In this document: positions 1 to 64,000 of the stretch, piece after piece | How positions within the stretch are numbered: the first letter of the stretch is position 1 | Layout: each line of letters starts with the position of its first letter | Assembly: GCF_024345535.1 (NCBI RefSeq) | Contig: NZ_JAGQBH010000006.1 | Location: 1 to 64,000, forward strand | Direction of reading: 5' to 3' | Length of the DNA: 64,000 nucleotides | Source of the DNA: Cyanobium sp. N.Huapi 1H5 | Lineage (GTDB): Bacteria; Cyanobacteriota; Cyanobacteriia; PCC-6307; Cyanobiaceae | Notes under the pieces: generated by a model | What the model was told of the DNA's origin: nothing | Database searches by the model: none | The model's input: the letters and a program-made list of their open reading frames with translations, nothing else | Position numbers and translations under genes: made by a program

Positions 1-305
1 AGGTGGGCGACGGAGAGGACACCGAGCTGCTGGATCTGCTGGCCGGCGACGACCTGCTGCCCGCCGATCTGGTGGACGGCGAATGCCTCAAGGGGGACCT
101 GCGGGCCCTGCTGGAGCAGCTGCCGGAACTGCAGGGGCGGGTGCTGAAGATGCGCTACGGCATCGATGGGGAGGAGCCGATGAGCCTCACCGGCATCGCC
201 CGCACCCTGGGCATGAGCCGCGACAAGACCCGCAACCTGGAGCGGCGCGCCCTTGAAGGGATCCGCCACCACTCCCGCTCCCTGGAGGCCTACCTGGTGG
301 CCTGA
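1..305 (+). CDS. RNA polymerase sigma-70 family factor, C-terminal fragment
   Basis: This is the last 100 codons of a sigma-70 family factor; the gene begins before the window and the reading frame is open from base 3. The visible part is region 4, the helix-turn-helix that binds the promoter -35 element: it contains LPELQGRVLKMRYGIDG, then the recognition helix region around LGMSRDKTRNLERRAL. The MRYG(I/L)DG signature is typical of the RpoD/SigA-like primary and group 2 sigma factors of cyanobacteria. Ending in SLEAYLVA without a long tail favours a group 2 (non-essential, stress or light-responsive) factor, but the missing N-terminus prevents a firm assignment. It converges with the RRM gene across a terminator hairpin. 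Confidence 0.9.
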   Translation, partial: VGDGEDTELLDLLAGDDLLPADLVDGECLKGDLRALLEQLPELQGRVLKMRYGIDGEEPMSLTGIARTLGMSRDKTRNLERRALEGIRHHSRSLEAYLVA

Positions 306-351
306 GCCCCAGGGGGCAAGGGCCGGAGGCCTAGCCAAAGGCACGGCCATG

Positions 352-375
352 AAAAAGCCCCCGTTTCCGGGGGCT
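352..375 (-). terminator. Rho-independent terminator of the RRM gene
   Basis: On the minus strand there is an 8-bp perfect stem, AGCCCCCG with CGGGGGCT, closed by a GAAA tetraloop and followed by five T residues (plus-strand bases 352-356). It lies 22 bp downstream of the RRM gene stop. On the plus strand the same hairpin lacks a T-run, so it probably serves the minus-strand gene mainly. Confidence 0.75.
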
Positions 376-396
376 GCCAAACCGTTTCGGTAAGGC

Positions 397-687
397 TCAG
401 TAGCGGGCGCGGCCGCCGCCGGCGCCACCGCCGCCGCCACCACCGGTGCGGGGCTGGGCCTTGTTGACCCGGATCATCCGCCCCATCCACTCGACGTCCT
501 GAAGGTCGTCGATTGCCTTGGTTTCATCAGCCTCATTGGCCATTTCCACGAAGGCGAAGCCGCGCTTGCGGCCGGTTTCCCGGTCGAGGGGCAGGCTGCA
601 GTTACGCAGCGCTCCATATTGCGCAAACAGATGGTTGAGATCCTCCACCTCCGCATCGAAGGAGAGATTTCCAACGTAAATCGTCAT
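397..687 (-). CDS. Glycine-rich RNA-binding protein (RRM domain)
   Basis: A 96-residue protein with a single RNA recognition motif, which binds single-stranded RNA in the cytoplasm. RNP2 is IYVGNLSF (residues 3-10) and RNP1 is KRGFAFVEM (about residues 41-49). After the RRM comes a short Gly-rich tail ending GGGRARY. This matches the cyanobacterial Rbp family, whose members are often induced by cold or affect transcript localisation. The gene stands alone, with an AT-rich leader of about 150 bp upstream (including CATAAT as a possible -10 at 701-706) and a terminator downstream. Several paralogues usually exist per genome, so the exact Rbp name cannot be given. Confidence 0.92.
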   Translation of the reverse strand: MTIYVGNLSFDAEVEDLNHLFAQYGALRNCSLPLDRETGRKRGFAFVEMANEADETKAIDDLQDVEWMGRMIRVNKAQPRTGGGGGGGAGGGRARY

Positions 688-840
688 GAACAGAGAAACA
701 ATTATGAACCGATTCGTCGATAGCCCTTTCAGGACGTTGTCACTCGCCGAAGAGAAATCTTTGAATCAACAGAAGCGTACAGCCTGGTTGGACTGGCAGG
801 CTGGGGCCCCTGCGCAGGGCGAACGATGAAGGAGCAAGTG

Positions 841-1056
841 ATGGCCATCGCCCTGGTGGCGCTCTGGGTGCTGGGCTGGGGCGTGGGGGGCTCGCTGATC
901 GATGCCGGCCTCATCGGCGCCGGCGTCTACGACCTGGAAGGCGGCCAGGTGGGCACCCTGGTCACCTTCGTGCTCTGGAGCCTGCTGTGGTGCGGCGTCG
1001 GCCTGAAGCTGTGGCGCCGCAGGGGCGCCGGGGGCTCCGAAGACGGAACGCCTTGA
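841..1056 (+). CDS. Small membrane protein, unknown
   Basis: A 71-residue protein with two predicted hydrophobic segments: MAIALVALWVLGWGVGGSL at the start and a second around TLVTFVLWSLLWCGVGLKLW, then a basic C-terminus with WRRR. An ATG exists 15 bp upstream (826), but a strong AAGGAG sits at 829-834, seven bases before the ATG at 841. The downstream start is therefore preferred. I do not recognise the family. It converges with the small gene ending at 1067. Confidence 0.6.
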   Translation: MAIALVALWVLGWGVGGSLIDAGLIGAGVYDLEGGQVGTLVTFVLWSLLWCGVGLKLWRRRGAGGSEDGTP

Positions 1057-1066
1057 ACACCTCGGC

Positions 1067-1246
1067 CTACGGGCGGATGCCGAGGGCCTGGGCGCCGTAG
1101 TGCTCACTGAATTCGGCCTGGTGCTGCCAGGCGGAAAGGAGGGTCTTGGCGACCTTGCGGAGCTCTTCGATGTCGTTGCAGTTGTCGATGGCGCGGGAGT
1201 GGACGGCGATCGAGAACTGGCGGTTGAGGGAGAGGGAGGCCTGCAT
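1067..1246 (-). CDS. Conserved-looking 59-aa protein, unknown
   Basis: A 59-residue soluble protein running MQASLSLNRQFSI to ALGIRP. The reading frame stays open far upstream, but the ATG at 1246 is preceded by an AGGA ribosome-binding site (AAGCAGGAC), which makes this short form the likely product. It looks like a small helical protein with no membrane segment. I recognise no domain. It sits next to the membrane protein gene at 1330 on the same strand, about 80 bp away, and could be separately transcribed. Confidence 0.55.
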   Translation of the reverse strand: MQASLSLNRQFSIAVHSRAIDNCNDIEELRKVAKTLLSAWQHQAEFSEHYGAQALGIRP

Positions 1247-1329
1247 GTCCTGCTTGCGTTGTTTCAGAATGTTACGAGCAGTTGCCGGTTGGCGCGCGGC
1301 GGCCGGTTGAGCGGCTATCCGAACCCTGT

Positions 1330-1818
1330 TCAGAAGAACTGGTCGAAATTGTCGAAGTCCACGGCGCTGAAGGTGCCGTCCTGCACCTGGGCCATCAGCC
1401 GCTCCAGCTGCACCCACAGGGCACCGCCGGTGAGCAGCGACAGCACAAAGGCCACCAGCAGGGCGGCGCCGGCGGCGAAGCCGAACACCTGCAGGCTGGC
1501 GCCGATGAACAGGGTCACCCCGATCACCAGGCCCGCGTAAGGCATGGTCGTCTCCAGGTTGGCGATCGGCAGCAGGGCCAGCCGGTCCTGCTTCCAGCCC
1601 TCCAGCCGGTTCTGGATCATCCGGGCGAAGGTGAGCCCGCACAGGACCGCCATGGCCAGGCCGATGCCGGCCAGCATGTAGGGCGGGTAGGTGAGCGGGG
1701 CGTACTCCAGCAGGATCTCCATGGCATCCAGATCGCCGTAGGCGCCGCTGGCCTGGTCCAGCCCCGCCTGCCGAAGGGTCACGGGTGCAGCGTCGAGGGC
1801 GGCCAGCAGCAGGGACAC
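1330..1818 (-). CDS. Integral membrane protein, unknown
   Basis: Up to 162 residues with three hydrophobic segments: around PPYMLAGIGLAMAVLCGLTF, then MPYAGLVIGVTLFIGASL, then AAGAALLVAFVLSLLTGGAL. The C-terminus is acidic and aromatic (FSAVDFDNFDQFF). An internal ATG at 1722 (MEILLEYAPL) leaves all three membrane segments intact and may be the real start, giving 130 residues. I do not recognise the family. Confidence 0.65.
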   Translation of the reverse strand: MSLLLAALDAAPVTLRQAGLDQASGAYGDLDAMEILLEYAPLTYPPYMLAGIGLAMAVLCGLTFARMIQNRLEGWKQDRLALLPIANLETTMPYAGLVIGVTLFIGASLQVFGFAAGAALLVAFVLSLLTGGALWVQLERLMAQVQDGTFSAVDFDNFDQFF

Positions 1819-1898
1819 GGCGGGGATGGAGACGGGCGATCGCGCCCGACCCTAGGCGCCGGAGCCGCCCCGTCAGAGGGACCCGTCAGCGGAACCCC

Positions 1899-4853
1899 TC
1901 AGCCGAATCGGCTGCGGAAGCGGCGGACCAGGGCGTTCATGGCCAGCAGCAGCAGCCCCACGCCCACGAACACCAGACCCCGCAGGCCCAGGTCGGCCTG
2001 GGCCATGTCGATGGCCAGCAGTCGCAGCAGGCAGGCCCCCAGCCCCACCAGGGCCACCCGGCGGAACTGGGGCTCCCGCAGCACCACCCCCAGCAGGTAG
2101 ACGGCGAGGGCCTCCGCCGTCCAGAGCAGGGTCAGCAGGGCCCGGTCGTAGCCGCTGGCCAGCACGACGGCCACGGCGATGAACAGGGGGTGGCCAAGCC
2201 AGAGGTTGCGCCGGCGCGCCACCCGCCCGCCGACCCAGGCCAGGGGCGGCCATCCGCCCGGATCGGCCAGCCGTTCGAGGTCGAGCCAGCGGCGGCAGGC
2301 CAGGACGAAGGCCGTCTGCAGGCCGATCGCCACCAGCCCAGCGGTCTGGGCCGCTCCGGTGGCGGCGGGGAAAGACGGCAGGCCGATGCTGAGGCCGACC
2401 AGCAGCGACCCCACCGCCAGCCAGTAGACGATCACCCCGTAGACCTGCAGGCGGACGGCGAAACGCCGCACCAGGGCCGGCCAGACCAGGAGCAGGGCCA
2501 GCAGCGTCCAGGCGACGGGGCGCCAGGGGACGCTGATCTCCCCCTGCAGCAGCACCATCACCCCCAGCAGGGAGCCCTCGAGGAAGCAGGGCTGCACCGC
2601 CTTCCAGCTGGGCAGCCGCGCCAGGTCAGGTCCGGCCCGGAAGAACCAGCCGTGGAGGCCGACGGCGATCGCCAGCAGCTCGATCAGCAGGCGGCCGCGC
2701 ACCTGCAGGACGCCGAGCGTCACCAGCTCCTGGCTGGGTCCGATCACCACCAGGAAGGAGACGCCGAAGGCGGCCAGGTAGGCCAGGGAAAGCCCCAGGG
2801 CCACCCGCACGGCGCCGCCCCGCAGCCAGCGGGTCCCGGCCAGTGCCGCGGCAGAGAGCAGCAGCCAGGCCGCCCCCGGCAGCAGCGGCGAGATCGGCTC
2901 GAGCAGCCACAGCACGCCCAGGCCCGCATCGACGCCCAGCAACGCCAGCCCGAGGCCCTGCCGGCGGCCGCCGCCGCCACAGGCCGACAGCACCAGGGCC
3001 AGGACCGTCAGGGGGAGCAGGCGGGCCAGCAGGTGCAGCGGCGGCCAGGGTGCCTGGGCCAGCAGGGTCAGCCAGCCGGCCGCATGGGCCAGGGCGATCG
3101 ACACGGTGATGCCGTTCAGCAGACCGGGAGGGCGCCAGCGGCGCGCCGCCACCAGGACGGCGCCCATCACCACCAGGCTCAGGGGCGAACGCCAGTCCTC
3201 CGGCACCACAAGGGCGGTGCCGACGGCGACCAGGCCAGCGGCCAGCCAGCCCAGCAGGGGCGGCAGGGGCAGCGGCACACCGCGGCGCTGCAGCAGCACC
3301 TGCATCGCCGCCGTCAGACCCGCCCCGACCGTCAGCACCGCCCCGGTCTGCAGCTGATGCACCGGGTCGCCCCGCAGCAGCGCGGCCCCAAGGCCGCTCA
3401 GAACCAGCACGACCCCGGCGGCGACGCTGAGCCACCAGCCGACGCGACGGAGCGGTCCGGAGCCCTCCCGCACGGCGAGGGTCAGGAACAGCAGCGACTC
3501 AAGCAGCACCACCCCGGCCAGCAGCGGCCCGTCGGCGATCAGCGGGGCCAGGCTCAGCAGGGCCGCGAGCACCAGGGTCTGGCCCACCAGGCCATCACCC
3601 AGGGCCAGCCAGCGCGGCCCCGCTCGCCGGGCCCCCTGTCCCAGCAGCAGCGCCGCCGCGGCGGCGACCGCCAGGGCCCCGGCGCGGACGGCCGCCACAG
3701 GGGGGTAGAGCAGCAGGGCCAGAGCGAGACCACCCCACTGGCTGAGCAGCAGGGCCGCCGGCACGGCCTGCAGCCGGGGAGGCGCGGCCCCCTGGCGGTG
3801 CAGCCGCAGCAGCCCCGGGCCGAACACCAGCACCGCCGCCAGGACCGCTCCGCCGACCAGGGCGGGGGAGGTGGCCAGGCTGGGGCCGTTGCGCAGGAAC
3901 CAGGCCAGCTGGAAGGCGCCGAACACCCAGCTGACCACGAGGCGGTGCCGCGGCCAGCGGTGCCGCAGGGGCAGCTCCGAGCCCACCAGGGCAATGGCGG
4001 CGGCGATGGCCAGGGCCGGGCCGCCCTGGGGACCGATGGCCAGGGGCACCAGGCTCACCGCCACGTGCAGGGAGGCCATCGCGGCGGTGCGGGCGATGGC
4101 GGCCAGGGCCAGGTTGGCGGCCACCCCCACGGCCAGCAGGGCCAGGGCCGGAGCCGGCTCCTCGATCCACTGGAGGCCGAGCTGGGGCAGGCCGCCGGCG
4201 GCGGCGCAGGCGAACAGGACCAGGGCGCCGCCACCGCTGCGCATGGCATCGGTGAGGTCGCGCCAGCGCGGGCGCCGGCCCCACAGCAAGGACGGCAGGG
4301 CCAGGGCCCCGCCCGCCAGCAGGGTGAGCAGGAACCGCTCGCGGGGCCCCAGCTGCAGGCCCGCGTTGATCGTCAGGAAGGTGACTCCAGCCACCACGAC
4401 GAGCACGCCGAGCAGGCCGCTCCAGTTCTCCACCAGCAGCCGCTCGATCCGCTTCCAGGGCCCGCCCGTTGCCCCGCTGGACGGGGGGGTACGGGGGGAC
4501 GCGGGGGGCGCCGGGGGGCGCAGCGTGGGGGTGGTCACCGGCGCTGCCATTACCGCCGCCACCGCAGGTTGGGCCTGGGGTTGGGATCTGGCTTCGGCTT
4601 CGGCTGCAGCTTCGACCGCGGGCGCCGGCAGGGGGAGCTCCTCAGCGGCGGCGAGCCGGGCCGGTTCGGGTGCGGTGTCCCCATCGAGCCGCTTCTGGAG
4701 CACCTCGCTCCACAGCGACAGGGCGAAGAAGCGCTCGCTCAGGGAGGCGGCCTGTTGCTCGAGGCGCCGGACCCGCCGCTCCAGGGCGCGGACCTGCAGG
4801 ACCCAACCCGCCACCAGCAAGGGCAGGAGGATCACCAGCAGGGCCTCGTTCAA
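1899..4853 (-). CDS. DUF2339 multi-pass membrane protein
   Basis: A 984-residue protein of the DUF2339 family (COG5373, function unknown). It opens with one membrane anchor (residues about 5-22), followed by a charged coiled-coil stretch (RALERRVRRLEQQAASLSERF). A Pro/Ala-rich linker to about residue 125 precedes more than twenty hydrophobic helices that fill the rest. This architecture, an N-terminal coiled coil plus a giant polytopic region, is characteristic of the family. The long plus-strand open frames over this interval are shadows produced by high GC. It lies 44 bp downstream of the ABC1 kinase gene on the same strand, so co-transcription is possible. Confidence 0.85.
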   Translation of the reverse strand: MNEALLVILLPLLVAGWVLQVRALERRVRRLEQQAASLSERFFALSLWSEVLQKRLDGDTAPEPARLAAAEELPLPAPAVEAAAEAEARSQPQAQPAVAAVMAAPVTTPTLRPPAPPASPRTPPSSGATGGPWKRIERLLVENWSGLLGVLVVVAGVTFLTINAGLQLGPRERFLLTLLAGGALALPSLLWGRRPRWRDLTDAMRSGGGALVLFACAAAGGLPQLGLQWIEEPAPALALLAVGVAANLALAAIARTAAMASLHVAVSLVPLAIGPQGGPALAIAAAIALVGSELPLRHRWPRHRLVVSWVFGAFQLAWFLRNGPSLATSPALVGGAVLAAVLVFGPGLLRLHRQGAAPPRLQAVPAALLLSQWGGLALALLLYPPVAAVRAGALAVAAAAALLLGQGARRAGPRWLALGDGLVGQTLVLAALLSLAPLIADGPLLAGVVLLESLLFLTLAVREGSGPLRRVGWWLSVAAGVVLVLSGLGAALLRGDPVHQLQTGAVLTVGAGLTAAMQVLLQRRGVPLPLPPLLGWLAAGLVAVGTALVVPEDWRSPLSLVVMGAVLVAARRWRPPGLLNGITVSIALAHAAGWLTLLAQAPWPPLHLLARLLPLTVLALVLSACGGGGRRQGLGLALLGVDAGLGVLWLLEPISPLLPGAAWLLLSAAALAGTRWLRGGAVRVALGLSLAYLAAFGVSFLVVIGPSQELVTLGVLQVRGRLLIELLAIAVGLHGWFFRAGPDLARLPSWKAVQPCFLEGSLLGVMVLLQGEISVPWRPVAWTLLALLLVWPALVRRFAVRLQVYGVIVYWLAVGSLLVGLSIGLPSFPAATGAAQTAGLVAIGLQTAFVLACRRWLDLERLADPGGWPPLAWVGGRVARRRNLWLGHPLFIAVAVVLASGYDRALLTLLWTAEALAVYLLGVVLREPQFRRVALVGLGACLLRLLAIDMAQADLGLRGLVFVGVGLLLLAMNALVRRFRSRFG

Positions 4854-4897
4854 GGCGCCGCGTGGGAGCCGTGGGAATCAACGGGCACCGGAAGGGG

Positions 4898-6613
4898 TCA
4901 GGCGGCGAGCGGATTCAAGCGGGCCAGCAGGCCCGTGGCCAGCTTGCGGGCCGAGAAGGTGCGCCGCATCAGCCCCAGCAGGGCCTGGAGATCATCGGTG
5001 TGGAGACGGTCGTGGCTCACCAGGCTCAGCAGCAGCCGCTGGCGCAGGCTGGTGCCCTCCTTGCCCAGCAGCAGGCGCAGGCCGTCGCGGGCCACCGGCA
5101 GCAGATCGGGGGAGGCGGAGCCGTTCTCGACCACGGCCAGCAGGTTCTCCAGGCGCTCCACCCGCAGGCGCCCGTCCTTATCGAAGATCACCTCCAGCAG
5201 CTTCTCGCGCATCTCGGCGGTGTCGCCGGCCAGCAGACGCCGCGCCACGTAGGGGTAGGCCACGCGGATGATGCGGAAGTCGGGGTCGAGACGCATCGCC
5301 AGACCCTCCTGGCTCACCACCGCCCGGATGATCAGGGCGAAGCGGGCCGGCACCCGGAAGGGATAGTCGTACATCAGCTCCGAGAAGCGATCGGTGATCG
5401 CCTTGAAGTTGAAACTGCCCACGTTCTCCCCCAGGGCACCACCGAGCACCTCTTCCAGGGCCGGCACGATCGGCCCCAGGGGGGTGGCGGGGTTGAGGAA
5501 GCCCAGGGCCACGAAATCCCTGGCCAGGGCATCGAAATCCCGGTTGATCAGATGCACCACCGCCCCGGTGAGGGTGAGCCGGTCGGCATCACTGAGGGAA
5601 TCCATCATGCCGAAGTCGACATAGGCCACATGGCCCAGGCCATTGGTCTTGCCCGGCAGGGCGAACAGGTTGCCCGGGTGGGGATCGGCATGGAAATAGC
5701 CGAACTCCAGCAGCTGCTGCAGGCCGGCGATCACGCCGGTGCGGATCAGGGCCGCCGGATCCAGGTGGTGGGCCTCCAGCTCGCGGCGGCTCTGCAGCTT
5801 GGTGCCGTTGATCCAGCTGGTGGTCAGCACCCTGCGGCTGCTGAGATTGCGGACCACCGCCGGAACGGTCACCTCAGGGTGGTCCTGGAACAGGGTGGCG
5901 AAGCGTTCGGCGTTGTCGGCCTCGCGCCGGTAGTCGATCTCTTCGAACAGGGTGTAGCCGAACTCATCGATGATCGCCCCGAGTCCGAAGCCCAGATTCA
6001 GCGGCAGGAACGGGGCCGCCAGCACCGCCAGCGAACGGATGATGACCAGGTCGCGGCGCAGCACGAAGGGCAGGTCGGGCCGCTGCACCTTCACCGCCAC
6101 CCAATGGCCCTCGCTCAGGCGGGCCCGGTACACCTGGCCCAGGCTGGCCGCCGCCATCGGGTAGTCGGGGAACTCCTCGTACAGCTGGTGGGCCGGGGCC
6201 CCCAGCTCCGCCTCGATCAGGGCCAGGGCGACCTTGTGGGGGAAGGGGGGCAGATCGTCCTGGAGGCGGGCCAGTTCCTCCAGCCAGTCGCGCCGCACCA
6301 GGTCGGGGCGGGTGGAGAGGGCCTGGCCCACCTTGATGAAGCAGGGGCCCAGGTCGTTGAGGGTCTCGAGGATGGCGCGGGCGAGCCGCTGCTGCACCTT
6401 GGCATCGGTGCTGCTGGACTGGACCGCCAGCCGCAGGCCCAGCCCCGCCAGGCGCCACAGCACCACGATCAGCCGGCTGACCAGGACCCAGGGCCGCAGA
6501 AGCAGCCAGCGCAGGTCCGCGTTGGGGTCGTAGCGCGGGGTGGGGGTGACGTCCTCGGTCAGGGTCCTGCCGCATCGATGGCCAGACTCTAGGAACTGCG
6601 TTCCCCGGTCCAT
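4898..6613 (-). CDS. ABC1/UbiB (AarF) family protein kinase-like ATPase
   Basis: A 571-residue member of the ABC1/AarF family, atypical kinases linked to quinone and lipid metabolism and, in plastids, to plastoglobules. The family motifs are all present: KVGQALSTRPDLV, the Ala-rich nucleotide loop AAASLGQVYRA, EEIDYRREADN, DPHPGN (catalytic loop) and DFGMMDSL (DFG-type metal site). The C-terminal part is helical. The only in-frame ATG near the expected N-terminus is at 6613, which overlaps the start of the divergent decarboxylase gene by two bases. Homologues usually begin close to TPTPRYDPNADLRW, so the first ~20 residues may not be real. Confidence 0.9.
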   Translation of the reverse strand: MDRGTQFLESGHRCGRTLTEDVTPTPRYDPNADLRWLLLRPWVLVSRLIVVLWRLAGLGLRLAVQSSSTDAKVQQRLARAILETLNDLGPCFIKVGQALSTRPDLVRRDWLEELARLQDDLPPFPHKVALALIEAELGAPAHQLYEEFPDYPMAAASLGQVYRARLSEGHWVAVKVQRPDLPFVLRRDLVIIRSLAVLAAPFLPLNLGFGLGAIIDEFGYTLFEEIDYRREADNAERFATLFQDHPEVTVPAVVRNLSSRRVLTTSWINGTKLQSRRELEAHHLDPAALIRTGVIAGLQQLLEFGYFHADPHPGNLFALPGKTNGLGHVAYVDFGMMDSLSDADRLTLTGAVVHLINRDFDALARDFVALGFLNPATPLGPIVPALEEVLGGALGENVGSFNFKAITDRFSELMYDYPFRVPARFALIIRAVVSQEGLAMRLDPDFRIIRVAYPYVARRLLAGDTAEMREKLLEVIFDKDGRLRVERLENLLAVVENGSASPDLLPVARDGLRLLLGKEGTSLRQRLLLSLVSHDRLHTDDLQALLGLMRRTFSARKLATGLLARLNPLAA

Positions 6614-7973
6614 GGGCCCCTTCTGGCGGTCAGCGCCGCTGGCCCTGCACCTGCCGGCCCATGGCCGCGGCCGGGCCCTGGCCCCCGATCTGCGGCGCCT
6701 GCTGCGCCAGCCTCCCGGGAGCTGGGATCTGCCCGAACTGCCCGGCTTCGGGGGGCCGCTGGAGCCGGAGGGAACGGTGGCCGAGGCCCAGCGGCGCGCG
6801 GCGGCCCTGCTGGGGGCGGAGCGCTGCTGGTTCGGTGTGAACGGAGCCTCAGGGCTGCTGCAGGCGGCCCTGCTCGCCCTGGGCGCGCCGGGTTCCCGGG
6901 TGCTGCTGCCCCGCAACCTGCACCGCAGCCTGCTGCACGGCTGCGTGCTCGGCGGCCTGGAGCCGCTGCTGTACGACCTGAGCAGCGATCCGCTCACGGG
7001 CCTGTGGCAGCCGCCGGAGCCCCGGCGGCTGGAGCGGGTGCTGGCGGCGGTCACCGGGGATGGCGGCGCCCCACCGGCGGCCCTGGTGCTGGTGGATCCC
7101 ACCTACCAGGGGCTGGCGGCCGATCTGCCGGCCCTGGTGGCCCTGGCCCACCGGGCGGGCCTGCCGGTGCTGGTGGACCAGGCCCACGGCGGCGGCGAGG
7201 CCCTGGCCGCCGGCGCCGATCTGGTGGTGCTCTCCGTCCAGAAGCGCGGCACCGGCCTGGCCCAGAGCGCCGCCCTGCTGGCCCAGGGCGAACGGGTGGC
7301 ACCGGCCGCCATCGAGCGGGCCCTGCTGTGGCTGCAGACCTCCAGCCCCAGCGCCCTGCTGCTGGCCTCGACGGCCGCGGCCCTGGAGCACGGCGCCAGC
7401 GCCGCCGGCCGGCGCCAGCGCCAGCGGGCCGTGACCCGGGCCGTCCGGCTGCGCCGCCGGCTGGAGGGCCTGGGCCTGCCGCTGGTGGCCAACGGCGATC
7501 CCCTGCGCCTGGTGCTTGCCACGGCCCCACTGGGGATCAACGGCCTGGAGGCCGACACCTGGCTGCTGGAGCGGGGGGTGATCGCCGAGCTGCCGGAACC
7601 CGGCGCCCTCACCTTCTGCCTGGGGCTGAATCCTCCCCGGGGCGTGGAGCGGCGCCTGCCGCGCCAGCTGGAGGCCCTGCGCCGGGCCCTCGGCGGGCCG
7701 CCCCTGGCCCCGTTCACCCCGCCCCCCCTGCCGCTGCTGGCGGCGCCGGAGCTGCCGATCGGCGTGGCCTGGCGGAGCCCCGCCCAGGCCATCCCCCTGG
7801 AGCAGGCCGCCGGCCGGGTGGCGGCGGCGCCGATCTGTCCCTATCCGCCGGGGATCCCGCTGCTGGTGCCCGGGGAGCGGATCGATCCGGCCCGCGCCGA
7901 CTGGCTGCTGGCGCAACGGCGTCTCTGGCCCGGTCAGATCGCTGATACGGTGAGCGTCGTGGCCGGTTCGTGA
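6612..7973 (+). CDS. PLP-dependent Orn/Lys/Arg decarboxylase family protein
   Basis: A 453-residue fold-type I PLP enzyme of the Orn/Lys/Arg decarboxylase major-domain family. Near the N-terminus HLPAHGRGRAL resembles the family's H-x-P-G-H-x-G element. VLVDQAHGGGE gives the Asp that contacts the PLP pyridine nitrogen. LSVQKRGTGLAQSA carries the Schiff-base lysine, with Gln where most relatives have His before the lysine. Compact cyanobacterial members like this are commonly annotated as lysine or arginine decarboxylase, but the substrate cannot be read from sequence. The last codons overlap the cbiT start (GTGA), so the two are translationally coupled and cdsA follows. Confidence 0.85.
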   Translation: MGPFWRSAPLALHLPAHGRGRALAPDLRRLLRQPPGSWDLPELPGFGGPLEPEGTVAEAQRRAAALLGAERCWFGVNGASGLLQAALLALGAPGSRVLLPRNLHRSLLHGCVLGGLEPLLYDLSSDPLTGLWQPPEPRRLERVLAAVTGDGGAPPAALVLVDPTYQGLAADLPALVALAHRAGLPVLVDQAHGGGEALAAGADLVVLSVQKRGTGLAQSAALLAQGERVAPAAIERALLWLQTSSPSALLLASTAAALEHGASAAGRRQRQRAVTRAVRLRRRLEGLGLPLVANGDPLRLVLATAPLGINGLEADTWLLERGVIAELPEPGALTFCLGLNPPRGVERRLPRQLEALRRALGGPPLAPFTPPPLPLLAAPELPIGVAWRSPAQAIPLEQAAGRVAAAPICPYPPGIPLLVPGERIDPARADWLLAQRRLWPGQIADTVSVVAGS

Positions 7974-8578
7974 GCCCGTTGCCGAACCCCTTCCACTGGG
8001 ATTTCGTCACCCCCGGACTGCCGGACAGCGCCTTCGAGGACGCCCCGGGCTTCAGCCCCACGCCGCTGGAGCTGCGGGTGATGCTGCTGGCCCACCTGCG
8101 GCCCCGCGCCGATTCCCTCGTCTGGGACGTGGGCGGCGGCACCGGCGCCCTGGCCCTGGAGATCGCCCGGCTGATGCCCGGGGGTGCGGTGCACACCCTG
8201 GAGCGGGATCCGGAGGCGATCGAGCTGTTGGAACGCAACCGGCAGCGGTTCGACATCCACAACCTGCACATTCACGCCGGCGAGGCCCCGGAGGGCCTGG
8301 CCCTGCTCCCCCCCAACCCCGACCGGGTGCTGCTGGAGGTGGGGCGACCCCTGGAGGACGTGCTGCGGTCCGTCTGGGGGGCGCTGCAGCCCTCCGGACG
8401 GCTGGTGATCAGCACCGTCAACCTGGAGGGGCTGGTGAAGGCCACCGACACCCTCGCCCAGCTGGGCGCCCACGATGTGCAGGTGGTGCAGGCCACCGTG
8501 CACCGCATGCAGCGCCGCGGCAGCCAGGCCAAGCTGGCGGCCGCCGAACCGCTGTTCGTGATCGCCGCCGAGCGCTGA
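7970..8578 (+). CDS. cbiT: Precorrin-6B C15-methyltransferase (decarboxylating), CbiT-type
   Basis: A 202-residue class I SAM-dependent methyltransferase. The GTG start at 7970 overlaps the preceding stop (GTGA). The SAM-binding motif is VWDVGGGTGALALE (about residues 47-60). PNPFHWDFVTPGLPDSAF at the N-terminus and the partner-acidic segment VHTLERDPEAIELLERN match the CbiT half of CobL-type enzymes. In corrin (B12) biosynthesis CbiT methylates C15 and decarboxylates the C12 acetate side chain. Its translational coupling to a decarboxylase and to cdsA has no obvious metabolic logic. Confidence 0.85.
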   Translation: MSPLPNPFHWDFVTPGLPDSAFEDAPGFSPTPLELRVMLLAHLRPRADSLVWDVGGGTGALALEIARLMPGGAVHTLERDPEAIELLERNRQRFDIHNLHIHAGEAPEGLALLPPNPDRVLLEVGRPLEDVLRSVWGALQPSGRLVISTVNLEGLVKATDTLAQLGAHDVQVVQATVHRMQRRGSQAKLAAAEPLFVIAAER

Positions 8579-8588
8579 GTCCGAACCC

Positions 8589-9494
8589 TTGCCTCCCGCC
8601 CCCCGCACCGCCACGTCCCTCTCCCGCCTGCTGAGCGGCTGGCTGGCGGGTGGCTTCGGGCTGGTGGTGGTGGGCCTGGGCGGCTGGTGGTTCACCGTCG
8701 CCGTGGGGGTGATCGTGCACCTGGGCCTGCTGGAGTTCTTCCGCATGGCCCAGTTCAAGGGCATCCGGCCGGCCGTGAAGACCACCCTGGTGGCGGTGCA
8801 GCTGCTGCTGGTCTCCACCCAGGTGGCCGCGGGCAGCCTCTGGGGAGGGAGCGGCATGGCGGGCGACGTGGCGGCGGCCGTGCTGCCCGCCTCCGGGGCG
8901 GTGATCTGCGGCTGGCTGCTGCTCCAGCCCGTCACAGGCACCATCGCCGACATCGCCGCCTCGGTGTTCGGCCTGTTCTATCTGGGCTTCCTGCCCAGCC
9001 ACTGGATCAAGCTGCGGGACCTCACCGATCCCGCCCTGGCTCCCGCCCTAGGGGGGGTGGGCTGGCCCTGGAGCCCGGGCATGGCCCTCACCCTGCTGGC
9101 CTGCCTGATGATCGTGGCCACCGACATCGGCTCCTACGTGATCGGCCGGCGTCTGGGGCGCCACGCCCTCTCGCCGATCTCCCCCGGCAAGACTGTGGAG
9201 GGGGCCCTGGGCGGGGTGTTCTGCGCCCTGCTGGTGGGGGGCCTGGGCGGGGTGCTGCTGGGCTGGCGCTGGGGCTGGCTGATCGGGGCGGTCCTGGGGG
9301 CCGTGGTCTCCCTGTTCGCCCTGGTGGGCGACCTGACCGAATCGATGATGAAGCGGGATGCGGGCCTGAAGGATTCCGGCGATGCGATCCCCGGCCATGG
9401 CGGCATCCTCGACCGGATCGACAGCTACCTGTTCGTGCCGGCGGTGGTCTATTCCCTGGTGACCCTGGTGCTGCCCCTGCTGCAGCGGGGCTGA
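8589..9494 (+). CDS. cdsA: Phosphatidate cytidylyltransferase
   Basis: A 301-residue polytopic membrane enzyme that makes CDP-diacylglycerol from phosphatidic acid and CTP, the entry point to PG and other phospholipids. The C-terminal CDS signature is complete: MMKRDAGLKDSGDAIPGHGG then ILDRIDSYLF (about residues 257-286). About eight hydrophobic helices precede it. The start appears to be TTG at 8589, eleven bases after the cbiT stop; no in-frame ATG lies close by. It is the last gene of the 6.6-9.5 kb plus-strand run and converges with the DUF2993 gene. Confidence 0.92.
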   Translation: MPPAPRTATSLSRLLSGWLAGGFGLVVVGLGGWWFTVAVGVIVHLGLLEFFRMAQFKGIRPAVKTTLVAVQLLLVSTQVAAGSLWGGSGMAGDVAAAVLPASGAVICGWLLLQPVTGTIADIAASVFGLFYLGFLPSHWIKLRDLTDPALAPALGGVGWPWSPGMALTLLACLMIVATDIGSYVIGRRLGRHALSPISPGKTVEGALGGVFCALLVGGLGGVLLGWRWGWLIGAVLGAVVSLFALVGDLTESMMKRDAGLKDSGDAIPGHGGILDRIDSYLFVPAVVYSLVTLVLPLLQRG

Positions 9495-9513
9495 TCGTCC
9501 CCTTCCAGTTCCT

Positions 9514-10194
9514 TCAGGGGGAAACCCGGGCCTCCCCCTCCAGGTGCAGCAGGCCGGCACCGAGCTCGGCCCGCTCGATGCGGATGTTGGGGTCCATCGG
9601 CAGCCGGGCGTGGGGGGTCCCCTCGGCGCAGCGCAGTTCCACGGTGCCGCCGTCGGCCCGCACCGCCACCTCCCGCTCCACCGGCTCCCGGTCGCCGCTG
9701 GCGAAGGCCCGGAGCAGCAGCCGGTCCTCCCGGATGCGCAGCCCAGCCAGGGGGGTGAGGCCCAGCAGGTCGTCGGCCAGCCCGTCGCCAAGGCCGCGCC
9801 AGGCCGGGGTGCTCAGGGATCGGCTCAGCCCATCGCCGCTGAAGCTCACCTGCCCCTGGATGCGGAAGGGCTGCTCCAGCTTCACCGCCTGGTTGCGCAC
9901 CAGGGAGCCCATGCGCACCTGGATGCCGTCGCAGCGCAGCTCCACCTCCTCGATCTCCATCGCCTGGTAGACCACCCGACGGGCCCGCAGCCGCACGCCG
10001 TCGAGGCGGCCCCGCAGCAGCCGCAGCCCCGAGCCCTCCAGGCGGATCTCCAGCCGTTCGATGGCCTCGCACTGCTGGCGCAGCCACAGCTCCAGCCCCC
10101 GGGCCAGCAGGCCCATCACCGGACCGCCGGTGGCCTCGGGGGCTTCGGGCGCCATCTCCTCGCTGGGTCGCTCGCCGTCCGGGGTCTCGCTCAT
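9514..10194 (-). CDS. DUF2993 family protein
   Basis: A 226-residue protein with the DUF2993 (LmeA-like) pattern common in cyanobacteria: GLELWLRQQCEAIERLEI, then alternating short beta strands such as RLLRGRLDGVRLRARRVVY and IEEVELRCDGIQVRMGSL. The N-terminal 25 residues are acidic and Pro-rich and lack a clear signal peptide. The family is predicted to be membrane-associated or periplasmic with unknown substrate (a mycobacterial relative, LmeA, acts in lipomannan metabolism). It is followed upstream by a small membrane-protein gene on the same strand. Confidence 0.75.
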   Translation of the reverse strand: MSETPDGERPSEEMAPEAPEATGGPVMGLLARGLELWLRQQCEAIERLEIRLEGSGLRLLRGRLDGVRLRARRVVYQAMEIEEVELRCDGIQVRMGSLVRNQAVKLEQPFRIQGQVSFSGDGLSRSLSTPAWRGLGDGLADDLLGLTPLAGLRIREDRLLLRAFASGDREPVEREVAVRADGGTVELRCAEGTPHARLPMDPNIRIERAELGAGLLHLEGEARVSP

Positions 10195-10225
10195 CCGCCA
10201 TCAGGGGACAGGGCTCCCCAGATTC

Positions 10226-10531
10226 TCACTCCGTCCGGGCCTGGCGGGCGGCGCGGAAGGCCTCGGCGGCCGTGATCGCCGCCAGCAGCAGCAGCCCCCC
10301 CAGGCCGATCAGCTGGTCGGTGGGATCGGCGGTCGAGGGATCCACCGCGGTGCCGGCGCCGCCCAGCACCGCCCCGAGCAGGAACCAGCCCGTGGCCAGG
10401 GCCGTGGTGATCCAGTAGGCACGCCAGCGGCGCTGGTAGATGTAGCCGCTGCCCAGGCCGGGCACGACGTTGAGCAGGGCCCCCAGCCAGGGGGCGGACG
10501 CCGCCAGGATGGCTTTGTCGTCAGGCGTCAT
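10226..10531 (-). CDS. Small membrane protein, unknown
   Basis: A 101-residue protein with a Gly/Pro motif LNVVPGLGSGYIYQRRW followed by two hydrophobic helices (WITTALATGWFLLGAVLGGAG and LIGLGGLLLLAAITAAEAF). The PGLG-x-GY(I/L) pattern before paired helices resembles TM2-like small membrane proteins, but I cannot assign a family. The ATG at 10531 is 12 bp from the divergent oxidoreductase start at 10544, so any shared promoter must lie inside the neighbouring reading frames. Confidence 0.65.
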   Translation of the reverse strand: MTPDDKAILAASAPWLGALLNVVPGLGSGYIYQRRWRAYWITTALATGWFLLGAVLGGAGTAVDPSTADPTDQLIGLGGLLLLAAITAAEAFRAARQARTE

Positions 10532-10543
10532 CGGGGTCGCTCC

Positions 10544-12085
10544 ATGGCTGGATCCAGCGCCGAGTCTGGCCAGCCCCAGGGGCGACCTGCGCCCTCGGTG
10601 GCGGTGATCGGCGCCGGGGTGGCCGGCTGCGCCCTGGCCGCAGGGCTGCGGCGGGGCGGCTGGGGAGGGTCGATCGTGCTCTGGGAGGCGGGTCGGGGTC
10701 CCGGTGGCCGGGCCGCCACCCGCCGCTCCCGCCACGATCCCGGCTGGCAGATCGACCACGGGGCACCGCTGTTCAACCTGCTCGAGGGCCCCGAACCGGA
10801 GCTGGTGGCGCCCCTGCTCGCGGGGGGCTGGATCGAGCCCTGGCGGGAGCCGGCGGCCGTGCTGGACAGCGCAGGGCACCTGGGGCCGGCCGATGGGGAT
10901 CCCCTGCTGCGCGGCCGCCTCTACCGGGGCCGCAGGGGCATGGACCACCTCGGCCGGGGACTGCTGGCCCTGGCGGCGGACTCAGAATCTCCCGGGAGCC
11001 TCGATGGCCGCTACGGCACCCTGGTGCGCCACCTGGAGGCCCGGCCCGGGGGGGGCTGGCGCCTGGCCGATGCTGACGGGGCGGTGCAGGGGGAGGCCGA
11101 CTGGCTGGTGCTCACCGGCACCCTGCTGGCCCATCCCCGGGCCCGGGAGCGGTTCGGCTGGCCGCAGGTGCCGCTGCAGCAGGCCTCGCGGGGCCTGGGC
11201 GACGCAGACCTGGAGGCCGCCCTGGCGGCCATCGCCAGCATGGAGATGGACCCGCGCACCAACCTGATGCTGACGATCGAGCCCGCCGCGGCGGCACGCT
11301 GGCTGGCCCTGCCCTTCCGGCTGCTGGGCTTTGACAGCTCAGCCCAGGGGCGCTGGGGGCTGCGGCGCCTGTCGATCCAGCCGCTGGCCGATGGCCGCTG
11401 CGCCGTCGTGGCCCATGGGCTGCTGGAGGAGCCCGATGACGCCGCCGCGACCACCGCGCTGGAGTCGGCCGTTGCTGCCGCTCTGGCCCCCTGGCTGGGG
11501 GAACGGCCCGGCGACGGCGAGGCGCTGGCGGGGGTGGAGCGTCGTCAGCTGATGCGCTGGGGGGCCGCCTTCCCCGCGGCCGGCGGCCTGCCGGCCGATG
11601 CCACGGTCTGCCCCCGCAGCCGGGTGGCCTTCTGCGGCGATTTCGTGGCGGGGCCGGGCTTCGGCCGGATCGAGGGGGCCCTGCGCAGCGCCCAGGCCCT
11701 GGCGGGCCGGCTGCTGGCCCTGGTGCTGCTGCTCTGCTTCGCCCTGGGCAGCCCGGCAGCGGCGGCGGCGGCCGACGCCGTCCCCTACCGCTGCGACGGC
11801 GACCTGCTCCTGGCGACCGCCGACAACGGGGCCGTGGATGCCCCGGGGATCCCCAACACCGCCGCCGGCACGGTGCCCGGCGCCACGGTGCTGCTGGAGT
11901 GGCGCGACCTGCGTCTGCAGCTGCCGCGCACCAACAACGCCGGCCCGCCCAGCTACACCGACGGGATCTGGTGGTGGAGCCTGGAGGATCCGGCCCAGCC
12001 CCGCTTCCTGCACCGACGCGGCGCCATCGAGAGCTTCAGCTGCCAGACAGTTCCTGCCGCAGGGCCGCCAGACGGCGGCCGTTGA
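10544..12085 (+). CDS. FAD-dependent oxidoreductase fused to a secreted MliC-like domain
   Basis: A 513-residue open frame with two unlike parts. Residues 1 to about 390 form a renalase/amine-oxidase-like flavoprotein: the dinucleotide-binding motif VAVIGAGVAGCALAAGL, GPGGRAATRR, and a C-terminal FAD contact FCGDFVAGPGFGRIEGALRS. Such proteins normally end just after this point. Here the frame continues without a stop into a hydrophobic stretch (VLLLCFALGSPAAAAAADA, residues about 394-412). An MliC/lysozyme-inhibitor-like domain follows (YRCDGDLLLATADN through LHRRGAIESFSCQ). A secreted protein starting at an internal GTG (11645 or 11723) is an alternative to a true fusion. The 3' end overlaps the convergent DUF1499 gene by 50 bp. 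Confidence 0.8.
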   Translation: MAGSSAESGQPQGRPAPSVAVIGAGVAGCALAAGLRRGGWGGSIVLWEAGRGPGGRAATRRSRHDPGWQIDHGAPLFNLLEGPEPELVAPLLAGGWIEPWREPAAVLDSAGHLGPADGDPLLRGRLYRGRRGMDHLGRGLLALAADSESPGSLDGRYGTLVRHLEARPGGGWRLADADGAVQGEADWLVLTGTLLAHPRARERFGWPQVPLQQASRGLGDADLEAALAAIASMEMDPRTNLMLTIEPAAAARWLALPFRLLGFDSSAQGRWGLRRLSIQPLADGRCAVVAHGLLEEPDDAAATTALESAVAAALAPWLGERPGDGEALAGVERRQLMRWGAAFPAAGGLPADATVCPRSRVAFCGDFVAGPGFGRIEGALRSAQALAGRLLALVLLLCFALGSPAAAAAADAVPYRCDGDLLLATADNGAVDAPGIPNTAAGTVPGATVLLEWRDLRLQLPRTNNAGPPSYTDGIWWWSLEDPAQPRFLHRRGAIESFSCQTVPAAGPPDGGR

Positions 12086-12509
12086 CGCCCAGGTCCGAAT
12101 CCCCCAGCCGGGAGCTGGAGCGGGCCTGCAGCACGCCGGCGGCCGGCTGGGCGTAAAGCTCGAGGTCGTCGACGAACCCGAACAGCCGGCTGGTGGCGGT
12201 GGCGTGCAGGTAGCGGCCGTCCCGCTCGAGGATCCGCACCCCCTCGGTGGTCTCCAGGATCGGCACCAGCGCACTCAGGGCCGCCTCCGGATCGGCGATC
12301 GGCCAGTCGGCCCGGGCGCAGTGGGCCGGCGCCCAGCAGGGGGACAGGGAGCCGCCATGGACGCCGAGATCCTCCGGCACCGGTCCCTCCAGGTGCAGCA
12401 GGGAGGCCTCGGCCCGGCCGGGGAGGGCCAGGGCGGGGACCCCGAGCAGCAGCACGAGCAGCAGGCCGGCGAGAAGACGGGGCAGGGAGAGGCGGGAGGC
12501 GGGTGTCAT
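12036..12509 (-). CDS. DUF1499 family secreted protein
   Basis: A 157-residue protein with a signal peptide (LLAGLLLVLLLGVPALALPGRA). The DUF1499 core follows: SPCWAPAHCAR, AALSALVPILETTEGVRIL, FVDDLELYA, and the family's C-terminal hallmark VLQARSSSRLGDSDLGVNGRR. The family is of unknown function, widespread in cyanobacteria, and expected to be exported. Its start overlaps the stop of the alpha/beta hydrolase gene by four bases, so it is the last gene of a three-gene minus-strand operon. Confidence 0.82.
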   Translation of the reverse strand: MTPASRLSLPRLLAGLLLVLLLGVPALALPGRAEASLLHLEGPVPEDLGVHGGSLSPCWAPAHCARADWPIADPEAALSALVPILETTEGVRILERDGRYLHATATSRLFGFVDDLELYAQPAAGVLQARSSSRLGDSDLGVNGRRLAALRQELSGS

Positions 12510-13417
12510 GGATGGGTGGGGGTCGGAGCGCAGGGGACGCCCAGCCAGGCGGCGGCAACCTGCTCGGGCTGGTCGATGTGGGGCAGGTGGCCGCAGGCCG
12601 CCAGTTCGGTGATGCGTGGCCCCAGCAGGGCCTGGGCGGCGCGCTTCTGCGGCGCCCGCAGGATCCGGTCGTCGGCGCCCCAGAGCACCGCCAGGGGCTG
12701 GGGGGGCAGGGGGTCGCCGCAGCCGGCGAAGCCGCCGCTGCGGGCGAAACGGCCCAGGGCGCCGGCCCAGCCCGGCGACTTCAGGTGCAGCGAGGCGATC
12801 TCCAGCTCCGCCGGACCCACATCCCGGTCGGGGTCGGCGAAGGCGCTGCGGCAGAGGCCTTTCCGCACCGAGGGCAGGGCCAGGAAGCGCACCCCCAGCC
12901 CATCCAGCAGGGGCGGCAGGGGCATGGGCCTGCCCGTGAGACCGGCCGGGGCCAGCAGCAGCAGGCGCTCGAACCGCTCGGGATGGCGCCGGGCCAGGGC
13001 CACCGCCACCGCGCCCCCCATCGAGGCGCCGATCAGGCCGAGGCTGCGGCCGCCGGCGGGCTCCCGCTGCTCCAGCGCCTCCAGCAGGGCATCGAGGTGG
13101 GCCAGCACGGAGGCCGGGGAGTACTCACGCTCGGCGGGCCTGGGGCAGAAGCCGAAACCGTGCAGGTCCGGGATCAGCAGCCGGTGCCGCTGGGCCAGCA
13201 GGGGGGCCAGGCGGCGGAACTCCAGGAAGGAACTGTCGAAGCCATGCAGGAGCAGCAGGGGCGGTCCCTCCCCCAGCACCGCCACGGGCCACTGGCCGGG
13301 GTGCTGCGGCAGCTCCCACCACTGCACCCGGGCGGCCAGGTCGCGGCCGAGGGGATCGAGCAGCGATGCGGCGGCGGCCGTGACCAGGTCGCGGCCGCTG
13401 GAGGGGCCGTCCGTCAC
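12506..13417 (-). CDS. Alpha/beta-fold hydrolase
   Basis: A 303-residue alpha/beta hydrolase. The oxyanion-hole motif is LLLLHGFDSSFLEF, the nucleophile elbow is GASMGGAV (Ser near residue 132), the acid is in LWGADDRIL, and the catalytic His is in CGHLPHIDQPEQ near the C-terminus. The overall layout is like haloalkane-dehalogenase or magnesium-chelatase-associated (BchO-type) hydrolases; the substrate is unknown. It overlaps by four bases with genes on both sides (dehydrogenase upstream, DUF1499 downstream), indicating one operon. Confidence 0.85.
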   Translation of the reverse strand: MTDGPSSGRDLVTAAAASLLDPLGRDLAARVQWWELPQHPGQWPVAVLGEGPPLLLLHGFDSSFLEFRRLAPLLAQRHRLLIPDLHGFGFCPRPAEREYSPASVLAHLDALLEALEQREPAGGRSLGLIGASMGGAVAVALARRHPERFERLLLLAPAGLTGRPMPLPPLLDGLGVRFLALPSVRKGLCRSAFADPDRDVGPAELEIASLHLKSPGWAGALGRFARSGGFAGCGDPLPPQPLAVLWGADDRILRAPQKRAAQALLGPRITELAACGHLPHIDQPEQVAAAWLGVPCAPTPTHP

Positions 13418-14526
13418 GCCTGCTGCCGCTCGGCGGTGGCGCCCACCATGGCGGCGAGCAGGTCCTCGGGGGCGACCGCGAAGGGCAGCCGGTGCAGGTC
13501 GGAGCCCTCCCGGCAGGCGAAGCGACAGACCTGGCGGAGCTCCTCAAGACTGGCGCCGGCCAGCCCCAGGGCCTCGAGATCGGTGGGCAGCCCCAGCGTG
13601 CGGAAGAAGGGCAGCAGCTGGCGGCGGGCCTGGGCCGCCAGCCGGTTGCCCGCCAGCTGCTCCTCCAGCCACAGCTGCACCAGCACCCCGAAGCCCACCT
13701 TCTCGCCGTGCAGGCAGCCGTGGGTGGCGGCGAGCTGGGTGAGCCCGTTGTGGACGGCATGGGCGGCCACGGTGCGGCAGCGGGCACCACCGATGCCGCC
13801 GATCAGGCCGGCGGTGAGGGCGCAGCCCTCGGCCACCCGCACCCAGGCCTCGCTGTTCGGGTCGGCCAGGGCGGCTTCCCCCTCCAGCAGCAGCAGATCG
13901 CGCAGCAGCCGGGCCATCTGCACCGCCTGCTGCACCAGCCCATCGCCGCTGGCGCCGCTGCTCACCGAGGCCTCGTACCACTTGGCCACCGCATCGGCGA
14001 TGCCGCTCGCGAGGGTGCGGGCCGGCGCCTGCCGCACCAGGGCGTGGTCGAAGACGAGCAGGTCCGGGCAGCGGTCGAGGGCGACATCGCCCTGGAAGGC
14101 CCCGTCGGGGCTGTAAAGGTTGGCCAGGGCCGTCCAGCCGGCGCAGGTGGCGGCGCTGGTGGGCACCGTGATGCAGGGCAGGCCGAGGCGGTGGGCCAGC
14201 AGCTTGCCCGCATCCAGCACCTTGCCCCCACCGGCGGCGATGACCGCATCACAGCCGGCGGCGGCGGCATCCCGGGCCAGGGGGCCCAGGTCGTCGTCGC
14301 AGCAGTCGCGCAGGCCCTGGCTGACCACGGGGCGAACACCGGCCTGCTCCAGATCGACCGCCAGCTGCTGACGCAGCCCGAAGGTGGAGGCGCTGCGGCC
14401 GAGCAGCAGGGGGCGGCGGCCCAGGGAGACGATGCGGGGAAGGGCCTGCCTCCAGGCCCCCTCCCCACGGAGGACCACCGCCGGGGCGATGGCCTGGGTC
14501 TGCAGAGGATCCGTCATGGCCGCCAT
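13414..14526 (-). CDS. Iron-containing alcohol dehydrogenase family (GldA-like)
   Basis: A 370-residue NAD(P)-dependent dehydrogenase of the glycerol dehydrogenase-like branch of the iron/zinc ADH family. The nucleotide-binding loop is VIAAGGGKVLDAGKLLAH, followed by the substrate-side strand ITVPTSAATCAGWTALANLY. Metal ligands are in SGIADAVAKWYEA (Asp), TVAAHAVHNG (His) and HGEKVGFGVL (His). The substrate is unknown; glycerol itself is not assured. Alternative start: the ATG at 14517, three codons later. It is the first gene of the operon with the hydrolase and DUF1499. Confidence 0.83.
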   Translation of the reverse strand: MAAMTDPLQTQAIAPAVVLRGEGAWRQALPRIVSLGRRPLLLGRSASTFGLRQQLAVDLEQAGVRPVVSQGLRDCCDDDLGPLARDAAAAGCDAVIAAGGGKVLDAGKLLAHRLGLPCITVPTSAATCAGWTALANLYSPDGAFQGDVALDRCPDLLVFDHALVRQAPARTLASGIADAVAKWYEASVSSGASGDGLVQQAVQMARLLRDLLLLEGEAALADPNSEAWVRVAEGCALTAGLIGGIGGARCRTVAAHAVHNGLTQLAATHGCLHGEKVGFGVLVQLWLEEQLAGNRLAAQARRQLLPFFRTLGLPTDLEALGLAGASLEELRQVCRFACREGSDLHRLPFAVAPEDLLAAMVGATAERQQA

Positions 14527-14571
14527 CTCATGATTGAAATGTAGAAGTCGGCCGATCCGGGTCGCGATCGA

Positions 14572-17121
14572 TCAGGCGCTGGCGCTGGCCAGCTCCGGCA
14601 GCGGCGGGGTGACGCTCTGCTTGCGGATCACCACCTGCTTGTCGTCGTCGACATCCACCAGGCAGGCATCGCCCTCGCCGATCCGGCCGGAGAGGAATTC
14701 CTCCGCCAGGGAATCCTCGAGCAGGCGCATCACGGCACGGCGCAGGGGACGGGCGCCGTAGCTGGGGTTGTAGCCCTCCTCCACGAGGCGCTCCTTGAAG
14801 GCCTCGGTGACGGACATGCCGATGCCCTTGTCCTGCATGCGGGCAAAGACCTCCCGCAGCATGATCTCGGCGATCAGCTTCACCTCGTCGCGGGTGAGCT
14901 GGCGGAAGACGATGATCTCGTCGAGACGGTTGAGGAATTCGGGGCGGAAGTACTGCTTGAGCTCCTCGTTGACCAGGGAGCGGATGCGGTTGTACTGGGT
15001 TTCCTCCACGTCGCCGCCGCCGAACTCGAAGCCGAGGCCGCCGCCGCCCTTCTCGATCACCTTCGAACCGATGTTCGAGGTCATGATGATCAGGGTGTTC
15101 TTGAAGTCGACCGTGCGTCCCTTGGAATCGGTGAGCCGGCCGTCCTCCAGCAGCTGCAGCAGCAGGTTGAAGACATCGGGGTGGGCCTTCTCAATCTCGT
15201 CGAACAGCACCACGGTGTAGGGACGACGGCGCACGGCCTCGGTGAGCTGGCCGCCTTCGTTGAAGCCCACATAGCCCGGAGGCGAACCGATCAGCTTGCT
15301 GACGGTGTGGCGCTCCATGAACTCGCTCATGTCGAGCCGGATCATGGCGTCCTCGCTGCCGAAGAAATAGGCGGCGAGAGCCTTGGTGAGTTCCGTCTTG
15401 CCGACGCCGGTGGGGCCGGAGAAGATGAAGCTGGCGATGGGACGGTTGGGGTTCTTGAGGCCGACCCGCGCCCGGCGGATGGCCCGGGAGACGGCCTTGA
15501 CGGCCTCGTCCTGGCCGATCAGGCGCTGGTGGAGGGTCTCCTCCATGTTCAGCAGCTTCACCGACTCGCTCTCGGTCAGCTTCTGGACGGGCACGCCGGT
15601 CCAGGAGGCGACGATCTGGGCGATGTCCTCCTCGGTGACCAGGGGCGAGCGGCTTTCCTCGCTGGCGTCGTCGGCCACAGGGCCGCCCAGCAGGGCCGGC
15701 GTGTCGGTCTCGCCGGAGGTGCCGGCGGGTTCGTCGTCGCGACGGGCCTGGAGAATCGTGCGGATCTGGTCGCGCAGCTCCACCTCCTTGTCGCGCAGTT
15801 CACCGGCCTTGGTGAAGTCCTGCTGGCGGACGGCGTCCTCCTTCTCCTTCTGGACACCGCGCAACTGCTTGTCGACCTCCTTGGCCGCCGGCGGCAGCTT
15901 GGAGTTGAGCAGCCGCACGCGGCTGCCGGCCTCGTCGATCAGGTCGATGGCCTTGTCGGGCAGGAAGCGGTCGCTGATGTAGCGGTCGCCCAGGGTGGCG
16001 GCGGCGACGAGGGCCTCATCGCTGATCTTGAGGCGGTGGTGCTGCTCGTAGCGCTCCCGCAGCCCCTTGAGGATCTCGATCGTGTCGACGACGGAGGGCT
16101 CGCCCACCATCACCGGCTGGAAGCGGCGCTCCAGGGCCGCATCGCGCTCGATGTGCTTGCGGTATTCATCGAGGGTGGTGGCCCCGATGCACTGCAGCTC
16201 GCCCCGGGCCAGGGCCGGCTTGAGGATGTTGGCGGCGTCGATGGCGCCTTCTGCGGCACCGGCGCCGATCAGGGTGTGCACCTCGTCGATCACGAGGATC
16301 ACGTTCCCGGCGGAGCGGATCTCCTCCATGATCTTCTTGAGCCGTTCCTCGAACTCACCGCGGTACTTGGTGCCGGCCACCAGCAGGCCGATGTCGAGGG
16401 TGAGGACACGCTTGTCCTCGAGGATGTCGGGGATCTCGCCCTGGGTGATCCGCTGGGCCAGGCCCTCGGCGATGGCGGTCTTGCCGACGCCCGGCTCACC
16501 GATCAGGACGGGGTTGTTCTTGGTGCGGCGACCGAGGATCTGGATCACCCGGTCGATCTCGTTCTGGCGGCCCACGACGGGGTCGAGCTTGGACTCGGCC
16601 GCCAGCTGGGTGAGGTTGCTGCCGAATTCGTCGAGGGTGGGGGTCTTGGTGGAGCCCTTGCCCGAGCTGCCGGAGGCCACTTCGGCCGTCTCGCCCAGCA
16701 TGCGGATCACCTGGGTGCGGACCTTGGCCAGGTCGACGCCGAGGTTCTCGAGCACCCGGGCGGCCACGCCCTCGCCCTCACGGATCAGGCCCAGCAGCAG
16801 GTGCTCGGTGCCGATGTAGTTGTGCCCCAGCTGGCGGGCCTCCTCCAGGGAGAGCTCGAGCACCCGCTTGGCCCGGGGGGTGAAGGGGATCTCGACGGCG
16901 ACGAAGCCGGAGCCGCGGCCGATGATCTTCTCGACCTCGACCCGGGCGTCCTTGAGGTTGACCCCCATCGACTTGAGGACCTTGGCGGCGACACCGGTGC
17001 CCTCGCCGATCAGGCCCAGCAGGATCTGCTCGGTGCCGACGAAGTTGTGGCCGAGGCGGCGGGCCTCTTCCTGGGCCAGCATGATCACCTTGATGGCCTT
17101 CTCGGTAAACCGCTCGAACAT
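14572..17121 (-). CDS. clpC: ATP-dependent Clp protease ATP-binding subunit ClpC
   Basis: An 849-residue Hsp100 chaperone that unfolds substrates for the ClpP/ClpR protease in the cytoplasm. It has two Clp N repeats (residues 1-145, each with LGHN(F/Y)(V/I)GTE). AAA-1 has Walker A GEPGVGKT near residue 208. The middle UVR-type segment includes [23 protein letters not shown]-2 has Walker A GPTGVGKT near residue 568. Length and the UVR domain identify ClpC rather than ClpB. The gene is alone; the 186-bp upstream gap contains one perfect DnaA-box-like TTATCCACA (17285-17293), likely chance. Confidence 0.97.
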
Positions 17122-17307
17122 GGGGCGGGACCTGATGCAAGTGGCACCAACCTATCAGGATTGAAGGGCTGCGTGGGAGGTCGGGAGCACTCTCAGGCGA
17201 AACCCATGTGCCGCAGGCGCTCAGACGGACCAGAACACAAACGAAGCGCCAGGAATCGCCAGAAATAGGTATAGCAATCTACGGTTATCCACACCCCCGT
17301 CACATTG

Positions 17308-17784
17308 TCAGGGGCCCATTTTCAGGTTGACCCATTGGATCAGGGCATCCTCTCCATTGCGGTAGTAACCATGACGGATGCCGGCGGTGCGGAACCCCAG
17401 GCCCCCGTACAGGGCGATCCCCGGGCCGTTCCCTGCCGCCACCTCCAGGGTGGCGCGGGTGGCGCCGCGCGCGCGGCCGGCGCCCATCAGTTCCTGCAGC
17501 ACCCGGCGCCCCAGTCCCCGCCGGCGCTGGTCCGGTGCCACAGCCACCAGGGTGATGTGGAGCTCATCCACCACAAGCCAGCCACTGGCCATCGCCAGCA
17601 GGTCGGGCCCCTGGAACAGCCCCAGGCCGGGCCGGCCCTCCTCCTCCAGCTCCCGTTGCCACTGCTCCAGGCTCCAGAGACCACCGAGGGCGGCCCGGTC
17701 GAGGGCCAGGCAGGCCGGGGCGTCGGCCGGAACCAGCGGGCACAGGGTCGGGGCGGGCAGCGGTGGCGGAGGCGGTGCCGGCAC
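17308..17784 (-). CDS. rimI: Ribosomal protein S18 alanine N-acetyltransferase-like GNAT
   Basis: A 158-residue GNAT acetyltransferase. The acetyl-CoA loop is VAPDQRRRGLGRRVLQEL (motif A, Q/R-x-x-G-x-G/A), preceded by the beta strand ELHITLVAV and followed by LEVAAGNGPGIALYGGLGFRTAGIRHGYY. The last element matches RimI, which acetylates the N-terminus of ribosomal protein S18. The Pro-rich N-terminal leader PAPPPPPLPAP is unusual and may mean translation starts later. It is divergent from lysA, whose ATG lies 62 bp away. Confidence 0.8.
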   Translation of the reverse strand: MPAPPPPPLPAPTLCPLVPADAPACLALDRAALGGLWSLEQWQRELEEEGRPGLGLFQGPDLLAMASGWLVVDELHITLVAVAPDQRRRGLGRRVLQELMGAGRARGATRATLEVAAGNGPGIALYGGLGFRTAGIRHGYYRNGEDALIQWVNLKMGP

Positions 17785-17846
17785 GGCCGTTGGACACGAA
17801 CATCCTTACGATCGGACATCCTGACCCCCTCCCCGCACAGGCCGCC

Positions 17847-19271
17847 ATGGTGACCAGCGCCTCCCCGGCGACCGATCCGGTCGCTCCCGTCCCCGCAGCG
17901 CCGATCGCCGCCGGGGGGCCTTTCGAGCAGGGAAGCGATCCGCTCAGTCCCAACCGCAACCTGGCCCCGCTGACCGCCCGTCTTGATGCCCTGGGCCGCC
18001 TGGAGGTGGGGGGCTGCCTGCTGAGCGACCTGGCCCGCACCTACGGCACGCCGCTCTACGTGCTCGACGAGGCCAGCCTGCGGACCACCTGCCGGGCCTA
18101 CCGGGAGGCGCTGGCCGCCCATTACCCCGGCGAGGCCCTGGCCCTCTACGCCTCCAAGGCGAACAGTTCCCTCGCGATCACGGCCCTGGTGGCCTCCGAG
18201 GGTCTCGGCCTCGACGCCGTCTCGGCCGGGGAACTGCTGACGGCCCTGCAGGGCGGCATGCCCGCCGAGCGGATCGTCTTCCACGGCAACAACAAATCCG
18301 CCGAGGAGCTCCAGCTCGCCGTCGAACGCGGGGTGACGGTGATCCTCGACAACTGGAACGACATCGCCCTGCTGGCGACCCTGGCGGCCGGACGGCCCGC
18401 GCCGGTGCGGGTGCTGGTGCGGTTCACCCCGGGCATCGAGTGCCACACCCACGAGTACATCCGCACCGGCCACCTCGACAGCAAGTTCGGCTTCGACCCC
18501 GACCAGCTGGAGGCGGTGCTGCGGCACCTGGCCGGCTGCCCCTGGGCCCGGGTGGATGGCCTGCACGCCCACATCGGCTCCCAGATCTTCGAACTGGAAC
18601 CCCACCGCGACCTGGCCGGGGTGATGGCCGAGGCCCTCGGCCTGGCGCGGTCCCTCGGCCACCCCTGCGGCGACCTCAACGTCGGCGGCGGCCTCGGCAT
18701 CCGCTACGTGGGCTCCGATGACCCCCCGAGCATCCAGGAGTGGGTGCGGGTGGTGGCAACGGCGGTGGCCGAGGCCTGCGGCCAGCGCCAGCTGGCCCTG
18801 CCGCGGCTGCTGTGTGAACCCGGCCGCTCCCTGGTGGCGACGGCGGGGATGACGCTCTACACCGTGGGCAGCCGCAAGGAGATCCCCGGCCTGCGCACCT
18901 ATATCTCGGTGGATGGCGGCATGAGCGACAACCCCCGGCCGATCACCTACCAGTCGCTCTACACGGCCGTGCTGGCCGACCGCCCGCTGGCGGAGGCCAC
19001 CGAGGCGGTGACCGTGGCCGGCAAGCACTGCGAATCAGGCGACGTGCTGCTCCACGACGCCCACCTGCCGCTCACCAGCCCCGGCGACGTGCTCGCCGTG
19101 TTCGCCACCGGCGCCTACAACGCGGCGATGGGGTCCAACTACAACCGCATCCCCAGGCCCGCGGCGGTGCTCGTCCACGACGGTGTGGCCGAGGTGGTGC
19201 AGCGGCGCGAGCAGCCGGAAGACCTACTGCGCTACGACGTCCTGCCCCACAGGCTCCTGCCGGTATCCTGA
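17847..19271 (+). CDS. lysA: Diaminopimelate decarboxylase
   Basis: A 474-residue fold-type III PLP enzyme catalysing meso-DAP to L-lysine, the last step of lysine synthesis. YASKANSSLAIT holds the Schiff-base lysine, HAHIGSQIFE and the glycine-rich LNVGGGLGIRYVG bind the PLP phosphate, and CEPGRSLVATAG plus GKHCESGD supply active-site residues (Cys and Glu at the dimer interface). The start at 17847 is chosen because the earlier in-frame ATG at 17763 lies within the divergent rimI gene. It is the first gene of a tightly packed run with cdaA, uppS, bioB and trhO. Confidence 0.95.
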   Translation: MVTSASPATDPVAPVPAAPIAAGGPFEQGSDPLSPNRNLAPLTARLDALGRLEVGGCLLSDLARTYGTPLYVLDEASLRTTCRAYREALAAHYPGEALALYASKANSSLAITALVASEGLGLDAVSAGELLTALQGGMPAERIVFHGNNKSAEELQLAVERGVTVILDNWNDIALLATLAAGRPAPVRVLVRFTPGIECHTHEYIRTGHLDSKFGFDPDQLEAVLRHLAGCPWARVDGLHAHIGSQIFELEPHRDLAGVMAEALGLARSLGHPCGDLNVGGGLGIRYVGSDDPPSIQEWVRVVATAVAEACGQRQLALPRLLCEPGRSLVATAGMTLYTVGSRKEIPGLRTYISVDGGMSDNPRPITYQSLYTAVLADRPLAEATEAVTVAGKHCESGDVLLHDAHLPLTSPGDVLAVFATGAYNAAMGSNYNRIPRPAAVLVHDGVAEVVQRREQPEDLLRYDVLPHRLLPVS

Positions 19272-19319
19272 CGCGGACAGGCGGCCACCCGTTGAACCGG
19301 CCTGCCCCTCCCTTTCGTT

Positions 19320-20135
19320 GTGATCTGGCTGCGGCTCATCGATTTCCGCCTGCTGCTGGATCTCCTGTTCGCCTCCCTGCTCGGCCTGCTCCTGCTGGGC
19401 CGGGTCACCGAAGCGCGCACCCTGTGGCTGCTGCGCGGCTACCTCTTCCTGGTGGCGCTGGCCTGGTTCGTGCAGCGCTACGCCAACCTGCCGCTCACCA
19501 GCAGCCTGGTGGATGCGCTGGTGCTGGCCTGCAGCCTCGCCCTGGCGATCCTCTGGCAGGGGGAACTGCGGCGCCTGATGGAGCTGCTGGGCACCGGACG
19601 CCTCGGGGTGCTGTTCGCCGACCGCAGCCGTGATCAGCTGGCGTCGGGGTCGGTGAGCCTGCTCACCGAGGCCGCCGGCCGCCTCTCCCAGGCGCGCTGC
19701 GGGGCCCTGATCGTCCTCGACCTGGGCAGCGATCTGCGCCCCGAGGACTTCCTCAACCCGGGCATCCGCATCGACGCCCAGCTCTCCGTCGACCTGCTGC
19801 TCAATCTCTTCGCGGTGGACACCCCCCTGCACGACGGCGCCGTGCTGGTCCAGAAGAACCGCATCGTGGCCGCCGGCGTGATCCTGCCCCTCTCCCGCCA
19901 GGGCCTCAACCGCTACGGCACCCGCCACCTGGCCGCCATGGGGCTGACCGAACGCCACGACGGCTGTCTCTGCATCGTCGTCTCCGAGGAGACGGGCACC
20001 CTGTCGCTCGCCTCCCAGGGCCGGCTGGAGCGGCCGATCACCAGCAGCCGCCTTCACGACCTGCTCACCGACGCCCTGGCCTCCGCTCCCACGGGGCGTA
20101 GCGTGGCTGCGGACCCGCCGGAACATCGCGGATGA
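19320..20135 (+). CDS. cdaA: Diadenylate cyclase (c-di-AMP synthase), CdaA type
   Basis: A 271-residue membrane-bound diadenylate cyclase that joins two ATP into cyclic di-AMP. Three N-terminal hydrophobic helices (residues about 5-80) precede the DAC domain. The two catalytic motifs are present: LHDGAVLVQ (DGA) and [11 protein letters not shown] (RHxxA), with [10 protein letters not shown] after them. Start is a GTG at 19320. In cyanobacteria c-di-AMP has been linked to night survival and osmolyte control. The stop overlaps the uppS start (ATGA), so synthesis of the second messenger is coupled to cell-envelope lipid carrier synthesis. Confidence 0.93.
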
Positions 20136-20932
20136 GTCGCGCCCTGGCGACCACTCCATCGTCCGATCCCGACCAGCTGCCCGCCCAGCTGGATCCGGCT
20201 CGGCTGCCCCGCCACGTGGCCGTGATCATGGACGGCAACGGGCGCTGGGCCCGTCAGCGGGGGCTGCCCAGGGCCATGGGTCACCGGGCCGGGGTGGAGG
20301 TGCTCAAGCGCACCCTGCGCCACTGCAGCGACTGGGGCATCGGTGCCCTCACCGCCTACGCCTTCTCCACCGAGAACTGGACCCGGCCCGGCGAGGAGGT
20401 GGCCTTTCTGATGGCCCTGTTCGAGCGGGTGCTCGCCAAGGAGCTGGAGGCACTGGAGCGCCAGCAGGTCCGCATCCGCTTCCTCGGCGACCTCGACCCC
20501 CTGCCGGAGGGTCTGAAGGTCCTGATCACCGATGCCACCGAGCGCACGGCCGGCAACAGCGGCATCCACTTCAACGTCTGCACCAACTACGGCGGCCGCA
20601 GCGAGCTGGTGCGGGCGGCCCGCCGCCTCGCCGAGCAGGCGGCCCGCGGCGAGCTTGACCCGGCCCGCATCGACGAGGACCTCTTCGCCGCCGAGCTGTT
20701 CACCGCCGGCGATGCCGACCCCGACCTGCTGATCCGCACCAGCGGCGAGCAGCGCATCAGCAACTTCCTGCTCTGGCAGCTGGCCTATGCCGAGCTGCAC
20801 ATCACCGAGGTGCTCTGGCCCGACTTCGACACCGAGGCCCTGCTGGCGGCCCTGCTCGATTATCAGGGGCGCCAGCGCCGCTTCGGTGGCGTGCAGAGTG
20901 GCGTCCAGAACGGTGTGGAGACCACCCCATGA
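20132..20932 (+). CDS. uppS: Isoprenyl transferase (undecaprenyl diphosphate synthase)
   Basis: A 266-residue cis-prenyltransferase that elongates farnesyl-PP with isopentenyl-PP to the C55 carrier used in peptidoglycan synthesis. Signature motifs: [13 protein letters not shown] (catalytic Asp), [18 protein letters not shown], and the C-terminal [20 protein letters not shown] with [12 protein letters not shown]. The N-terminal 25 residues are a family-variable extension. It overlaps by four bases with both cdaA before it and bioB after it. Confidence 0.96.
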
Positions 20933-21909
20933 GCGCGCGCCACGACTGGTCCCGCCAGGAGATCCAGGACCTGCTCGACCTCTCCCTGATGGATCTGCTG
21001 TGGCAGGCCCAGGCGGTGCACCGCAGCGCCAACCCCGGCTACCACGTGCAGCTGGCCTCGCTGCTGAGCGTCAAGACGGGCGGCTGCGAGGAGGACTGCG
21101 CCTACTGCCCCCAGTCGATGCACCACCCCAGCGACGTGGCTGGCCGCCCGGAGCTGGCGGTGGAGCCGGTGCTGGAGCGCGCCCGGCAGGCCCGGGACGC
21201 CGGCGCCCACCGCTTCTGCATGGGCTGGGCCTGGCGGGAGATCCGCGACGGCGCCCCCTTCGAGGCCATGCTCGCCATGGTGCGGGGGGTGCGGGAGCTG
21301 GGCCTGGAGGCCTGCGTCACCGCCGGCATGCTCACAGACGGCCAGGCGGCGCGGCTGGCGGAGGCGGGACTCACCGCCTACAACCACAACCTCGACACCA
21401 GCCCCGAGCACTACGAGCGGATCATCTCCACCCGCACCTACCAGGAGCGGCTCGACACCCTGCAGCGGGTGAGGGGCGCCGGCATCGACCTCTGCTGCGG
21501 CGGCATCATCGGCATGGGCGAGACAGCCCAGGACCGGGCCGGGCTGCTCCAGGTGCTGGCGACCATGGATCCCCACCCCGAGAGCGTGCCGATCAACGCC
21601 CTGGTGGCGGTGGAGGGCACCCCGCTGGAGGGTCTCCCGGCGGTCGACCCCCTGGAGCTGGTGCGGATGGTGGCCACCGCCCGCATCCTCATGCCCCACA
21701 GCCGGGTGCGGCTCAGCGCCGGACGCGAGCAGCTGGGACGGGAAGCCCAGATCCTCTGCCTGCTGGCGGGCGCCGATTCGATCTTCTACGGCGACACCCT
21801 GCTCACCACCGCCAACCCGGCGGTGGCCAGCGACCAGGAGCTGCTGCGGGCCGCCGGCGTGCGGGTGCAGCTGGAGGAGCTGCCGCTGGCGGCCGCCGCC
21901 GGCCGCTGA
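20929..21909 (+). CDS. bioB: Biotin synthase
   Basis: A 326-residue radical SAM enzyme that inserts sulfur into dethiobiotin. The [4Fe-4S]/SAM motif is [13 protein letters not shown] (CxxxCxxC). Further family elements are [28 protein letters not shown], and VRLSAGRE (Arg ligand of the [2Fe-2S] cluster), then [11 protein letters not shown]. The length is usual. It overlaps uppS by four bases, and trhO begins two bases after its stop. Confidence 0.96.
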
Positions 21910-21911
21910 GG

Positions 21912-22850
21912 GTGCAGGTCGCCGCCTTCTACAGATTCGTCCCCCTGGCCAGCGAGGAATTGCCCCACTGGCAAGGCAGGCTGCTGGCGCTGGGGAGCCA
22001 GGCCGGTCTGAAGGGCACCATCCTGCTGGCCACCGAGGGCATCAACGGCACGGTCTGCGGGCCGGCCCCGGCCGTCGCCGCCCTGCTGGAGCTGCTGCAG
22101 GCCGACCCACGCCTGGCGCACCTGGAGGTGAAGCGCAGTGAGGCCGAGGGGCGGGTGTTTCACCGCTTCAAGGTGCGGCTGAAAGCGGAGATCGTGACGA
22201 TGGCCGAGCCCTCGGCCCAGCCGGCGCGGGGCACGGGGATCCCGGTGCCCCCCGAGCACTGGAATGCCCTGCTGGACGACCCCGGCACCCTGACCATCGA
22301 CACCCGCAACCACTACGAGGTGGCCCTGGGCAGCTTCGCGGGCGCCATCGACCCCGGCACCGAGAGCTTCCGCGACTTTCCCGCCTGGGTGGAGCAGCAC
22401 CTGCGGCCCCTGGTGGCCCAGCGGCGGCCGCAGCGGCTGGCCCTGTTCTGCACCGGCGGCATCCGCTGCGAGAAGGCCACCGCCCACCTGCTGAACCAGG
22501 GGTTCGAGGGGGTGCTGCAGCTGCAGGGGGGGATCCTCAACTACCTGGAGCAGGTGCCGGAGGCCGAGAGCCGCTGGCACGGCGAGTGCTACGTGTTCGA
22601 CCAGCGGGTGGCCCTCGACCACCGGCTCCAGCCGGGCACCTACCACGTGTGCCATGCCTGCGGGCTGCCCCTGGCTCCCGCCGACCTGGCGCTGGAGAGC
22701 TACGTGGCCGGGGTGAGCTGCCGCCACTGCATCGATCGGTTCTCCGACAGCGATCGGGAACGTTTCGCTGAGCGCCAGCGCCAGATGGGGCACGCCGAGG
22801 CGTCCGGTGAGGCCCACATCGGCCGGCCGATGCCACCCCTCGGGGTTTGA
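21912..22850 (+). CDS. trhO: tRNA uridine(34) hydroxylase (TrhO/YceA family)
   Basis: A 312-residue protein with an acylphosphatase-like N-terminus (VAAFYRFVPLA, LKGTILLATEGINGT) followed by a rhodanese domain whose active-site loop is FCTGGIRCEKAT. A zinc-like C-terminal tail follows, with CHACGLPL and CRHCIDRFS. TrhO uses O2 to hydroxylate U34 in certain tRNAs (ho5U). The GTG at 21912, two bases after the bioB stop, is the only suitable start; the open frame upstream overlaps bioB and is a shadow. Cysteine pairs in the tail are typical for this subfamily. Confidence 0.9.
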   Translation: MQVAAFYRFVPLASEELPHWQGRLLALGSQAGLKGTILLATEGINGTVCGPAPAVAALLELLQADPRLAHLEVKRSEAEGRVFHRFKVRLKAEIVTMAEPSAQPARGTGIPVPPEHWNALLDDPGTLTIDTRNHYEVALGSFAGAIDPGTESFRDFPAWVEQHLRPLVAQRRPQRLALFCTGGIRCEKATAHLLNQGFEGVLQLQGGILNYLEQVPEAESRWHGECYVFDQRVALDHRLQPGTYHVCHACGLPLAPADLALESYVAGVSCRHCIDRFSDSDRERFAERQRQMGHAEASGEAHIGRPMPPLGV

Positions 22851-22854
22851 GGCG

Positions 22855-23877
22855 ATGGCGCCGCCCCTGCCGGTCCTCTACAGCTTCCGCCGCTGCCCGT
22901 ACGCGATCCGGGCGCGGCTGGTCCTGGCGGCGGCGGGGCTGGAGCCGGGGGTGGATCTCGAGCTGCGGGAGGTGCATCTGGGCCGCAAGCCCCCCGAGCT
23001 GCTGGAGGCCTCCTCCGCCGCCACCGTGCCGGCCCTGGTGCTGCCAGCGGACGCGGGCGCCGATCCCCAGGGGTCCGACCGGGTGCTGCCGGACAGCCTG
23101 GCGGTGATGGCCTGGGCCCTGGAGCGCCACGACCCCGGCGACCTGCGGCGCACCGAAGCCGCTGCGCGGGAGCGGGCCCGGATCGCTGCCCTGATCGAGG
23201 AGAACGACGGGGCGTTCAAGCACCATCTCGACCGCTTCAAGTACGCCCACCGCCATCCCGGAGACGACGGGGAGCAGCACCGCCGCGACGCGCTGGCGAT
23301 CCTCCGGGGCTGGAGCGCCTCCCTGGAGACCGGCGGCTGGCTGGTGGGGGGCCGGCCATCCCTGGCCGACGTGGCCCTGCTGCCCTTCGTGCGCCAGTTC
23401 CGGCTCGCCGATCCGGAGGGGTTCGACCGGCAGGAGGATCTGGCCCCGCTGCAGGACTGGTTGCAGCGCTTCCTGCAGGGGGCCGAGCTTGCCGCGGTGA
23501 TGGCCGGGCCCTGGGCGCCCCGCCGGCCCTGGCGCTCCCAGCAGTGGATCTATCACCTGGCCCTGGCCGAGGAATGGCAGGAGGCCAAAGCCCGCGGGGT
23601 GTACGAGCGCTCGACCCGCGGCCGGTCGCTGCAGGAGGTGGGCTTCATCCATGCCAGTGGTTCCCACCAGGTGGAGGCCACCTACGGGCGCTTCTATGCC
23701 GATGCGCCGGAGGTGCTGCTGCTGACCATCGATCCCCGGCGCCTGGGTGCGCCGCTGCGCTGGGAGCCGGCACCGGAGAGCGGCGAATGCTTCCCCCACA
23801 TCCACGGGCCGCTGCCCCTGGAGGCGGTGCTGGCCGCCGAGCCTTTCCCGCCGCCGCCGGCCGGGGCACCATGCTGA
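22855..23877 (+). CDS. Glutathione S-transferase fused to a DUF952 domain
   Basis: A 340-residue protein joining two domains that are normally separate. Residues 1 to about 225 are a glutathione S-transferase: thioredoxin-like start LYSFRRCPYAIRARL with a CPY active-site motif, SAATVPALVL (cis-Pro), DSLAVMAWAL, then the helical domain with GRPSLADVALLPFVRQF. Residues about 230-335 match DUF952: IYHLALAEEWQEAKARGVYE, FIHASGSHQVE, LLTIDPRRLGAPLRWE, ECFPHIHGPLPLEAV. DUF952 is an uncharacterised ADP-ribosyltransferase-like fold. It sits in the trhO operon and overlaps the next gene by seven bases. Confidence 0.85.
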   Translation: MAPPLPVLYSFRRCPYAIRARLVLAAAGLEPGVDLELREVHLGRKPPELLEASSAATVPALVLPADAGADPQGSDRVLPDSLAVMAWALERHDPGDLRRTEAAARERARIAALIEENDGAFKHHLDRFKYAHRHPGDDGEQHRRDALAILRGWSASLETGGWLVGGRPSLADVALLPFVRQFRLADPEGFDRQEDLAPLQDWLQRFLQGAELAAVMAGPWAPRRPWRSQQWIYHLALAEEWQEAKARGVYERSTRGRSLQEVGFIHASGSHQVEATYGRFYADAPEVLLLTIDPRRLGAPLRWEPAPESGECFPHIHGPLPLEAVLAAEPFPPPPAGAPC

Positions 23878-24371
23878 ACCTGGAGGTTCTGGAGCGGCAG
23901 GCCCGGGAGCGCGGCCTGCTGCTGCGGCTGCAGGTGCAGGGGCTGGCGGGGGTGCGGGGGCTGCGGGTGGGGGTGGCCCGGGCCCGGGCGGAGCAGCCGC
24001 CGCTGTTGCTGGGGGAGCTCAAGGGCTGGTGCCTGCCCCTGGCCGATGGCCTGCGGCTCGACACGATGCGGGTGCAGGGGGAGCGCACCGCCGCCGTGGG
24101 GCCGCTGATCTGGGCGGCCACCTTCGCCTGGGCCCTGGAGGAGACACCCTGCCGCTCGGCGCGCCTGCTGGCGATCCGCGATGGGGAGCAGCAGCACCGG
24201 CGGCTGGTGCGCTACTTCCGGCGACTCGGCTTCAGGTCGCTGCGGGAGCTGGCTGGCGGCCCGCTGGATCTGGCCCCGCGGCTGCTGTGGGGTGGGGCGG
24301 GCCTGCTGATGCAGGGCGACTGCGACGAAGGACTGCAGCGCAGCGCCCGCTGGCTGGCGTCCATCCGGTGA
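23871..24371 (+). CDS. Conserved hypothetical protein (possibly GNAT-like)
   Basis: A 166-residue protein beginning MLNLEVLERQARERGLLL. The C-terminal half (SARLLAIRDGEQQHRRLVRY, then FRRLGFRSLREL) resembles the last strand-helix-strand of a GNAT acetyltransferase, but I see no clear acetyl-CoA loop. The assignment is therefore only a suggestion. It overlaps the end of the GST-DUF952 gene by seven bases and closes the operon that starts at lysA; 96 bp without visible signals follow. Confidence 0.6.
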   Translation: MLNLEVLERQARERGLLLRLQVQGLAGVRGLRVGVARARAEQPPLLLGELKGWCLPLADGLRLDTMRVQGERTAAVGPLIWAATFAWALEETPCRSARLLAIRDGEQQHRRLVRYFRRLGFRSLRELAGGPLDLAPRLLWGGAGLLMQGDCDEGLQRSARWLASIR

Positions 24372-24467
24372 AGGCGCCTGCCGTGGCTCAGGCTCCCGTG
24401 AACACCTGCAGATTTCATCGGCAGTGGCTAGGCCCGTGGATGAGCCTCTCCCCCGCCGAGACAGCCG

Positions 24468-25532
24468 ATGGCCAGTTTCACCCTGATGTGCTGGAACGTG
24501 GAGAACCTGTTCCTGCCCGAGGACGACGCCACGGAGCAGGTGCACGCCCGCTTTCAGGCCAAGCTCGCCAGCCTTGCCGCCGTGATCGACAGCCAGCGGC
24601 CCGATGTGCTCGCCCTGCAGGAAATCGGCCCGGACGGGGCCCTGCAGGCACTGCAGGCGGCGTTGGCCAACCCCCTGCCCCATGCCATCGAGGGCAAACC
24701 CGACGGCCGGGGCATCCGCGTGGCTTTTCTATCCCGTTACCCCTTCAGCACCAGCCGCTCGATCGTGGCCTTCCCCGAGATGATCGCCCCGGTCCAGGCC
24801 AGGGATCCGGTGTTCGACGATCCGGCCACCCCGGCGGATGAGTCCTTCACCGCCGCGCTGGGGCGGGGCGCCCTGGAGGTGGTGGTCGAGATCGATGGGC
24901 ACCCGGTGCGGATCATCACCGCCCACTTCAAGTCGAAGCTGATCGCCTACGCCCGCCAGAAGGGGCTGGTGGAGGGCAGTCAGTTCGCGCCGAACGATGA
25001 AAACGAACGCTATCGCTATGCCGCCTACGGCCTGTACCGGCGCACCACCGAAGCGCTGACGCTGCGGGATCGGGTCAACCAGATTCTCTCCGGCTGCGCC
25101 GGATCACCGGACCCTGAGGAAGGGCTGGGTCGCCAGAAGGCGGTGGTGGTCTGCGGCGATCTCAACGATGCGACCGATGCCGCCACCACCCAGATCCTGC
25201 AGGGGCCGAGCGGCTCCGAACTGGGCACCGAGGGATTCCGGCGGGGCGACAAGGGCGATGGCTACCGCCTCTGGAACCTGGCGCCGCTGCTCAACGCCGG
25301 CCCGAACGGAGAACCCCCGGGCGAGGCGCCCTTCAGCCGCCGCTTCCAGGGGCGCGGGGAACTGATCGACCACATCCTGGCCAGCCACCGGCTGGTGAAT
25401 CCCGGCAACATCCCGGTGGCGCGAACGGTGCTGGCCGGCGAGCATCTGCCGTCCATTTCCGAGACACCCGCCGATCGCGCCGCGGATCCGGGCTCGGATC
25501 ATGCGGCGCTGGTGGCGGAATTCGAGCTCTGA
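24468..25532 (+). CDS. Endonuclease/exonuclease/phosphatase family protein
   Basis: A 354-residue EEP-fold (DNase I-like) phosphoesterase. Motifs in order: [10 protein letters not shown] (metal-site Asn), [10 protein letters not shown] (metal-binding Glu), ITAHFKSKL (catalytic His region), [13 protein letters not shown] (GDxN) and the C-terminal [13 protein letters not shown] (catalytic SDH). Substrate could be nucleic acid or a phospho-compound; the sequence does not decide. There is no signal peptide. Its 3' end overlaps a convergent DUF2256 gene by 34 bp. Confidence 0.88.
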
Positions 25533-25693
25533 GGGCCTTCGCTGGAATCCGGGCGGGCGCGGTGGCGGTGGCGGCGGCAGCGCTCGGAGCAGTAGCGCAC
25601 CTCCTCCCAGACCTGCTTCCATTTCCGTCGCCACTGGAAGGGTCGGCCGCAGACCGCGCAGGTCCTGGTGGGGCGATCGACGTGGTGGGGCAT
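25499..25693 (-). CDS. DUF2256 small zinc-ribbon-like protein
   Basis: A 64-residue protein with the DUF2256 pattern: [14 protein letters not shown] then [11 protein letters not shown], four cysteines that probably bind zinc. This small family is often encoded beside photolyase/cryptochrome or deoxyribodipyrimidine-related genes in other genomes; here it overlaps the end of the EEP nuclease gene tail to tail. The open frame extends upstream of 25693, but the ATG there starts the conserved part. Function unknown. Confidence 0.8.
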
Positions 25694-25758
25694 CAGGCCA
25701 GCCAGCGGGGAAGTCGGAAAAGCCAGCCTGCCAAATCCAAAGCCGTTTCCGTGACACG

Positions 25759-26814
25759 ATGGAGCCGATGTCTGACGCCAGCTTCTATCGGATCGCCCAT
25801 ACGGGCCCGGCGAAGCGGGTGGCGTCGGCAATTGAGGCGGTGAGCGTCAGCGACCTGGACGGTTTCGCCTGGTTGCATTACCGCGAGGCCAGCAGGGACG
25901 ATCTGGACCAGCTCGTCGGCCTGCTGGGCCTGCATGCCCTCTCGATCGAGGATTGCTTCGATGATCATCAGATTCCCAAGATCGACGATTATCCAGACAA
26001 CACCTTCATCCTGTTCAACACGTTTCAGTACGACCGGGGCGTCCTGGAGGTGGGTGAGATCAACCTGTTCCTCGGTCAGCGGTTTCTGATCAGCATCAGT
26101 CACCTGGATTCGAGGCAGCGCTCCTACCTCGATGGGGTGGAGACGATGGTGGAGAGGGGCATGGAGGAGGCCCGCCAGGGCCCGTCCCACCTCATGCACC
26201 TGATCCTCGATCAGGTCGTCGATCAGAAGTTCGTGGCCATCGAGGCCCTTGAGGATGAGCTGAATGGGGTGGAGGAGGCCCTGATGGCGGATCCGGCGAG
26301 TTTCCAGCCGGCGGAGCTGATCCGGTTCCGGCGCTACCTGCTGCGGCTGCGCAAGAGCCTGTTTCATGAACGGGAGATCCTCAGCAAGATCTGCCGGGGA
26401 GATTTCCCCCTGGTGTCCAAGAAGGCGATCTACCACTATCGCGACATCTACGACCATCTGGTGCGGTTCTATGAGGTCACCGAGTCGTACCGGGACATCG
26501 TCACCAGCCTGATGGAGATGTATCTGTCGATGCTCAACAACCAGATGGCCAAGGCCGCCAACGACACCAACGCCACCGTCCGCCGCCTGACGCTGATCAC
26601 GACGATCTTCATGCCGCTGACCCTGCTGGCGGGGATCGGCGGCATGTCCGAGTGGACGATGATCACAGGCCCCCGCAACTGGCACATCTCCTATCCGGCC
26701 TTCATGGTCGCCATGGTCGTGATCGGCTTCGCCAGTTACCGCTTCCTCAGCCGAATGGACCAGCACCAAAACCCCTCGCGAAGCACTCAGTTGAGCCGGC
26801 GCTGGCGCGCCTGA
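25759..26814 (+). CDS. corA: CorA-family divalent cation transporter
   Basis: A 351-residue CorA-type channel: a long soluble N-terminal funnel ([19 protein letters not shown] is a family hallmark), a long helix, and two C-terminal membrane segments ([20 protein letters not shown] and [19 protein letters not shown]). The pore-loop signature GMN is replaced by GMS ([11 protein letters not shown]), so ion preference or activity may differ from classic Mg2+ channels. A second ATG three codons downstream (25768) is an alternative start. The end overlaps the convergent unknown gene by 28 bp. Confidence 0.85.
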
Positions 26815-27230
26815 CGGCGGGAGGCGGCCTGGAGCGTCCTGAGCTCGTCGGCCTCCTCCAGCAATTCGCCGGAGAGGGACTCCAGATCGTCGGCCGCCTT
26901 CTGGAGCTGGGCGCTGAGCCTCAGGCCCTCCTCGATCGACTGGCCATAGGCCTCACTGGCCTCATCGATGGCCGCGAACAGCTCCCTGAACTCCTCGGGT
27001 GGCTGGGTGTCCCAGTCGGGATAGGCGGCCGCCGCCTGCTGCAGCACCTCCAGGGCGGTACCCCAGCTCGCCTTGAGGCGGAAATCGAGATGGCGCAGGT
27101 CCTGGTTGGTGCGCTTGAGCTCCCGGGTGCTGGAGACCCCGGCCAGGGTCAGGACCTCGCGCTTCAGCTCGGTGATGGTGGGTGGCTTGACTCGGGCAGT
27201 CGCGGCGCGGGGGGATGGGGGTCTGGCCAT
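26787..27230 (-). CDS. Coiled-coil protein, unknown
   Basis: A 147-residue, strongly charged, mostly helical protein. A basic N-terminus ([19 protein letters not shown]) leads to a region like TELKREVLTLAGVSSTRELKR, then heptad-rich segments (SIEEGLRLSAQLQKAADDL, SLSGELLEEADELRTLQ). I recognise no family. The start at 27230 lies 4 bp from the stop of the next minus-strand gene (27235), which is another coiled-coil protein; the two are likely co-transcribed and may interact. Confidence 0.65.
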   Translation of the reverse strand: MARPPSPRAATARVKPPTITELKREVLTLAGVSSTRELKRTNQDLRHLDFRLKASWGTALEVLQQAAAAYPDWDTQPPEEFRELFAAIDEASEAYGQSIEEGLRLSAQLQKAADDLESLSGELLEEADELRTLQAASRRQARQRRLN

Positions 27231-27234
27231 GGCC

Positions 27235-27930
27235 CTACTCGGCCAGGCCGAGGCCCAGCTGCTCCCCGGCCCGCAGCCGTTCCAGCTCCCCGCGCAGCTG
27301 CCGGGTGGTCTGCCGTTCGGCCCTGAGGGCCTCCTGCAGTTCGTCGCGCTGGCGCCGGTAACGATCGGTGTGGGCGACACGGCCGCCGAGGCTCTGGTTG
27401 TTCCTGGCGAGCTGCCGGCGACGTTCCACCTCGGCATCGAGGGCCCGCTGCAGGGCCACAAGCTCCTTCTGCAACTGCAGCTCGGCCTTCGACTGCTGCT
27501 GCTCGGAGCGAAGCGCGGCATTTTCCGCCTCCAGGGCCTGGAGGCGGGCTTCGAGTCGATCGATCTTGATCTGCTGGCCGCGCAGCGCCTGTTTGAGCTT
27601 CTGCAGCAGGGCGCCAAGGCGCGAGCGTTCCTTCTGCTGGGTGCGGGTGTTCTCTTCGCACAGCCGGGCGTAGTCCCTCAGCAGTCCCGTGCGCCGCTGC
27701 AGCACCTTGGCTGTGCACTCGTACTTGATGATGGCGATGACACGGCAGCGCTCCAGTTCGTCAAGGTCCTGAACGGCCTTGAGATGCCTGAGTTCGTCGT
27801 AGTTGGTGCATTCATGCCGCAGCACCTGGGTCGGCACATGCTCCTGGGCGCCGATGCGGGGCAGGTTCTTCAGCCGGACACGGTCGTGCCAGTAATCGAA
27901 AAGGGCCTTCTGGTCGACAGCTTCGAGCAT
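27235..27930 (-). CDS. Coiled-coil protein, unknown
   Basis: A 231-residue protein. The first ~95 residues look globular (LEAVDQKALFDYWHDRVRL, CTNYDELRHLKAVQDLDELE, VIAIIKYECTAKVLQRR). The rest is a long coiled coil rich in Gln, Glu, Arg and Leu (RLEARLQALEAENAALRSEQ, LQKELVALQRALDAEVE). The ATG at 27930 is preferred over the one at 27987 because the extra 19 residues look non-conserved. I do not recognise it. It is the first of a likely two-gene unit with the smaller coiled-coil gene. Confidence 0.65.
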   Translation of the reverse strand: MLEAVDQKALFDYWHDRVRLKNLPRIGAQEHVPTQVLRHECTNYDELRHLKAVQDLDELERCRVIAIIKYECTAKVLQRRTGLLRDYARLCEENTRTQQKERSRLGALLQKLKQALRGQQIKIDRLEARLQALEAENAALRSEQQQSKAELQLQKELVALQRALDAEVERRRQLARNNQSLGGRVAHTDRYRRQRDELQEALRAERQTTRQLRGELERLRAGEQLGLGLAE

Positions 27931-27993
27931 CGTGCCCACTCCCTGGTGCCTGGCCGGTCGCTGATGGACTTTAGGAACCTGATCCATCTGAGG

Positions 27994-28239
27994 TCACGGC
28001 CGACAGGACAGGGTGTCACGGAGTTTCTCGAGCCGCAGCAGGCGTTGGGCGTGGAGATCTGTGTCTGCCGACCAGCCACCCGGCCGCGGCTCCGGGACTT
28101 CCGGCTCCCCGGCAGGCGGATCATGGGCGGGTTCCACCGGGGGCGGGCCATCCAGGGTGGCGACCACGAACAGGGCCACCAGCAGTTGCGCCAGGAAGGG
28201 GAGATCGATCATGGGGATGGACATGGGCGGCAAGGACAT
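27994..28239 (-). CDS. Small possible membrane protein, uncertain
   Basis: A frame of 81 residues from the ATG at 28239: a hydrophobic segment IDLPFLAQLLVALFVVATL followed by a Pro/Glu-rich acidic stretch and a basic end (LLRLEKLRDTLSCRP). Several in-frame ATGs make the start unclear. It overlaps the tail of the CopD-like remnant on the same strand in another frame. I recognise no family and regard it as possible rather than certain. Confidence 0.35.
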   Translation of the reverse strand: MSLPPMSIPMIDLPFLAQLLVALFVVATLDGPPPVEPAHDPPAGEPEVPEPRPGGWSADTDLHAQRLLRLEKLRDTLSCRP

Positions 28240-28568
28240 GACGTCGTTCTGCAGCCACCTTCCACCGGGCATGGGGAGTTGGGGTCCATTCTCCTGCGAA
28301 GAACGAATGGACCCGCCCAGCCCAGCACCCCACCCAGACGGATCAGGGCACCCACCACCACGAAGGCGATCGCCAGGGCGATGATCACCTGGATGGCGAG
28401 GGCCGTGAGGCCGAGGGGCTCGAAGATCGCCTCGAAATCACGGATGCGTTCAGCGCTCCGCTCCCGCAGGGCCCTCGGCAGCACGCCCAGATCCAGCACC
28501 AGGTGGCCGCCGGTCCACACCGTGGCGGCCAGGGCGTGGACGATCACCAGGAATGGGAAGGGGGCCAT
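28209..28568 (-). pseudogene. CopD-like membrane protein, internally deleted remnant
   Basis: The first ~60 residues read as the start of a cyanobacterial CopD-type integral membrane protein: FLVIVHALAATVWTGGHLVL, then ALRERSAERIRDFEAIFEPLGLTALAIQV. After this point relatives have several more helices. Here the frame jumps to what looks like the last helix (AFVVVGALIRLGGVLGW) and then runs into sequence without family resemblance that overlaps the next gene. That pattern suggests an internal deletion and loss of the normal stop. An alternative is a genuinely short two-helix protein. Confidence 0.5.
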
Positions 28569-28700
28569 GGCCTCAACGCAGGAGGAACTCCCACCCTGGT
28601 GACGCGGGCGTCTGCGGGCGAGGACCCGCAGGGCAGTGGCGTCAAATTCTGTAGCAGCAGATACAGTTGAGAGCAGAACTCCAGCAGCGGGGCACCCCCC

Positions 28701-29096
28701 ATGGCCAGCGGTTGCTTCCCCCATCAGTTCGAAGGCAGTTTCTCCGCCTTCAAGGAGCGTCAGCTGGTGTTCGCGCTCACCCGACAGCTGGCCGACGCCC
28801 AGTTCCGGCGGGGCGACCGTTCCCAGAGCGAGCGCCTCTGGCAGGAAGCCGCCGCCGAGGCCATGGATGCGGAGCGGATTATCGCCCTGCTCTTCGGCGT
28901 CCACGACCATGACGACCCGGCGGCCATGGAAGCGGTGGATCGCCCGTGGCGCGAGCTGCAGCGGGAGGCCTTGCGCCGCGCCGGCACGCCCCTGGCCCGA
29001 CTGGCGCGACTCACCGGGCGTCGCCCGGCAGGAAGGTCGGGGGGTCATGGATCGGCGAGGCCGCGCCAGGCCCCCCTCGCCGGCTCCGGTCGCTGA
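28701..29096 (+). CDS. Hypothetical protein
   Basis: A 131-residue protein starting MASGCFPHQFEGSFSAFKER. The first ~95 residues are helical and charged (QLVFALTRQLADAQFRRGD, EAAAEAMDAERIIALLFG, DDPAAMEAVDRPWRELQRE). The last 35 are Arg/Gly/Pro-rich and low-complexity. No family recognised. It is followed 12 bp later by the Nif11-like gene on the same strand, so the two may form a unit. Confidence 0.5.
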   Translation: MASGCFPHQFEGSFSAFKERQLVFALTRQLADAQFRRGDRSQSERLWQEAAAEAMDAERIIALLFGVHDHDDPAAMEAVDRPWRELQREALRRAGTPLARLARLTGRRPAGRSGGHGSARPRQAPLAGSGR

Positions 29097-29108
29097 GACG
29101 GCCGTCCC

Positions 29109-29312
29109 ATGGACAGCGGTGAACGGGAGGAGCAGGAACAGCTGGAGCGATTCCTGGCCCACGCGGCAGGCTCGGAGAGGCTGCAGAGGAAGCTGGGCGG
29201 GATGGACGCCTACCAGGTGGTGGCGATCGCCGCCGAAGAGGGGTTTGCTTTCGGCGTGACCACCCTGCATCGTGCGGTCTGCACCGGCTATGTCATGCGC
29301 AGGCCCCGCTGA
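29109..29312 (+). CDS. Nif11-like domain small protein
   Basis: A 67-residue protein whose segment QLERFLAHAAGSERLQRKL, DAYQVVAIAAEEGFAFGVTT resembles the Nif11 domain (helix, then VVAIAKEAGF-like motif). In cyanobacteria this domain occurs both in stand-alone small proteins and as leader peptides of lanthipeptides such as prochlorosins. Here the tail (HRAVCTGYVMRRPR) has a single Cys and no Gly-Gly cleavage site, so a precursor peptide is unlikely. There is no modifying enzyme nearby. Confidence 0.6.
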   Translation: MDSGEREEQEQLERFLAHAAGSERLQRKLGGMDAYQVVAIAAEEGFAFGVTTLHRAVCTGYVMRRPR

Positions 29313-29321
29313 ACGGGACCT

Positions 29322-29765
29322 TCAGGCCACGAAGCGCCCGTAGAGCCAGCGCACGAAACCTCCGACCAGCGGCACCGGGGTGAAGGTGGGGCCGACGAAG
29401 TCGAAGTAATCGCGATGGTCGATGATCCGGCCGTCGGCGCCCAGGCGGAGACGGCTGGTGCCGGGATAGAGGAATTCGATGCCCTTGATCTTCAGGCCCA
29501 TCGTCCATTCCACGAAGGCCACATCGCCGCTGAGGGCCACGGCACCAGGCTCGAGGAAGACGTCATCGCAGCGCTGCAGCAACCCCTCCTGGGCCACGAT
29601 GTAGGCATCGAGGCCCTGCCGTTCCTGGGTGGGGTCGGTGAAATGGACGTTCTCGTCGTAGAGCGCCCGCCACTGCTCCGGCGTGGGCCCCGGAGCGCCG
29701 TAGGGCTTGGTGAACAGGGCCCGGAGGGCGTCTTCCCCCAGCGGTTTCTGCTGCGCGGCGGTCAT
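29322..29765 (-). CDS. NTF2-like/SnoaL-like fold protein
   Basis: A 147-residue protein with the cone-shaped NTF2-like fold pattern: WRALYDENVHFTDPTQERQG near residue 33-52, DVFLEPGAVALSGDVAFVEW, LYPGTSRLRLGADGRIIDHRD, YFDFVGPTF. It matches the cyanobacterial nuclear-transport-factor-2-like group related to steroid isomerase-type proteins. Whether it binds a small molecule or has catalytic activity is unknown. It is followed 13 bp further upstream on the same strand by a small membrane-protein gene. Confidence 0.75.
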   Translation of the reverse strand: MTAAQQKPLGEDALRALFTKPYGAPGPTPEQWRALYDENVHFTDPTQERQGLDAYIVAQEGLLQRCDDVFLEPGAVALSGDVAFVEWTMGLKIKGIEFLYPGTSRLRLGADGRIIDHRDYFDFVGPTFTPVPLVGGFVRWLYGRFVA

Positions 29766-29778
29766 GGAAGGGGGGCTC

Positions 29779-30024
29779 TCAGGCGGCGGCCGACCGGGGA
29801 CGGGTCAGGGCCAGGGCCGCTCCGCCGATGGCCAGCAGGCCCAGGGCTCCGGCTGCGGCCAGGAACACCAGGGTCTGCAGGGCCAGCAGAAACAGGCCCA
29901 GGGCCGAGGCCGCCTTGATCTGCACCCTGGCCTTGATCAGCAGGGTGAGCAGCAGCAGCACCGTGGCCTGCAGACCGGCGATCCGGGCCGCCGTGAAGGG
30001 GCACAAGGGGGGAGGGAACAGCAT
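29779..30024 (-). CDS. Small membrane protein, unknown
   Basis: An 81-residue protein dominated by two hydrophobic helices (AGLQATVLLLLTLLIKARVQ and ALGLFLLALQTLVFLAAAGA plus LLAIGGAALAL). It lies between the NTF2-like gene and the hli gene on the same strand, with 13-14 bp gaps, and may belong to their transcript. I recognise no family. Confidence 0.5.
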   Translation of the reverse strand: MLFPPPLCPFTAARIAGLQATVLLLLTLLIKARVQIKAASALGLFLLALQTLVFLAAAGALGLLAIGGAALALTRPRSAAA

Positions 30025-30038
30025 CGGCAGCGGAGCGA

Positions 30039-30275
30039 TCAGAAGCAGAAGGGCAGGAACTGGGTGCGGCAGGCGGCGTAGCCGTCGGTCAGGGCGCCGA
30101 GGCCGATCTGGTGGGCGATGCCGGAGCCGGTGATGGCTTCGGTGAGCACGCCGATCACCAGACCGAGCATGGCAGCGCGGCCGTTGAAGAGCTCGACGCG
30201 CTTGAGCTGCTCCATGTGGATGGAACGCTCACTGTCGCCCTGGAGGAAGGCGTCGTTGGCGGGGGTGTTGGTCAT
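30039..30275 (-). CDS. High-light-inducible protein (chlorophyll a/b-binding-like)
   Basis: A 78-residue Hli/SCP family protein. The single membrane helix carries the chlorophyll-binding signature ELFNGRAAMLGLVIGVLTEA (ExxNxRxAMxG), followed by ITGSGIAHQIGLG. These proteins bind chlorophyll and carotenoid in thylakoid membranes and protect photosystem assembly under excess light. The C-terminus is longer than usual (ALTDGYAACRTQFLPFCF) with two Cys. It sits 51 bp from the second hli gene and is probably cotranscribed from the promoter at 30494-30523. Confidence 0.92.
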   Translation of the reverse strand: MTNTPANDAFLQGDSERSIHMEQLKRVELFNGRAAMLGLVIGVLTEAITGSGIAHQIGLGALTDGYAACRTQFLPFCF

Positions 30276-30326
30276 GGTTCGGGCAGGGAAAAGAAAGGAA
30301 AGGAAAAAGGCTGGGCCGTGGGTCGA

Positions 30327-30470
30327 TCAGCCGAGGCCGATCTGGGTGAGGATCCCCTGGCCGGTGAGGAGTTCGGTGCCGAGGCCAATCACGAAGCCGA
30401 GCATGGCGAGACGGCCGTTCCAGGTTTCAGCGAAGGCGACGAAGCCGAAGCGGGCGGAGGAGTCGGACAT
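30327..30470 (-). CDS. High-light-inducible protein, minimal 47-aa form
   Basis: A 47-residue Hli protein, close to the minimum length for the family. The helix signature is AETWNGRLAMLGFVIGLGTE (ExxNxRLAMxG), with the conserved tail LLTGQGILTQIGLG at the very C-terminus. The N-terminus FGFVAFAETWN is typical of small cyanobacterial Hli proteins. A good sigma-70-type promoter lies 24 bp upstream and the larger hli gene follows. Confidence 0.93.
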   Translation of the reverse strand: MSDSSARFGFVAFAETWNGRLAMLGFVIGLGTELLTGQGILTQIGLG

Positions 30471-30493
30471 GAGTGTTTCAGTTTGTTTCGTGA

Positions 30494-30523
30494 ATTGTAA
30501 CAGGTTGTAAACGCCGCTGTCAC
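30494..30523 (-). promoter_or_regulatory. Sigma-70-type promoter for the hli pair
   Basis: On the minus strand GTGACA (30518-30523) is followed after 18 bp by TACAAT (30494-30499), close to the consensus -35 and -10. The -10 lies 24 bp before the 47-aa hli ATG. The divergent MFS gene starts 76 bp away on the other strand. Confidence 0.5.
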
Positions 30524-30599
30524 TTCGGGGCGCCAGGCTGCTCCCTGTGGTGGATGCCACCGCAGGCCCCGTCTCTGAACCTGGATCCGGCATGACCCT

Positions 30600-31799
30600 G
30601 TGGATCTGAAGCGGCCCCAGCCCAGACCCTTGCCGCCGCTCCCCCTGCTGGCCCTGGCGGTGGGCGTCAGCGTGGCCAATCCCTTCTACAGCCAGTCGCT
30701 GCTGCCGCCGATCGCCGCCGACCTCGGCCTCGACGCGGGAATCTCCGTGCTGGTACCGGCAGCCACCCAGTGGGGGCTCTCGGCCAGCCTGCTGCTGCTG
30801 CTGCCCCTGGGCGACCGGCTGGAGCGGCGCCAGCTGCTGGTGCTCTCCGCCGCCGGCATGGCCCTGGCCTGCCTGGCGATCGTGCTGGCACCCAGCTTCC
30901 AGCTGCTGCTGCCGGCCTTCTTCGCCGTCGGCCTCTGCGCCCTGGTGCCCTACCTGCTGCCACCGTTCCTGGCCGAACTCACACCGGAAGCCAGGCGCGG
31001 CCAGGTGCTCGGCACCCTGCTCAGCGGCCAGTTCAGCGGCCTGCTGCTGGCACGCAGCTTCAGCGGGGTGGTGGCGGAGCTGGCCGGCTGGCGGGCCATC
31101 TACGCCCTCTCGGCCCTGCTGATGCTGGGTGTGGCCCTGCTGTTCCGCCACCGGCTGCCCCGCCAGCAGCCACCGCAGCCCCTGGGCTACCTGGCCCTGC
31201 AGCGGTCCCAGCTGCGGCTGTGGCTGCGCCATCCCGCCCTGCGGCAGGCCTGCCTGCGCCAGGCCCTGCTGTTCGGCGCCTTCATGGCCATCTGGAGCGG
31301 CCTGGCGCTGCACCTGGCGGCACCACCATGGCGATTCGGCCCTGCGGCGATCGGCGCCTTCGGGCTGGTGGGCCTGGTGAGCATCGCCGCCGCCCGGCCG
31401 ATCGGCCGGCTGGTGGACCGCCACGGCCCGGGACTGATCGTGCGGGCCGGCTGCCTGCTGGGCCTGGCCGGCCTGCTGCTGCTCGCCTTCGGCGCCGGCT
31501 CCCTGGTCAGCCTGGTGATCGGCATGGCCTGCCTGGATCTGGGGGTGCAGGGCACCTACGTCGCCCACCAGACCACCGTGCTGTCCCTGGATGGGACGGC
31601 CCGCACCCGGCTGGGCGGCTGGCTGTTCTTCACGGCCTACCTGGGCGCGGCGCTCTGCTCGTTGCTGGTGGCCCATGCCTGGGACAGCTGGCAGTGGCAT
31701 GGCACCGCCCTGTTCGCCGCCGGCCTCGTGCTGGTGGCCCTGCTGATCCCCACCTCCGGCGACGTGTCTGGCCGGCTCACGCCCCCGGGTCGCGGCTGA
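30600..31799 (+). CDS. MFS transporter
   Basis: A 399-residue major facilitator superfamily carrier with twelve hydrophobic helices. The loop between helices 2 and 3 is PLGDRLERRQLLVL (the MFS motif A region), and the repeat in the second half is RPIGRLVDRHGPGLIV. The start VGVSVANPFYSQSLLPPIAAD resembles the YtbD/AraJ-like drug or sugar efflux group with an N-terminal A-N-x-Y motif. Substrate unknown. Start is GTG at 30600; an ATG nine bases earlier is in a frame that ends after five codons. Its end overlaps the Coq4-like gene by 23 bp. Confidence 0.85.
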   Translation: MDLKRPQPRPLPPLPLLALAVGVSVANPFYSQSLLPPIAADLGLDAGISVLVPAATQWGLSASLLLLLPLGDRLERRQLLVLSAAGMALACLAIVLAPSFQLLLPAFFAVGLCALVPYLLPPFLAELTPEARRGQVLGTLLSGQFSGLLLARSFSGVVAELAGWRAIYALSALLMLGVALLFRHRLPRQQPPQPLGYLALQRSQLRLWLRHPALRQACLRQALLFGAFMAIWSGLALHLAAPPWRFGPAAIGAFGLVGLVSIAAARPIGRLVDRHGPGLIVRAGCLLGLAGLLLLAFGAGSLVSLVIGMACLDLGVQGTYVAHQTTVLSLDGTARTRLGGWLFFTAYLGAALCSLLVAHAWDSWQWHGTALFAAGLVLVALLIPTSGDVSGRLTPPGRG

Positions 31800-32475
31800 G
31801 GAAGGGACTCTCCGCCAGCACGGCGCTGATCCCCAGCCGGTCACGCCAGGCGGCCAGCGGCTCGCCCCACCCCTCCTCCCAGCGCTGCGCCAGCAAGGGC
31901 GCGCAGCGGCCGCCCAGCCGCAGGCCATAGGCGATCGCTTCCGCCAGGTCCGGGGTGGTGGGCGGGTTGAGCGCCCGCGACAGCAGATCGGCGCAGATCA
32001 GCAGCGCCGCCCCCGGGTGGTACAGCTGCCGGGCGCCGATGCCGTTGATCGCCACGTCGCCGGCCAGGTCGGTGGGGCAGCCGGTCACCAGATGCCAGAG
32101 GTCGTGGGTGGCGCGGATCCGCAGCTGCAGGTACTGGTCGTCATCGGCGAGATGGGCGATCCCCTCGGGTGCCGGCAGCAGATCGAGCCCTTCGGCGACC
32201 AGGTGGTGACCGAGGCACGCGGCCAGGCTGCCCTGGGGGTAGTGGGCCAGCTCATCGACGGCGGGCCAGGGGCCCCAGTAGCGCTCCCGCACCAGGGCCG
32301 CCACCGCGGGCTCGGCCTTGAGCCGGGCCCGGGCCGCCTCGGCATAGGGGGTGTCATAGGTGAGGTTGAGCAGCTCGATGGCCCCCGGCACGTCGTCGGG
32401 GTGCTCGCTGAGGCGCTCCAGCACATCCACCATCCCGGCCAGGTGGGTGCGCAAGCGCTCGGAATCGGGGGCCAT
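31777..32475 (-). CDS. Coq4-like family protein
   Basis: A 232-residue protein with the Coq4 zinc-motif region ATHDLWHLVTGCPTDLAGD (HDLxH, with a distal Glu expected) and the following INGIGARQLYHPGAALLI. In eukaryotes and proteobacteria Coq4 acts in ubiquinone biosynthesis. Cyanobacteria make plastoquinone and phylloquinone instead, so the role here is unclear. The ATG at 32475 is chosen because the longer upstream frame is low-complexity and overlaps the divergent EF-hand gene region. Confidence 0.78.
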   Translation of the reverse strand: MAPDSERLRTHLAGMVDVLERLSEHPDDVPGAIELLNLTYDTPYAEAARARLKAEPAVAALVRERYWGPWPAVDELAHYPQGSLAACLGHHLVAEGLDLLPAPEGIAHLADDDQYLQLRIRATHDLWHLVTGCPTDLAGDVAINGIGARQLYHPGAALLICADLLSRALNPPTTPDLAEAIAYGLRLGGRCAPLLAQRWEEGWGEPLAAWRDRLGISAVLAESPFLSRDPGA

Positions 32476-32548
32476 CGGGCAACGGGCAGAGCCCGCAGGG
32501 TATGCACCGGCGGCCCCGGTACCATCAACCTCTCCTGCCGCCCGGTGG

Positions 32549-33139
32549 ATGTCGAGCACCTCCCTGCCGGCCGAACTGGTGCGGCGCTACCGCCGGCTGT
32601 TCAGCTTCTACGACCGCGACGGCGACGGCCGCCACACCCTGGAGGGCGACTTCGAACCGGTGGCGGTGAGGATCGCGCGGCGCTGGCAGGGCCGGCACAG
32701 CCGCTTCCCGGATCTGCTGGGGCTGCTGCTCGACACTTACCGGCACGAGAACGAGCGCCGCGACCGGAACCACGACGGCATGGTGGATGGGGAGGAGTTC
32801 GTCGCGTCCCATGGCCGGGTGTTCGCCGCCTTCGGTGCCGATCCCCAGGCCGCCCGGGAGTTCATGGCCCGCTCCGCCGGCGGCTTCTTCGACGTGCTCG
32901 ACCTCGATGGCGATGGCCAGCTTGAGCTCGACGACCTGGCCGCGTTCGCCGCCGCCTACGGCCATTCCACCGCCGGCATCGCCGCCAACGTCGACCGGAT
33001 GCTCGCCGCCCTGGGGCTGCCCCCCGGCCGCCTGCCGCGGCAGGCCTTCCTGACGCTGGTGGAGCAGTACTGGTTCGATCCCTCGCCGGAGGCCCCCGGC
33101 CGCCACCTGTTCGACGGGGTGGAGCTGGTGACGGCCTGA
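32549..33139 (+). CDS. EF-hand calcium-binding protein
   Basis: A 196-residue protein with three recognisable EF-hand loops: DRDGDGRHTLEGD (near residue 22), DRNHDGMVDGEEF (near residue 72) and DLDGDGQLELDDL (near residue 116). The spacing and the segment LVRRYRRLFSFYDRDGDG resemble calerythrin/sarcoplasmic-type Ca2+ buffers of bacteria. There is no signal peptide, so it is cytosolic. It lies 73 bp from the divergent Coq4-like gene and 38 bp before a Rieske oxygenase gene. Confidence 0.88.
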   Translation: MSSTSLPAELVRRYRRLFSFYDRDGDGRHTLEGDFEPVAVRIARRWQGRHSRFPDLLGLLLDTYRHENERRDRNHDGMVDGEEFVASHGRVFAAFGADPQAAREFMARSAGGFFDVLDLDGDGQLELDDLAAFAAAYGHSTAGIAANVDRMLAALGLPPGRLPRQAFLTLVEQYWFDPSPEAPGRHLFDGVELVTA

Positions 33140-33177
33140 ATCGGGCGCCCTTCGGTTCCTAGGCTGGAGGCCGATGG

Positions 33178-34302
33178 TTGGATCCGGTGGGACCGTATCT
33201 CGATCTCGAACAGCCCTGGCTGTCGGAGCGGCTGGTGGCCTGGCCGATCCTCGCCAGCGGCGAGCTGGCCCGGGAGTCGGCCCTGAGTGTGCGGGCGTTC
33301 GGCCTGCCGCTGCTGCTGGTGCGGGGCGCCGACGGGCGGGTGTCGGCCCACATCGATGCCTGCCCCCACCGGCTGGTGTCCTTCTCCTGCGCGGGCACGC
33401 CGCCGACGGTGAAGGATTCGCTCGTGCGCTGCCCGTACCACTACCAGGAGTTCGATCAGGACGGACGCTGCGTGCGCACTCTCCACGGCGAGACCGGCGG
33501 GGCCGAGCACCTGGTGTCCCTGCCGGTGCGGGAGTGGGGGGGATTCCTCTGGCTGCCGGCGGGGCGGAGCCTGTTTGCCGCGGGCGACCCCGCCGCCTGG
33601 CAGACCCCCGAGGTGGCGGCCGCCCTGGAAGGGGCGCGGCTGCCGGCGGAATTCGGGCGCGAGCTGCTGGATGCCGCCCGCACCGATGCCCTGCCGTTGT
33701 TCCACTACCGCTACCCGGTGGGCCCCTGGGGCCTGGTGCTCACCAGCGGCATCGACCACACCCACGGCTTCCACGTGCACGCCATCGCCCGCACGGTGCA
33801 CCAGCTGCGGCGCTGGCTGGGCCAGGAGACCCTCAGCGGCATGCACATGGTCTGCGACGACGACGAACGCTCGGTGCTGGTCACCTACAGCCAGTACCGC
33901 GACGACCTGCAGGCCTACTGGAAGGTGGGCTGTGCGCCCAACCTCTGGCTGAACAAGCTCGATGAGAGCCTGCACCTGGCGGTGCTGTTCGTGCCCGACG
34001 ACCGGGGCAGCACCACCCTGCGCGGCACCCTGTATGCCGGCGGGCGCTGGCGCTCCCTGCTGGAGAACGGGCCCGCCCTGAAGGCGCTGCGGGATCTCTC
34101 CAACCACAACAACGACGAGGACCGGCCCTTCATCGAAAGCCAGGCGGCCGTGCTGGGGGGCGGCCGCATCCCTGTCGGCAACGCCAGCATCAACGACGCC
34201 CCGGTGTACCGCTTCTTCCGCTACCTGGAGGCGATCACCGGCACCCCGATCGCCTTCGGGGCCAAGCCCCACCCCCGCGACCTGCTGGTTCAGCGCGGCT
34301 GA
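33178..34302 (+). CDS. Rieske oxygenase, pheophorbide a oxygenase/Tic55-like
   Basis: A 374-residue Rieske-type oxygenase. The [2Fe-2S] ligands are CPHRLVSFSC and, 19 residues later, CPYHYQEFDQDG (C-x-H ... C-x-x-H). The mononuclear iron site probably uses GIDHTHGFHVHAI. The overall layout resembles the PaO/CAO/PTC52 group that acts on chlorophyll-related compounds, but the substrate is not determined. TTG at 33178 has GGAGG eight bases upstream and is preferred; GTG at 33187 is the alternative. It overlaps the convergent second Rieske gene by 13 bp. Confidence 0.82.
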   Translation: MDPVGPYLDLEQPWLSERLVAWPILASGELARESALSVRAFGLPLLLVRGADGRVSAHIDACPHRLVSFSCAGTPPTVKDSLVRCPYHYQEFDQDGRCVRTLHGETGGAEHLVSLPVREWGGFLWLPAGRSLFAAGDPAAWQTPEVAAALEGARLPAEFGRELLDAARTDALPLFHYRYPVGPWGLVLTSGIDHTHGFHVHAIARTVHQLRRWLGQETLSGMHMVCDDDERSVLVTYSQYRDDLQAYWKVGCAPNLWLNKLDESLHLAVLFVPDDRGSTTLRGTLYAGGRWRSLLENGPALKALRDLSNHNNDEDRPFIESQAAVLGGGRIPVGNASINDAPVYRFFRYLEAITGTPIAFGAKPHPRDLLVQRG

Positions 34303-35282
34303 AGCAGCTCCCGCAGCCGCTGGCGCATCAGGGCGATGGGCTGGTCGGCCTCGATCAGGTGTTCGCCGCTGGGCCAGGGTTCGAGGGCGCCGGCCATGGC
34401 GGTGAGGATCGCCCGGTCCTGGTCGATCAGCCCCCGCTCGAAGCGCACCATGGCGGCGGCCGGCACCTGCTCCTCGCTGTCGTTGCGGAAATAGAAGCGA
34501 CTGATCCGGGTGGTGCCAGAACCCGTGGGCACCGCGTGGAGCACGATGCGCTGGCGCAGGCCGTTGGGCCACTCCAGCTCCAGGCTGAGGCCGAGCGGGG
34601 CGATCCAGCTCACCTGGCGCTGCACCGTCAACGTGCCGGCATCGGTGTCGAGGGTGTCCTGCAGCACGGCGTTGTTGTGCACCTGCAGGGGGATGCGGAA
34701 GCGGAAACCGTCGGCGGTGTCCTCGATCGGCCCCTCGATCGGATCGGGCCGGGCCGTGGTGGCCTCCAGCAGCCCACGGTGGACGAAGTAGTGGTGGAAA
34801 TTGTCGAGGCCGTTCTCGATCACCCGGAAGGGGGAGACGTCCCAGAGCTCCCAGAAGCCGTCGATGCGCCGATGGGCCGGATCGTGCTCCTCGGGGAAGC
34901 AGGGCAGCGGCAGGCGCGGCTGCGCCTCCAGGCACACCCACACCCGCCCGTAGCGGGCCCGGGCGTGGTGGGTGCGCAGCCGGCAGGCCTCGGGGATCGG
35001 CCGCTCCGGCTGCTGGGGAATCGCCCGGCAGGCGCCGTCAGCGGCGAACTCCCAGCCGTGGTACGGGCACTGCAGATTGCCGTCGGCGCTGAGGCTGCCG
35101 CCCGAAAGCCGCGCGGAACGGTGCGGACAGCGGTCCGGGGCGGCATGGGGCTCCCCGTCGGCTCCACGCCAGAGCACCAGCGGCTCCCCCAGCAGGTCCG
35201 CCGCCACCGGCCCCGGCCCCAGCTGATCGAGCGGCAGCACCGGAAACCAGAAGGGACGCAGCAGGGCGGGATCGATGGGCAT
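34290..35282 (-). CDS. Rieske [2Fe-2S] aromatic ring-hydroxylating-type oxygenase
   Basis: A 330-residue Rieske oxygenase. The cluster ligands are CPHRSARLSGG and CPYHGWEFAADG, and the mononuclear Fe(II) site is ENGLDNFHHYFVHRG (N-x2-D-x2-H-x4-H). It resembles vanillate demethylase/PaO-like cyanobacterial oxygenases. It faces the preceding Rieske gene tail to tail with 13 bp overlap, so the pair are not co-transcribed; the two proteins differ too much to be a recent duplication. No ferredoxin or reductase partner is encoded nearby. Confidence 0.85.
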   Translation of the reverse strand: MPIDPALLRPFWFPVLPLDQLGPGPVAADLLGEPLVLWRGADGEPHAAPDRCPHRSARLSGGSLSADGNLQCPYHGWEFAADGACRAIPQQPERPIPEACRLRTHHARARYGRVWVCLEAQPRLPLPCFPEEHDPAHRRIDGFWELWDVSPFRVIENGLDNFHHYFVHRGLLEATTARPDPIEGPIEDTADGFRFRIPLQVHNNAVLQDTLDTDAGTLTVQRQVSWIAPLGLSLELEWPNGLRQRIVLHAVPTGSGTTRISRFYFRNDSEEQVPAAAMVRFERGLIDQDRAILTAMAGALEPWPSGEHLIEADQPIALMRQRLRELLQPR

Positions 35283-35321
35283 GGCAGGACGGGCGTTGTG
35301 GGGGGTGGATCAGGGCTGACG

Positions 35322-36398
35322 TCAGTCCGGCAGCACAAAGCCATCCAGGCGGGTTCGGGTTCCCTGCCCTCCAATCCTGGCGGCCACCGGATCGTCGTAG
35401 GCCACCCAGGCCAGCAGCTGGCCGCCGTGGCGCTGCACATCCAGGCCCTCCGGTTTGTCGCTGCCGTGGCCGGGGCGACCGGGGCGGCCATCCCGGATCC
35501 ACAGCAGCGGCTCGGTTGTTTCCAGGGTGACGCCGTCCTCCTGGAGTGAACCCTGCGGGCCAAGGGCGTTGCGCCAGCGGTGCAGGTAGCAGGGGCCCGC
35601 CAGATCCATCGTCGGCCCGGCCAGCACCAGCACGTCGTCGCTGCCGGGGACCACGGCCAGATCCCGCACCGCCAGGCCGCACAGGGAGAGGTAGCGGCAG
35701 CGATGGGCCTCCAGGCTGAGGGTGGGGCCGTCGCCAGCGAGGCCACCCAGGCGCAGGTCGAGCACCAGGGCGATGCCCCGCAGGACCGGTCCGCGCAGCC
35801 CCACCAGCACCCGCTCGCCCCGGGCGGCGATGCCTTCAATGTCGAGTCCGTTGTCTTTGCTGGGGATCGCCAGAAACGGGGCGATCCGCCGGTCGCTCGC
35901 CAGGGCCTCGGTGAGGGCATCGCGGCCCTCGGCGGCATCAAAGGCCAGCCGCTGCCCTGCCACGGGCCGGCCCTCCCCATCCAGCCGCAGGCAGCCGAGC
36001 ACATGGGCGTTGCGGCTCTGCCTGTCGTGGAGCTTCAGGGGTCCTGCCTTGGCGTCGTACTTGCGGCGGCGCAGGGAATGGGAGCCCACCATCCAGAGGC
36101 GATCGCCATCACGGGCCAGCCCCTCGAGGTCCGATTCGCCGTCGTCCTTGCCACCGGCGAGACCGAAATCCCTGAGCTTCACGGCGCTGAGGTTGCCGTA
36201 GTGGTGATCGCCGAGGCGGTCCAACCGGTAGAGGCTGCGTCCCTCATCACCCCCCAGCCACAGCACCCGGTCGAGGGCCACCAGGGCGGAGAGGTTCTGC
36301 CGCAGCTCCTCGGCTTCCGTGTCCTTCGCGGGGGACAGCTCCAGGAGGCGCTGGTGGGTCGGGACGGCCAGGGGCAGGTCGGCGGCCGGCTCGGGCAT
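35322..36398 (-). CDS. DUF3616 family protein
   Basis: A 358-residue protein with repeated beta-propeller-like strands. SDLEGLARDGDRLWMVGSHS, SKDNGLDIEGIAARGERVL and GSDKPEGLDVQRHGGQLL show the recurring 'D-x-E-G-(L/I)' motif of the DUF3616 family. Function unknown; other members are often exported, but this one has no signal peptide from the chosen start at 36398. The frame is open upstream, but that segment is low-complexity. Same strand as the neighbouring glycosidase (about 70 bp away). Confidence 0.8.
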   Translation of the reverse strand: MPEPAADLPLAVPTHQRLLELSPAKDTEAEELRQNLSALVALDRVLWLGGDEGRSLYRLDRLGDHHYGNLSAVKLRDFGLAGGKDDGESDLEGLARDGDRLWMVGSHSLRRRKYDAKAGPLKLHDRQSRNAHVLGCLRLDGEGRPVAGQRLAFDAAEGRDALTEALASDRRIAPFLAIPSKDNGLDIEGIAARGERVLVGLRGPVLRGIALVLDLRLGGLAGDGPTLSLEAHRCRYLSLCGLAVRDLAVVPGSDDVLVLAGPTMDLAGPCYLHRWRNALGPQGSLQEDGVTLETTEPLLWIRDGRPGRPGHGSDKPEGLDVQRHGGQLLAWVAYDDPVAARIGGQGTRTRLDGFVLPD

Positions 36399-36470
36399 GG
36401 GGGAAAGGCGGGAGCTTCTTTCCTTGGTAGTGGGGCATTGGGGGGTGTCAACGTCAGCTCCCGGCATTCG

Positions 36471-37706
36471 CTAGGGAGGCGGTGGCGGCAGGGGCGGCGC
36501 TGAAGCTCCGCGGGCCCCGGCGCCCCCCAGCGCCTGACGACGGGGGCCCAGCATCTGCGCCAGCCCAGCGATGCGCTCGGCGGGCGGCTCGGGGCCCAGG
36601 CTCCACAGGCTCTCGAAGTAGAAGAAGGCCACCCCCAGGCCCCGGGCCCGGTTGGCGGCCAGCTTCTGGGCCATCAGCGCCAGGGGGGTGGGGCGGTTGC
36701 GCTGGCCGCTCATCACGGCGATGGCGGTGGGAATGCGCTGGCGGGCCTCCTGCACCTCTGGCCGGATGAGGTGGGGCCAGTAGCTCTCGAGATCGGGCCG
36801 GTAGATCTGCACCAGCAGCTCATCGGCGATGCCGCGCCGCACCCATTCGCGCCAGTCCTGCAGCTGCAGCTTGTAGGCGAAGTCGTAGTAGTTGGGGGAG
36901 ATCGAGATCAGGGCGCCCGGGCGAGCGGCCCGCACCGCCCGGGCCAGCTGGTCGAGGAAGGCGGTGATCCGGTCGGCGCGCCACTTCACCCAGGCCGGAT
37001 CCTCGGGGTTGGCCGGTGGATCCTTGCCGGTGTCCTTGCGGTAGAGCGCCCTGGTGAAGGGGTCGTAGCCGAACTCCCGCGGCAGGCTCATGTGGTCGTC
37101 GAACTGGATGCCATCGGCGCCCCAGTCGTTCACCACCTCCAGCACCAGGTCGGTGATCAGCTGCTGCACCTCCGGCCGGAAGGGATTGAGCCACACCACC
37201 CGGCCGGCGGCACTGGTGGAGGTGAGCCCCCCGTCGCGGGTCTGGGTGAGCCAGCTGCGGTGCCGCTGCGCCAGCGGCGACTCCGGTGGCGCCATGAAGC
37301 CGAACTCGAACCAGGGGATCACCTTGAGCCCGCGGTTGCGGCCGGCGCTGATCAGCTCCGCCAGGATGTCCTGGCCCTGCAGGCCGCGGAAGGTGAAGTC
37401 CTGCAGCTGGCGGGCCTCGCTCACCCGGCTGGGGTAGTAGGCGAAGCCGCCGTTCCAGACCACCGGATAGAGCCGGTTGAAGCCCAGCTCCGCCAGCTGA
37501 TCCACGGCGGCCTGCATCCGGCCGCGGTCCCGCAGCACGGGCATGTCGTTGGCGGTGAGCCACACCCCGCGCAGTTCTTCGGGCTGGTCCTGAGCTTTCG
37601 CCGCTGGCGACAGCAGCGGCAGGCACGCCAAGACCCCAGCCAACAGAACCCCGCAGAGGACCAGGGCGATCCCGCGGAGGGGGCCGCGTCGGTTCAAACC
37701 GGCCAT
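36471..37706 (-). CDS. Glycoside hydrolase-like (GHL10/DUF187) exported protein
   Basis: A 411-residue exported protein. The signal peptide is ALVLCGVLLAGVLACLPLL with cleavage near SPAAKAQ. The GHL10 (formerly DUF187) TIM-barrel follows: ELRGVWLTANDMPVL, FNRLYPVVWNGGFAYYPS, LKVIPWFEFGFMAP, RVVWLNPFRPEVQ, and GADGIQFDDHMSLP with the likely catalytic acid residues. It ends in a Pro-rich tail. Substrate unknown. The ATG at 37706 gives a well-placed signal peptide; the earlier ATG at 37826 would bury it and lies at the divergent GST start. Confidence 0.85.
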   Translation of the reverse strand: MAGLNRRGPLRGIALVLCGVLLAGVLACLPLLSPAAKAQDQPEELRGVWLTANDMPVLRDRGRMQAAVDQLAELGFNRLYPVVWNGGFAYYPSRVSEARQLQDFTFRGLQGQDILAELISAGRNRGLKVIPWFEFGFMAPPESPLAQRHRSWLTQTRDGGLTSTSAAGRVVWLNPFRPEVQQLITDLVLEVVNDWGADGIQFDDHMSLPREFGYDPFTRALYRKDTGKDPPANPEDPAWVKWRADRITAFLDQLARAVRAARPGALISISPNYYDFAYKLQLQDWREWVRRGIADELLVQIYRPDLESYWPHLIRPEVQEARQRIPTAIAVMSGQRNRPTPLALMAQKLAANRARGLGVAFFYFESLWSLGPEPPAERIAGLAQMLGPRRQALGGAGARGASAPPLPPPPP

Positions 37707-37824
37707 GGCATCCAGGGATCGGCGCTGCTGATCCCTCCACCATGGGGGCGATTCCCCGCCGTAGCGCCCAGGGGCCGCCGGGTGAACAGGTGGCGCAGGA
37801 GGCCCGTTAGGGTCCACTGGCGTC

Positions 37825-38856
37825 ATGGCGACCGTGATGGGCCTGCTGGTGGACGGGGTCTGGAGGGATCAGTGGTACGACACAGGCAGCAGCGCCGGCC
37901 GCTTCGAGCGCTCGCGGGCGGCCTTCCGCCACTGGATCACCCCGGATGGATCGGCCGGTCCGACCGGGGAGTCCGGCTTTGCCGCCGAAGCCGGCCGCTA
38001 CCACCTCTATGTGTCACTGGCCTGCCCCTGGGCCCACCGCACCCTGATCCTGCGCGCCCTCAAGGGGCTGGAGGAGCTGATCCCGCTCTCCGTGGTGCAC
38101 TGGCTCATGGGCGAGCGGGGCTGGACGTTCCAGGCGGCGGAGGGGGTGGTGCAGGATCCGAATGAGGGCGCCGAAGCCCTGCACCAGCTGTACACCGTGG
38201 CCGATCCCCACTACAGCGGCCGGGTCACCGTGCCGGTGCTGTGGGACAAGAAACGGCGCACGATCGTCAGCAATGAATCCTCCGAGATCCTGCGGATGTT
38301 CAACAGCGCCTTCGATCACCTGGGTGCCCGCGAAGGAGACGTCTATCCAGCGGCGCTGCGCGAGGAGATCGACCGCCTCAATGAGCGGATCTACACGACC
38401 GTCAACAACGGGGTGTACCGCTGTGGTTTCGCCACCACCCAGGAGGCCTACGAGGAGGCTCTGGGTCCCCTGTTCGCCACGCTCGACTGGCTGGAGGGAC
38501 ACCTGGCCGGCCGGCGCTATCTGCTGGGTTCGGCGATCACCGAAGCGGACTGGCGCCTGTTCACCACCCTGCTGCGCTTTGATCCGGTTTATGTGGGGCA
38601 CTTCAAGTGCAACCTGAAACGGCTGGTGGACTACCCCCACCTGTTCGCCTACACCCGCGATCTCTACCAGGTGCCGGGGGTGGCGGAGACGGTGAACATG
38701 GCGCACATCAAGCGCCATTATTACCAGAGCCACACCATGATCAACCCCACGGGTGTGGTGCCGGTGGGTCCGGCGATCGACTATCTCCTTCCCCATGGCC
38801 GGGAGCTTGTGGGAGCGGCGGCGGATCCAGGGGATCGGTCACATCGAAGCAACTGA
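37825..38856 (+). CDS. Glutathionyl-hydroquinone reductase (YqjG/ECM4-type GST)
   Basis: A 343-residue xi/omega-class glutathione transferase that reduces glutathionyl-hydroquinones. The nucleophilic Cys motif is SLACPWAHRTLILRAL; further family marks are VPVLWDKKRRTIVSNESSEI and the C-terminal YVGHFKCNLKRL with YPHLFAYTRDLYQ and HYYQSH. Start ATG at 37825. The last 116 bp overlap the 3' end of the convergent potassium-channel gene, so the 30-odd terminal residues here (beyond NPTGVVPVGPAID) may be read-through of an older, earlier stop. Confidence 0.9.
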   Translation: MATVMGLLVDGVWRDQWYDTGSSAGRFERSRAAFRHWITPDGSAGPTGESGFAAEAGRYHLYVSLACPWAHRTLILRALKGLEELIPLSVVHWLMGERGWTFQAAEGVVQDPNEGAEALHQLYTVADPHYSGRVTVPVLWDKKRRTIVSNESSEILRMFNSAFDHLGAREGDVYPAALREEIDRLNERIYTTVNNGVYRCGFATTQEAYEEALGPLFATLDWLEGHLAGRRYLLGSAITEADWRLFTTLLRFDPVYVGHFKCNLKRLVDYPHLFAYTRDLYQVPGVAETVNMAHIKRHYYQSHTMINPTGVVPVGPAIDYLLPHGRELVGAAADPGDRSHRSN

Positions 38857-39724
38857 AATCGAGGAACACACTGTCGGGGCCGTCGATCTGCACCATGTCG
38901 CGGAACTGCTCCCCCAGCCGCAGGTCGGCCGCCCCGTAGCTGCAACGAAAGTGCACCGGTGCCAGCAGGATTTCGTCGAGTCCCTGGAAGGCCACGAGAA
39001 TTTCAGCCTGGCGCCGCTCCAGCTCCTCCTGGCTGAGGCCGAACAGGGGGCTGTGCTGGTCGACGCGGTGCATCACGGTCCACATCAGCTGGAAGCTGAT
39101 CGACTGATCACGCACCAGCGGCAGGGACACGAGGCGGCGCATCCGACGGCCGCCGCTCTCCTCGTTCATGGCCAGGGAGGCCCGGATCCGCCCATCCACC
39201 AGGCTGTTCTGGCGCACGTTGGCCACCCGGAAGGTGAGGGTGGGGTGCCCCTGCCAGGGTTCGATCGTGGCCACGCGGCTGAAGCGCAGGCGGGCCCGGC
39301 TGCGGGAGAAGCGGGCAAAGGCCAGGCCGGTGGTGACGGCGATGAACAGAAGCCCGAAGAAGGCCTCCACCGTGACCACCAGATTCACCCAGAGGCTGCT
39401 GGGATGGAGCACGCCGTAACCGATCGAGCCCAGGGTCTGGACGCTGAAGAAGAAGGCATCCAGAACGGAAAGGCGCTGGCCATCGGGGGCCCCGCCGATG
39501 CCATCGAGATCCAGCGCATAGAGCAACGTGAAGGCAAGATTCAGCAGCAGATAGCTGGCGGCGATGCTGAGCAGAAAGCCCGGCCAGGGAATGGCCAGCA
39601 TGAAGCGATAGGGCTCCCGCCAGTGGCGGTGCCAGCCCCGCCGTTCCTCCGCATGGACCATCCCGCCCCGGTGGCTCAGCCGCACCGTCCGGATCGGCTG
39701 GCGACGCTCGACCGATGGGCCCAT
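38741..39724 (-). CDS. Inward-rectifier (Kir/KirBac-type) potassium channel
   Basis: A 327-residue channel: slide-helix region then first membrane helix (WPGFLLSIAASYLLLNLAF), pore loop with selectivity filter TLGSIGYG (SIGYG instead of the common TIGYG), second helix (VVTVEAFFGLLFIAVTTGLA) and a cytoplasmic immunoglobulin-like domain (FSRVATIEPWQGHPTLTFRV, LVDGRIRASLAMNEES). This matches prokaryotic Kir channels. The C-terminal ~38 residues overlap the GST gene on the other strand and look Pro/Asp-rich and non-conserved. Confidence 0.88.
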   Translation of the reverse strand: MGPSVERRQPIRTVRLSHRGGMVHAEERRGWHRHWREPYRFMLAIPWPGFLLSIAASYLLLNLAFTLLYALDLDGIGGAPDGQRLSVLDAFFFSVQTLGSIGYGVLHPSSLWVNLVVTVEAFFGLLFIAVTTGLAFARFSRSRARLRFSRVATIEPWQGHPTLTFRVANVRQNSLVDGRIRASLAMNEESGGRRMRRLVSLPLVRDQSISFQLMWTVMHRVDQHSPLFGLSQEELERRQAEILVAFQGLDEILLAPVHFRCSYGAADLRLGEQFRDMVQIDGPDSVFLDFSCFDVTDPLDPPPLPQAPGHGEGDSRSPDPPAPHPWG

Positions 39725-39874
39725 CCCAATCCAGTGGTGGCAGAAACCATCGTGACAGCGAACGGTGCCCGGGGACTGCCACCTTGCACACCAATAAGAA
39801 ATGTAGGACCGCCTCCTGGGCGCTCTGAGGTGCCATTGAGACTGGGCCCCAGATGGTGGCCTCAGACAACCCGA

Positions 39875-41014
39875 ATGGCAGATTCCGAACGGGGCAGAAC
39901 ATTCAACAATATCGTCTCAGGCATCGCCGCCATCGCCGGCACCATTGGCTTGATTGTCGCCACCATCACCTCCAACGAAGTCAACAAGCTGTCGCAGCAA
40001 TCTCGGACGGCGGGACTGGTGGGTGATCTCACTGATAAACTCACATCAAAGCAACTGGGCAGAGACATCTCCCTGCTGGCCATCGAGCACATGCTCAACA
40101 CGGAGCCTGGGAAAGATAAGGCCCCCCGCGAAAAATTACTGCTCGCACGCATCTCGATTCTGCTGATCGAGGGGTCATCCGGAGAAGAGTCGATCCAGGC
40201 ACAAACCAACAACTCACGCCTTGCGTCCGCCACCCAGACCCAGTTCAACCATGGCGTCGACCAGGCGGCGAGGGTGCTGAATCGCCTGGTTGAGAGTTCC
40301 GGCGAGGACTGCAACGACTATTACCAAGAACAGGTCTTCAGCCTCAATCTGAAGCTTGGTGGCAAGGACCTGACGCCGGTCGCTGACATCGAAGCCGATT
40401 GCGGGGAAGCCGGGGCGCTGGCGATTGAAGCGTTGCGCAAACAGGTGGAAGGCAAAGACAGGAATGGCGATCAGTCGGTCAGTGTCTCCCAGCTGGCCCA
40501 GGACCCGATCGTCGATCCCAGGCTGGTGGCGGGCTCCCTGGCCCAGGCCAGGGTGGTCAACCAGCTCAATGCCGTCAGGCTTGAAACGGCTCGGGCCAAA
40601 AGTGCCTACACCGAACCAAGCCTGGCCGTCGTCACCGTCCATCTGGACAATCCGTCCATCGCCGAGCAACTGAAACCCATCCTGGTCCAGCTCTCCGCCA
40701 AGCGCTGGTACATCGTCTCCGGCGTGCGCGTCGTGGAACCGTCATCGAGCAGCTGCGGGCCGTACAACTCCGTTCGCTTCTTCCACAAGGCCGACAACGA
40801 GCTGGCCGGGAAGCTGATCGACCAGATCAACGCCCTCAAGACAACGTCGCCATCGGTCCGCGCCCTTCTTGCCGGAACCGGCAATACAAAACCCGGCATC
40901 TCTCCCATCGACCTGAGCACATGGAGGTACGCACGCTCCGTCCCCCAGGGCACCGTGGAACTCTGGCTGGCCTCCAAAGGCACCCGCTGTCAGTCGGCCG
41001 TGGCCGGTGCGTGA
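39875..41014 (+). CDS. Hypothetical membrane-anchored protein
   Basis: A 379-residue protein with one hydrophobic segment near the start (VSGIAAIAGTIGLIVATI, residues about 13-30) and a large polar domain after it. The N-terminal half is visibly poorer in GC and in favoured codons than the flanking genes. Visible elements are a helical stretch (SQQSRTAGLVGDLTDKLTSK), an EF-hand-like KDRNGDQSVSVSQLAQD, and a beta-rich C-terminus (AVVTVHLDNPSIAEQL, RWYIVSGVRVVEP). No family recognised. The codon shift suggests horizontal acquisition. Confidence 0.65.
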   Translation: MADSERGRTFNNIVSGIAAIAGTIGLIVATITSNEVNKLSQQSRTAGLVGDLTDKLTSKQLGRDISLLAIEHMLNTEPGKDKAPREKLLLARISILLIEGSSGEESIQAQTNNSRLASATQTQFNHGVDQAARVLNRLVESSGEDCNDYYQEQVFSLNLKLGGKDLTPVADIEADCGEAGALAIEALRKQVEGKDRNGDQSVSVSQLAQDPIVDPRLVAGSLAQARVVNQLNAVRLETARAKSAYTEPSLAVVTVHLDNPSIAEQLKPILVQLSAKRWYIVSGVRVVEPSSSSCGPYNSVRFFHKADNELAGKLIDQINALKTTSPSVRALLAGTGNTKPGISPIDLSTWRYARSVPQGTVELWLASKGTRCQSAVAGA

Positions 41015-41031
41015 CCGGGTCAGAGTGAGGG

Positions 41032-41703
41032 GTGCCCAGCCGTCCCGCACCCTTGGACCGCCCCCTGCTGCTGAGCGCCACCGGGCTCGAACGGCGGCTG
41101 GGGGATCGGCTGCTCTGGAGTCGGCTGGATCTCGCCCTGGCCGGTGGTGATCGCCTGGGGCTGGTGGCGCCCTCGGGGGCAGGGAAAACCCTGCTGCTGC
41201 GCGCCCTGGCCCTGCTCGACCCTCCCCAGGCGGGAACGTTCCACCTGCTGGGACGCTCTCCGGCGGCCTGGGGTCTGCCGCGCTGGCGGGCCATGGTGCT
41301 GTATCTGGCCCAGCGGCCCGTCGCCGGTGGGGGAACCGTGGCGGCAAACCTTCGCGCGCCCTGGCGGTTCCGGGAGCGGCGCGGGCAGGGCAGCTGGAGC
41401 CACGGGCGAATCACCGGCTGGCTGGCGGCCCTGGGGCGCGATGCCTCGTTCCTGGATTACGACGCCGAGCGGCTGTCCGGCGGTGAGCTGCAGTTGCTGG
41501 CCCTGCTGCGGGGCCTGCAGTTCGATCCCACCGTGCTGCTGCTGGATGAACCCACCGCCTCCCTCGACGCAGCCACCACCGCCGCCGTGGAGGCCCTGCT
41601 GACCGACTGGCTCGCCGCCGGTGCGCGTGCCTGCGTGCTCATCAGTCATGACGGCGAGCAGATCGAGCGTTTCGCCACCCGCACCCTGGAGCTGCAGCGA
41701 TGA
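41032..41703 (+). CDS. fetA: ABC transporter ATP-binding protein, FetA-like
   Basis: A 223-residue ABC ATPase. Walker A is VAPSGAGKTLLL, the Q-loop is VLYLAQRPV, the signature is RLSGGELQLLALL, Walker B is VLLLDEPTASLD and the H-loop is VLISHDGEQ. It overlaps the UPF0014 permease gene by four bases (ATGA), the arrangement of E. coli fetAB, an iron exporter that helps resist oxidative stress. Start is taken as GTG at 41032. The Walker A has a Pro-Ser in place of the more usual Gly-Pro/Ser-Gly context. Confidence 0.85.
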   Translation: MPSRPAPLDRPLLLSATGLERRLGDRLLWSRLDLALAGGDRLGLVAPSGAGKTLLLRALALLDPPQAGTFHLLGRSPAAWGLPRWRAMVLYLAQRPVAGGGTVAANLRAPWRFRERRGQGSWSHGRITGWLAALGRDASFLDYDAERLSGGELQLLALLRGLQFDPTVLLLDEPTASLDAATTAAVEALLTDWLAAGARACVLISHDGEQIERFATRTLELQR

Positions 41704-42533
41704 CCCCCTCGAGCGCCGGCGCCCTGACGATCAGTGATGGCCGCCTGGCCCTGTCCGGCCTGTTGATCCTGGTGAACGTGGGGCTGTCGGCGGCGCTGCG
41801 CCTGGGCCTGGGCCGCAGCCTGCTGGTGGCCTCCATCCGGATGGTGGTGCAACTGCTGCTGGTGGGGTTCGTGCTCGAGTGGCTGTTCCAGCAGGACCAG
41901 TCGCCCCTGATCCTGCTGGTGGGGGCGGCCATGGCGATGATCGCCGGTGTGTCCGCCGTCCAGCGCACCCGGCACCGCTTTGCCGGCATCTACCTCAACA
42001 GCCTGCTGTCGGTGATGGCCTCCTCGGCGCTGGTCACGGGCTTGGCGGTGACGGGGCTGATCCGGCCCCAGCCCTGGTACAACCCCCAGTATCTGATCCC
42101 CCTGCTGGGGATGGTGCTGGGCAACACGCTCAACGGCATCTCCCTGGGACTCGATCGCTTCATGGACGGCCTGCGCATCGGTCGCGATCAGGTCGAAACG
42201 GATCTGGCCCTCGGGGCGACCCGCTGGGAGGCCTGCCAGACGGTGGTACGCGAGGCGATCCGCGTGGCGATGATCCCGACGATCAACTCGATGATGGTGA
42301 TGGGCCTGGTGAGCCTGCCCGGGATGATGACCGGCCAGATCCTCCAGGGGGCGGCACCGGCGGCGGCGGTTCGCTACCAGATCGTGATCCTGTTCATGAT
42401 CGCGTCGGCCACGGCCCTGGGGGTGTTCGGCGTCGTGGGCCTGGCCTACGCACGGCTCACCAGCGCCGACCATCAGCTGCGGCTCGATCGCCTGGTGCGG
42501 GCCGGCGAGGCGGCCGATGGCGAGGCTGCGTAG
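41700..42533 (+). CDS. fetB: UPF0014-family permease, FetB-like iron exporter
   Basis: A 277-residue inner-membrane permease with about seven hydrophobic helices. Typical UPF0014 elements: RMVVQLLLVGFVLEWLF, LLGMVLGNTLNGISLGLDRF, ALGATRWEACQTVVREAIR (the EAA-like coupling loop), and INSMMVMGLVSLPGMMTGQ with ILQGAAPAAAVRYQIVI. Translationally coupled to fetA. The pair probably exports a metal cation, iron being the best guess from the E. coli homologue. Confidence 0.9.
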   Translation: MTPSSAGALTISDGRLALSGLLILVNVGLSAALRLGLGRSLLVASIRMVVQLLLVGFVLEWLFQQDQSPLILLVGAAMAMIAGVSAVQRTRHRFAGIYLNSLLSVMASSALVTGLAVTGLIRPQPWYNPQYLIPLLGMVLGNTLNGISLGLDRFMDGLRIGRDQVETDLALGATRWEACQTVVREAIRVAMIPTINSMMVMGLVSLPGMMTGQILQGAAPAAAVRYQIVILFMIASATALGVFGVVGLAYARLTSADHQLRLDRLVRAGEAADGEAA

Positions 42534-42557
42534 AGTCAAACCAGCAATTGATCAGAC

Positions 42558-42737
42558 TTGAAACAGCTCGTCGGGCCACTGCGCAGGGCATCCATCTATG
42601 GCGTCATCAGCTATCTGGGTCTTGTTCTGATCAACAACTCGGAGCTGAACCTTCCCAACATGTGGATCGCCTATCTTCCGATGTTCGTCGGTGTCTATGT
42701 GGCGACCCAATGGCTGGATAAGAAGTTTGGGGACTGA
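42558..42737 (+). CDS. Small membrane protein with TTG start, tentative
   Basis: A 59-codon frame between fetB and the P450 gene. It begins at TTG (42558), the first possible start after an in-frame stop at 42549. It contains two hydrophobic stretches (ISYLGLVLINNSELNLP and MWIAYLPMFVGVYVATQW) and ends KKFGD. There is no clear ribosome-binding site. The amphipathic, ordered composition looks protein-like, but evidence is limited. It would end 5 bp from the convergent P450 gene. Confidence 0.45.
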   Translation: MKQLVGPLRRASIYGVISYLGLVLINNSELNLPNMWIAYLPMFVGVYVATQWLDKKFGD

Positions 42738-42741
42738 CGAT

Positions 42742-44202
42742 CTAAGAACCGGCAGCGTCGGTTCGGCGACGCGGGCGCACCAGCAGGCCATCCTTCGGGG
42801 AGGGGCTGGGAATGACCAGCAGCGTCAGGTCCTGATCCGGCTCCAGGGCGAGGCTCAGCTGTTTGAGCAGCCCCACCGCCAATAGACGGATGTCCAGTTC
42901 CGCTAGCGCCTTGCCCAGGCAGACGCGCTCACCGCCTCCATAGGGCAGCAGGGTCACGGTTTCGACCTGCACCAGATGGCGCTGGGGCCGGAAGGCGGCC
43001 AGATCCTCCGGGTCCGCGCCGTGGCGATGGCTGGCGGTGAGGCTCACCTGCACGACGCGATCGGCCGGCACCAGCACACCCGCCAGGGCGATGGGCTCCC
43101 TGGTGCGGCGAAAGAACCCGCCCACCGGCGGGGTTAGGCGCATCACCTCCTTCACCACCGCATCCAGCCGCGGCGCCCGCAGGGCGTCATAGGCGTTCAC
43201 CGCGTCCCCCTCGGCGGGGGGCCAGGACAGGCCGTCGAGTTCCTCCAGCAGCCAGGCCAACGCCGGGGGATGCTGCAGCAGGGTGAGCAGCAGGCAACTG
43301 AGCGCGGAGGCGGTGGTTTCGTAGCCGGCGAACAGCAGGAGCAGCAACTGCTCCGCCACGTCATCGTCGGCCAGGGGGAGGCCGGCCTCATCCAGGCCGC
43401 CGGCCAGCAGGTCGAGGCCGCCAGCGGCAAGGGGAGCTCCGGAGGCCGAGGCGGCCTGGGCCTTGTGAAGCACGGCGCCGAGCCGCCGCAACAGGCGCTG
43501 TCGGGCCTGGCGGGCGCGGGCGAAAGGACTGCCGGGCAGGGTGAGCGGAAAGGAGAACAGGCCCCGGCACCAGATTTCGAAATCCTCGAACAGGGCATCG
43601 CGGTCGGCGCCATCAAGCCCGAGCACCGTGGTGGCGATCACGCCAAAGGCGAAGCGCCGCAACCGGGGCACCAGGGCCACGGGCGATGGCGCAGCCAGCA
43701 GCTCCTGGTTGAGGGCCTCCACCAACGCCACGATCGCCGGGCTGTAGCGCCTCAGGGCGGCGGAGGCGAACAGCTGACCCACCACCCGACGGCGCGCCTT
43801 GTGGTCGGGACCGTTGCGGTTGGCCAGGGACAGCGGCCCCAGCAGCTGCCTCACACTGTCCGGCCACCAGCCCTCGACCGCGTCACCCTGGGCGAACAGG
43901 TCGGCGATGGCCTGCCCACCGCGGATGAACACGGTGCGCTGCCCCAGCAGGCTGGTTTCGTAGACATCGCCGTAACGCTCGAAGCGTGAACCGGCAAAAT
44001 CCGGATCGCGGAAAAAGGCGAGGGTTTCGAGCACCCCGCTCACCGCTGCTGTGCTGGGAACGGGCCGAAGGGTGGCGGGGTCGGGGAGCAAGCAGCGTCG
44101 TCCGGGGGGGCTCCAGGCTGGCAGCAGGCTGATCGCGGTGCGACGCCGCTGGCGGCAAGCGCATCGGATTGCCGCCGTGGTGGCGGGTTGAGAGGGTGCC
44201 AA
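42742..44202 (-). CDS. Cytochrome P450
   Basis: A heme-thiolate monooxygenase of about 460-490 residues. The I-helix oxygen-binding motif is LLFAGYETTASAL, the K-helix ExxR is VVKEVMRLTPPVGGFF, and the heme-binding loop is LPYGGGERVCLGKALAE (Cys ligand). The CYP-like N-terminus is VLETLAFFRDPDFAGSRFER then YGDVYETSLLGQ. The true start is uncertain: no ATG occurs near the expected position, and TTG codons at 44202 or 44232 are the nearest choices. Substrate unknown; cyanobacterial CYP110/CYP120-like enzymes act on fatty acids or retinoids, but I cannot assign it. Confidence 0.85.
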   Translation of the reverse strand: MAPSQPATTAAIRCACRQRRRTAISLLPAWSPPGRRCLLPDPATLRPVPSTAAVSGVLETLAFFRDPDFAGSRFERYGDVYETSLLGQRTVFIRGGQAIADLFAQGDAVEGWWPDSVRQLLGPLSLANRNGPDHKARRRVVGQLFASAALRRYSPAIVALVEALNQELLAAPSPVALVPRLRRFAFGVIATTVLGLDGADRDALFEDFEIWCRGLFSFPLTLPGSPFARARQARQRLLRRLGAVLHKAQAASASGAPLAAGGLDLLAGGLDEAGLPLADDDVAEQLLLLLFAGYETTASALSCLLLTLLQHPPALAWLLEELDGLSWPPAEGDAVNAYDALRAPRLDAVVKEVMRLTPPVGGFFRRTREPIALAGVLVPADRVVQVSLTASHRHGADPEDLAAFRPQRHLVQVETVTLLPYGGGERVCLGKALAELDIRLLAVGLLKQLSLALEPDQDLTLLVIPSPSPKDGLLVRPRRRTDAAGS

Positions 44203-44359
44203 AGGTACCGGGAAGCCTGACGGTATCTGCAAGGAGAGTGCCCGCAAATGCGAATCGGTGTTAATGGAATGGATGGAAACGTTGATATTCACGATGCATG
44301 ATCGCTGCACTTCATTCCTCAGCACCAGGGGTCGGCCGTACGGTTGAGTAGCCCATCCC

Positions 44360-44671
44360 ATGAGATATGCGATGAAAGCCCTATTGATGTCTTTCCTGTC
44401 GTTGGCCTTGTTGGTGGCTTCTCTGCTGATCCCATCTCCAGTGATGGCCCTTTCGAATCCATTCGCTTCACCGCAGATACTTCTTGGAGCCAAAACAGAG
44501 AGCGTTCCCGCCTCAACACAGGAGACTGACAGCAAGCTTCAGTCCGCCATTGGTTCTGTGACAGATGGGGGCGGCCAGACGGAGAAGAAAGGAAACACAC
44601 AGGAGCGGGCCAAGGATGGCGCGAAGATTGATCAGATGACCCAGGGCCTGATGAAGGAGAACGGCACCTGA
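44360..44671 (+). CDS. Small exported protein, unknown
   Basis: A 103-residue protein with an N-terminal signal peptide ([20 protein letters not shown], likely cleavage after PVMA). A polar, low-complexity mature part rich in Gln, Lys, Thr and Gly follows (QLQSA-like helices, [19 protein letters not shown]). Start could be 44360 or the ATG at 44372. Codon use is less GC-rich than surrounding genes. No family recognised. Confidence 0.5.
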
Positions 44672-44761
44672 TGGGGTTTGGCGTTCAAGCCGTGGGTGGG
44701 CAACGGCTGAGTCGGCGGCGTGGATCTCAGGCACCAGCCGGCCAGCACCATGGCCGGGGCG

Positions 44762-44826
44762 ATGGGGCGACCAGGTGGGAAAGCACGGCTAGCCTCTGTC
44801 GGGCCTCCACCACCTGGTCGCCCCAT
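44762..44826. repeat. Perfect 17-bp inverted repeat in the cynS leader
   Basis: ATGGGGCGACCAGGTGG at 44762-44778 is the exact reverse complement of 44810-44826, with a 31-base spacer. In RNA it would form a very stable stem-loop. Its right arm ends 21 bp before the cynS ATG and 91 bp after the stop of the upstream exported-protein gene. It could terminate that transcript (no T-run is present), act as a leader structure or operator for cynS, or be the remains of a small mobile repeat. Confidence 0.75.
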
Positions 44827-44847
44827 TCCGCCCGTCCGCATCGCGCC

Positions 44848-45294
44848 ATGAGCCCACTGACCCCCCTCAGCCAAACTCTTCTGAGCGCCAAGCGCCATAA
44901 AGGCGTGAGCTTCGCCGAGCTGGAAACACTTCTCCAGCGCGATGAGGTCTGGATCGCCAGCTTGCTGTACGGACAGGCCACGGCCTCTCCTGAGGAGGCG
45001 GAGAAGCTTCTGGCGGCCCTGGATCTGGATCCAAACCTGGCCAACGAGCTGACAGTCCCGCCCGTGAAGGGCTGCCTGGATCCGGTGGTTCCGACCGATC
45101 CATTGATTTATCGCTTCTATGAAATCATGCAGGTGTACGGCCTGCCACTCAAAGATGTGATCCAGGAAAAGTTTGGTGATGGCATCATGAGCGCCATCGA
45201 CTTCACCATGGAAGTGGACAAAGTGGAGGATCCAGCCGGCAACAGGGTCAAAGTCACCATGTGCGGAAAGTTTCTGCCCTACAAGAAGTGGTGA
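44848..45294 (+). CDS. cynS: Cyanate hydratase (cyanase)
   Basis: A 148-residue cyanase that converts cyanate and bicarbonate to ammonia and CO2, allowing cyanate to serve as nitrogen source and be detoxified. The N-terminal helix-turn-helix-like domain ([20 protein letters not shown]) is followed by the catalytic domain. The Arg and Glu of the active site are in [13 protein letters not shown] and the Ser in [13 protein letters not shown]; the C-terminus is GKFLPYKKW as in the family. No cynA/B/D transporter genes adjoin. It lies about 160 bp outside the left end of the integrated element. Confidence 0.96.
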
Positions 45295-45332
45295 CCAGAA
45301 TCTCGTTGAGGCTGCTCTGACACCGTGGCAGT

Positions 45333-45352
45333 GGGGGCCATGGAAGGCCCCC
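45333..45352 (+). terminator. Stem-loop after cynS
   Basis: GGGGGCC (45333-45339) pairs with GGCCCCC (45346-45352) across a six-base loop, 38 bp past the cynS stop. There is no following T-run, so termination is plausible but unproven. Confidence 0.4.
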
Positions 45353-45456
45353 CGACCGTTGGCCAGGCCTTCCTGGAACGATGGCCGTGGATTGAAACTT
45401 TCACCCCTTTGCGCAGATAGGGCTCAGTTCCTGTTGGGTGGATCGGGGAAAGTCAA

Positions 45457-45502
45457 TCGGGGCGACAGGATTCGAACCTGCGACCTAGTGCTCCCAAAGC
45501 AC
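45457..45502. repeat. attL: displaced 3' part of tRNA-Pro
   Basis: 46 bp identical to 54953-54998, containing the T-arm, variable loop and anticodon arm from tRNA position 29, but not the D-arm or 5' acceptor strand. It cannot encode a tRNA by itself. It marks the left boundary. The first base outside (45456) already differs from the other copy. Confidence 0.9.
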
Positions 45503-45535
45503 AGGAGGAGCGGGTCGGCTGATCGGTTGCAGGGA

Positions 45536-45577
45536 CTGGGATCTGGAGCATAAAGCCAGGCGCCGCCTGGGATCTGG
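45536..45577. repeat. 11-bp direct repeat inside attL
   Basis: CTGGGATCTGG occurs at 45536-45546 and again at 45567-45577, 31 bp apart, between the att core and the integrase gene. A short hairpin (CCAGGC-GCC-GCCTGG) lies between them. Such repeats close to an att core are candidate binding sites for an excisionase or bending protein. Confidence 0.4.
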
Positions 45578-45626
45578 GATGCAGGGCATGGCGGATCCTG
45601 CCCATCGGTGCCAAGCTCTGAGGGCG

Positions 45627-45709
45627 AATCTCTCCCCAGATCTCTCCCATGCCCCGCCCCAGTGCCTGGGTAGCCGTCCTCAGGGCTGGTCTCTCCCACA
45701 GCCTCTCCC
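45627..45709. repeat. Left cluster of ATCTCTCCC arm-type repeats
   Basis: AATCTCTCCC (45627), GATCTCTCCC (45639), GGTCTCTCCC (45688) and GCCTCTCCC (45701) occur in the same orientation at the start of the integrase gene. The first two are 12 bp apart. The same two decamers recur with the same 12-bp spacing just inside the right end (54901-54922). Matching clusters near both att cores are the expected layout of integrase arm-binding sites; that role is inferred. Confidence 0.6.
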
Positions 45710-46899
45710 AGGAGGGGTGCCGGACCGGAATCACCGTCAACGAAAAGCGCGGCCGCGCCCGGGTGAACATCTCCGAGGCCCTCGGTGGTGGCCGCCGCCG
45801 CCAGGTGCCCCTCCCCATCGAATGGTCGCCGGAGAACGTTGACGCGATCCGCGAGGCCGCGCTGGTGATCTATCGCACCCTCGCCCAGGGCCAGCCGGTG
45901 GCGGCCGCCGTCGCTGCCCTCACCACCACCGCCAACGACGACACCCGCCCCGCCGGTGCGATCGACTGGCCGGCGCTGGGGGAAGCGTTCAAGCAGCGGA
46001 AGCTGAGCAGCGGCCAGACGAAGGCCACCACCTGGGCGAACGTCTACGCCCGCCGGCAGCGGGCGATCCTCGCCGCGGCCGATCGCGCCGCCTCGCCGGT
46101 GCAACTGCTGGAGGCCGTCACCGCGCCATGGGCGGATCAGCCCGGCTGCCGGGGCCGCCAGCTGCTGGTCCAGCAGACCGCCGCCCTGCTGCGCTTCGGG
46201 GTGGACAGCGGCCGGCTGCCGACCGACTGGGCGCCGCCCCTCGACCTCTCCCCCTACGTGGGCCGGAAGCGTGGTGCCGCGCCCATCACCACCCCCATGG
46301 CCGTGCCCGACATCGTGGCCCTGGTTGAGGCGATGCCCGATCCCCGCTGGCGACTGGCACTGCAGCTGGTGGCCGCCTACGGCCTGCGGCCCGAGGAGCT
46401 CCAGCACCTGGAACTGCGCGGCGGCCGGCTCTGGTGCGCCTACCAGAAGGTGACCAGCAAGGGCCGGACGGAGCCCCGGCCGCTGCGCCTGCTGCCTTGT
46501 GACGACTGGGCCGCGGCCTGGCAACTGGAGACCACCTACCGGGCGGACCGCATGCCGCCGCTTCGGGCCGGCTACGGCGCCGAGTGCCTGGGCCTTTACG
46601 TGCGTCGCCGGGCTCTGTGGGGTGAGCTGCGCCGGCGGTACGAGGCCCAAGGGGAGAAGCTGGTCCTCTACAGCTTCCGCCACGCCTACGCCCACCGTGC
46701 GCACACGCTCTGCGCCCTTCTGCCCACGAAGTACGTGGCCGCGGCGATGGGCCACAGCCTGGAAACGCACCTGGCCGCCTACAGCAGGTGGATCGGTGAC
46801 GACGAGGTAGACGCTGCCTTCGAGCGGGCCGCGGCCGGGATAACCACTACCGCGGTGGTGGATGTTGGCGCAGTTCGCCTATCGGCACAGGATACGTGA
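45649..46899 (+). CDS. Tyrosine recombinase/integrase
   Basis: A 416-residue phage-type integrase that recombines attP with the tRNA-Pro attB site. An N-terminal arm/SAM-like core-binding region (about residues 60-200) precedes the catalytic domain. Catalytic residues: Arg247 (AYGLRPEELQHLE), Lys in KVTSKGRTEPR, YSFRHAYAHR with Arg344 and Tyr341 where the usual box II has His, His369 (MGHSLETH) and nucleophile Tyr378 (HLAAYSRWI). The start at 45649 lies within the arm-site cluster, so integrase binding could repress its own gene. It sits at the displaced-tRNA end, about 150 bp from attL. Confidence 0.93.
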   Translation: MPRPSAWVAVLRAGLSHSLSQEGCRTGITVNEKRGRARVNISEALGGGRRRQVPLPIEWSPENVDAIREAALVIYRTLAQGQPVAAAVAALTTTANDDTRPAGAIDWPALGEAFKQRKLSSGQTKATTWANVYARRQRAILAAADRAASPVQLLEAVTAPWADQPGCRGRQLLVQQTAALLRFGVDSGRLPTDWAPPLDLSPYVGRKRGAAPITTPMAVPDIVALVEAMPDPRWRLALQLVAAYGLRPEELQHLELRGGRLWCAYQKVTSKGRTEPRPLRLLPCDDWAAAWQLETTYRADRMPPLRAGYGAECLGLYVRRRALWGELRRRYEAQGEKLVLYSFRHAYAHRAHTLCALLPTKYVAAAMGHSLETHLAAYSRWIGDDEVDAAFERAAAGITTTAVVDVGAVRLSAQDT

Positions 46900-47051
46900 A
46901 ACTAACTGCCCCGCAGTTGGTTTAGCAAACGCTCAGAGATACGGAAGGGGTTGGCTACTGCCAGGCGGGGCGTTTCTCGTTGCAGGGGGCCAAACCCAGG
47001 TAATGCTGTGTGTGCCAGAGAAACGCTGGCAGCCCGAAACCATTTACCACC
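46900..47051 (+). promoter_or_regulatory. Control region before the HTH gene, with nested inverted repeats
   Basis: Two structures are visible. AACTGC-CCC-GCAGTT (46904-46918) just after the integrase stop can form a short hairpin. GCGTTTCTC (46970-46978) is the exact inverse of GAGAAACGC (47018-47026), flanked by CTGCCAG (46958-46964) and its inverse CTGGCAG (47026-47032). The second pair surrounds a 39-base spacer immediately before the AlpA-like gene, suggesting an operator or leader structure for it. Confidence 0.45.
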
Positions 47052-47270
47052 ATGACCGAACAAGCGTGGTTCAGCACGCCGGAGGCCGTCGCTCGCCTTG
47101 GAATGAGTCGTGAGACTCTCCGCCAACTTCGCCTCCGAGGCGTCATCCAACCCGGCAAGCACTTCCGACGCCTTGGCTGCACTCAGGGCCGCGGCCCGAT
47201 GCAGTGGCACCTGGCCAATATCGACGCCACGGTCACCAGCTGGAGCAAGCGCAATCTCTCTGCGGTCTGA
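47052..47270 (+). CDS. AlpA/excisionase-like helix-turn-helix protein
   Basis: A 72-residue DNA-binding protein. The motif WFSTPEAVARLGMSRETLRQ, LRLRGVIQPGKHFRR is the winged-helix/MerR-like N-terminal DNA-binding pattern of AlpA and phage excisionases. The position directly after the integrase and before the replication gene suits a recombination-directionality factor or a replication regulator. A related protein is encoded on the minus strand at 52031-52282. The replication gene begins six bases after its stop. Confidence 0.75.
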   Translation: MTEQAWFSTPEAVARLGMSRETLRQLRLRGVIQPGKHFRRLGCTQGRGPMQWHLANIDATVTSWSKRNLSAV

Positions 47271-47275
47271 CCTGA

Positions 47276-49939
47276 ATGGCAGCGCAGGAAATGACCCCGC
47301 TCCCGAGCCACCGGGAGCACGACAGGTCGGACAGGCAAACACCTTCCCCTCATCCTATCGGCGATCTCCCGGCGATCTGGCGGCCGGCGCTGCTCCCCGT
47401 TGGCCGGGGCAAGTTCCCGGTGCGCCCCGGCACCGACACCGCGCTCCCCGGCTGGTCCACCCCTCGACCCGGCGGCTGGCCTGAAGCTGACCTCCACCGT
47501 TCCCCCGCTGTCGGGTTGTTGCTGGGCACCCACAGCGGCGGCACCCTCGCTGTGGACTTCGACCCGGCCGACACCGACCCGGCCGCGGCGGATCGGATCT
47601 TCCGTGAGCACTTCGGCCAGCCTCCCACCGACCTACCGCACACCCTCGCGTGGAGCAGCGGCCGCCCCGGGCGCCGACAGCTGGCCTTCCTGGTACCCCA
47701 GGACCGCTGGCCTGATCTCGACAACCGCCAGCAGGAGCTCAACGACGGCAACGGCTCGAAGGTGGAGTTTCGCTGGACTGGCCAACAATCCGTCCTGATG
47801 GGCGCCCACCCGGACACCCCCGGTTACGGCTGGGTCGATGGCTGCTCCCCCACCGAGGCCAGCCTCGCCCAGGCCCCCGCCTGGCTGCTGGACCTGATCC
47901 CCAGCAAGGCGGCACCGAGGCCGGCCGCGGCGCCCACACCGCCCACCGAGCCCCCGCCAGCTGGCGCCGTGCCCTTCCGCGACTTCCTCACCAAGGACGC
48001 CGCCGACCTGATCGACACCGGCAGCCGCCCCGGCAACAACAACACCGAGGGATGCGCCCTCGCCCTGGAGCTGGTGGCGGTTGAACGCTGGCTGAAGTCG
48101 CAAGGCGTCACCGCCGACGAATCCGCCCGCGATGCCTTCGCCCTCTACATCGCCCACAGCGATCAGCCCATCCCCCGGGCCGGCGGTCGCTTCGAACCGT
48201 TCGACACCGCGAAGGCCTGGGGGCGGTTCGACACCGCCGAGAAGAAGGACCCGACGCCTGCCACCCCTGAGGACAAGCTCCGCGACCGGCTCACCTATCA
48301 CCGCCGCGAGTTGGTCCAGCTGCCCACGGGATCCATCGACATCAGCCAGCCGACAAGGGCCAGCAGCAACGGGAAGGTGCCCGATGAGGCCACCAGTTGC
48401 GGCAGCAAGTCTGTACCGCCACGGGAGGAGCGGAAGCGGAAGGATCGCAAGCCGACCAACCTCAGCCTCTCCCGTCGGCTGGAGTGCTTTCGCCACTGCT
48501 GCGCAGCCCTAGTCTCCACCGAGCGCAACAGCCTTCGGCGCATGGCGCGCCTCCGTCATGCCGTCGAGGCCCTCAAGCTGAAAGGCATCGTTGCTCCGAA
48601 GGAGATCGGCGCCCAGGTGCTCGAAGCGCAGGACCGCCGGGCAGGTAACTGCTTCTCCCTCCTCACCGCTCTAGAGCGGGAGCTGATGCCCAAGCCCGTC
48701 GTCCGCTGGCACGTCCCCGGATGCATCCCTGCCGGCGACCTCACCATCATCGGCGGCAGACCGAAGGTTGGGAAAACACGTTTGGCCGTTGCGGTCGCCC
48801 GTGCACTGCTACGGCAGGAGGACTTCCTGGGTTTTGGTGTTCCGCCTACTCAGCACCCCGTCATCCTTGTCAGCGACGACCAGGGCGATGCCGACACCAA
48901 TGACCAGCTGGAGAAGCTACAAATCTGGGACCATCCCCTCCTCCTCTGGGTCCGTCGCTTCCGTGTGACCGAGGACGATCTAGATCAGCTTCAAGGTGCC
49001 ATCAAGGCACATCCAGGCGCCGTGGTGATCATCGATTCCCTGCGATCCATCACCCGATCCTGTCCCTTCGGAGAGAACGATCCTGAGATCGGCGCGCTGG
49101 TCTACGACCTCAAGACAGGCGTGATGGATGCCGGCGGTTCCCTGCTCCTGATTCATCACTGCAACAAGACCGAAGCCCTCGTCGGCGTGGAGGCTCTCAG
49201 CGGGCATGGGTCGATCTCTGGCGCGGCTAACACCGTGCTCACTCTCCACTACTTGCCGGACCAGAAGGGCCACCCTTCGAAGGATCAGCCACAGCGGCGC
49301 CTAGTCCGCGAGGCCAGGACCGGCGAGGGGGTGGACCTGGTGATCAGCCCACTGGCCGGCCGCGGCGACTTCTACCGAGTCGGCACCTTCAGCGAATGGC
49401 AGCGAAGCCAGCAGCAGGCCAACGAGGAGGAGAAGGACATTGGCCGAATGAGCCAGCGGGAGAAGGATGTGATCCGGCTGCTGACTGACAACGGTGGGTG
49501 GATGAAGCGCCGGGAGGTGTGCGATGCCCTCGGCGTCATCTGGGGAGACCGAGGGAAGGATCCGGCTGCCAAGCAGATGGGGCGCACCCTCGAAAGGCTG
49601 AAACGGTTGAACTTCATCGAGTCAGACCGCCCGCAGCAGGAGACTCTCTATCGAATCCGCTCCCGTGCCCTAATGGACGGATCAGTGGCACCAGCGGGAC
49701 CAGCCAGTGATAGCAATGGATTTGACGACCCGAATTGTGTGGGGTCAGTGGGGTCAGTGGGTGACGAGCACACAAAGGGCAAGGCTGTGACCCCACTGAC
49801 CCAAAGTGGTGGGGTCAGCGAAAGCCCAGCCGCCCCCCCGCTGGCCCCGCTGGCCCCGCTGACCCCTCTGCCCACAACCAGCCCGCCCTTCCTTCCTGGG
49901 GAAGATGATCCATGGTGGCCTGCGCGCTCCAACTGCTGA
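47276..49939 (+). CDS. Replication protein: primase-polymerase fused to RepA-like ATPase
   Basis: An 887-residue protein with at least three parts. Residues about 25-210 resemble the bifunctional primase/polymerase domain: LLPVGRGKFPVRPG, the acidic metal motif LAVDFDPADTD, SSGRPGRRQLAF and KVEFRWTGQQSVLMGAHP. Residues about 480-720 are a RecA-fold ATPase of the RepA type: Walker A GRPKVGKT (494-501), Walker B VVIIDS (from 583), HHCNKT, SGAANTVLTLHY. A winged-helix-like segment follows (DVIRLLTDNGGWMKRREV). The last ~60 residues are low-complexity and coincide with iteron-like DNA repeats. It probably initiates and primes replication of the excised element. Confidence 0.85.
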   Translation: MAAQEMTPLPSHREHDRSDRQTPSPHPIGDLPAIWRPALLPVGRGKFPVRPGTDTALPGWSTPRPGGWPEADLHRSPAVGLLLGTHSGGTLAVDFDPADTDPAAADRIFREHFGQPPTDLPHTLAWSSGRPGRRQLAFLVPQDRWPDLDNRQQELNDGNGSKVEFRWTGQQSVLMGAHPDTPGYGWVDGCSPTEASLAQAPAWLLDLIPSKAAPRPAAAPTPPTEPPPAGAVPFRDFLTKDAADLIDTGSRPGNNNTEGCALALELVAVERWLKSQGVTADESARDAFALYIAHSDQPIPRAGGRFEPFDTAKAWGRFDTAEKKDPTPATPEDKLRDRLTYHRRELVQLPTGSIDISQPTRASSNGKVPDEATSCGSKSVPPREERKRKDRKPTNLSLSRRLECFRHCCAALVSTERNSLRRMARLRHAVEALKLKGIVAPKEIGAQVLEAQDRRAGNCFSLLTALERELMPKPVVRWHVPGCIPAGDLTIIGGRPKVGKTRLAVAVARALLRQEDFLGFGVPPTQHPVILVSDDQGDADTNDQLEKLQIWDHPLLLWVRRFRVTEDDLDQLQGAIKAHPGAVVIIDSLRSITRSCPFGENDPEIGALVYDLKTGVMDAGGSLLLIHHCNKTEALVGVEALSGHGSISGAANTVLTLHYLPDQKGHPSKDQPQRRLVREARTGEGVDLVISPLAGRGDFYRVGTFSEWQRSQQQANEEEKDIGRMSQREKDVIRLLTDNGGWMKRREVCDALGVIWGDRGKDPAAKQMGRTLERLKRLNFIESDRPQQETLYRIRSRALMDGSVAPAGPASDSNGFDDPNCVGSVGSVGDEHTKGKAVTPLTQSGGVSESPAAPPLAPLAPLTPLPTTSPPFLPGEDDPWWPARSNC
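49741..49866. repeat. Iteron-like GGGGTCA cluster, candidate replication origin
   Basis: Within the 3' end of the replication gene, GGGGTCA occurs directly at 49741, 49750 and 49811 and inverted (TGACCCC) at 49788 and 49860, with a near copy TGACCCA at 49797. CGCTGGCCCC/CGCTGACCCC repeats occur at 49839, 49848 and 49857. Several neighbours are spaced exactly 9 bp. The encoded tail (GSVGSVG, PLAPLAPLTPLP) is low-complexity, as if shaped by the DNA repeats. Replication proteins of satellites such as SaPIs bind iterons near their own gene; the same role is inferred here. Confidence 0.5.
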
Positions 49940-49943
49940 CACG

Positions 49944-50333
49944 ATGGCCAGCCCGTTTTTGCTCTCCGGCCTTCTGCTGGTGCTGGTTTTGACGCCTCGG
50001 GCCAGAGGGCTGTGGATCACCCTGTTGGGCTGGGAAGGCGGGCGGTTCTGGCCTGTACCGGCGGCGCTACTCCCGCCTATGCTTGCCGTCTCGAGCAGGC
50101 TCGGAACCAAGCTGCCGGTTGCCTATCAAGTGGCCAGTGCTAGCCTGCTCCTTATGGCTATTGCCGTACTACAGATTTATGGGCAAGCACGTGCAGAGCG
50201 ATACAAACAGCTTGCGGATGCTGAGATCGGCCGCATCGCAACTGGAGTCAGGGAACAGGGATCTCTCATCCGAGGCATCGCGGCTGACGTCGGCCGTATC
50301 GCGGATGGAGTTGCGTCTGGCGATGAAGGGTAA
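49944..50333 (+). CDS. Small membrane protein of the element
   Basis: A 129-residue protein starting at the ATG at 49944, four bases after the replication gene stop. Two or three hydrophobic segments (FLLSGLLLVLVLTPRARGL, VPAALLPPMLAVSSRL, ASASLLLMAIAVLQIYG) are followed by a polar helical tail with heptad-like repeats (IATGVREQGSLIRGIAADVG, RIADGV). Membrane segments plus a charged coiled tail could fit a holin-like protein or a membrane anchor, but no family is recognised. Confidence 0.6.
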   Translation: MASPFLLSGLLLVLVLTPRARGLWITLLGWEGGRFWPVPAALLPPMLAVSSRLGTKLPVAYQVASASLLLMAIAVLQIYGQARAERYKQLADAEIGRIATGVREQGSLIRGIAADVGRIADGVASGDEG

Positions 50334-50634
50334 AGGAAAGCTGGTAGGCCAACTTACTTCTACTCCGCAATCCGTACGCCATTCTGAGCGCGCCATTGGC
50401 AACCGGACTCAATGGAACCAACGTTTCCTCCCCCTCAGTAAGCGAAAGGTTGTATCCTCTTCCACCAAAGAGCAAATGCATGCACGAATTCATGACGGTG
50501 CCATGGAAGGCATCATCATGAAGCGTTCACTAGCCGTGAGCGCACGATAGACCGACAGCGTTTGGGTCCCTCCCGATCGAGCAGGTTGGGGATAATTTGA
50601 ACCACGCTTCTTTGCTAGCGCCAGGCCTGAAAGG

Positions 50635-50691
50635 TGGTTACCGGTAACCAGCAAAGCACACAGGATCCCCTACCCCGGCAAATCGGTAACC
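50635..50691. promoter_or_regulatory. 16-bp palindrome TGGTTACCGGTAACCA plus half-site
   Basis: A perfect 16-bp palindrome occupies 50635-50650. GGTAACC recurs at 50685-50691, and the looser AGGTTACTG at 50717-50725. This looks like an operator with auxiliary half-sites for a dimeric repressor, conceivably one of the element's own HTH or RHH proteins. Confidence 0.45.
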
Positions 50692-50843
50692 TCGAACGGT
50701 TCAGAGCACTGCCATCAGGTTACTGGCTGCGACGAAGAGCAACCACAGCGCCGAAGTGTTCGGGTCCTCCCTGTTGCCTTCGCCGTACGGGTCCACGACT
50801 CGCAGGAAATGGCGTGATAGAGCCGGCGGCGAAGGTTGCAGAA

Positions 50844-50864
50844 CCCAGTCTCTGACTGGGTTTT
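50844..50864 (+). terminator. Rho-independent terminator-like hairpin
   Basis: CCCAGTC (50844-50850) and GACTGGG (50854-50860) form a 7-bp perfect stem with a TCT loop, followed by TTTT. It would end plus-strand transcription from the replication block, or a small RNA, before the capsid block. Confidence 0.6.
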
Positions 50865-50880
50865 GGGACACAGTACCCCC

Positions 50881-50904
50881 CCCCAGCCCCAGCCCCAGCC
50901 CCAG
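50881..50904. repeat. Tandem hexamer (CCCCAG)x4
   Basis: Four exact copies of CCCCAG, preceded by a run of C residues. It lies 17 bp after the terminator-like hairpin. Probably a slippage-generated microsatellite. Confidence 0.8.
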
Positions 50905-51112
50905 CCTGGGTCCCGTTGGTTGCATTTTGGCGCAGGAGACCGCCAAAAGCCTGCAACCCTTCCCCGGGAGGGCCGTCCATCCGACTTCAGAGACGTATGA
51001 AGCTGCGGCCTAATCCTCCGACTCGCTAATCCTATGTGCCGGGGTATTGCGTGAGCTTGTTGTCAATAACTGCGCGGTTGATGCTGGACAGGCCCACAGC
51101 AACACCCCCGCC

Positions 51113-51247
51113 ATGACCGAGACCACCCGCGCCGCCGTGCTCGCCACCTTGCTCCTGGAGGAGATCGCCAGCAGCGCCGATCTCCCTGCCACCGCTGAGG
51201 AGCTGGCCCCGCTACTTGATCGCCTGCTCGTGGAGCTGATCGGCTAA
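51113..51247 (+). CDS. 44-aa hypothetical protein
   Basis: A short helical, acidic frame (MTETTRAAVLATLLLEEIAS then AEELAPLLDRLLVELIG) starting at the ATG at 51113. The regular pattern of Leu, Glu and Ala suggests two amphipathic helices. No family recognised. It is the first possible gene after the non-coding region. Confidence 0.45.
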   Translation: MTETTRAAVLATLLLEEIASSADLPATAEELAPLLDRLLVELIG

Positions 51248-51508
51248 GATGCCATCAGATCAGGCGAGCCGCTGAGCCGGCCCTGATCACCAGGAACGAC
51301 AGCCCGAGCGCCACGGCGCCCCGATCAACAGAGACCGCCTCCGGCCATCAGGCAGGCACGGGCGGGAGGCTCAGGGATCGGGTCCGGCATGGCTGAGACG
51401 CCCACCGCCTCGAACCTCGACAACCTGCGACGGATCACGCCGGGGGCCCATGCCCGCCGCAGGCCTGGAAGCGATGGCCCGGCGGGCGAATCCTTCGCCC
51501 CTGGAACG

Positions 51509-51790
51509 ATGAACCGAACGAACGAACCGCACCCGGTCGAGCTGCTGTTGCTCGCCGGCCTGGTGACGCTGGAGGCCGCGGCCGTGTTGCTGGTGGCCGC
51601 CGCCGCCCTGCTCCTCACGGTGGCCAGCTGGAGGCCGGCACCGCCGCCAGCGCCGCCGATGGTCCACCCGCTGGCCCTAGTGGCTGGGCAGCTGGAGCAG
51701 TTGCCCGTCTCCCGCCTCCGGCCGCTGGCCGGCACCCGATCGAAGCGCATCAGGAAGGCTGAGCTGGTGGCGATGCTGGCCGCCTGCTGA
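51509..51790 (+). CDS. Membrane protein with C-terminal SAP-like segment
   Basis: A 93-residue protein from the ATG at 51509 (an earlier ATG at 51389 adds 40 residues of low-complexity sequence). One strongly hydrophobic region (LLLLAGLVTLEAAAVLLVAA and onward) is followed by a Pro-rich linker. The end (LEQLPVSRLRPLAGTRSKRI, RKAELVAMLA) resembles the small helix-extension-helix SAP/Rho-N motif that binds nucleic acid. A membrane-tethered DNA-binding tail would suit a packaging or segregation role; this is speculative. Confidence 0.55.
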   Translation: MNRTNEPHPVELLLLAGLVTLEAAAVLLVAAAALLLTVASWRPAPPPAPPMVHPLALVAGQLEQLPVSRLRPLAGTRSKRIRKAELVAMLAAC

Positions 51791-51833
51791 TTCTCGCTCC
51801 CGGTTGTGATCCTGAACCTCGCCTATTCTTGGC

Positions 51834-51848
51834 TGAGAACAATTCTCA
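51834..51848. promoter_or_regulatory. Inverted repeat TGAGAA-CAA-TTCTCA
   Basis: A 6-bp perfect inverted repeat with a 3-base centre lies 4 bp before the ATG at 51853 and just after a possible -10 (TATTCT, 51824-51829). It could be an operator or a small leader hairpin for the downstream small gene. Confidence 0.4.
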
Positions 51849-51852
51849 AAAA

Positions 51853-52029
51853 ATGAATCTCCCCGTGATTGATCATCCGATCGCCCGCCATTTCCCCGAT
51901 GACGACACTCCCCGACAGCCGGAGTGCTCGCCCCTGGACTCGGCACAGCATCGCCGCGCCATGCGCCAGGGGTGCCTGACGATCGGCCCTGCTGAGATCA
52001 AGGCCCTCCGGCCCTGGCTGCGCTCCTGA
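51853..52029 (+). CDS. 58-aa hypothetical protein
   Basis: A short polar protein starting MNLPVIDHPIARHFPDDD and ending IGPAEIKALRPWLRS. An in-frame ATG at 51829 is also possible but would lie across the inverted repeat. No family recognised. It converges with the minus-strand HTH gene, whose stop is two bases away. Confidence 0.5.
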   Translation: MNLPVIDHPIARHFPDDDTPRQPECSPLDSAQHRRAMRQGCLTIGPAEIKALRPWLRS

Positions 52030-52030
52030 T

Positions 52031-52282
52031 TCAGTGGCCGAGGTGAACGGCCAGGGCGAGCCGAACCGCCGGGACATTCACCACAAGTGGAGCACGCTTC
52101 GAGCGGCTGGAGCGGTAGTAGTGAACGCCGCCGCGAATGATGCCAGCGGCCCGCAGTCGCCAGAACTGGGTGCGCGAAACCCTTAACGCTTTCAGAGCGT
52201 CAGGCTGTAGCAACCACTCACTTTGGAACACCTGGGAACATGCCTGCTGTTCCGATTCTATCGGCCGTGAGAATGGCCGCAA
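52031..52282 (-). CDS. Second AlpA-like helix-turn-helix protein
   Basis: An 83-residue protein. WLLQPDALKALRVSRTQFWR, LRAAGIIRGGVHYYR aligns with the HTH protein at 47052-47270 (W-x-x-x-P-(E/D)-A-(V/L)-x-x-L-x-(M/V)-S-R then L-R-x-x-G-(V/I)-I), so the two are paralogues. It is divergent from the capsid gene with only 13 bp between the two starts. A dedicated regulator of the capsid promoter is the simplest reading; excisionase is the alternative. Confidence 0.75.
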   Translation of the reverse strand: MRPFSRPIESEQQACSQVFQSEWLLQPDALKALRVSRTQFWRLRAAGIIRGGVHYYRSSRSKRAPLVVNVPAVRLALAVHLGH

Positions 52283-52295
52283 AGGACGAGTCCTG

Positions 52296-53336
52296 ATGGC
52301 CGTTGATTCTCTGATTGCACCGCCCGCCTATTCCATGGAGGGGCTCCTTCGGTCGCTCGAAGATATCCATCACGACGGCTACGAATCGCGCATCGCTCAA
52401 ACCATGAGCGAGCACGGCCTCGACGCCCAGCACATGCCGGCCTGGAAGTACAGCCGCGCCATCGCTCTGCCGGACAACCGCCTGGTGCGGGCCCTCACCG
52501 CCACCACCAGCGGCGCCGCCGGTGCCGATGCGACCGTCGGAGCTCTGGCTGAGGTGGCCCAGGCCGCCCGACCCGCCACGGTGCTGGAGGCCCTGGGCGT
52601 CCCCCGGCGCGAGATCGGCGGTGCCGCGGCGCTGGAGTTCCCCATCGTCGACCCGTTCACTATCGGCGGGTGGCAGGGAGAGAACGTCGCCGGCCCGAAG
52701 CTCAACCCCACGATCAAGTCCGCGATGGCATCGCCCCGGATGGCGATTGCCCACGTTGAGTTCAGCCGCAACCTGCGACTGCAGGCGAACCGTGGTGAAG
52801 CGGAGCAGGACATCTTGCAGATGCTCCGTGATGCCGCCGGCGCGACCGTGGAGCGTGGGTTCCTGCAGGGCACTGGCAGCCAGAACCAGCCGGCCGGCTT
52901 GATGACGGTTCAGGGCAGGGGGTCGCGCACCTTCGCCGGTGCCACGCCGACCCGCACCGAGCTGGTGAACATGGTCACCGACTTCACCGCCCAGGAGGGG
53001 CGCATCGACAGGGCAGCCTGGTTGATGACCAGCGCCATGGCGGTGGCCCTGATGAACACCGAAGCGCCGGCAACATCCGGCCGGTACCTGCTGGAGGTAG
53101 ACGCCAACGGCACGCCCCGCGTGCTGGGCATCCGGGTGGGAGTCAGCAATCATGCCCTGGCGGGCCGGATCATGCTGTTCCAGCCGGAGAACTGCCGGAT
53201 TGTGTTCTGGGGTCCGGCATTCGCCCTGGCCGACAAGTACAGCCTCGACACCAGCGGCGGCACCCGGCTGGTCGTCTACAACACCTGCGACGTGGTGGCG
53301 ACTCTGCCCCTGCAGATCATCATCGGGGGGCAGTGA
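52296..53336 (+). CDS. HK97-fold phage major capsid protein
   Basis: A 346-residue major capsid protein. About 95 N-terminal residues lead into the HK97-type core. ATVLEALGVPRREIGGAAAL, EFPIVDPFTIGGWQGENVAG (strand before the E-loop) and GFLQGTGSQNQPAGLMTVQG (the invariant 'GTG-x-x-x-Q-P-x-G-(L/I)' turn of the P-domain) are clear. INRAAWLMTS-type A-domain strands and LLEVDANGTPRVLGIRV with the C-terminal DVVATLPLQIIIGGQ follow. AAGGA lies about 10 bases before the ATG at 52296. No portal, prohead protease or terminase gene is adjacent, which is unusual for a prophage. Confidence 0.9.
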   Translation: MAVDSLIAPPAYSMEGLLRSLEDIHHDGYESRIAQTMSEHGLDAQHMPAWKYSRAIALPDNRLVRALTATTSGAAGADATVGALAEVAQAARPATVLEALGVPRREIGGAAALEFPIVDPFTIGGWQGENVAGPKLNPTIKSAMASPRMAIAHVEFSRNLRLQANRGEAEQDILQMLRDAAGATVERGFLQGTGSQNQPAGLMTVQGRGSRTFAGATPTRTELVNMVTDFTAQEGRIDRAAWLMTSAMAVALMNTEAPATSGRYLLEVDANGTPRVLGIRVGVSNHALAGRIMLFQPENCRIVFWGPAFALADKYSLDTSGGTRLVVYNTCDVVATLPLQIIIGGQ

Positions 53337-53686
53337 TGAACGCCCTCTCTGAACACCGGTTGGCTCGGCTACGTGGCCTGAGCCTTGCCCCGGATGATGC
53401 GATCCGCAGCGGCAACCTGTGGCGAATCTTGGGGATCGGCTGTTACCGCCACGCCGAATTGATCGCGTATCTGCAGCTGCGCTGCGAGGTGATCGAACAG
53501 CCACTCCATGAAGGCGACTTCATGGGTGCATCAGGCCGCGGCGAGGCCGGCGCCTACCGCCACGGCGAGGTGCTCGCCGCCTTCGAGGCCGACGCCGCTG
53601 CTGGCACCCTGCCGCGATTCTTCACCGAGCCGGCATGGCTCGCCGCCCACGAATACGACCCCGCGGCGGCGGCTGCCGTCCGGTAG
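53336..53686 (+). CDS. Hypothetical protein downstream of the capsid gene
   Basis: A 116-residue protein whose ATG overlaps the capsid stop by one base (TGATG), implying coupled translation. It contains HRLARLRGLSLAPDDAI, LWRILGIGCYRHAELIAYLQ and a C-terminal part with HGEVLAAFEADAAAG. No homology recognised. Its tight coupling to the capsid gene suggests a structural, scaffold or capsid-sizing role, but that is inferred from position alone. Confidence 0.6.
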   Translation: MNALSEHRLARLRGLSLAPDDAIRSGNLWRILGIGCYRHAELIAYLQLRCEVIEQPLHEGDFMGASGRGEAGAYRHGEVLAAFEADAAAGTLPRFFTEPAWLAAHEYDPAAAAAVR

Positions 53687-53760
53687 TCCGCCGGGATGAG
53701 GGTCCCGGGCTGGCGGTTGTGGCGCCGGCCCTTTCCTCTCCACCACCACCCACCATCCCC

Positions 53761-54111
53761 ATGGCCCAGCAACTCGAAGCAGACCCCGCAGACCGCCGCA
53801 TCAAGTCGATGGTGGTCTCGGTTCCCCAGGCCCTGGACCTGCTCCGGCTCCAGGGGGAGGACCGCCGGGCCGTCCGCGAACGGTGGCGCCTGAACGGCTG
53901 GATCGACCGCAACAACCGGGTGGACCTTGCCCTGGCTGGCCCCGCCATGGTGCCCCGCCAGCCGGCCCGGCCACCCGCACCCGCCAGGGCGAAGCGCCGG
54001 CCACCCGCACCCGCCCGGCAGACCGCAGCACAGCGGCGGGAGGAGGAGACCTGGGCCAGCGATCTCGACCGCGATTTCTACTACCGCCGCCGGGGCATCT
54101 TCCATGGATGA
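53761..54111 (+). CDS. Basic, proline-rich hypothetical protein
   Basis: A 116-residue protein. The first 60 residues look folded (RRIKSMVVSVPQALDLLRLQ, RWRLNGWIDRNNRVDLALAG). The rest is a Pro/Ala/Arg-rich linker ending in an acidic-aromatic tail (ASDLDRDFYYRRRGIFHG). No family recognised. It overlaps the next gene by eight bases. Confidence 0.5.
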   Translation: MAQQLEADPADRRIKSMVVSVPQALDLLRLQGEDRRAVRERWRLNGWIDRNNRVDLALAGPAMVPRQPARPPAPARAKRRPPAPARQTAAQRREEETWASDLDRDFYYRRRGIFHG

Positions 54112-54319
54112 GTTCGCTCCACGCCGCCGCCGCCGTCGCCTCCCGCGCCGGGTGGCCGCGAAGGTGCCCAGCTTCCTCGACGGCTACAGCACCAGCCTCA
54201 CAAATGGCAGCGCCTTGGTGGCGCAGCAGGAGGCCGAGGTCACCCGCCGCTGGGCCGCCGCCTTCGGCCCCGGGACGCGGGTGATCATCTGCGACGACCT
54301 CCGCCTGGAGGATCCATGA
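54104..54319 (+). CDS. 71-aa hypothetical protein with Arg-rich start
   Basis: Starts MDEFAPRRRRRRLPRRVAAK and continues into a short acidic-ending domain (AAAFGPGTRVIICDDLRLED). The Arg cluster could bind nucleic acid. It overlaps the preceding gene by eight bases and the following one by four (ATGA), so it is part of a coupled chain. Confidence 0.5.
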   Translation: MDEFAPRRRRRRLPRRVAAKVPSFLDGYSTSLTNGSALVAQQEAEVTRRWAAAFGPGTRVIICDDLRLEDP

Positions 54320-54510
54320 AGCGGGCACCTGCCATCACCATCACCGCGCCGACAGTGATCGGCTGCAGGGTGAACGGCGCCAGCTACGCCCGGCTGCAGG
54401 CGGCCACCAAGGCGCTCGACATCGGCCTCCCTGAGTTGATCCGGCAGGCCCTCACCGCCTACCTGGGGGAGGCCATCACCGCCCCGAAGATCACAACTGG
54501 CACCGATTGA
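54316..54510 (+). CDS. Ribbon-helix-helix-like small protein
   Basis: A 64-residue protein with a short beta strand then two helices (GCRVNGASYARLQAATKALD, IGLPELIRQALTAYLGEAI), the pattern of Arc/MetJ-type ribbon-helix-helix regulators. It overlaps by four bases with the preceding gene, and its stop overlaps the next start (TGATG). Likely a small transcriptional regulator of the element. Confidence 0.55.
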   Translation: MKRAPAITITAPTVIGCRVNGASYARLQAATKALDIGLPELIRQALTAYLGEAITAPKITTGTD

Positions 54511-54701
54511 TGGCCAGGCCGAAGCGGGAGGGGACGTTCTACATCGCCCTGGGCAAAGACGTCGGCCGCCAGGTGGAGCTGCTGGCCGCTGCCCATGAGG
54601 CGGCACCGTCGGCGATCGTGCGGGCCCTGGTGAAGGCGGGCCTCGCGCACCTGCTGGAGCACGCGCCGGAGTGTGCGCCGGTGATCAGCCGGGAGGGGTG
54701 A
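54510..54701 (+). CDS. Second ribbon-helix-helix-like small protein
   Basis: A 63-residue protein with the same outline as its neighbour: strand FYIALGKDV, then helices GRQVELLAAAHEAAPSAIVR and ALVKAGLAHLLEH. The start overlaps the previous stop by one base. Two adjacent RHH-like genes with different sequences suggest either two regulators or a heterodimer. Confidence 0.55.
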   Translation: MARPKREGTFYIALGKDVGRQVELLAAAHEAAPSAIVRALVKAGLAHLLEHAPECAPVISREG

Positions 54702-54708
54702 GGTTGGC

Positions 54709-54888
54709 TCAGGACGTCTCCAGTTCCTCGGCCAAGGCCAGCACCTTCCCCAGCTCTTCCCCGTAGCGCACGGCCAGCGCGTCCCGCACCGGCGACCCGA
54801 CCGGGTGACTGCTCACCTCGATGCCCAGGGCCTCCAGCCGCTGGCGCAGCTCAGCGAGGCGGGCATGGCGAGGATCCGGTTCGGGCAT
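54709..54888 (-). CDS. 59-aa helical hypothetical protein at the right end
   Basis: A minus-strand frame starting MPEPDPRHARLAELRQRLEA and ending VLALAEELETS, with regular helical periodicity. GGGAGAG lies about 15 bases upstream of the ATG, inside the right arm-repeat cluster. No family recognised; it converges with the RHH gene. Small size keeps this tentative. Confidence 0.4.
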   Translation of the reverse strand: MPEPDPRHARLAELRQRLEALGIEVSSHPVGSPVRDALAVRYGEELGKVLALAEELETS

Positions 54889-54900
54889 GGACTGAGGTTG

Positions 54901-54929
54901 GATCTCTCCCGGAATCTCTCCCCTCTCCC
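54901..54929. repeat. Right cluster of ATCTCTCCC arm-type repeats
   Basis: GATCTCTCCC (54901-54910), AATCTCTCCC (54913-54922) and CCTCTCCC (54922-54929) lie 24 bp inside the right att core. The first two are the same decamers found at the left end, again 12 bp apart, with the order reversed. This supports a shared protein binding to both ends. Confidence 0.6.
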
Positions 54930-54952
54930 TTTTGCGATCCCCGAAAAGTCAG

Positions 54953-54998
54953 TCGGGGCGACAGGATTCGAACCTGCGACCTAGTGCTCCCAAAGCAC
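54953..54998. repeat. attR: element-supplied 3' part of tRNA-Pro
   Basis: The 46-bp copy that completes the functional tRNA-Pro gene. The 5' 28 bases of the tRNA (54999-55026) are chromosomal, so integration preserved the tRNA. Confidence 0.9.
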
Positions 54999-55026
54999 CC
55001 GCGCTACCAAGCTGCGCCACGCCCCG
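54953..55026 (-). tRNA. tRNA-Pro (anticodon UGG)
   Basis: A complete 74-base cloverleaf: acceptor CGGGGCG with CGCCCCG plus discriminator A, D-arm GCGC/GCGC, anticodon stem GGTGC/GCACT (one G-T wobble), loop TTTGGGA with anticodon TGG, and T-arm GCAGG-TTCGAAT-CCTGT. CCA is not encoded. Its 3' part is the integration target of the element. Confidence 0.95.
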
Positions 55027-55214
55027 TCCAGTACACCCTAGTCCATGATCTGGCGACCACCCCTACAGTGACAGGGCGTCAGGTCCAGGGAAGGGCCCAG
55101 GGCTGGCGCTGGTGGAGAGGCTTGAAAGGCAGCCGGTCGAGGTTGCATGTGTACACAGCAGGGCACAGATCCCGCAGGCTCTGGGACGGATCCGCTTCGC
55201 CGCGCTGTTGCGCG

Positions 55215-55604
55215 TCAGGCGTCCAGGGATTGGGGCGCCAACAGCGCTCTGTCGAAGTATTGATCCAGAATCGTTCCTGGCAGCAGTGGGCCCTCGGTGA
55301 AGGCAAGGCCGAGAAGGGTCTTGTGATTCCAGATGTTCATCCACTGAACGCAGGCAGACAGATAGACATTTCGGAACAGGCCGTAGTCGCTGATGTTGAG
55401 GAAGACCTGATCGCTGGGCTTGACCTCAAGCAATCCGCGACGGACGATGCAGGCTCCGGCCCTGCTGATGTCAGCCAGCGTCACGAAGCCCGTACCGCCT
55501 GAGGGCAGATGGATGCTGGCGGGAACGCCCGACGGCAGAACCTGGCGAAGCGAACTGCGTCGATCCTTGTGCCGCAATTGAAACTCGGAAACTTCCGGCG
55601 ACAT
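55215..55604 (-). CDS. PilZ domain protein
   Basis: A 129-residue protein with the c-di-GMP-binding PilZ pattern: HKDRRSSLRQVLPSG (RxxxR) and LADISRAGACIVRRG ((D/N)-x-S-x-x-G), followed by beta strands to LGLAFTEGPLLPGTILDQ. It is a stand-alone PilZ receptor, cytosolic. The ATG at 55604 is used; a longer frame to 55628 adds eight residues. The 282 bp between this gene and the next plus-strand gene are AT-richer and hold no recognisable gene. Confidence 0.82.
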   Translation of the reverse strand: MSPEVSEFQLRHKDRRSSLRQVLPSGVPASIHLPSGGTGFVTLADISRAGACIVRRGLLEVKPSDQVFLNISDYGLFRNVYLSACVQWMNIWNHKTLLGLAFTEGPLLPGTILDQYFDRALLAPQSLDA

Positions 55605-55886
55605 TGATCCAGTGCCAGCCTTGTTCAATCAACCCTAACTGGCAGCCGCTGCAACGTCAACGCCACGCTGGCGGTACAAGCGCATCATTGCCGATGCAAT
55701 AACCCCAGACCAAGAAATGGTTAAGCCTCTGCATGGGAATCGCGGCAAAGAAGGAGTGCTCGTCATCGCGATTAAACGCCGATTTCCTGAGCAGAATCAA
55801 GCCCAGTCAGAAAGGGATGGAGAATGATGTCATCAACCTGACATTTCTTGAGGTTGACTTAGAATGAATACAGCGGGAAGACAGTC

Positions 55887-57737
55887 ATGGCAAGGATTCT
55901 GAGCAGAAGCCGGATCAGTGAGGCAAAGCCCCAGATGCGCAAGGGTTCACTCCAGCGGCTTGCGGCCAGTGGGCTCACCCTGCTGGTTCCGGGCCTGTTG
56001 AGCATAGGCCTAATACAGCCAGCCGCAGCGCAAGAGGGTAAACGAGCGGTGAAGGTGGCCGCCGTTGACTTCATCCCCGCATGGGGTGATCTTGAGGGCA
56101 ATATTCGTCGTCTCGCGCAAGCAGCCGAGCGCGTGGCGGCCCAGGGCGTGGATTATGCCGTGTTTCCCGAAACGGCGATCAGTGGTTACGACTTCACGAA
56201 ACCGGCACAATTGGCGCCCTATGTGGACACCATCCCGGGTCGTGCCACTGCGGCCTTGCTTCCAGTGCTCAAGCGCACCGGGCTGATCATGAGCGTGGGC
56301 ATTGCCGAGAAGGATGCGATCACGGGCATCTTCTACAACACCGCTGTGTTGATGGGCCCTGAGGGCATCATCGGCAAGTACCGCAAGAACGGACTGAACG
56401 GCCAGGACGTACAACTGTTCGGCCCTGGCGACACCGATGTCGGTGTCTTTGACACACCCATCGGGCGCATTGCCCTGATAATTTGCTATGACGACACCTA
56501 CTGGCAATACGACCGGCTGGCAGCCCTGAGAGGGGCTCAGATCATTGCCTGGCACTCGGTGTCCGATCGCGTGATGCCCGGCACCCCGCCGGCGATGGCT
56601 CGCCTCAACCACTCCACAGTGGCCAGTGTTCAACACATGAGCGCGCTCAATGGCGTGTTCGTGGTGGGTGCCACCCGCAGTGGCATTGAGCGCAACCCGA
56701 TCACCGGCAGCCGGCTCTACTACAACGGTGGCTCCAGCATCTGGTCGCCCCTCGGGCACAAGCTGGTCCAGACACCCGTGGTGCCTCCCGAGACGCTCCC
56801 CCCCGGGCTCCATGGATGGATCACGACCACCATCATTCCCGCCGAGGCTGATGCCGTTCGACAGCGGCGATTGGCGGCCCGTCGCCCCTCGCTTTACAAC
56901 CCGTTGCTGGCGCTGCGCCGCGCCTCCAGTGATTCCAACGCAACGGTCGGGAAACGCCCTGTGTCGTTGGCCGCCGCCCAGTGGCTCGGAGGTTCCTCCC
57001 AACTGGGCAGCAGCCTGCCCCGCACCAATGAGCTGATGGTGCTCCCTGAGCTCTCGGGGCTGCCGTCAGGTCTTGGGACCGAAGGGATCAAACGCCGGGC
57101 CGAGCCTCGCGGCGGGGCCTTTGAGCAACTCCTGGCGGACCGCGCCAGAGCCGGAGCGGGCTACCTGGTGGGCAGTTACCCGGAACAGGAGGGCTCGAAG
57201 GTGTTCCATACCGTGGCCCTGGCCGGCCCCCTTGTGGTTCCCACACCGCTGGGCCGCATTGGGCTGGTCACGGTGGGGGATCTCGCCGTGCCGGAGCTGG
57301 TGGGCCTCTACCAGACCCTGCGCACTGACGTGCTGGCCGCTCCAGCCGGTGAGCCTTCAGCGATCAAGGTGGAGATCGACCCACGCCTGTACGCGGTGAG
57401 TGATCCGCCGACGGGCAGAGCCGATCTGCATCCCTATCTGGCCGCCAAGCTGGGCCAGTTCTGGGTGGTCAGCGGCGGCAGGCGGGTCGGCAGCGCCACA
57501 GCAGCAGGGATCTACGGACCTGAGCCGGTGGTGTTCACCCCCACGCTCACGGCGGCCGCGGGAGCTGATGCGGTGCGGCACCGCACCGTGGTGCCGGCGC
57601 CTGGCACCTGGATCAACCAACGGCTGCTGATCATTGGACAGCGCAACGACCTCTACCGCCCTTTAGTCCTGGATCCTCAGAACAGCTGCTTCCAGAAGTG
57701 GAAGCAAGCCGGCCACGGGATGGTGAGCTGCCCATAG
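55887..57737 (+). CDS. Exported tandem carbon-nitrogen hydrolase, second domain degenerate
   Basis: A 616-residue protein with a signal peptide (LTLLVPGLLSIGLIQPAAAQ) and two nitrilase-fold domains. Domain 1 (about 55-335) has the complete Glu-Lys-Cys triad: Glu95 (FPETAISGYD), Lys164 or Lys167 (GKYRKNGLNG) and Cys200 (IICYDDTYW). Domain 2 (about 352-595) keeps LMVLPELSGLP (Glu388) but has Val463 where the cysteine should be (GRIGLVTVGDLA) and no clear lysine. The second half is therefore probably structural. Substrate could be an amide or nitrile in the periplasm. The N-terminal third is less GC-rich than its neighbours. Confidence 0.85.
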   Translation: MARILSRSRISEAKPQMRKGSLQRLAASGLTLLVPGLLSIGLIQPAAAQEGKRAVKVAAVDFIPAWGDLEGNIRRLAQAAERVAAQGVDYAVFPETAISGYDFTKPAQLAPYVDTIPGRATAALLPVLKRTGLIMSVGIAEKDAITGIFYNTAVLMGPEGIIGKYRKNGLNGQDVQLFGPGDTDVGVFDTPIGRIALIICYDDTYWQYDRLAALRGAQIIAWHSVSDRVMPGTPPAMARLNHSTVASVQHMSALNGVFVVGATRSGIERNPITGSRLYYNGGSSIWSPLGHKLVQTPVVPPETLPPGLHGWITTTIIPAEADAVRQRRLAARRPSLYNPLLALRRASSDSNATVGKRPVSLAAAQWLGGSSQLGSSLPRTNELMVLPELSGLPSGLGTEGIKRRAEPRGGAFEQLLADRARAGAGYLVGSYPEQEGSKVFHTVALAGPLVVPTPLGRIGLVTVGDLAVPELVGLYQTLRTDVLAAPAGEPSAIKVEIDPRLYAVSDPPTGRADLHPYLAAKLGQFWVVSGGRRVGSATAAGIYGPEPVVFTPTLTAAAGADAVRHRTVVPAPGTWINQRLLIIGQRNDLYRPLVLDPQNSCFQKWKQAGHGMVSCP

Positions 57738-57778
57738 GGGTGGCCATGCCCCACGGTCTGGGGGCGTTGGCCCGCCCC

Positions 57779-58141
57779 TCACCCCCAGCGCCGCCTGCGG
57801 CTCACTGCCACGCTGCCATCGAAGCCGGGAACCGGCACCTGGCACTTGCTGACCTCCACCGCCAAGGGGATCGGCCCGTAGCAATCCTCCAGCGCATCGA
57901 GGATCCGCTCGCTGTAGTGCTCCAGGGTGAGGCAGCGGATGGTGCGGGCCTGCGCCTGCAGTACGGCGATGCCTCGGCCGTAGTCGTAGCCCTGGCTGAG
58001 GTCGTCGCTGCGGGCCGTGGCGGCCAGATCCGCCCCCAGGGAGAAGGACAGCTCGAACCACTGGCCGTGGCGCCGCTCCTGCTCGTAGACCCCCACATGG
58101 GCCCAGAGCCGCAGCCCCCGCACGTGGATCGCCTCGGTCAC
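57779..58141 (-). CDS. folB: Dihydroneopterin aldolase
   Basis: A 120-residue FolB, which converts dihydroneopterin to hydroxymethyl-dihydropterin in folate synthesis. [20 protein letters not shown] holds the family's (G/A)-x-x-G-(V/x)-x-(P/E)-x-E region with catalytic Glu; [13 protein letters not shown] and [18 protein letters not shown] (Lys) complete the site. Its start overlaps the proA stop by four bases. Confidence 0.9.
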
Positions 58142-59469
58142 AGGGGCAGGGGGCGGTGGCTGAACTGCCGGCTGCCGTCGGCGTAGTCGGCGGCGATGTG
58201 GCCCTCGCCCCGCAGCCGGTAGCGGTAGGTGACCAGCCCCTCGAGCCCCACCGGGCCCCGCGGCGGCAGGGTCTGGGTGCTGATGCCCACCTCGGCGCCG
58301 AAGCCGTAGCGGTTGCCGTCGGCGAAGCGGGTGGAGCAGTTGAGGAACACCCCGGCGCTGTCCACAGCCCGCAGGAAGCGGTCGGCGGCCACCGGGTCGG
58401 TGGTGGCGATCGCGTCGGTGTGGCGGGAGCCGTGGCGGCGGATGTGCTCCAGGGCCGCCTCCAGGTCCTCCACCACCTTCACGTTGAGGATCAGATCCGA
58501 ATACTCCGTGTCCCAGGCGCCGGGCCCGGCGGCCTGATCCACCCCCAGGGCGCAGGCAGCGGCATCGCCGCGCAGCTCCACCCCGGCCGCGGCGAAGGCC
58601 GGCAGCGCCGCCCCCAGGAAGGCCGGGGCGATGGCCTGGTGCACCAGCAGGGTCTCGATGGCGTTGCAGGCCGCCGGGTACTGGGTCTTGCTGTCGAGGG
58701 CGATACGCAGGGCCAGGGCCTGGTCGGCGGCGCGATCCACATAAAGGTGGCAGATGCCGTCGGCGTGGCCGAGCACGGGGATGCGGGTGTTGTCCTGGAT
58801 GAAACGCACCAAGGCGTTGGAGCCCCGGGGAATGATCAGATCCACCAGGCCATCGAGCCGCAGCAGCCCCAGGCTCTCCTCGCGGCTGGTGAGCAACTCC
58901 AGGCAGCCGGGGTCGACGGCGCTGTCCGCCAGGCCCCGCTGCAGGGCCGCCACGATCGCCTGGCAGCTGCGACTGGCCTCCCGTCCCCCCTTGAGCAGGG
59001 CGCCGTTGCCGGAGCGGATCGCCAGCGAGGCGATCTGCATCACCGCATCGGGCCGGGCCTCGAAGATCACCCCCAGCACCCCCAGGGGCACGCTCAGCCG
59101 CTCCAGCACCAGCCCGTCATCCAGTTCGGTGTGCAGCTGACGCCGGCCCACGGGATCTTCCAGGGCCGCCACCTGGCGCACCCCGGCGATGGCGCCCGCC
59201 AGCTTGGGGCCATCCAGCTTCAGGCGCGCCACCAGGGCCGGCGCCAGCCCCTCGGCATCGGCGGCGGCCAGGTCGGCTCGGTTGGCCTCCAGGATCCCGT
59301 CGCTGGCGGCCTCGAGGGCGTCGGCCATCGCCGCCACCGCCGTTCGGCGTTCGACGTCGCTGGCCTGGCCCAGGGCCATGGCGGCCCGGCGCACCGCCGC
59401 GGCCCGCTGCAGCAGTTGGGGGTCGGGCTCCGGCACGACGCTGGCAGGGGAGGTGATGGTCTGACTCAT
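58138..59469 (-). CDS. proA: Gamma-glutamyl phosphate reductase
   Basis: A 443-residue NADPH-dependent reductase of proline biosynthesis that makes glutamate-5-semialdehyde. [20 protein letters not shown] and [20 protein letters not shown] are typical, and the catalytic cysteine is in [17 protein letters not shown]. The C-terminal [20 protein letters not shown] and [10 protein letters not shown]-like loop match. ATG at 59469 is preferred over three codons upstream. It lies between a ROK kinase gene (8 bp gap) and folB (4-bp overlap) in one operon. Confidence 0.96.
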
Positions 59470-59477
59470 GGCCCCCA

Positions 59478-60392
59478 TCATCCCAAGCGGTCCAGCGCCA
59501 GCCGCACCGCCCCCAGCCGGCCGGCACCGTTGCCCAGCTCGCAGCGGCGGATCGCCAGCCCCTCCCGGCTCACCGCCAGCACCCGCTCCTCCACCTCCCG
59601 CCAGACCGCCGGCAGGAAGTGGTGACTGGCGGCGCTGAGGCCACCGCCGATCAGCACCAGCTCAGGGGTGAGCACGTAGAGCAGGGAGCTGAGCCCCACC
59701 CCAAGCAGCCGCCCGTAGGCCTCCCACACTGCCAGGGCTTCGGTGTCACCGGCGTCGGCGCGGCGGCAGAGCTCGCGCGGATCGAGCGGGCTGAGGCGGG
59801 CCAGACCGCCGATACTGCAGAACTGCTCCAGGGAACCCCGGTTGCCGCTGCGGCACACCGGGCCATCGGGATCAACGCCGATCAGGCCAGGCTCAGCAGC
59901 CGCACCACCGTGGCCGGTGAACAGACGGCCCTCGAGCATCACCGCCCCGCCCACGCCGGTGCCCAGGGTGAGCAGCAGCACGTCGCCCACACCCCGGGCT
60001 GCCCCCAGCCAGGCCTCACCGAGCAGGGCGCCGTTGGCATCGTTGCCCATGACCACCCGCCGCTCCAGCCGGGCTTCCAGCCAGGCCGCCAGGGGCACAT
60101 CCCGCCACCCCGGCAGGTTGATGGAGATCCGCGCCACCCGACCCGCCGCGTCGCAGGGCCCCGGCAGGCCGATGCCGACCCGGTCGGCGAGGCGGTCGGG
60201 GTCGATGGCTTCGACCGCCTCGGCCAGGGCCATGAACACCGCCCCCGGCACGGCCGGCTGGGGCGTGGGCACCTCGGCCTCGGCGAGCACGGTGCCCTGC
60301 TGGTCGCAGCGGGCCAGCTTGATGGCCGTGCCGCCCAGATCGATGCCGATCAGCTGGGCCTCACCGGGAGGTCGTTCGCGGGACGACGCCAT
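59478..60392 (-). CDS. ROK-family sugar kinase (glucokinase-like)
   Basis: A 304-residue ROK kinase. The phosphate-binding loop is [16 protein letters not shown], the catalytic Asp is in [13 protein letters not shown], and [20 protein letters not shown] is the second phosphate loop. [10 protein letters not shown] replaces the usual G-E-x-G-H motif, and the CxCGxxGC zinc site is reduced to [13 protein letters not shown]. Glucokinase or fructokinase is likely, but the altered zinc region leaves substrate open. First gene of the operon with proA and folB. Confidence 0.85.
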
Positions 60393-60427
60393 CGGCGCAC
60401 CCTACCCAGCGGAGCACCCACCGGTCC

Positions 60428-63400
60428 TCAGAAGCGAAGGAACACCTGCAGCAGCGACTGCCAGGCCCCTTCGGTGTCGACGGAGGTCTGCAGGTTGAAG
60501 GTGTCGGAGGCCTTGTAGGTGAGGGTCACCTGGGGGGGCACATCGGAGCGGTTCGGGGCCGCCAGGACCGACATGCTGAAGCGGTTGGTGATGTCCACAC
60601 CCACCTCGGCGCCGAGCACCAGCTGGGGCGGCACCCGCCGCCGGGTGGTGCCCTCCTGCTGGGTGTCGATCGCCTGGTTCACGTAGGTGGGATAGAGGGC
60701 CAGGCTCACCCGCTGGCCGAAGGCATCGCTCAGGGACGACAGCAGCGGCGAGAGAAGGGTCTGGCCCACCACCGTGGCCAGGGCGGCTCCGGCCCCACCG
60801 CCGCTCAGGCCCGCCAGGGAGTTGCCGCCGATCAGGGCCACCAGCCGCTCCTGGGGCAGGGGCGGGCTGCTGCGCAGCTTGAGGTTCTCGGCGATGCGGT
60901 CGGCCGGACCGCTCACCGACACCACCACCAGGATCAGGTTGAGCTGGTTGAGGGCCGAAAGACCGGCCTGGTTGGGGGCGTTCTGCACCGAGGGGCCCAC
61001 GTCCCCCACCCCGGACGGTGACAGCACGCTGAGGCTGTCGGAAATACGGGTGCGCAGGGCGATGTCGAGATAGGGCACCAGCCCCAGGGAGGGGGTGAAG
61101 ACCGCCACGTTGGGGGCGTCGGGGTCGAGGCTGAAGCTGGTGGTGAACAGGTTCAGCCGTCCCCCCAGCAGCCGCACCACCCCGGAGGCCCGCAGGGAGG
61201 GATCCAGGCGCCCGGCGATCCGCAGCTGGCCGGCCGTGGTGAAGTTGGCGATGTTGGGGATCACCACCCGCAGATCCGGCCCCAGCCGCAGGATCAAGTC
61301 CTCGAAGGCCAGGTAGGGGAAGCGGGGCACCGAGGCCCGCAGGGATTCGGCGGTGGTGGACTCCACATCGGGGCCCAGCAGCACCAGGGGCTGCTGGAAG
61401 TTCCACTTCGACTCCAGCAGCTCGGGCACGGTGCGCGGCTGGACCGGCTGGTCGGACACCGGCGCGCTGGCCGCCAGCTGGCCCGGCTGAACGTTGATGG
61501 TGCCGCGGCTGATCGCCACGTCGCCGCCGAGCACGGGAGCCAGCAGGCTGCCGCTCAGGTGCAGCTGGCCGTCCCCCACCGCCGCCAGGCGCGGCACCTT
61601 GAAGGGGACCTGCTCCAGCTTCACCTGCAGGGTCCGGTCCTGGGCCAGGGGCCGGAACAGGCCCAGGCGGCCCTCGCCGCCCACCAGCCCCTGGGGCCCC
61701 ACCCGGGCCCGGAACTCCTGCACCACCAGCTGCTCGAAGTCGAACAGGATCGTGGCGTCCACCTCCCGCACTTCCTGGCCGATGAAGCGGCAGCGGAGCT
61801 CCCGCAGCCGCAGGAAGCCGTTGGCGATCGGGTCGTCGAGGCTGCCGCGCACCAGCAGCTGCAGGTCGGCGCCGCCCTCCTGCCACTCGAAGGCCTGACC
61901 CCCCAGGCGGGTGAGGAAGCGCAGGCCATCGCCCCGGGTGGCGAGGCGCAGCTCCAGCCCCTGCTGGGAGGCCACCAGCGGGATGGTGCCCGCCAGGTCG
62001 ACGCTGCGGGAAGCCCCCTCGGCCCGCAGGGCCAGATCCAGGCCGATCCCTTCGTCCTTCAGCTCCACCCGCCCCCGCTCCAGCTCCAGCGCCTGCTCCC
62101 CCAGACGCCCGTCCACCAGCGCCAGATCGAGGCTGAGCTCGGGGCGGGGGCCCCCCAGCCGGTAGCGCCCCTTGGCGGCCAGGCTGCCGCGCAGGTTGTC
62201 CGGCAGCGGGGTGAGCAGGGCCAGCAGGGAGAGGGGCAGGTCGGCGAGGCTGAAGCGGCCGCTGCCGCCGCTGAGGGGTCCCTCCAGGCGCACCTCGAAC
62301 GGCTTGCCGGCCAGGGACTGGGCCCGGTCGCCCTGGTTGAACCAGAGGTGGCCGGTGGCCTTGAGGTCGGCCCGGGTGCGGGCGAAGTCCGGGCCGCTGA
62401 GCAGCAGATCGGCATCGATCCGGGCCTGCAGCCGATCCAGCCGTTCCGCCCGGCTGGCCCGGCTGGCCGCCTGCTCCCGGGCGGCGACGCGCTCCTCGGC
62501 CCGCCCCAGCGCCACCAGCTGGTCGGTGACCGTGCCGGCCATGGTGTCGATCACCAGGCTGCCCAGGTCACTGGCCCGCCCACGGGCCGGGGCCGGCGCC
62601 CCGCGCCAGATGGGCCAGGCGTCGTTGAACTGGCGGAACAGCAGGGTGGAGAGCTGGCGCGCTTCGAAGCGGGCCCGGAAGGGACCCTGCCAGCGGCCGG
62701 ACACCGTGGCGGCGATCGTGCCCTGGCCCAGGGGCTCGATCACACCCTTGACCTGGTAGCGGCGGTCGTCGTACTGCACATCGGCCTGGATGCGCCGGCC
62801 CCCCACCCCCAGGAACTCGGGCGAGAGCAGCTCCACCCGGCCGTCGAAACCCAGCGGCTGCAGCCCCAGCCGGCCGCTGCCGCTGAGGTCCCCCTGCAGG
62901 GGACGCAGGCGACGCTGGGGGCCGGTGGCCACCGCCAGACCCCGCAGGGGGAAGGCCCGGGCCAGCCAGCGATAGTTCGCCGGCCGGCCTTCGAGGGTCA
63001 GCACACCACCGTCCCGTTCAATGGCGGCCCGCACCGGCTGCCAGCGGCGGTCGAGCAGGGCCGTGAGACGTCCGTTCGGCGTCGGCGCCGCCATCGTCAG
63101 ATCCAGGGAGCGGTCCCGCAGGCGGCCGCTCCAGGTTTCGCGCAGCAGCAGGGGTCCGGCGCCGGGCTGCTGCAGACGCAGCTGCAGGTCGGGACGCAGC
63201 TCCGCCAGGGGGCCGGCGATCGTGCCCTGTGCATCCAGCTGGCCCTGAAGCGTGGTGCCCAGCAGCGGGTCGAGGCGGGCCAGGGGGTAGTTGCGCAGAT
63301 CCACCCGGGCCAGCAGCGGACCGGCCACCAGGCCCTTGCCCGGCTGGAAGGACAGGGGCATCCGGGCCGTGGCCGTGAGGCGGTCGGCACCGAAGCGCTC

Positions 63401-64000
63401 CAGCCGCAGCAGATTGTCGCTCCACACCAGCGCCGCCTGCCAGGGCCCCAGGAGCCGCTGGGAAGCCTGGCCCGTCTCCACCCGCAGGCGCAGCGCCGCC
63501 AGCCGGCCGTCCACCCGCAGGCGACCGGCCAGGGGCTGGCGCGCCCAGACCGGCAGGCGGGAGGCGGCGGCAACGTCGTCGGGATCGAGGAGCCAGCGGG
63601 CCTCCAGGGCCAGGGAGCGGCCGACGCTGCCGCTGGCCCGCACGCTGGAGCCCCCCAGCCGGCCATCGAGCCGGGTGAGGCGCAGCAGGCCCTGCCCCCA
63701 GCTCCCCTGCAGATCGGCCTTGATCGGCTGGCGACCGAGTGGGTGGCGCGGCGGCGGCTGGGCTTCCAGCTGCAGGGCCAGGCGGCGATCGGCGTCGGCC
63801 CTGGCCGTCAGGCGGCCGCCCCAGGGGCCGAACCGCCAGGTGCTGGCGGGCAGGATCAGGGCCCGGTCACGGCAGCTCAGGGGCAGCCGCTCGGCCGTCA
63901 GGGGCGTGGCGCCGGTTCCCAGCTGCCAGCGCACATCCCGCAGCTCCAGGCCCCCCTCGCAGCGGGCCAGGCCCCGCTGGATCCGCAGCGCCACCCGTCC
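60428..64000 (-). CDS. TamB-like translocation and assembly module protein (C-terminal part)
   Basis: The last ~1,190 residues of a very large protein whose N-terminus lies beyond the window. It is built of repetitive beta strands, typical of AsmA/TamB bridge proteins that carry lipids or assist outer-membrane protein assembly between the two membranes. The C-terminal DUF490/TamB domain is clear: EVDATILFDFEQLVVQEFRA, GGDVAISRGTINVQPGQL, DRIAENLKLRSSPPLPQERL, VALIGGNSLAGL and the final beta-strand VTLTYKASDTFNLQTSVDTE ending FLRF. The terminal Phe-x-x-Phe resembles outer-membrane insertion signals. It is the last gene before the window edge and lies about 35 bp from the ROK kinase gene. Confidence 0.9.
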   Translation of the reverse strand, partial: GRVALRIQRGLARCEGGLELRDVRWQLGTGATPLTAERLPLSCRDRALILPASTWRFGPWGGRLTARADADRRLALQLEAQPPPRHPLGRQPIKADLQGSWGQGLLRLTRLDGRLGGSSVRASGSVGRSLALEARWLLDPDDVAAASRLPVWARQPLAGRLRVDGRLAALRLRVETGQASQRLLGPWQAALVWSDNLLRLERFGADRLTATARMPLSFQPGKGLVAGPLLARVDLRNYPLARLDPLLGTTLQGQLDAQGTIAGPLAELRPDLQLRLQQPGAGPLLLRETWSGRLRDRSLDLTMAAPTPNGRLTALLDRRWQPVRAAIERDGGVLTLEGRPANYRWLARAFPLRGLAVATGPQRRLRPLQGDLSGSGRLGLQPLGFDGRVELLSPEFLGVGGRRIQADVQYDDRRYQVKGVIEPLGQGTIAATVSGRWQGPFRARFEARQLSTLLFRQFNDAWPIWRGAPAPARGRASDLGSLVIDTMAGTVTDQLVALGRAEERVAAREQAASRASRAERLDRLQARIDADLLLSGPDFARTRADLKATGHLWFNQGDRAQSLAGKPFEVRLEGPLSGGSGRFSLADLPLSLLALLTPLPDNLRGSLAAKGRYRLGGPRPELSLDLALVDGRLGEQALELERGRVELKDEGIGLDLALRAEGASRSVDLAGTIPLVASQQGLELRLATRGDGLRFLTRLGGQAFEWQEGGADLQLLVRGSLDDPIANGFLRLRELRCRFIGQEVREVDATILFDFEQLVVQEFRARVGPQGLVGGEGRLGLFRPLAQDRTLQVKLEQVPFKVPRLAAVGDGQLHLSGSLLAPVLGGDVAISRGTINVQPGQLAASAPVSDQPVQPRTVPELLESKWNFQQPLVLLGPDVESTTAESLRASVPRFPYLAFEDLILRLGPDLRVVIPNIANFTTAGQLRIAGRLDPSLRASGVVRLLGGRLNLFTTSFSLDPDAPNVAVFTPSLGLVPYLDIALRTRISDSLSVLSPSGVGDVGPSVQNAPNQAGLSALNQLNLILVVVSVSGPADRIAENLKLRSSPPLPQERLVALIGGNSLAGLSGGGAGAALATVVGQTLLSPLLSSLSDAFGQRVSLALYPTYVNQAIDTQQEGTTRRRVPPQLVLGAEVGVDITNRFSMSVLAAPNRSDVPPQVTLTYKASDTFNLQTSVDTEGAWQSLLQVFLRF

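Follow-up and report, generated by a model that had tools for sequence, protein, structure and literature searches.

Genes and Features of the Element

The window (the whole stretch of 64,000 nucleotides of Cyanobium sp. N.Huapi 1H5 that was analysed) carries a 9.5-kb element with the gene order int-xis-rep-capsid (Table 1). Since a 54-nt direct repeat is present at both ends and its right copy overlaps a tRNA-Pro gene, we consider this to be an integrated mobile element. Proteins resembling the excisionase-like HTH protein were found at 6 of 21 relative loci and also at L103, L125, L126, and L127 (L numbers denote the loci of relatives). Two annotation rounds, covering eight and seven ORFs (overlapping subsets of the element), recognized no terminase or other head gene. 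The element would presumably depend on a helper phage.

Table 1. Coordinates of features of the element and of the repeat array within rep
Feature	Position	Strand	Remarks
attL, 54-nt copy of part of tRNA-Pro	45449..45502		98% identity with the direct copy at 54945-54998, at a distance of 9496 bp
Integrase	45649..46899	+	phrog_1 integrase, E 8.8e-9; no Pfam match at E 0.01
Excisionase-like HTH protein	47010..47270	+	HTH_17, E 1.4e-4 (below curated cut-off); phrog_66 excisionase, E 0.0064
Rep, 887 aa	47276..49939	+	Prim-Pol, residues 41-203, and AAA_25, 470-633 (Pfam); winged helix, 719-801 (model); tail
Predicted winged-helix domain, likely iteron reader	49430..49678	+	residues 719-801; AlphaFold2 pLDDT 87.4
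Possible outer iterons, TGGCACCA and CGGGACCA	49686..49702	+	9 bp apart; by eye, three mismatches each
Conserved box, CCAGTGATAGCAATGGATTT	49704..49723	+	encodes SDSNG; left boxes alike among relatives
Putative iterons 1-2, TGGGGTCA twice	49740..49756	+	9-bp pitch
Putative iterons 3-4, inverted	49788..49804	-	9-bp pitch; second copy with 1 mismatch
Putative iteron 5, direct	49810..49817	+
Spacer, iterons 5 to 6	49818..49841	-	31 bp start to start; expected inverted box degenerate
Putative iterons 6-8, inverted	49842..49867	-	9-bp pitch; as 8-mers 2, 2, and 1 mismatches
Acidic/Trp protein tip, EDDPWWPARSNC	49901..49936	+	similar tip in several relatives
HK97-type major capsid protein	52137..53336	+	PF05065, E 1.5e-16; phrog_617, E 3.5e-24
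attR	54945..54998		overlaps tRNA-Pro(TGG), 54952-55026 (-)

A Repeat Array in the 3' End of rep

An earlier note on this DNA had claimed that at least five GGGGTCA/TGACCCC heptamers plus near copies lie within 126 bp, several of them at exact 9-bp spacing and in both orientations, where the protein tail becomes low in complexity. A word search bore this out. Exact copies start at 49741 (+), 49750 (+), 49788 (-), 49811 (+), and 49860 (-), i.e., three on one strand and two on the other, and allowing one mismatch raised the number of sites within 49741-49866 to eight, the three additional ones starting at 49797, 49842, and 49851 (all -). Four same-strand neighbour pairs are exactly 9 bp apart, and the array, which corresponds to codons ~822-864 of the 887-aa rep, was confirmed to lie in the low-complexity tail. 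As in an iteron origin, a single short word recurs at regular pitch, here within the predicted initiator gene. Since GGGGTCA occurs at chance level over the 64 kb (15 observed, 14.97 expected), it is the clustering that constitutes the signal needing explanation. No second cluster of TGGGGTCA was found in the element at ≤1 mismatch, only single one-mismatch sites.

The outer left copies and the right box of the window's array are degenerate. The copies at 49686-49702 are possibly placed like the outer left sets of relatives, and the array may extend further to the left through the box at 49704-49723 and its strongly degenerate neighbouring copies. The array region contains ~40% AT, compared with 30% for the 64 kb, and no distinct AT-rich tract was present at its centre in 40-bp bins. 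GC skew, which the earlier note had suggested as a check, gave no clear skew switch or origin signal.

Statistical Support for Clustering

Clustering was scored by counting, per 150 bp, how many pairs of 7-mers were identical irrespective of strand. The densest stretch of the gene (49721-49870) contained 52 pairs, a value that was reached by 0 of 300 synonymous-codon shuffles, which preserve the protein and its codon usage (mean 10.2 pairs, maximum 21), by 0 of 200 in a second run, and by 0 of 300 dinucleotide shuffles of the gene. Codon shuffling of the tail only gave a mean of 5.85 pairs (0/2000 reaching 52), and the five copies of GGGGTCA compared with a codon-shuffle mean of 0.76 (0/5000).

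The array was the top peak of the 64 kb, narrowly, as a GC-rich coding stretch at 4001 scored 50 pairs, and the raw density score by itself is therefore not unique. This nearly equal stretch is the point in favour of explaining the array by chance or by slippage during replication of a tandem repeat rich in GC. Considering the shuffles of gene and tail, the presence of copies on both strands, and a layout resembling that of relatives with other words, we give this explanation practically no weight; chance was rejected by the shuffles of the window gene and also by those of the relatives' reps.

Arrays in Related Elements

At the level of the order, 66 of 399 genomes had a match (E 1e-10); the C-terminal half as query matched 11 of 42 genomes of the genus (E 1e-20), and a profile matched 31 of 400 genomes of the family (E 1e-40), with the window's own genome included in each count. 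One relative was found in Synechococcus sp. CS-1332, and three further genera, when searched, yielded no additional loci. In viral contigs, the profile search yielded 13 loci; there, the window protein alone as query gave no match, the winged-helix profile and the L099 query added no further contigs, and the capsid protein had no match. Phage records contained three weak matches for the window protein and none for L035, for which plasmid records contained four weak matches.

We then scanned 30 reps with their flanks, a set that contained neither the partial matches L050 and L052, nor L002 (on the contig of L049), nor any viral locus (L097 on), and in which L019, L007, and L020 had <1000 bp downstream. 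The densest repeat window exceeded all 100 dinucleotide shuffles in 16 of them. In 13 of these, it lay ≤500 bp from the rep stop and was judged iteron-like, least clearly in L041 (top word CCTGCAG, vs. a GACAGAAAG-like repeat spotted by eye); in the remaining three, it was located 728-878 bp downstream (L043), 2.2 kb ahead of the stop (L015), or in codons of the Gln/Glu type (L046). The other 14 reps had a densest window that was not above all shuffles. Among these, a word-site scan, which covered loci other than L100-L102, L104, L105, L107, and L109, still revealed 9-bp copies in L007 and L042 but nothing clear in L040, L047, and L048. Since a scan of 26 longer loci also revealed peaks of at least 25 pairs away from rep ends (up to 68, at L099 3101, and, e.g., 45 at L129 15021), an origin is not defined by density by itself.

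The array lies in the reading frame of 11 reps (the window, L033, L034, L035, L019, L036, L037, L038, L039, L099, and L125), two of these arrays being weak (L037 and L039, equalled by 5 and 10 of 100 dinucleotide shuffles). L125 is a second capsid-bearing element, with an in-frame TGGCTCA array in its rep tail. Elsewhere, CCGGACA copies span the stop codon in L097/L098 (-58 to +124), TGGGTTC copies lie entirely downstream of the stop in L049, and the array of L126, with no clear frame assignment, is located 1.3 kb past the stop of the Prim-Pol ORF. L033 has an intact array, and a DDPHWPPR tip falls out of frame exactly where its rep stops. Most of these arrays have the 9-bp same-strand pitch, which is present both within and outside reading frames. 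A direct-lag scan of 34 reps gave lag 9 as the top lag in 15 and lag 6 in 12, ten of the latter having it at about -350 in what we read as Gln/Glu codons.

When the codons of the 11 reps with in-frame arrays were shuffled, the observed density was reached in 0 of 200 trials in eight, including the window and L125, and in 1, 6, and 8 of 200 in L034, L039, and L037, respectively. Codon usage and peptide composition are excluded as the cause of the array in the window and in seven of its ten in-frame relatives. Selection on a repetitive protein linker, with the DNA repeats incidental, would account for repeats that are in frame and for a terminal tip common to some relatives. It is at odds with the synonymous-codon shuffles, with arrays that run across or past stop codons, and with the three frame/strand contexts in which the window's single word is translated (VGS, VTP/LTP, and GVS, by our reading), and we consider it most improbable; repeats selected for their protein were rejected by the codon shuffles taken together with the out-of-frame arrays. 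The pattern that the earlier note had named as refuting an origin, i.e., amino-acid repeats kept while their codons change, was not found, for peptides and words both differ while the geometry is similar, sometimes outside the frame. At the 3' end of rep, it is the DNA pattern rather than the protein that seems to be preserved by selection.

Turnover of the Word and Geometry of the Arrays

The earlier note had suggested scanning related elements for conserved heptamers despite protein divergence. Arrays recur at the 3' end despite differing tail peptides, and the word itself differs. It is TGGGGTCA in the window, TGGGTTCA in L049, TGGAATCA in L033, TGGCATCA in L034, GGACGTCT in L035, GAGTGTCA in L019, GTAGTTGA in L036, TGGTCTCA in L037, CCGTGACA in L038, L039, and L099 alike, and CCGGACAA in L097/L098; the words of L125 (TGGCTCA) and L126 (GTTGTGAC) were both read by eye. 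This amounts to ~12 words among 14 reps with a winged helix or tail of this kind, with L098, which is nearly identical to L097, not counted separately.

The best-preserved arrays have a dyad-like layout of about [+++]31[-]14[++]28[--]14[+]31[---], where + denotes sites oriented like the first set and the numbers are start-to-start distances. That of L099 is [++]31[-]15[+++]28[--]14[+]31[--] and that of L033 is [+++]32[-]13[++]28[--]12[+]33[---]; L019 has the same order as these two, with a central distance of 95. One outlying one-mismatch site is omitted from each of these layouts (at -128 in L099, -272 in L033, and -314 in L019). The right half of the L097 array has distances of 28, 14, and 31, and the window has 38, 14, and 31. 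To test for a dyad, order and sign were permuted in hand-copied lists of sites with ≤1 mismatch, except for two two-mismatch sites in the window. The dyad was convincing in L019 (0/400), L033 (1/400), and L099 (2/400) and suggestive in L049 (17/400), L097 (20/400), the window (44/400), L038 (48/400), and L036 (51/400), while L035 (165/400), L037 (169/400), L034 (322/400), and L039 (400/400, with three sites only) showed no dyad. By our reading, the array of L034 corresponds to a portion of this layout in reversed orientation.

A box of ~20 bp, represented in the window by the CCAGTGATAGCAATGGATTT of Table 1, occupies the left gap of the arrays. The left boxes were mutually alike (8.82, vs. 4.66 when shuffled), a likeness that common descent of the coding sequence would also give. 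Right boxes resembled left boxes when reverse-complemented (mean 6.35, compared with 4.60 on the same strand and 4.27 when shuffled, 0/200), with the boxes (11 left, 8 right) cut by eye, which favours likeness.

A Predicted Winged Helix as Candidate Reader of the Word

The model of the winged-helix domain has a helix at 45-59 followed by a two-strand wing. The Foldseek/VIA matches listed were general winged-helix proteins (MarR, ArsR, and Z-alpha among them), with VIA Z scores reaching 11.6. The 50 fold-search matches listed did not include P4 alpha, and a sequence-profile search of solved structures returned no replication protein at E <0.001. A joint model of the AAA and winged-helix domains was poor (pLDDT 69).

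Likeness of the words was compared with likeness of the domain. The whole winged helix gave r 0.26 (p 0.073), and a scan of 13 column windows (500 shuffles each) identified columns 43-54, the start of the helix, as the best correlate. A retest of helix 3, on columns pre-picked from that scan, gave r 0.47 (p 0.0037), and the AAA domain gave r 0.07 (p 0.33). This retest was run on reps other than L049 (poorly aligned, 16% to the window), L098, L125, and L126, and its p value rose to 0.07 on removal of L039 and to 0.32 on removal of both L039 and L099. Two pairs provide a contrast. L034 and L099 agree in 74% of AAA residues and in 59% of those of the winged helix, but in only half of those of helix 3 and in 4 of 8 letters of the word. 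In L038 and L099, by comparison, 42% of the winged helix is identical, as are 83% of helix 3 and the entire word. Recognition helix and word may therefore covary, a weak signal that we regard as a lead.

Proposed Replication Origin and Alternatives

Judging from sequence, we consider it highly probable that replication of the integrated 9.5-kb satellite-like element starts at the array, whose heptamers would be bound by the winged helix of Rep. An iteron origin next to the Rep gene, the classic layout to which the array had been likened at the outset, gains support from the 3'-end arrays of relatives, from the codon shuffles, and from the predicted winged helix that precedes the tail. Once the element is excised, several Rep molecules would bind the heptamers via the winged helix adjoining the tail. 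The two opposed halves of the array would position two AAA helicases, one to either side of the centre, and the Prim-Pol domain, as its family suggests, would prime. The array would still be translated as a linker, and the tail peptide would be mostly a by-product of translating the origin.

Repeats bound by Rep often double as control sites, and P4 crr, a cis region, provides a model for such a site. The array could conceivably be a Rep-bound control site as well, serving in autoregulation, handcuffing, or incompatibility or resembling a crr-type cis region, while the true origin is located elsewhere in the element. The control duties commonly performed by Rep-bound repeats speak for this, as does the lack of a distinct AT-rich tract at the centre of the array. 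Considering that the word forms no second cluster in the element, and that the origins of PICIs and pRN1 sit at the 3' end of rep (PMC6092414, PMC4234260), we regard it as unlikely.

A partition or packaging site for another protein, located in rep by coincidence, is a still fainter prospect. The capsid gene of the element could point that way, and winged-helix centromere binders exist (one Foldseek match, 4rs8). Such arrays also occur, however, in relatives whose fetched flanks yielded no capsid match, and a word that changes from element to element would fit a self-encoded reader better than the packaging enzyme of a helper.

If the array is indeed an origin, its variation among relatives could be explained in a more specific way. 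It is quite possible, if somewhat short of probable, that the dyad-like geometry and the 9-bp pitch have been kept while the word was replaced about a dozen times, each time matched by the recognition helix of its own Rep. The origin would then slide in and out of frame, and the protein tail would be written by DNA-binding specificity.

Relation to Known Systems and Significance

Tycheposons are tRNA-integrated recombinase elements of picocyanobacteria, and the tRNA-Pro att repeat described here resembles them in this respect. Iteron sequences vary among PICI islands, and the primase of P4 is of the Toprim type, unlike the Prim-Pol domain here. The proposed origin would be similar to PICI and P4 origins in its working and to that of lambda in being embedded.

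In PICIs, the origin is immediately 3' of rep and consists of two iteron sets around an AT-rich stretch (PMC6092414). The element shares with them the int, xis, pri-rep order, a candidate origin on the 3' side of rep, and two opposed sets of putative iterons. It differs in its cyanobacterial host and in that the array is within the rep coding region, at its 3' end, rather than after it. Since the opposed sets flank no distinct AT-rich tract at 40-bp resolution, we do not file the element as a PICI.

The lambda ori lies in gene O and comprises four 19-bp iterons and an A-T-rich flank, with the helicase recruited from the host (PMC4488673). Iterons within the coding region of the initiator would be common to both; the differences are that heptamers are found here at the 3' end of the gene and that the protein is of the Prim-Pol/AAA type, Pfam having identified Prim-Pol and AAA_25 rather than an O-type initiator.

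In ORF904 of pRN1, primase, helicase, and C-terminal winged helix are combined in one protein, and the origin is directly 3' of the gene (PMC4234260), an arrangement like that of the element, in which the array is at the 3' side of a gene for a primase/helicase/winged-helix protein. However, pRN1 is an archaeal plasmid with an SF3 helicase, and its origin is a 100-nt stem-loop without iterons (PMC4234260). P4 alpha likewise unites winged-helix repeat binding, unwinding, and priming in one protein (in part from PMC4234260). In the Vibrio PLE, the DNA-binding domain of RepA and the ori vary jointly as a module, although with an unrelated RepA_N initiator and three intergenic repeats of ~30 bp (PMC8263062).

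Among the literature matches listed, titles and abstract openings contained no report of an iteron origin inside the rep gene of a cyanobacterial satellite. The components are already known; these matches included neither their combination nor a word that turns over within a similar geometry. If our reading is true, the relatives form a natural set in which initiators and words are matched within a single architecture, which would offer a route to decoding winged-helix specificity and to testing the compatibility of replicons among elements in the same cyanobacteria. It would also serve as a warning that what looks like a protein tail of low complexity can be an origin in translation, and it would provide a simple, sequence-based way to find candidate origins of such Prim-Pol elements.

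Results and Discussion

Distant homologues of the capsid protein of the element (the integrated 9.5-kb int-xis-rep-capsid element) were found in 8 of 300 host-family genomes, including its own. The capsid homologue adjoins matches to int, xis, and rep at two of the relative loci (L125 and L126) and matches to int and xis at L127; at L128 and L129, only weak rep matches lie beside it.

Features of the element at the 3' end of rep and beyond
Feature	Window position	Location
Acidic/Trp C-terminal tip of rep, DDPHWPAR-like	49901-49936	3' of array
HK97-type capsid gene	52137-53336	Within the element

Counts of identical 7-mer pairs (either strand, per 150 bp) reached 50 in a GC-rich stretch of the window at 4001-4150, i.e., close below that of the array of GGGGTCA heptamers in the 3' end of rep, and this stretch is internal to a minus-strand ORF of 984 aa. 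Downstream of rep, window positions 50821-50970 are dense in repeats, among them inverted pieces (CCCAGTC/GACTGGG) and runs of CCCCAG. Other repeat-dense stretches were observed at 3101-3550 of L099 (TCCGATGGA) and 3581-3730 of L129 (CACCCGATCGGG), and in the sister reps of L106 and L108 the rep stop is directly followed by repeats of TGGATTCCC and TGGATCCCT with a pitch of 9 bp.

A tip resembling that of rep also follows the array in L033, where it is out of frame, and in L035, L036, L038, and L126. Possibly, this acidic/Trp tip contacts a replication protein.
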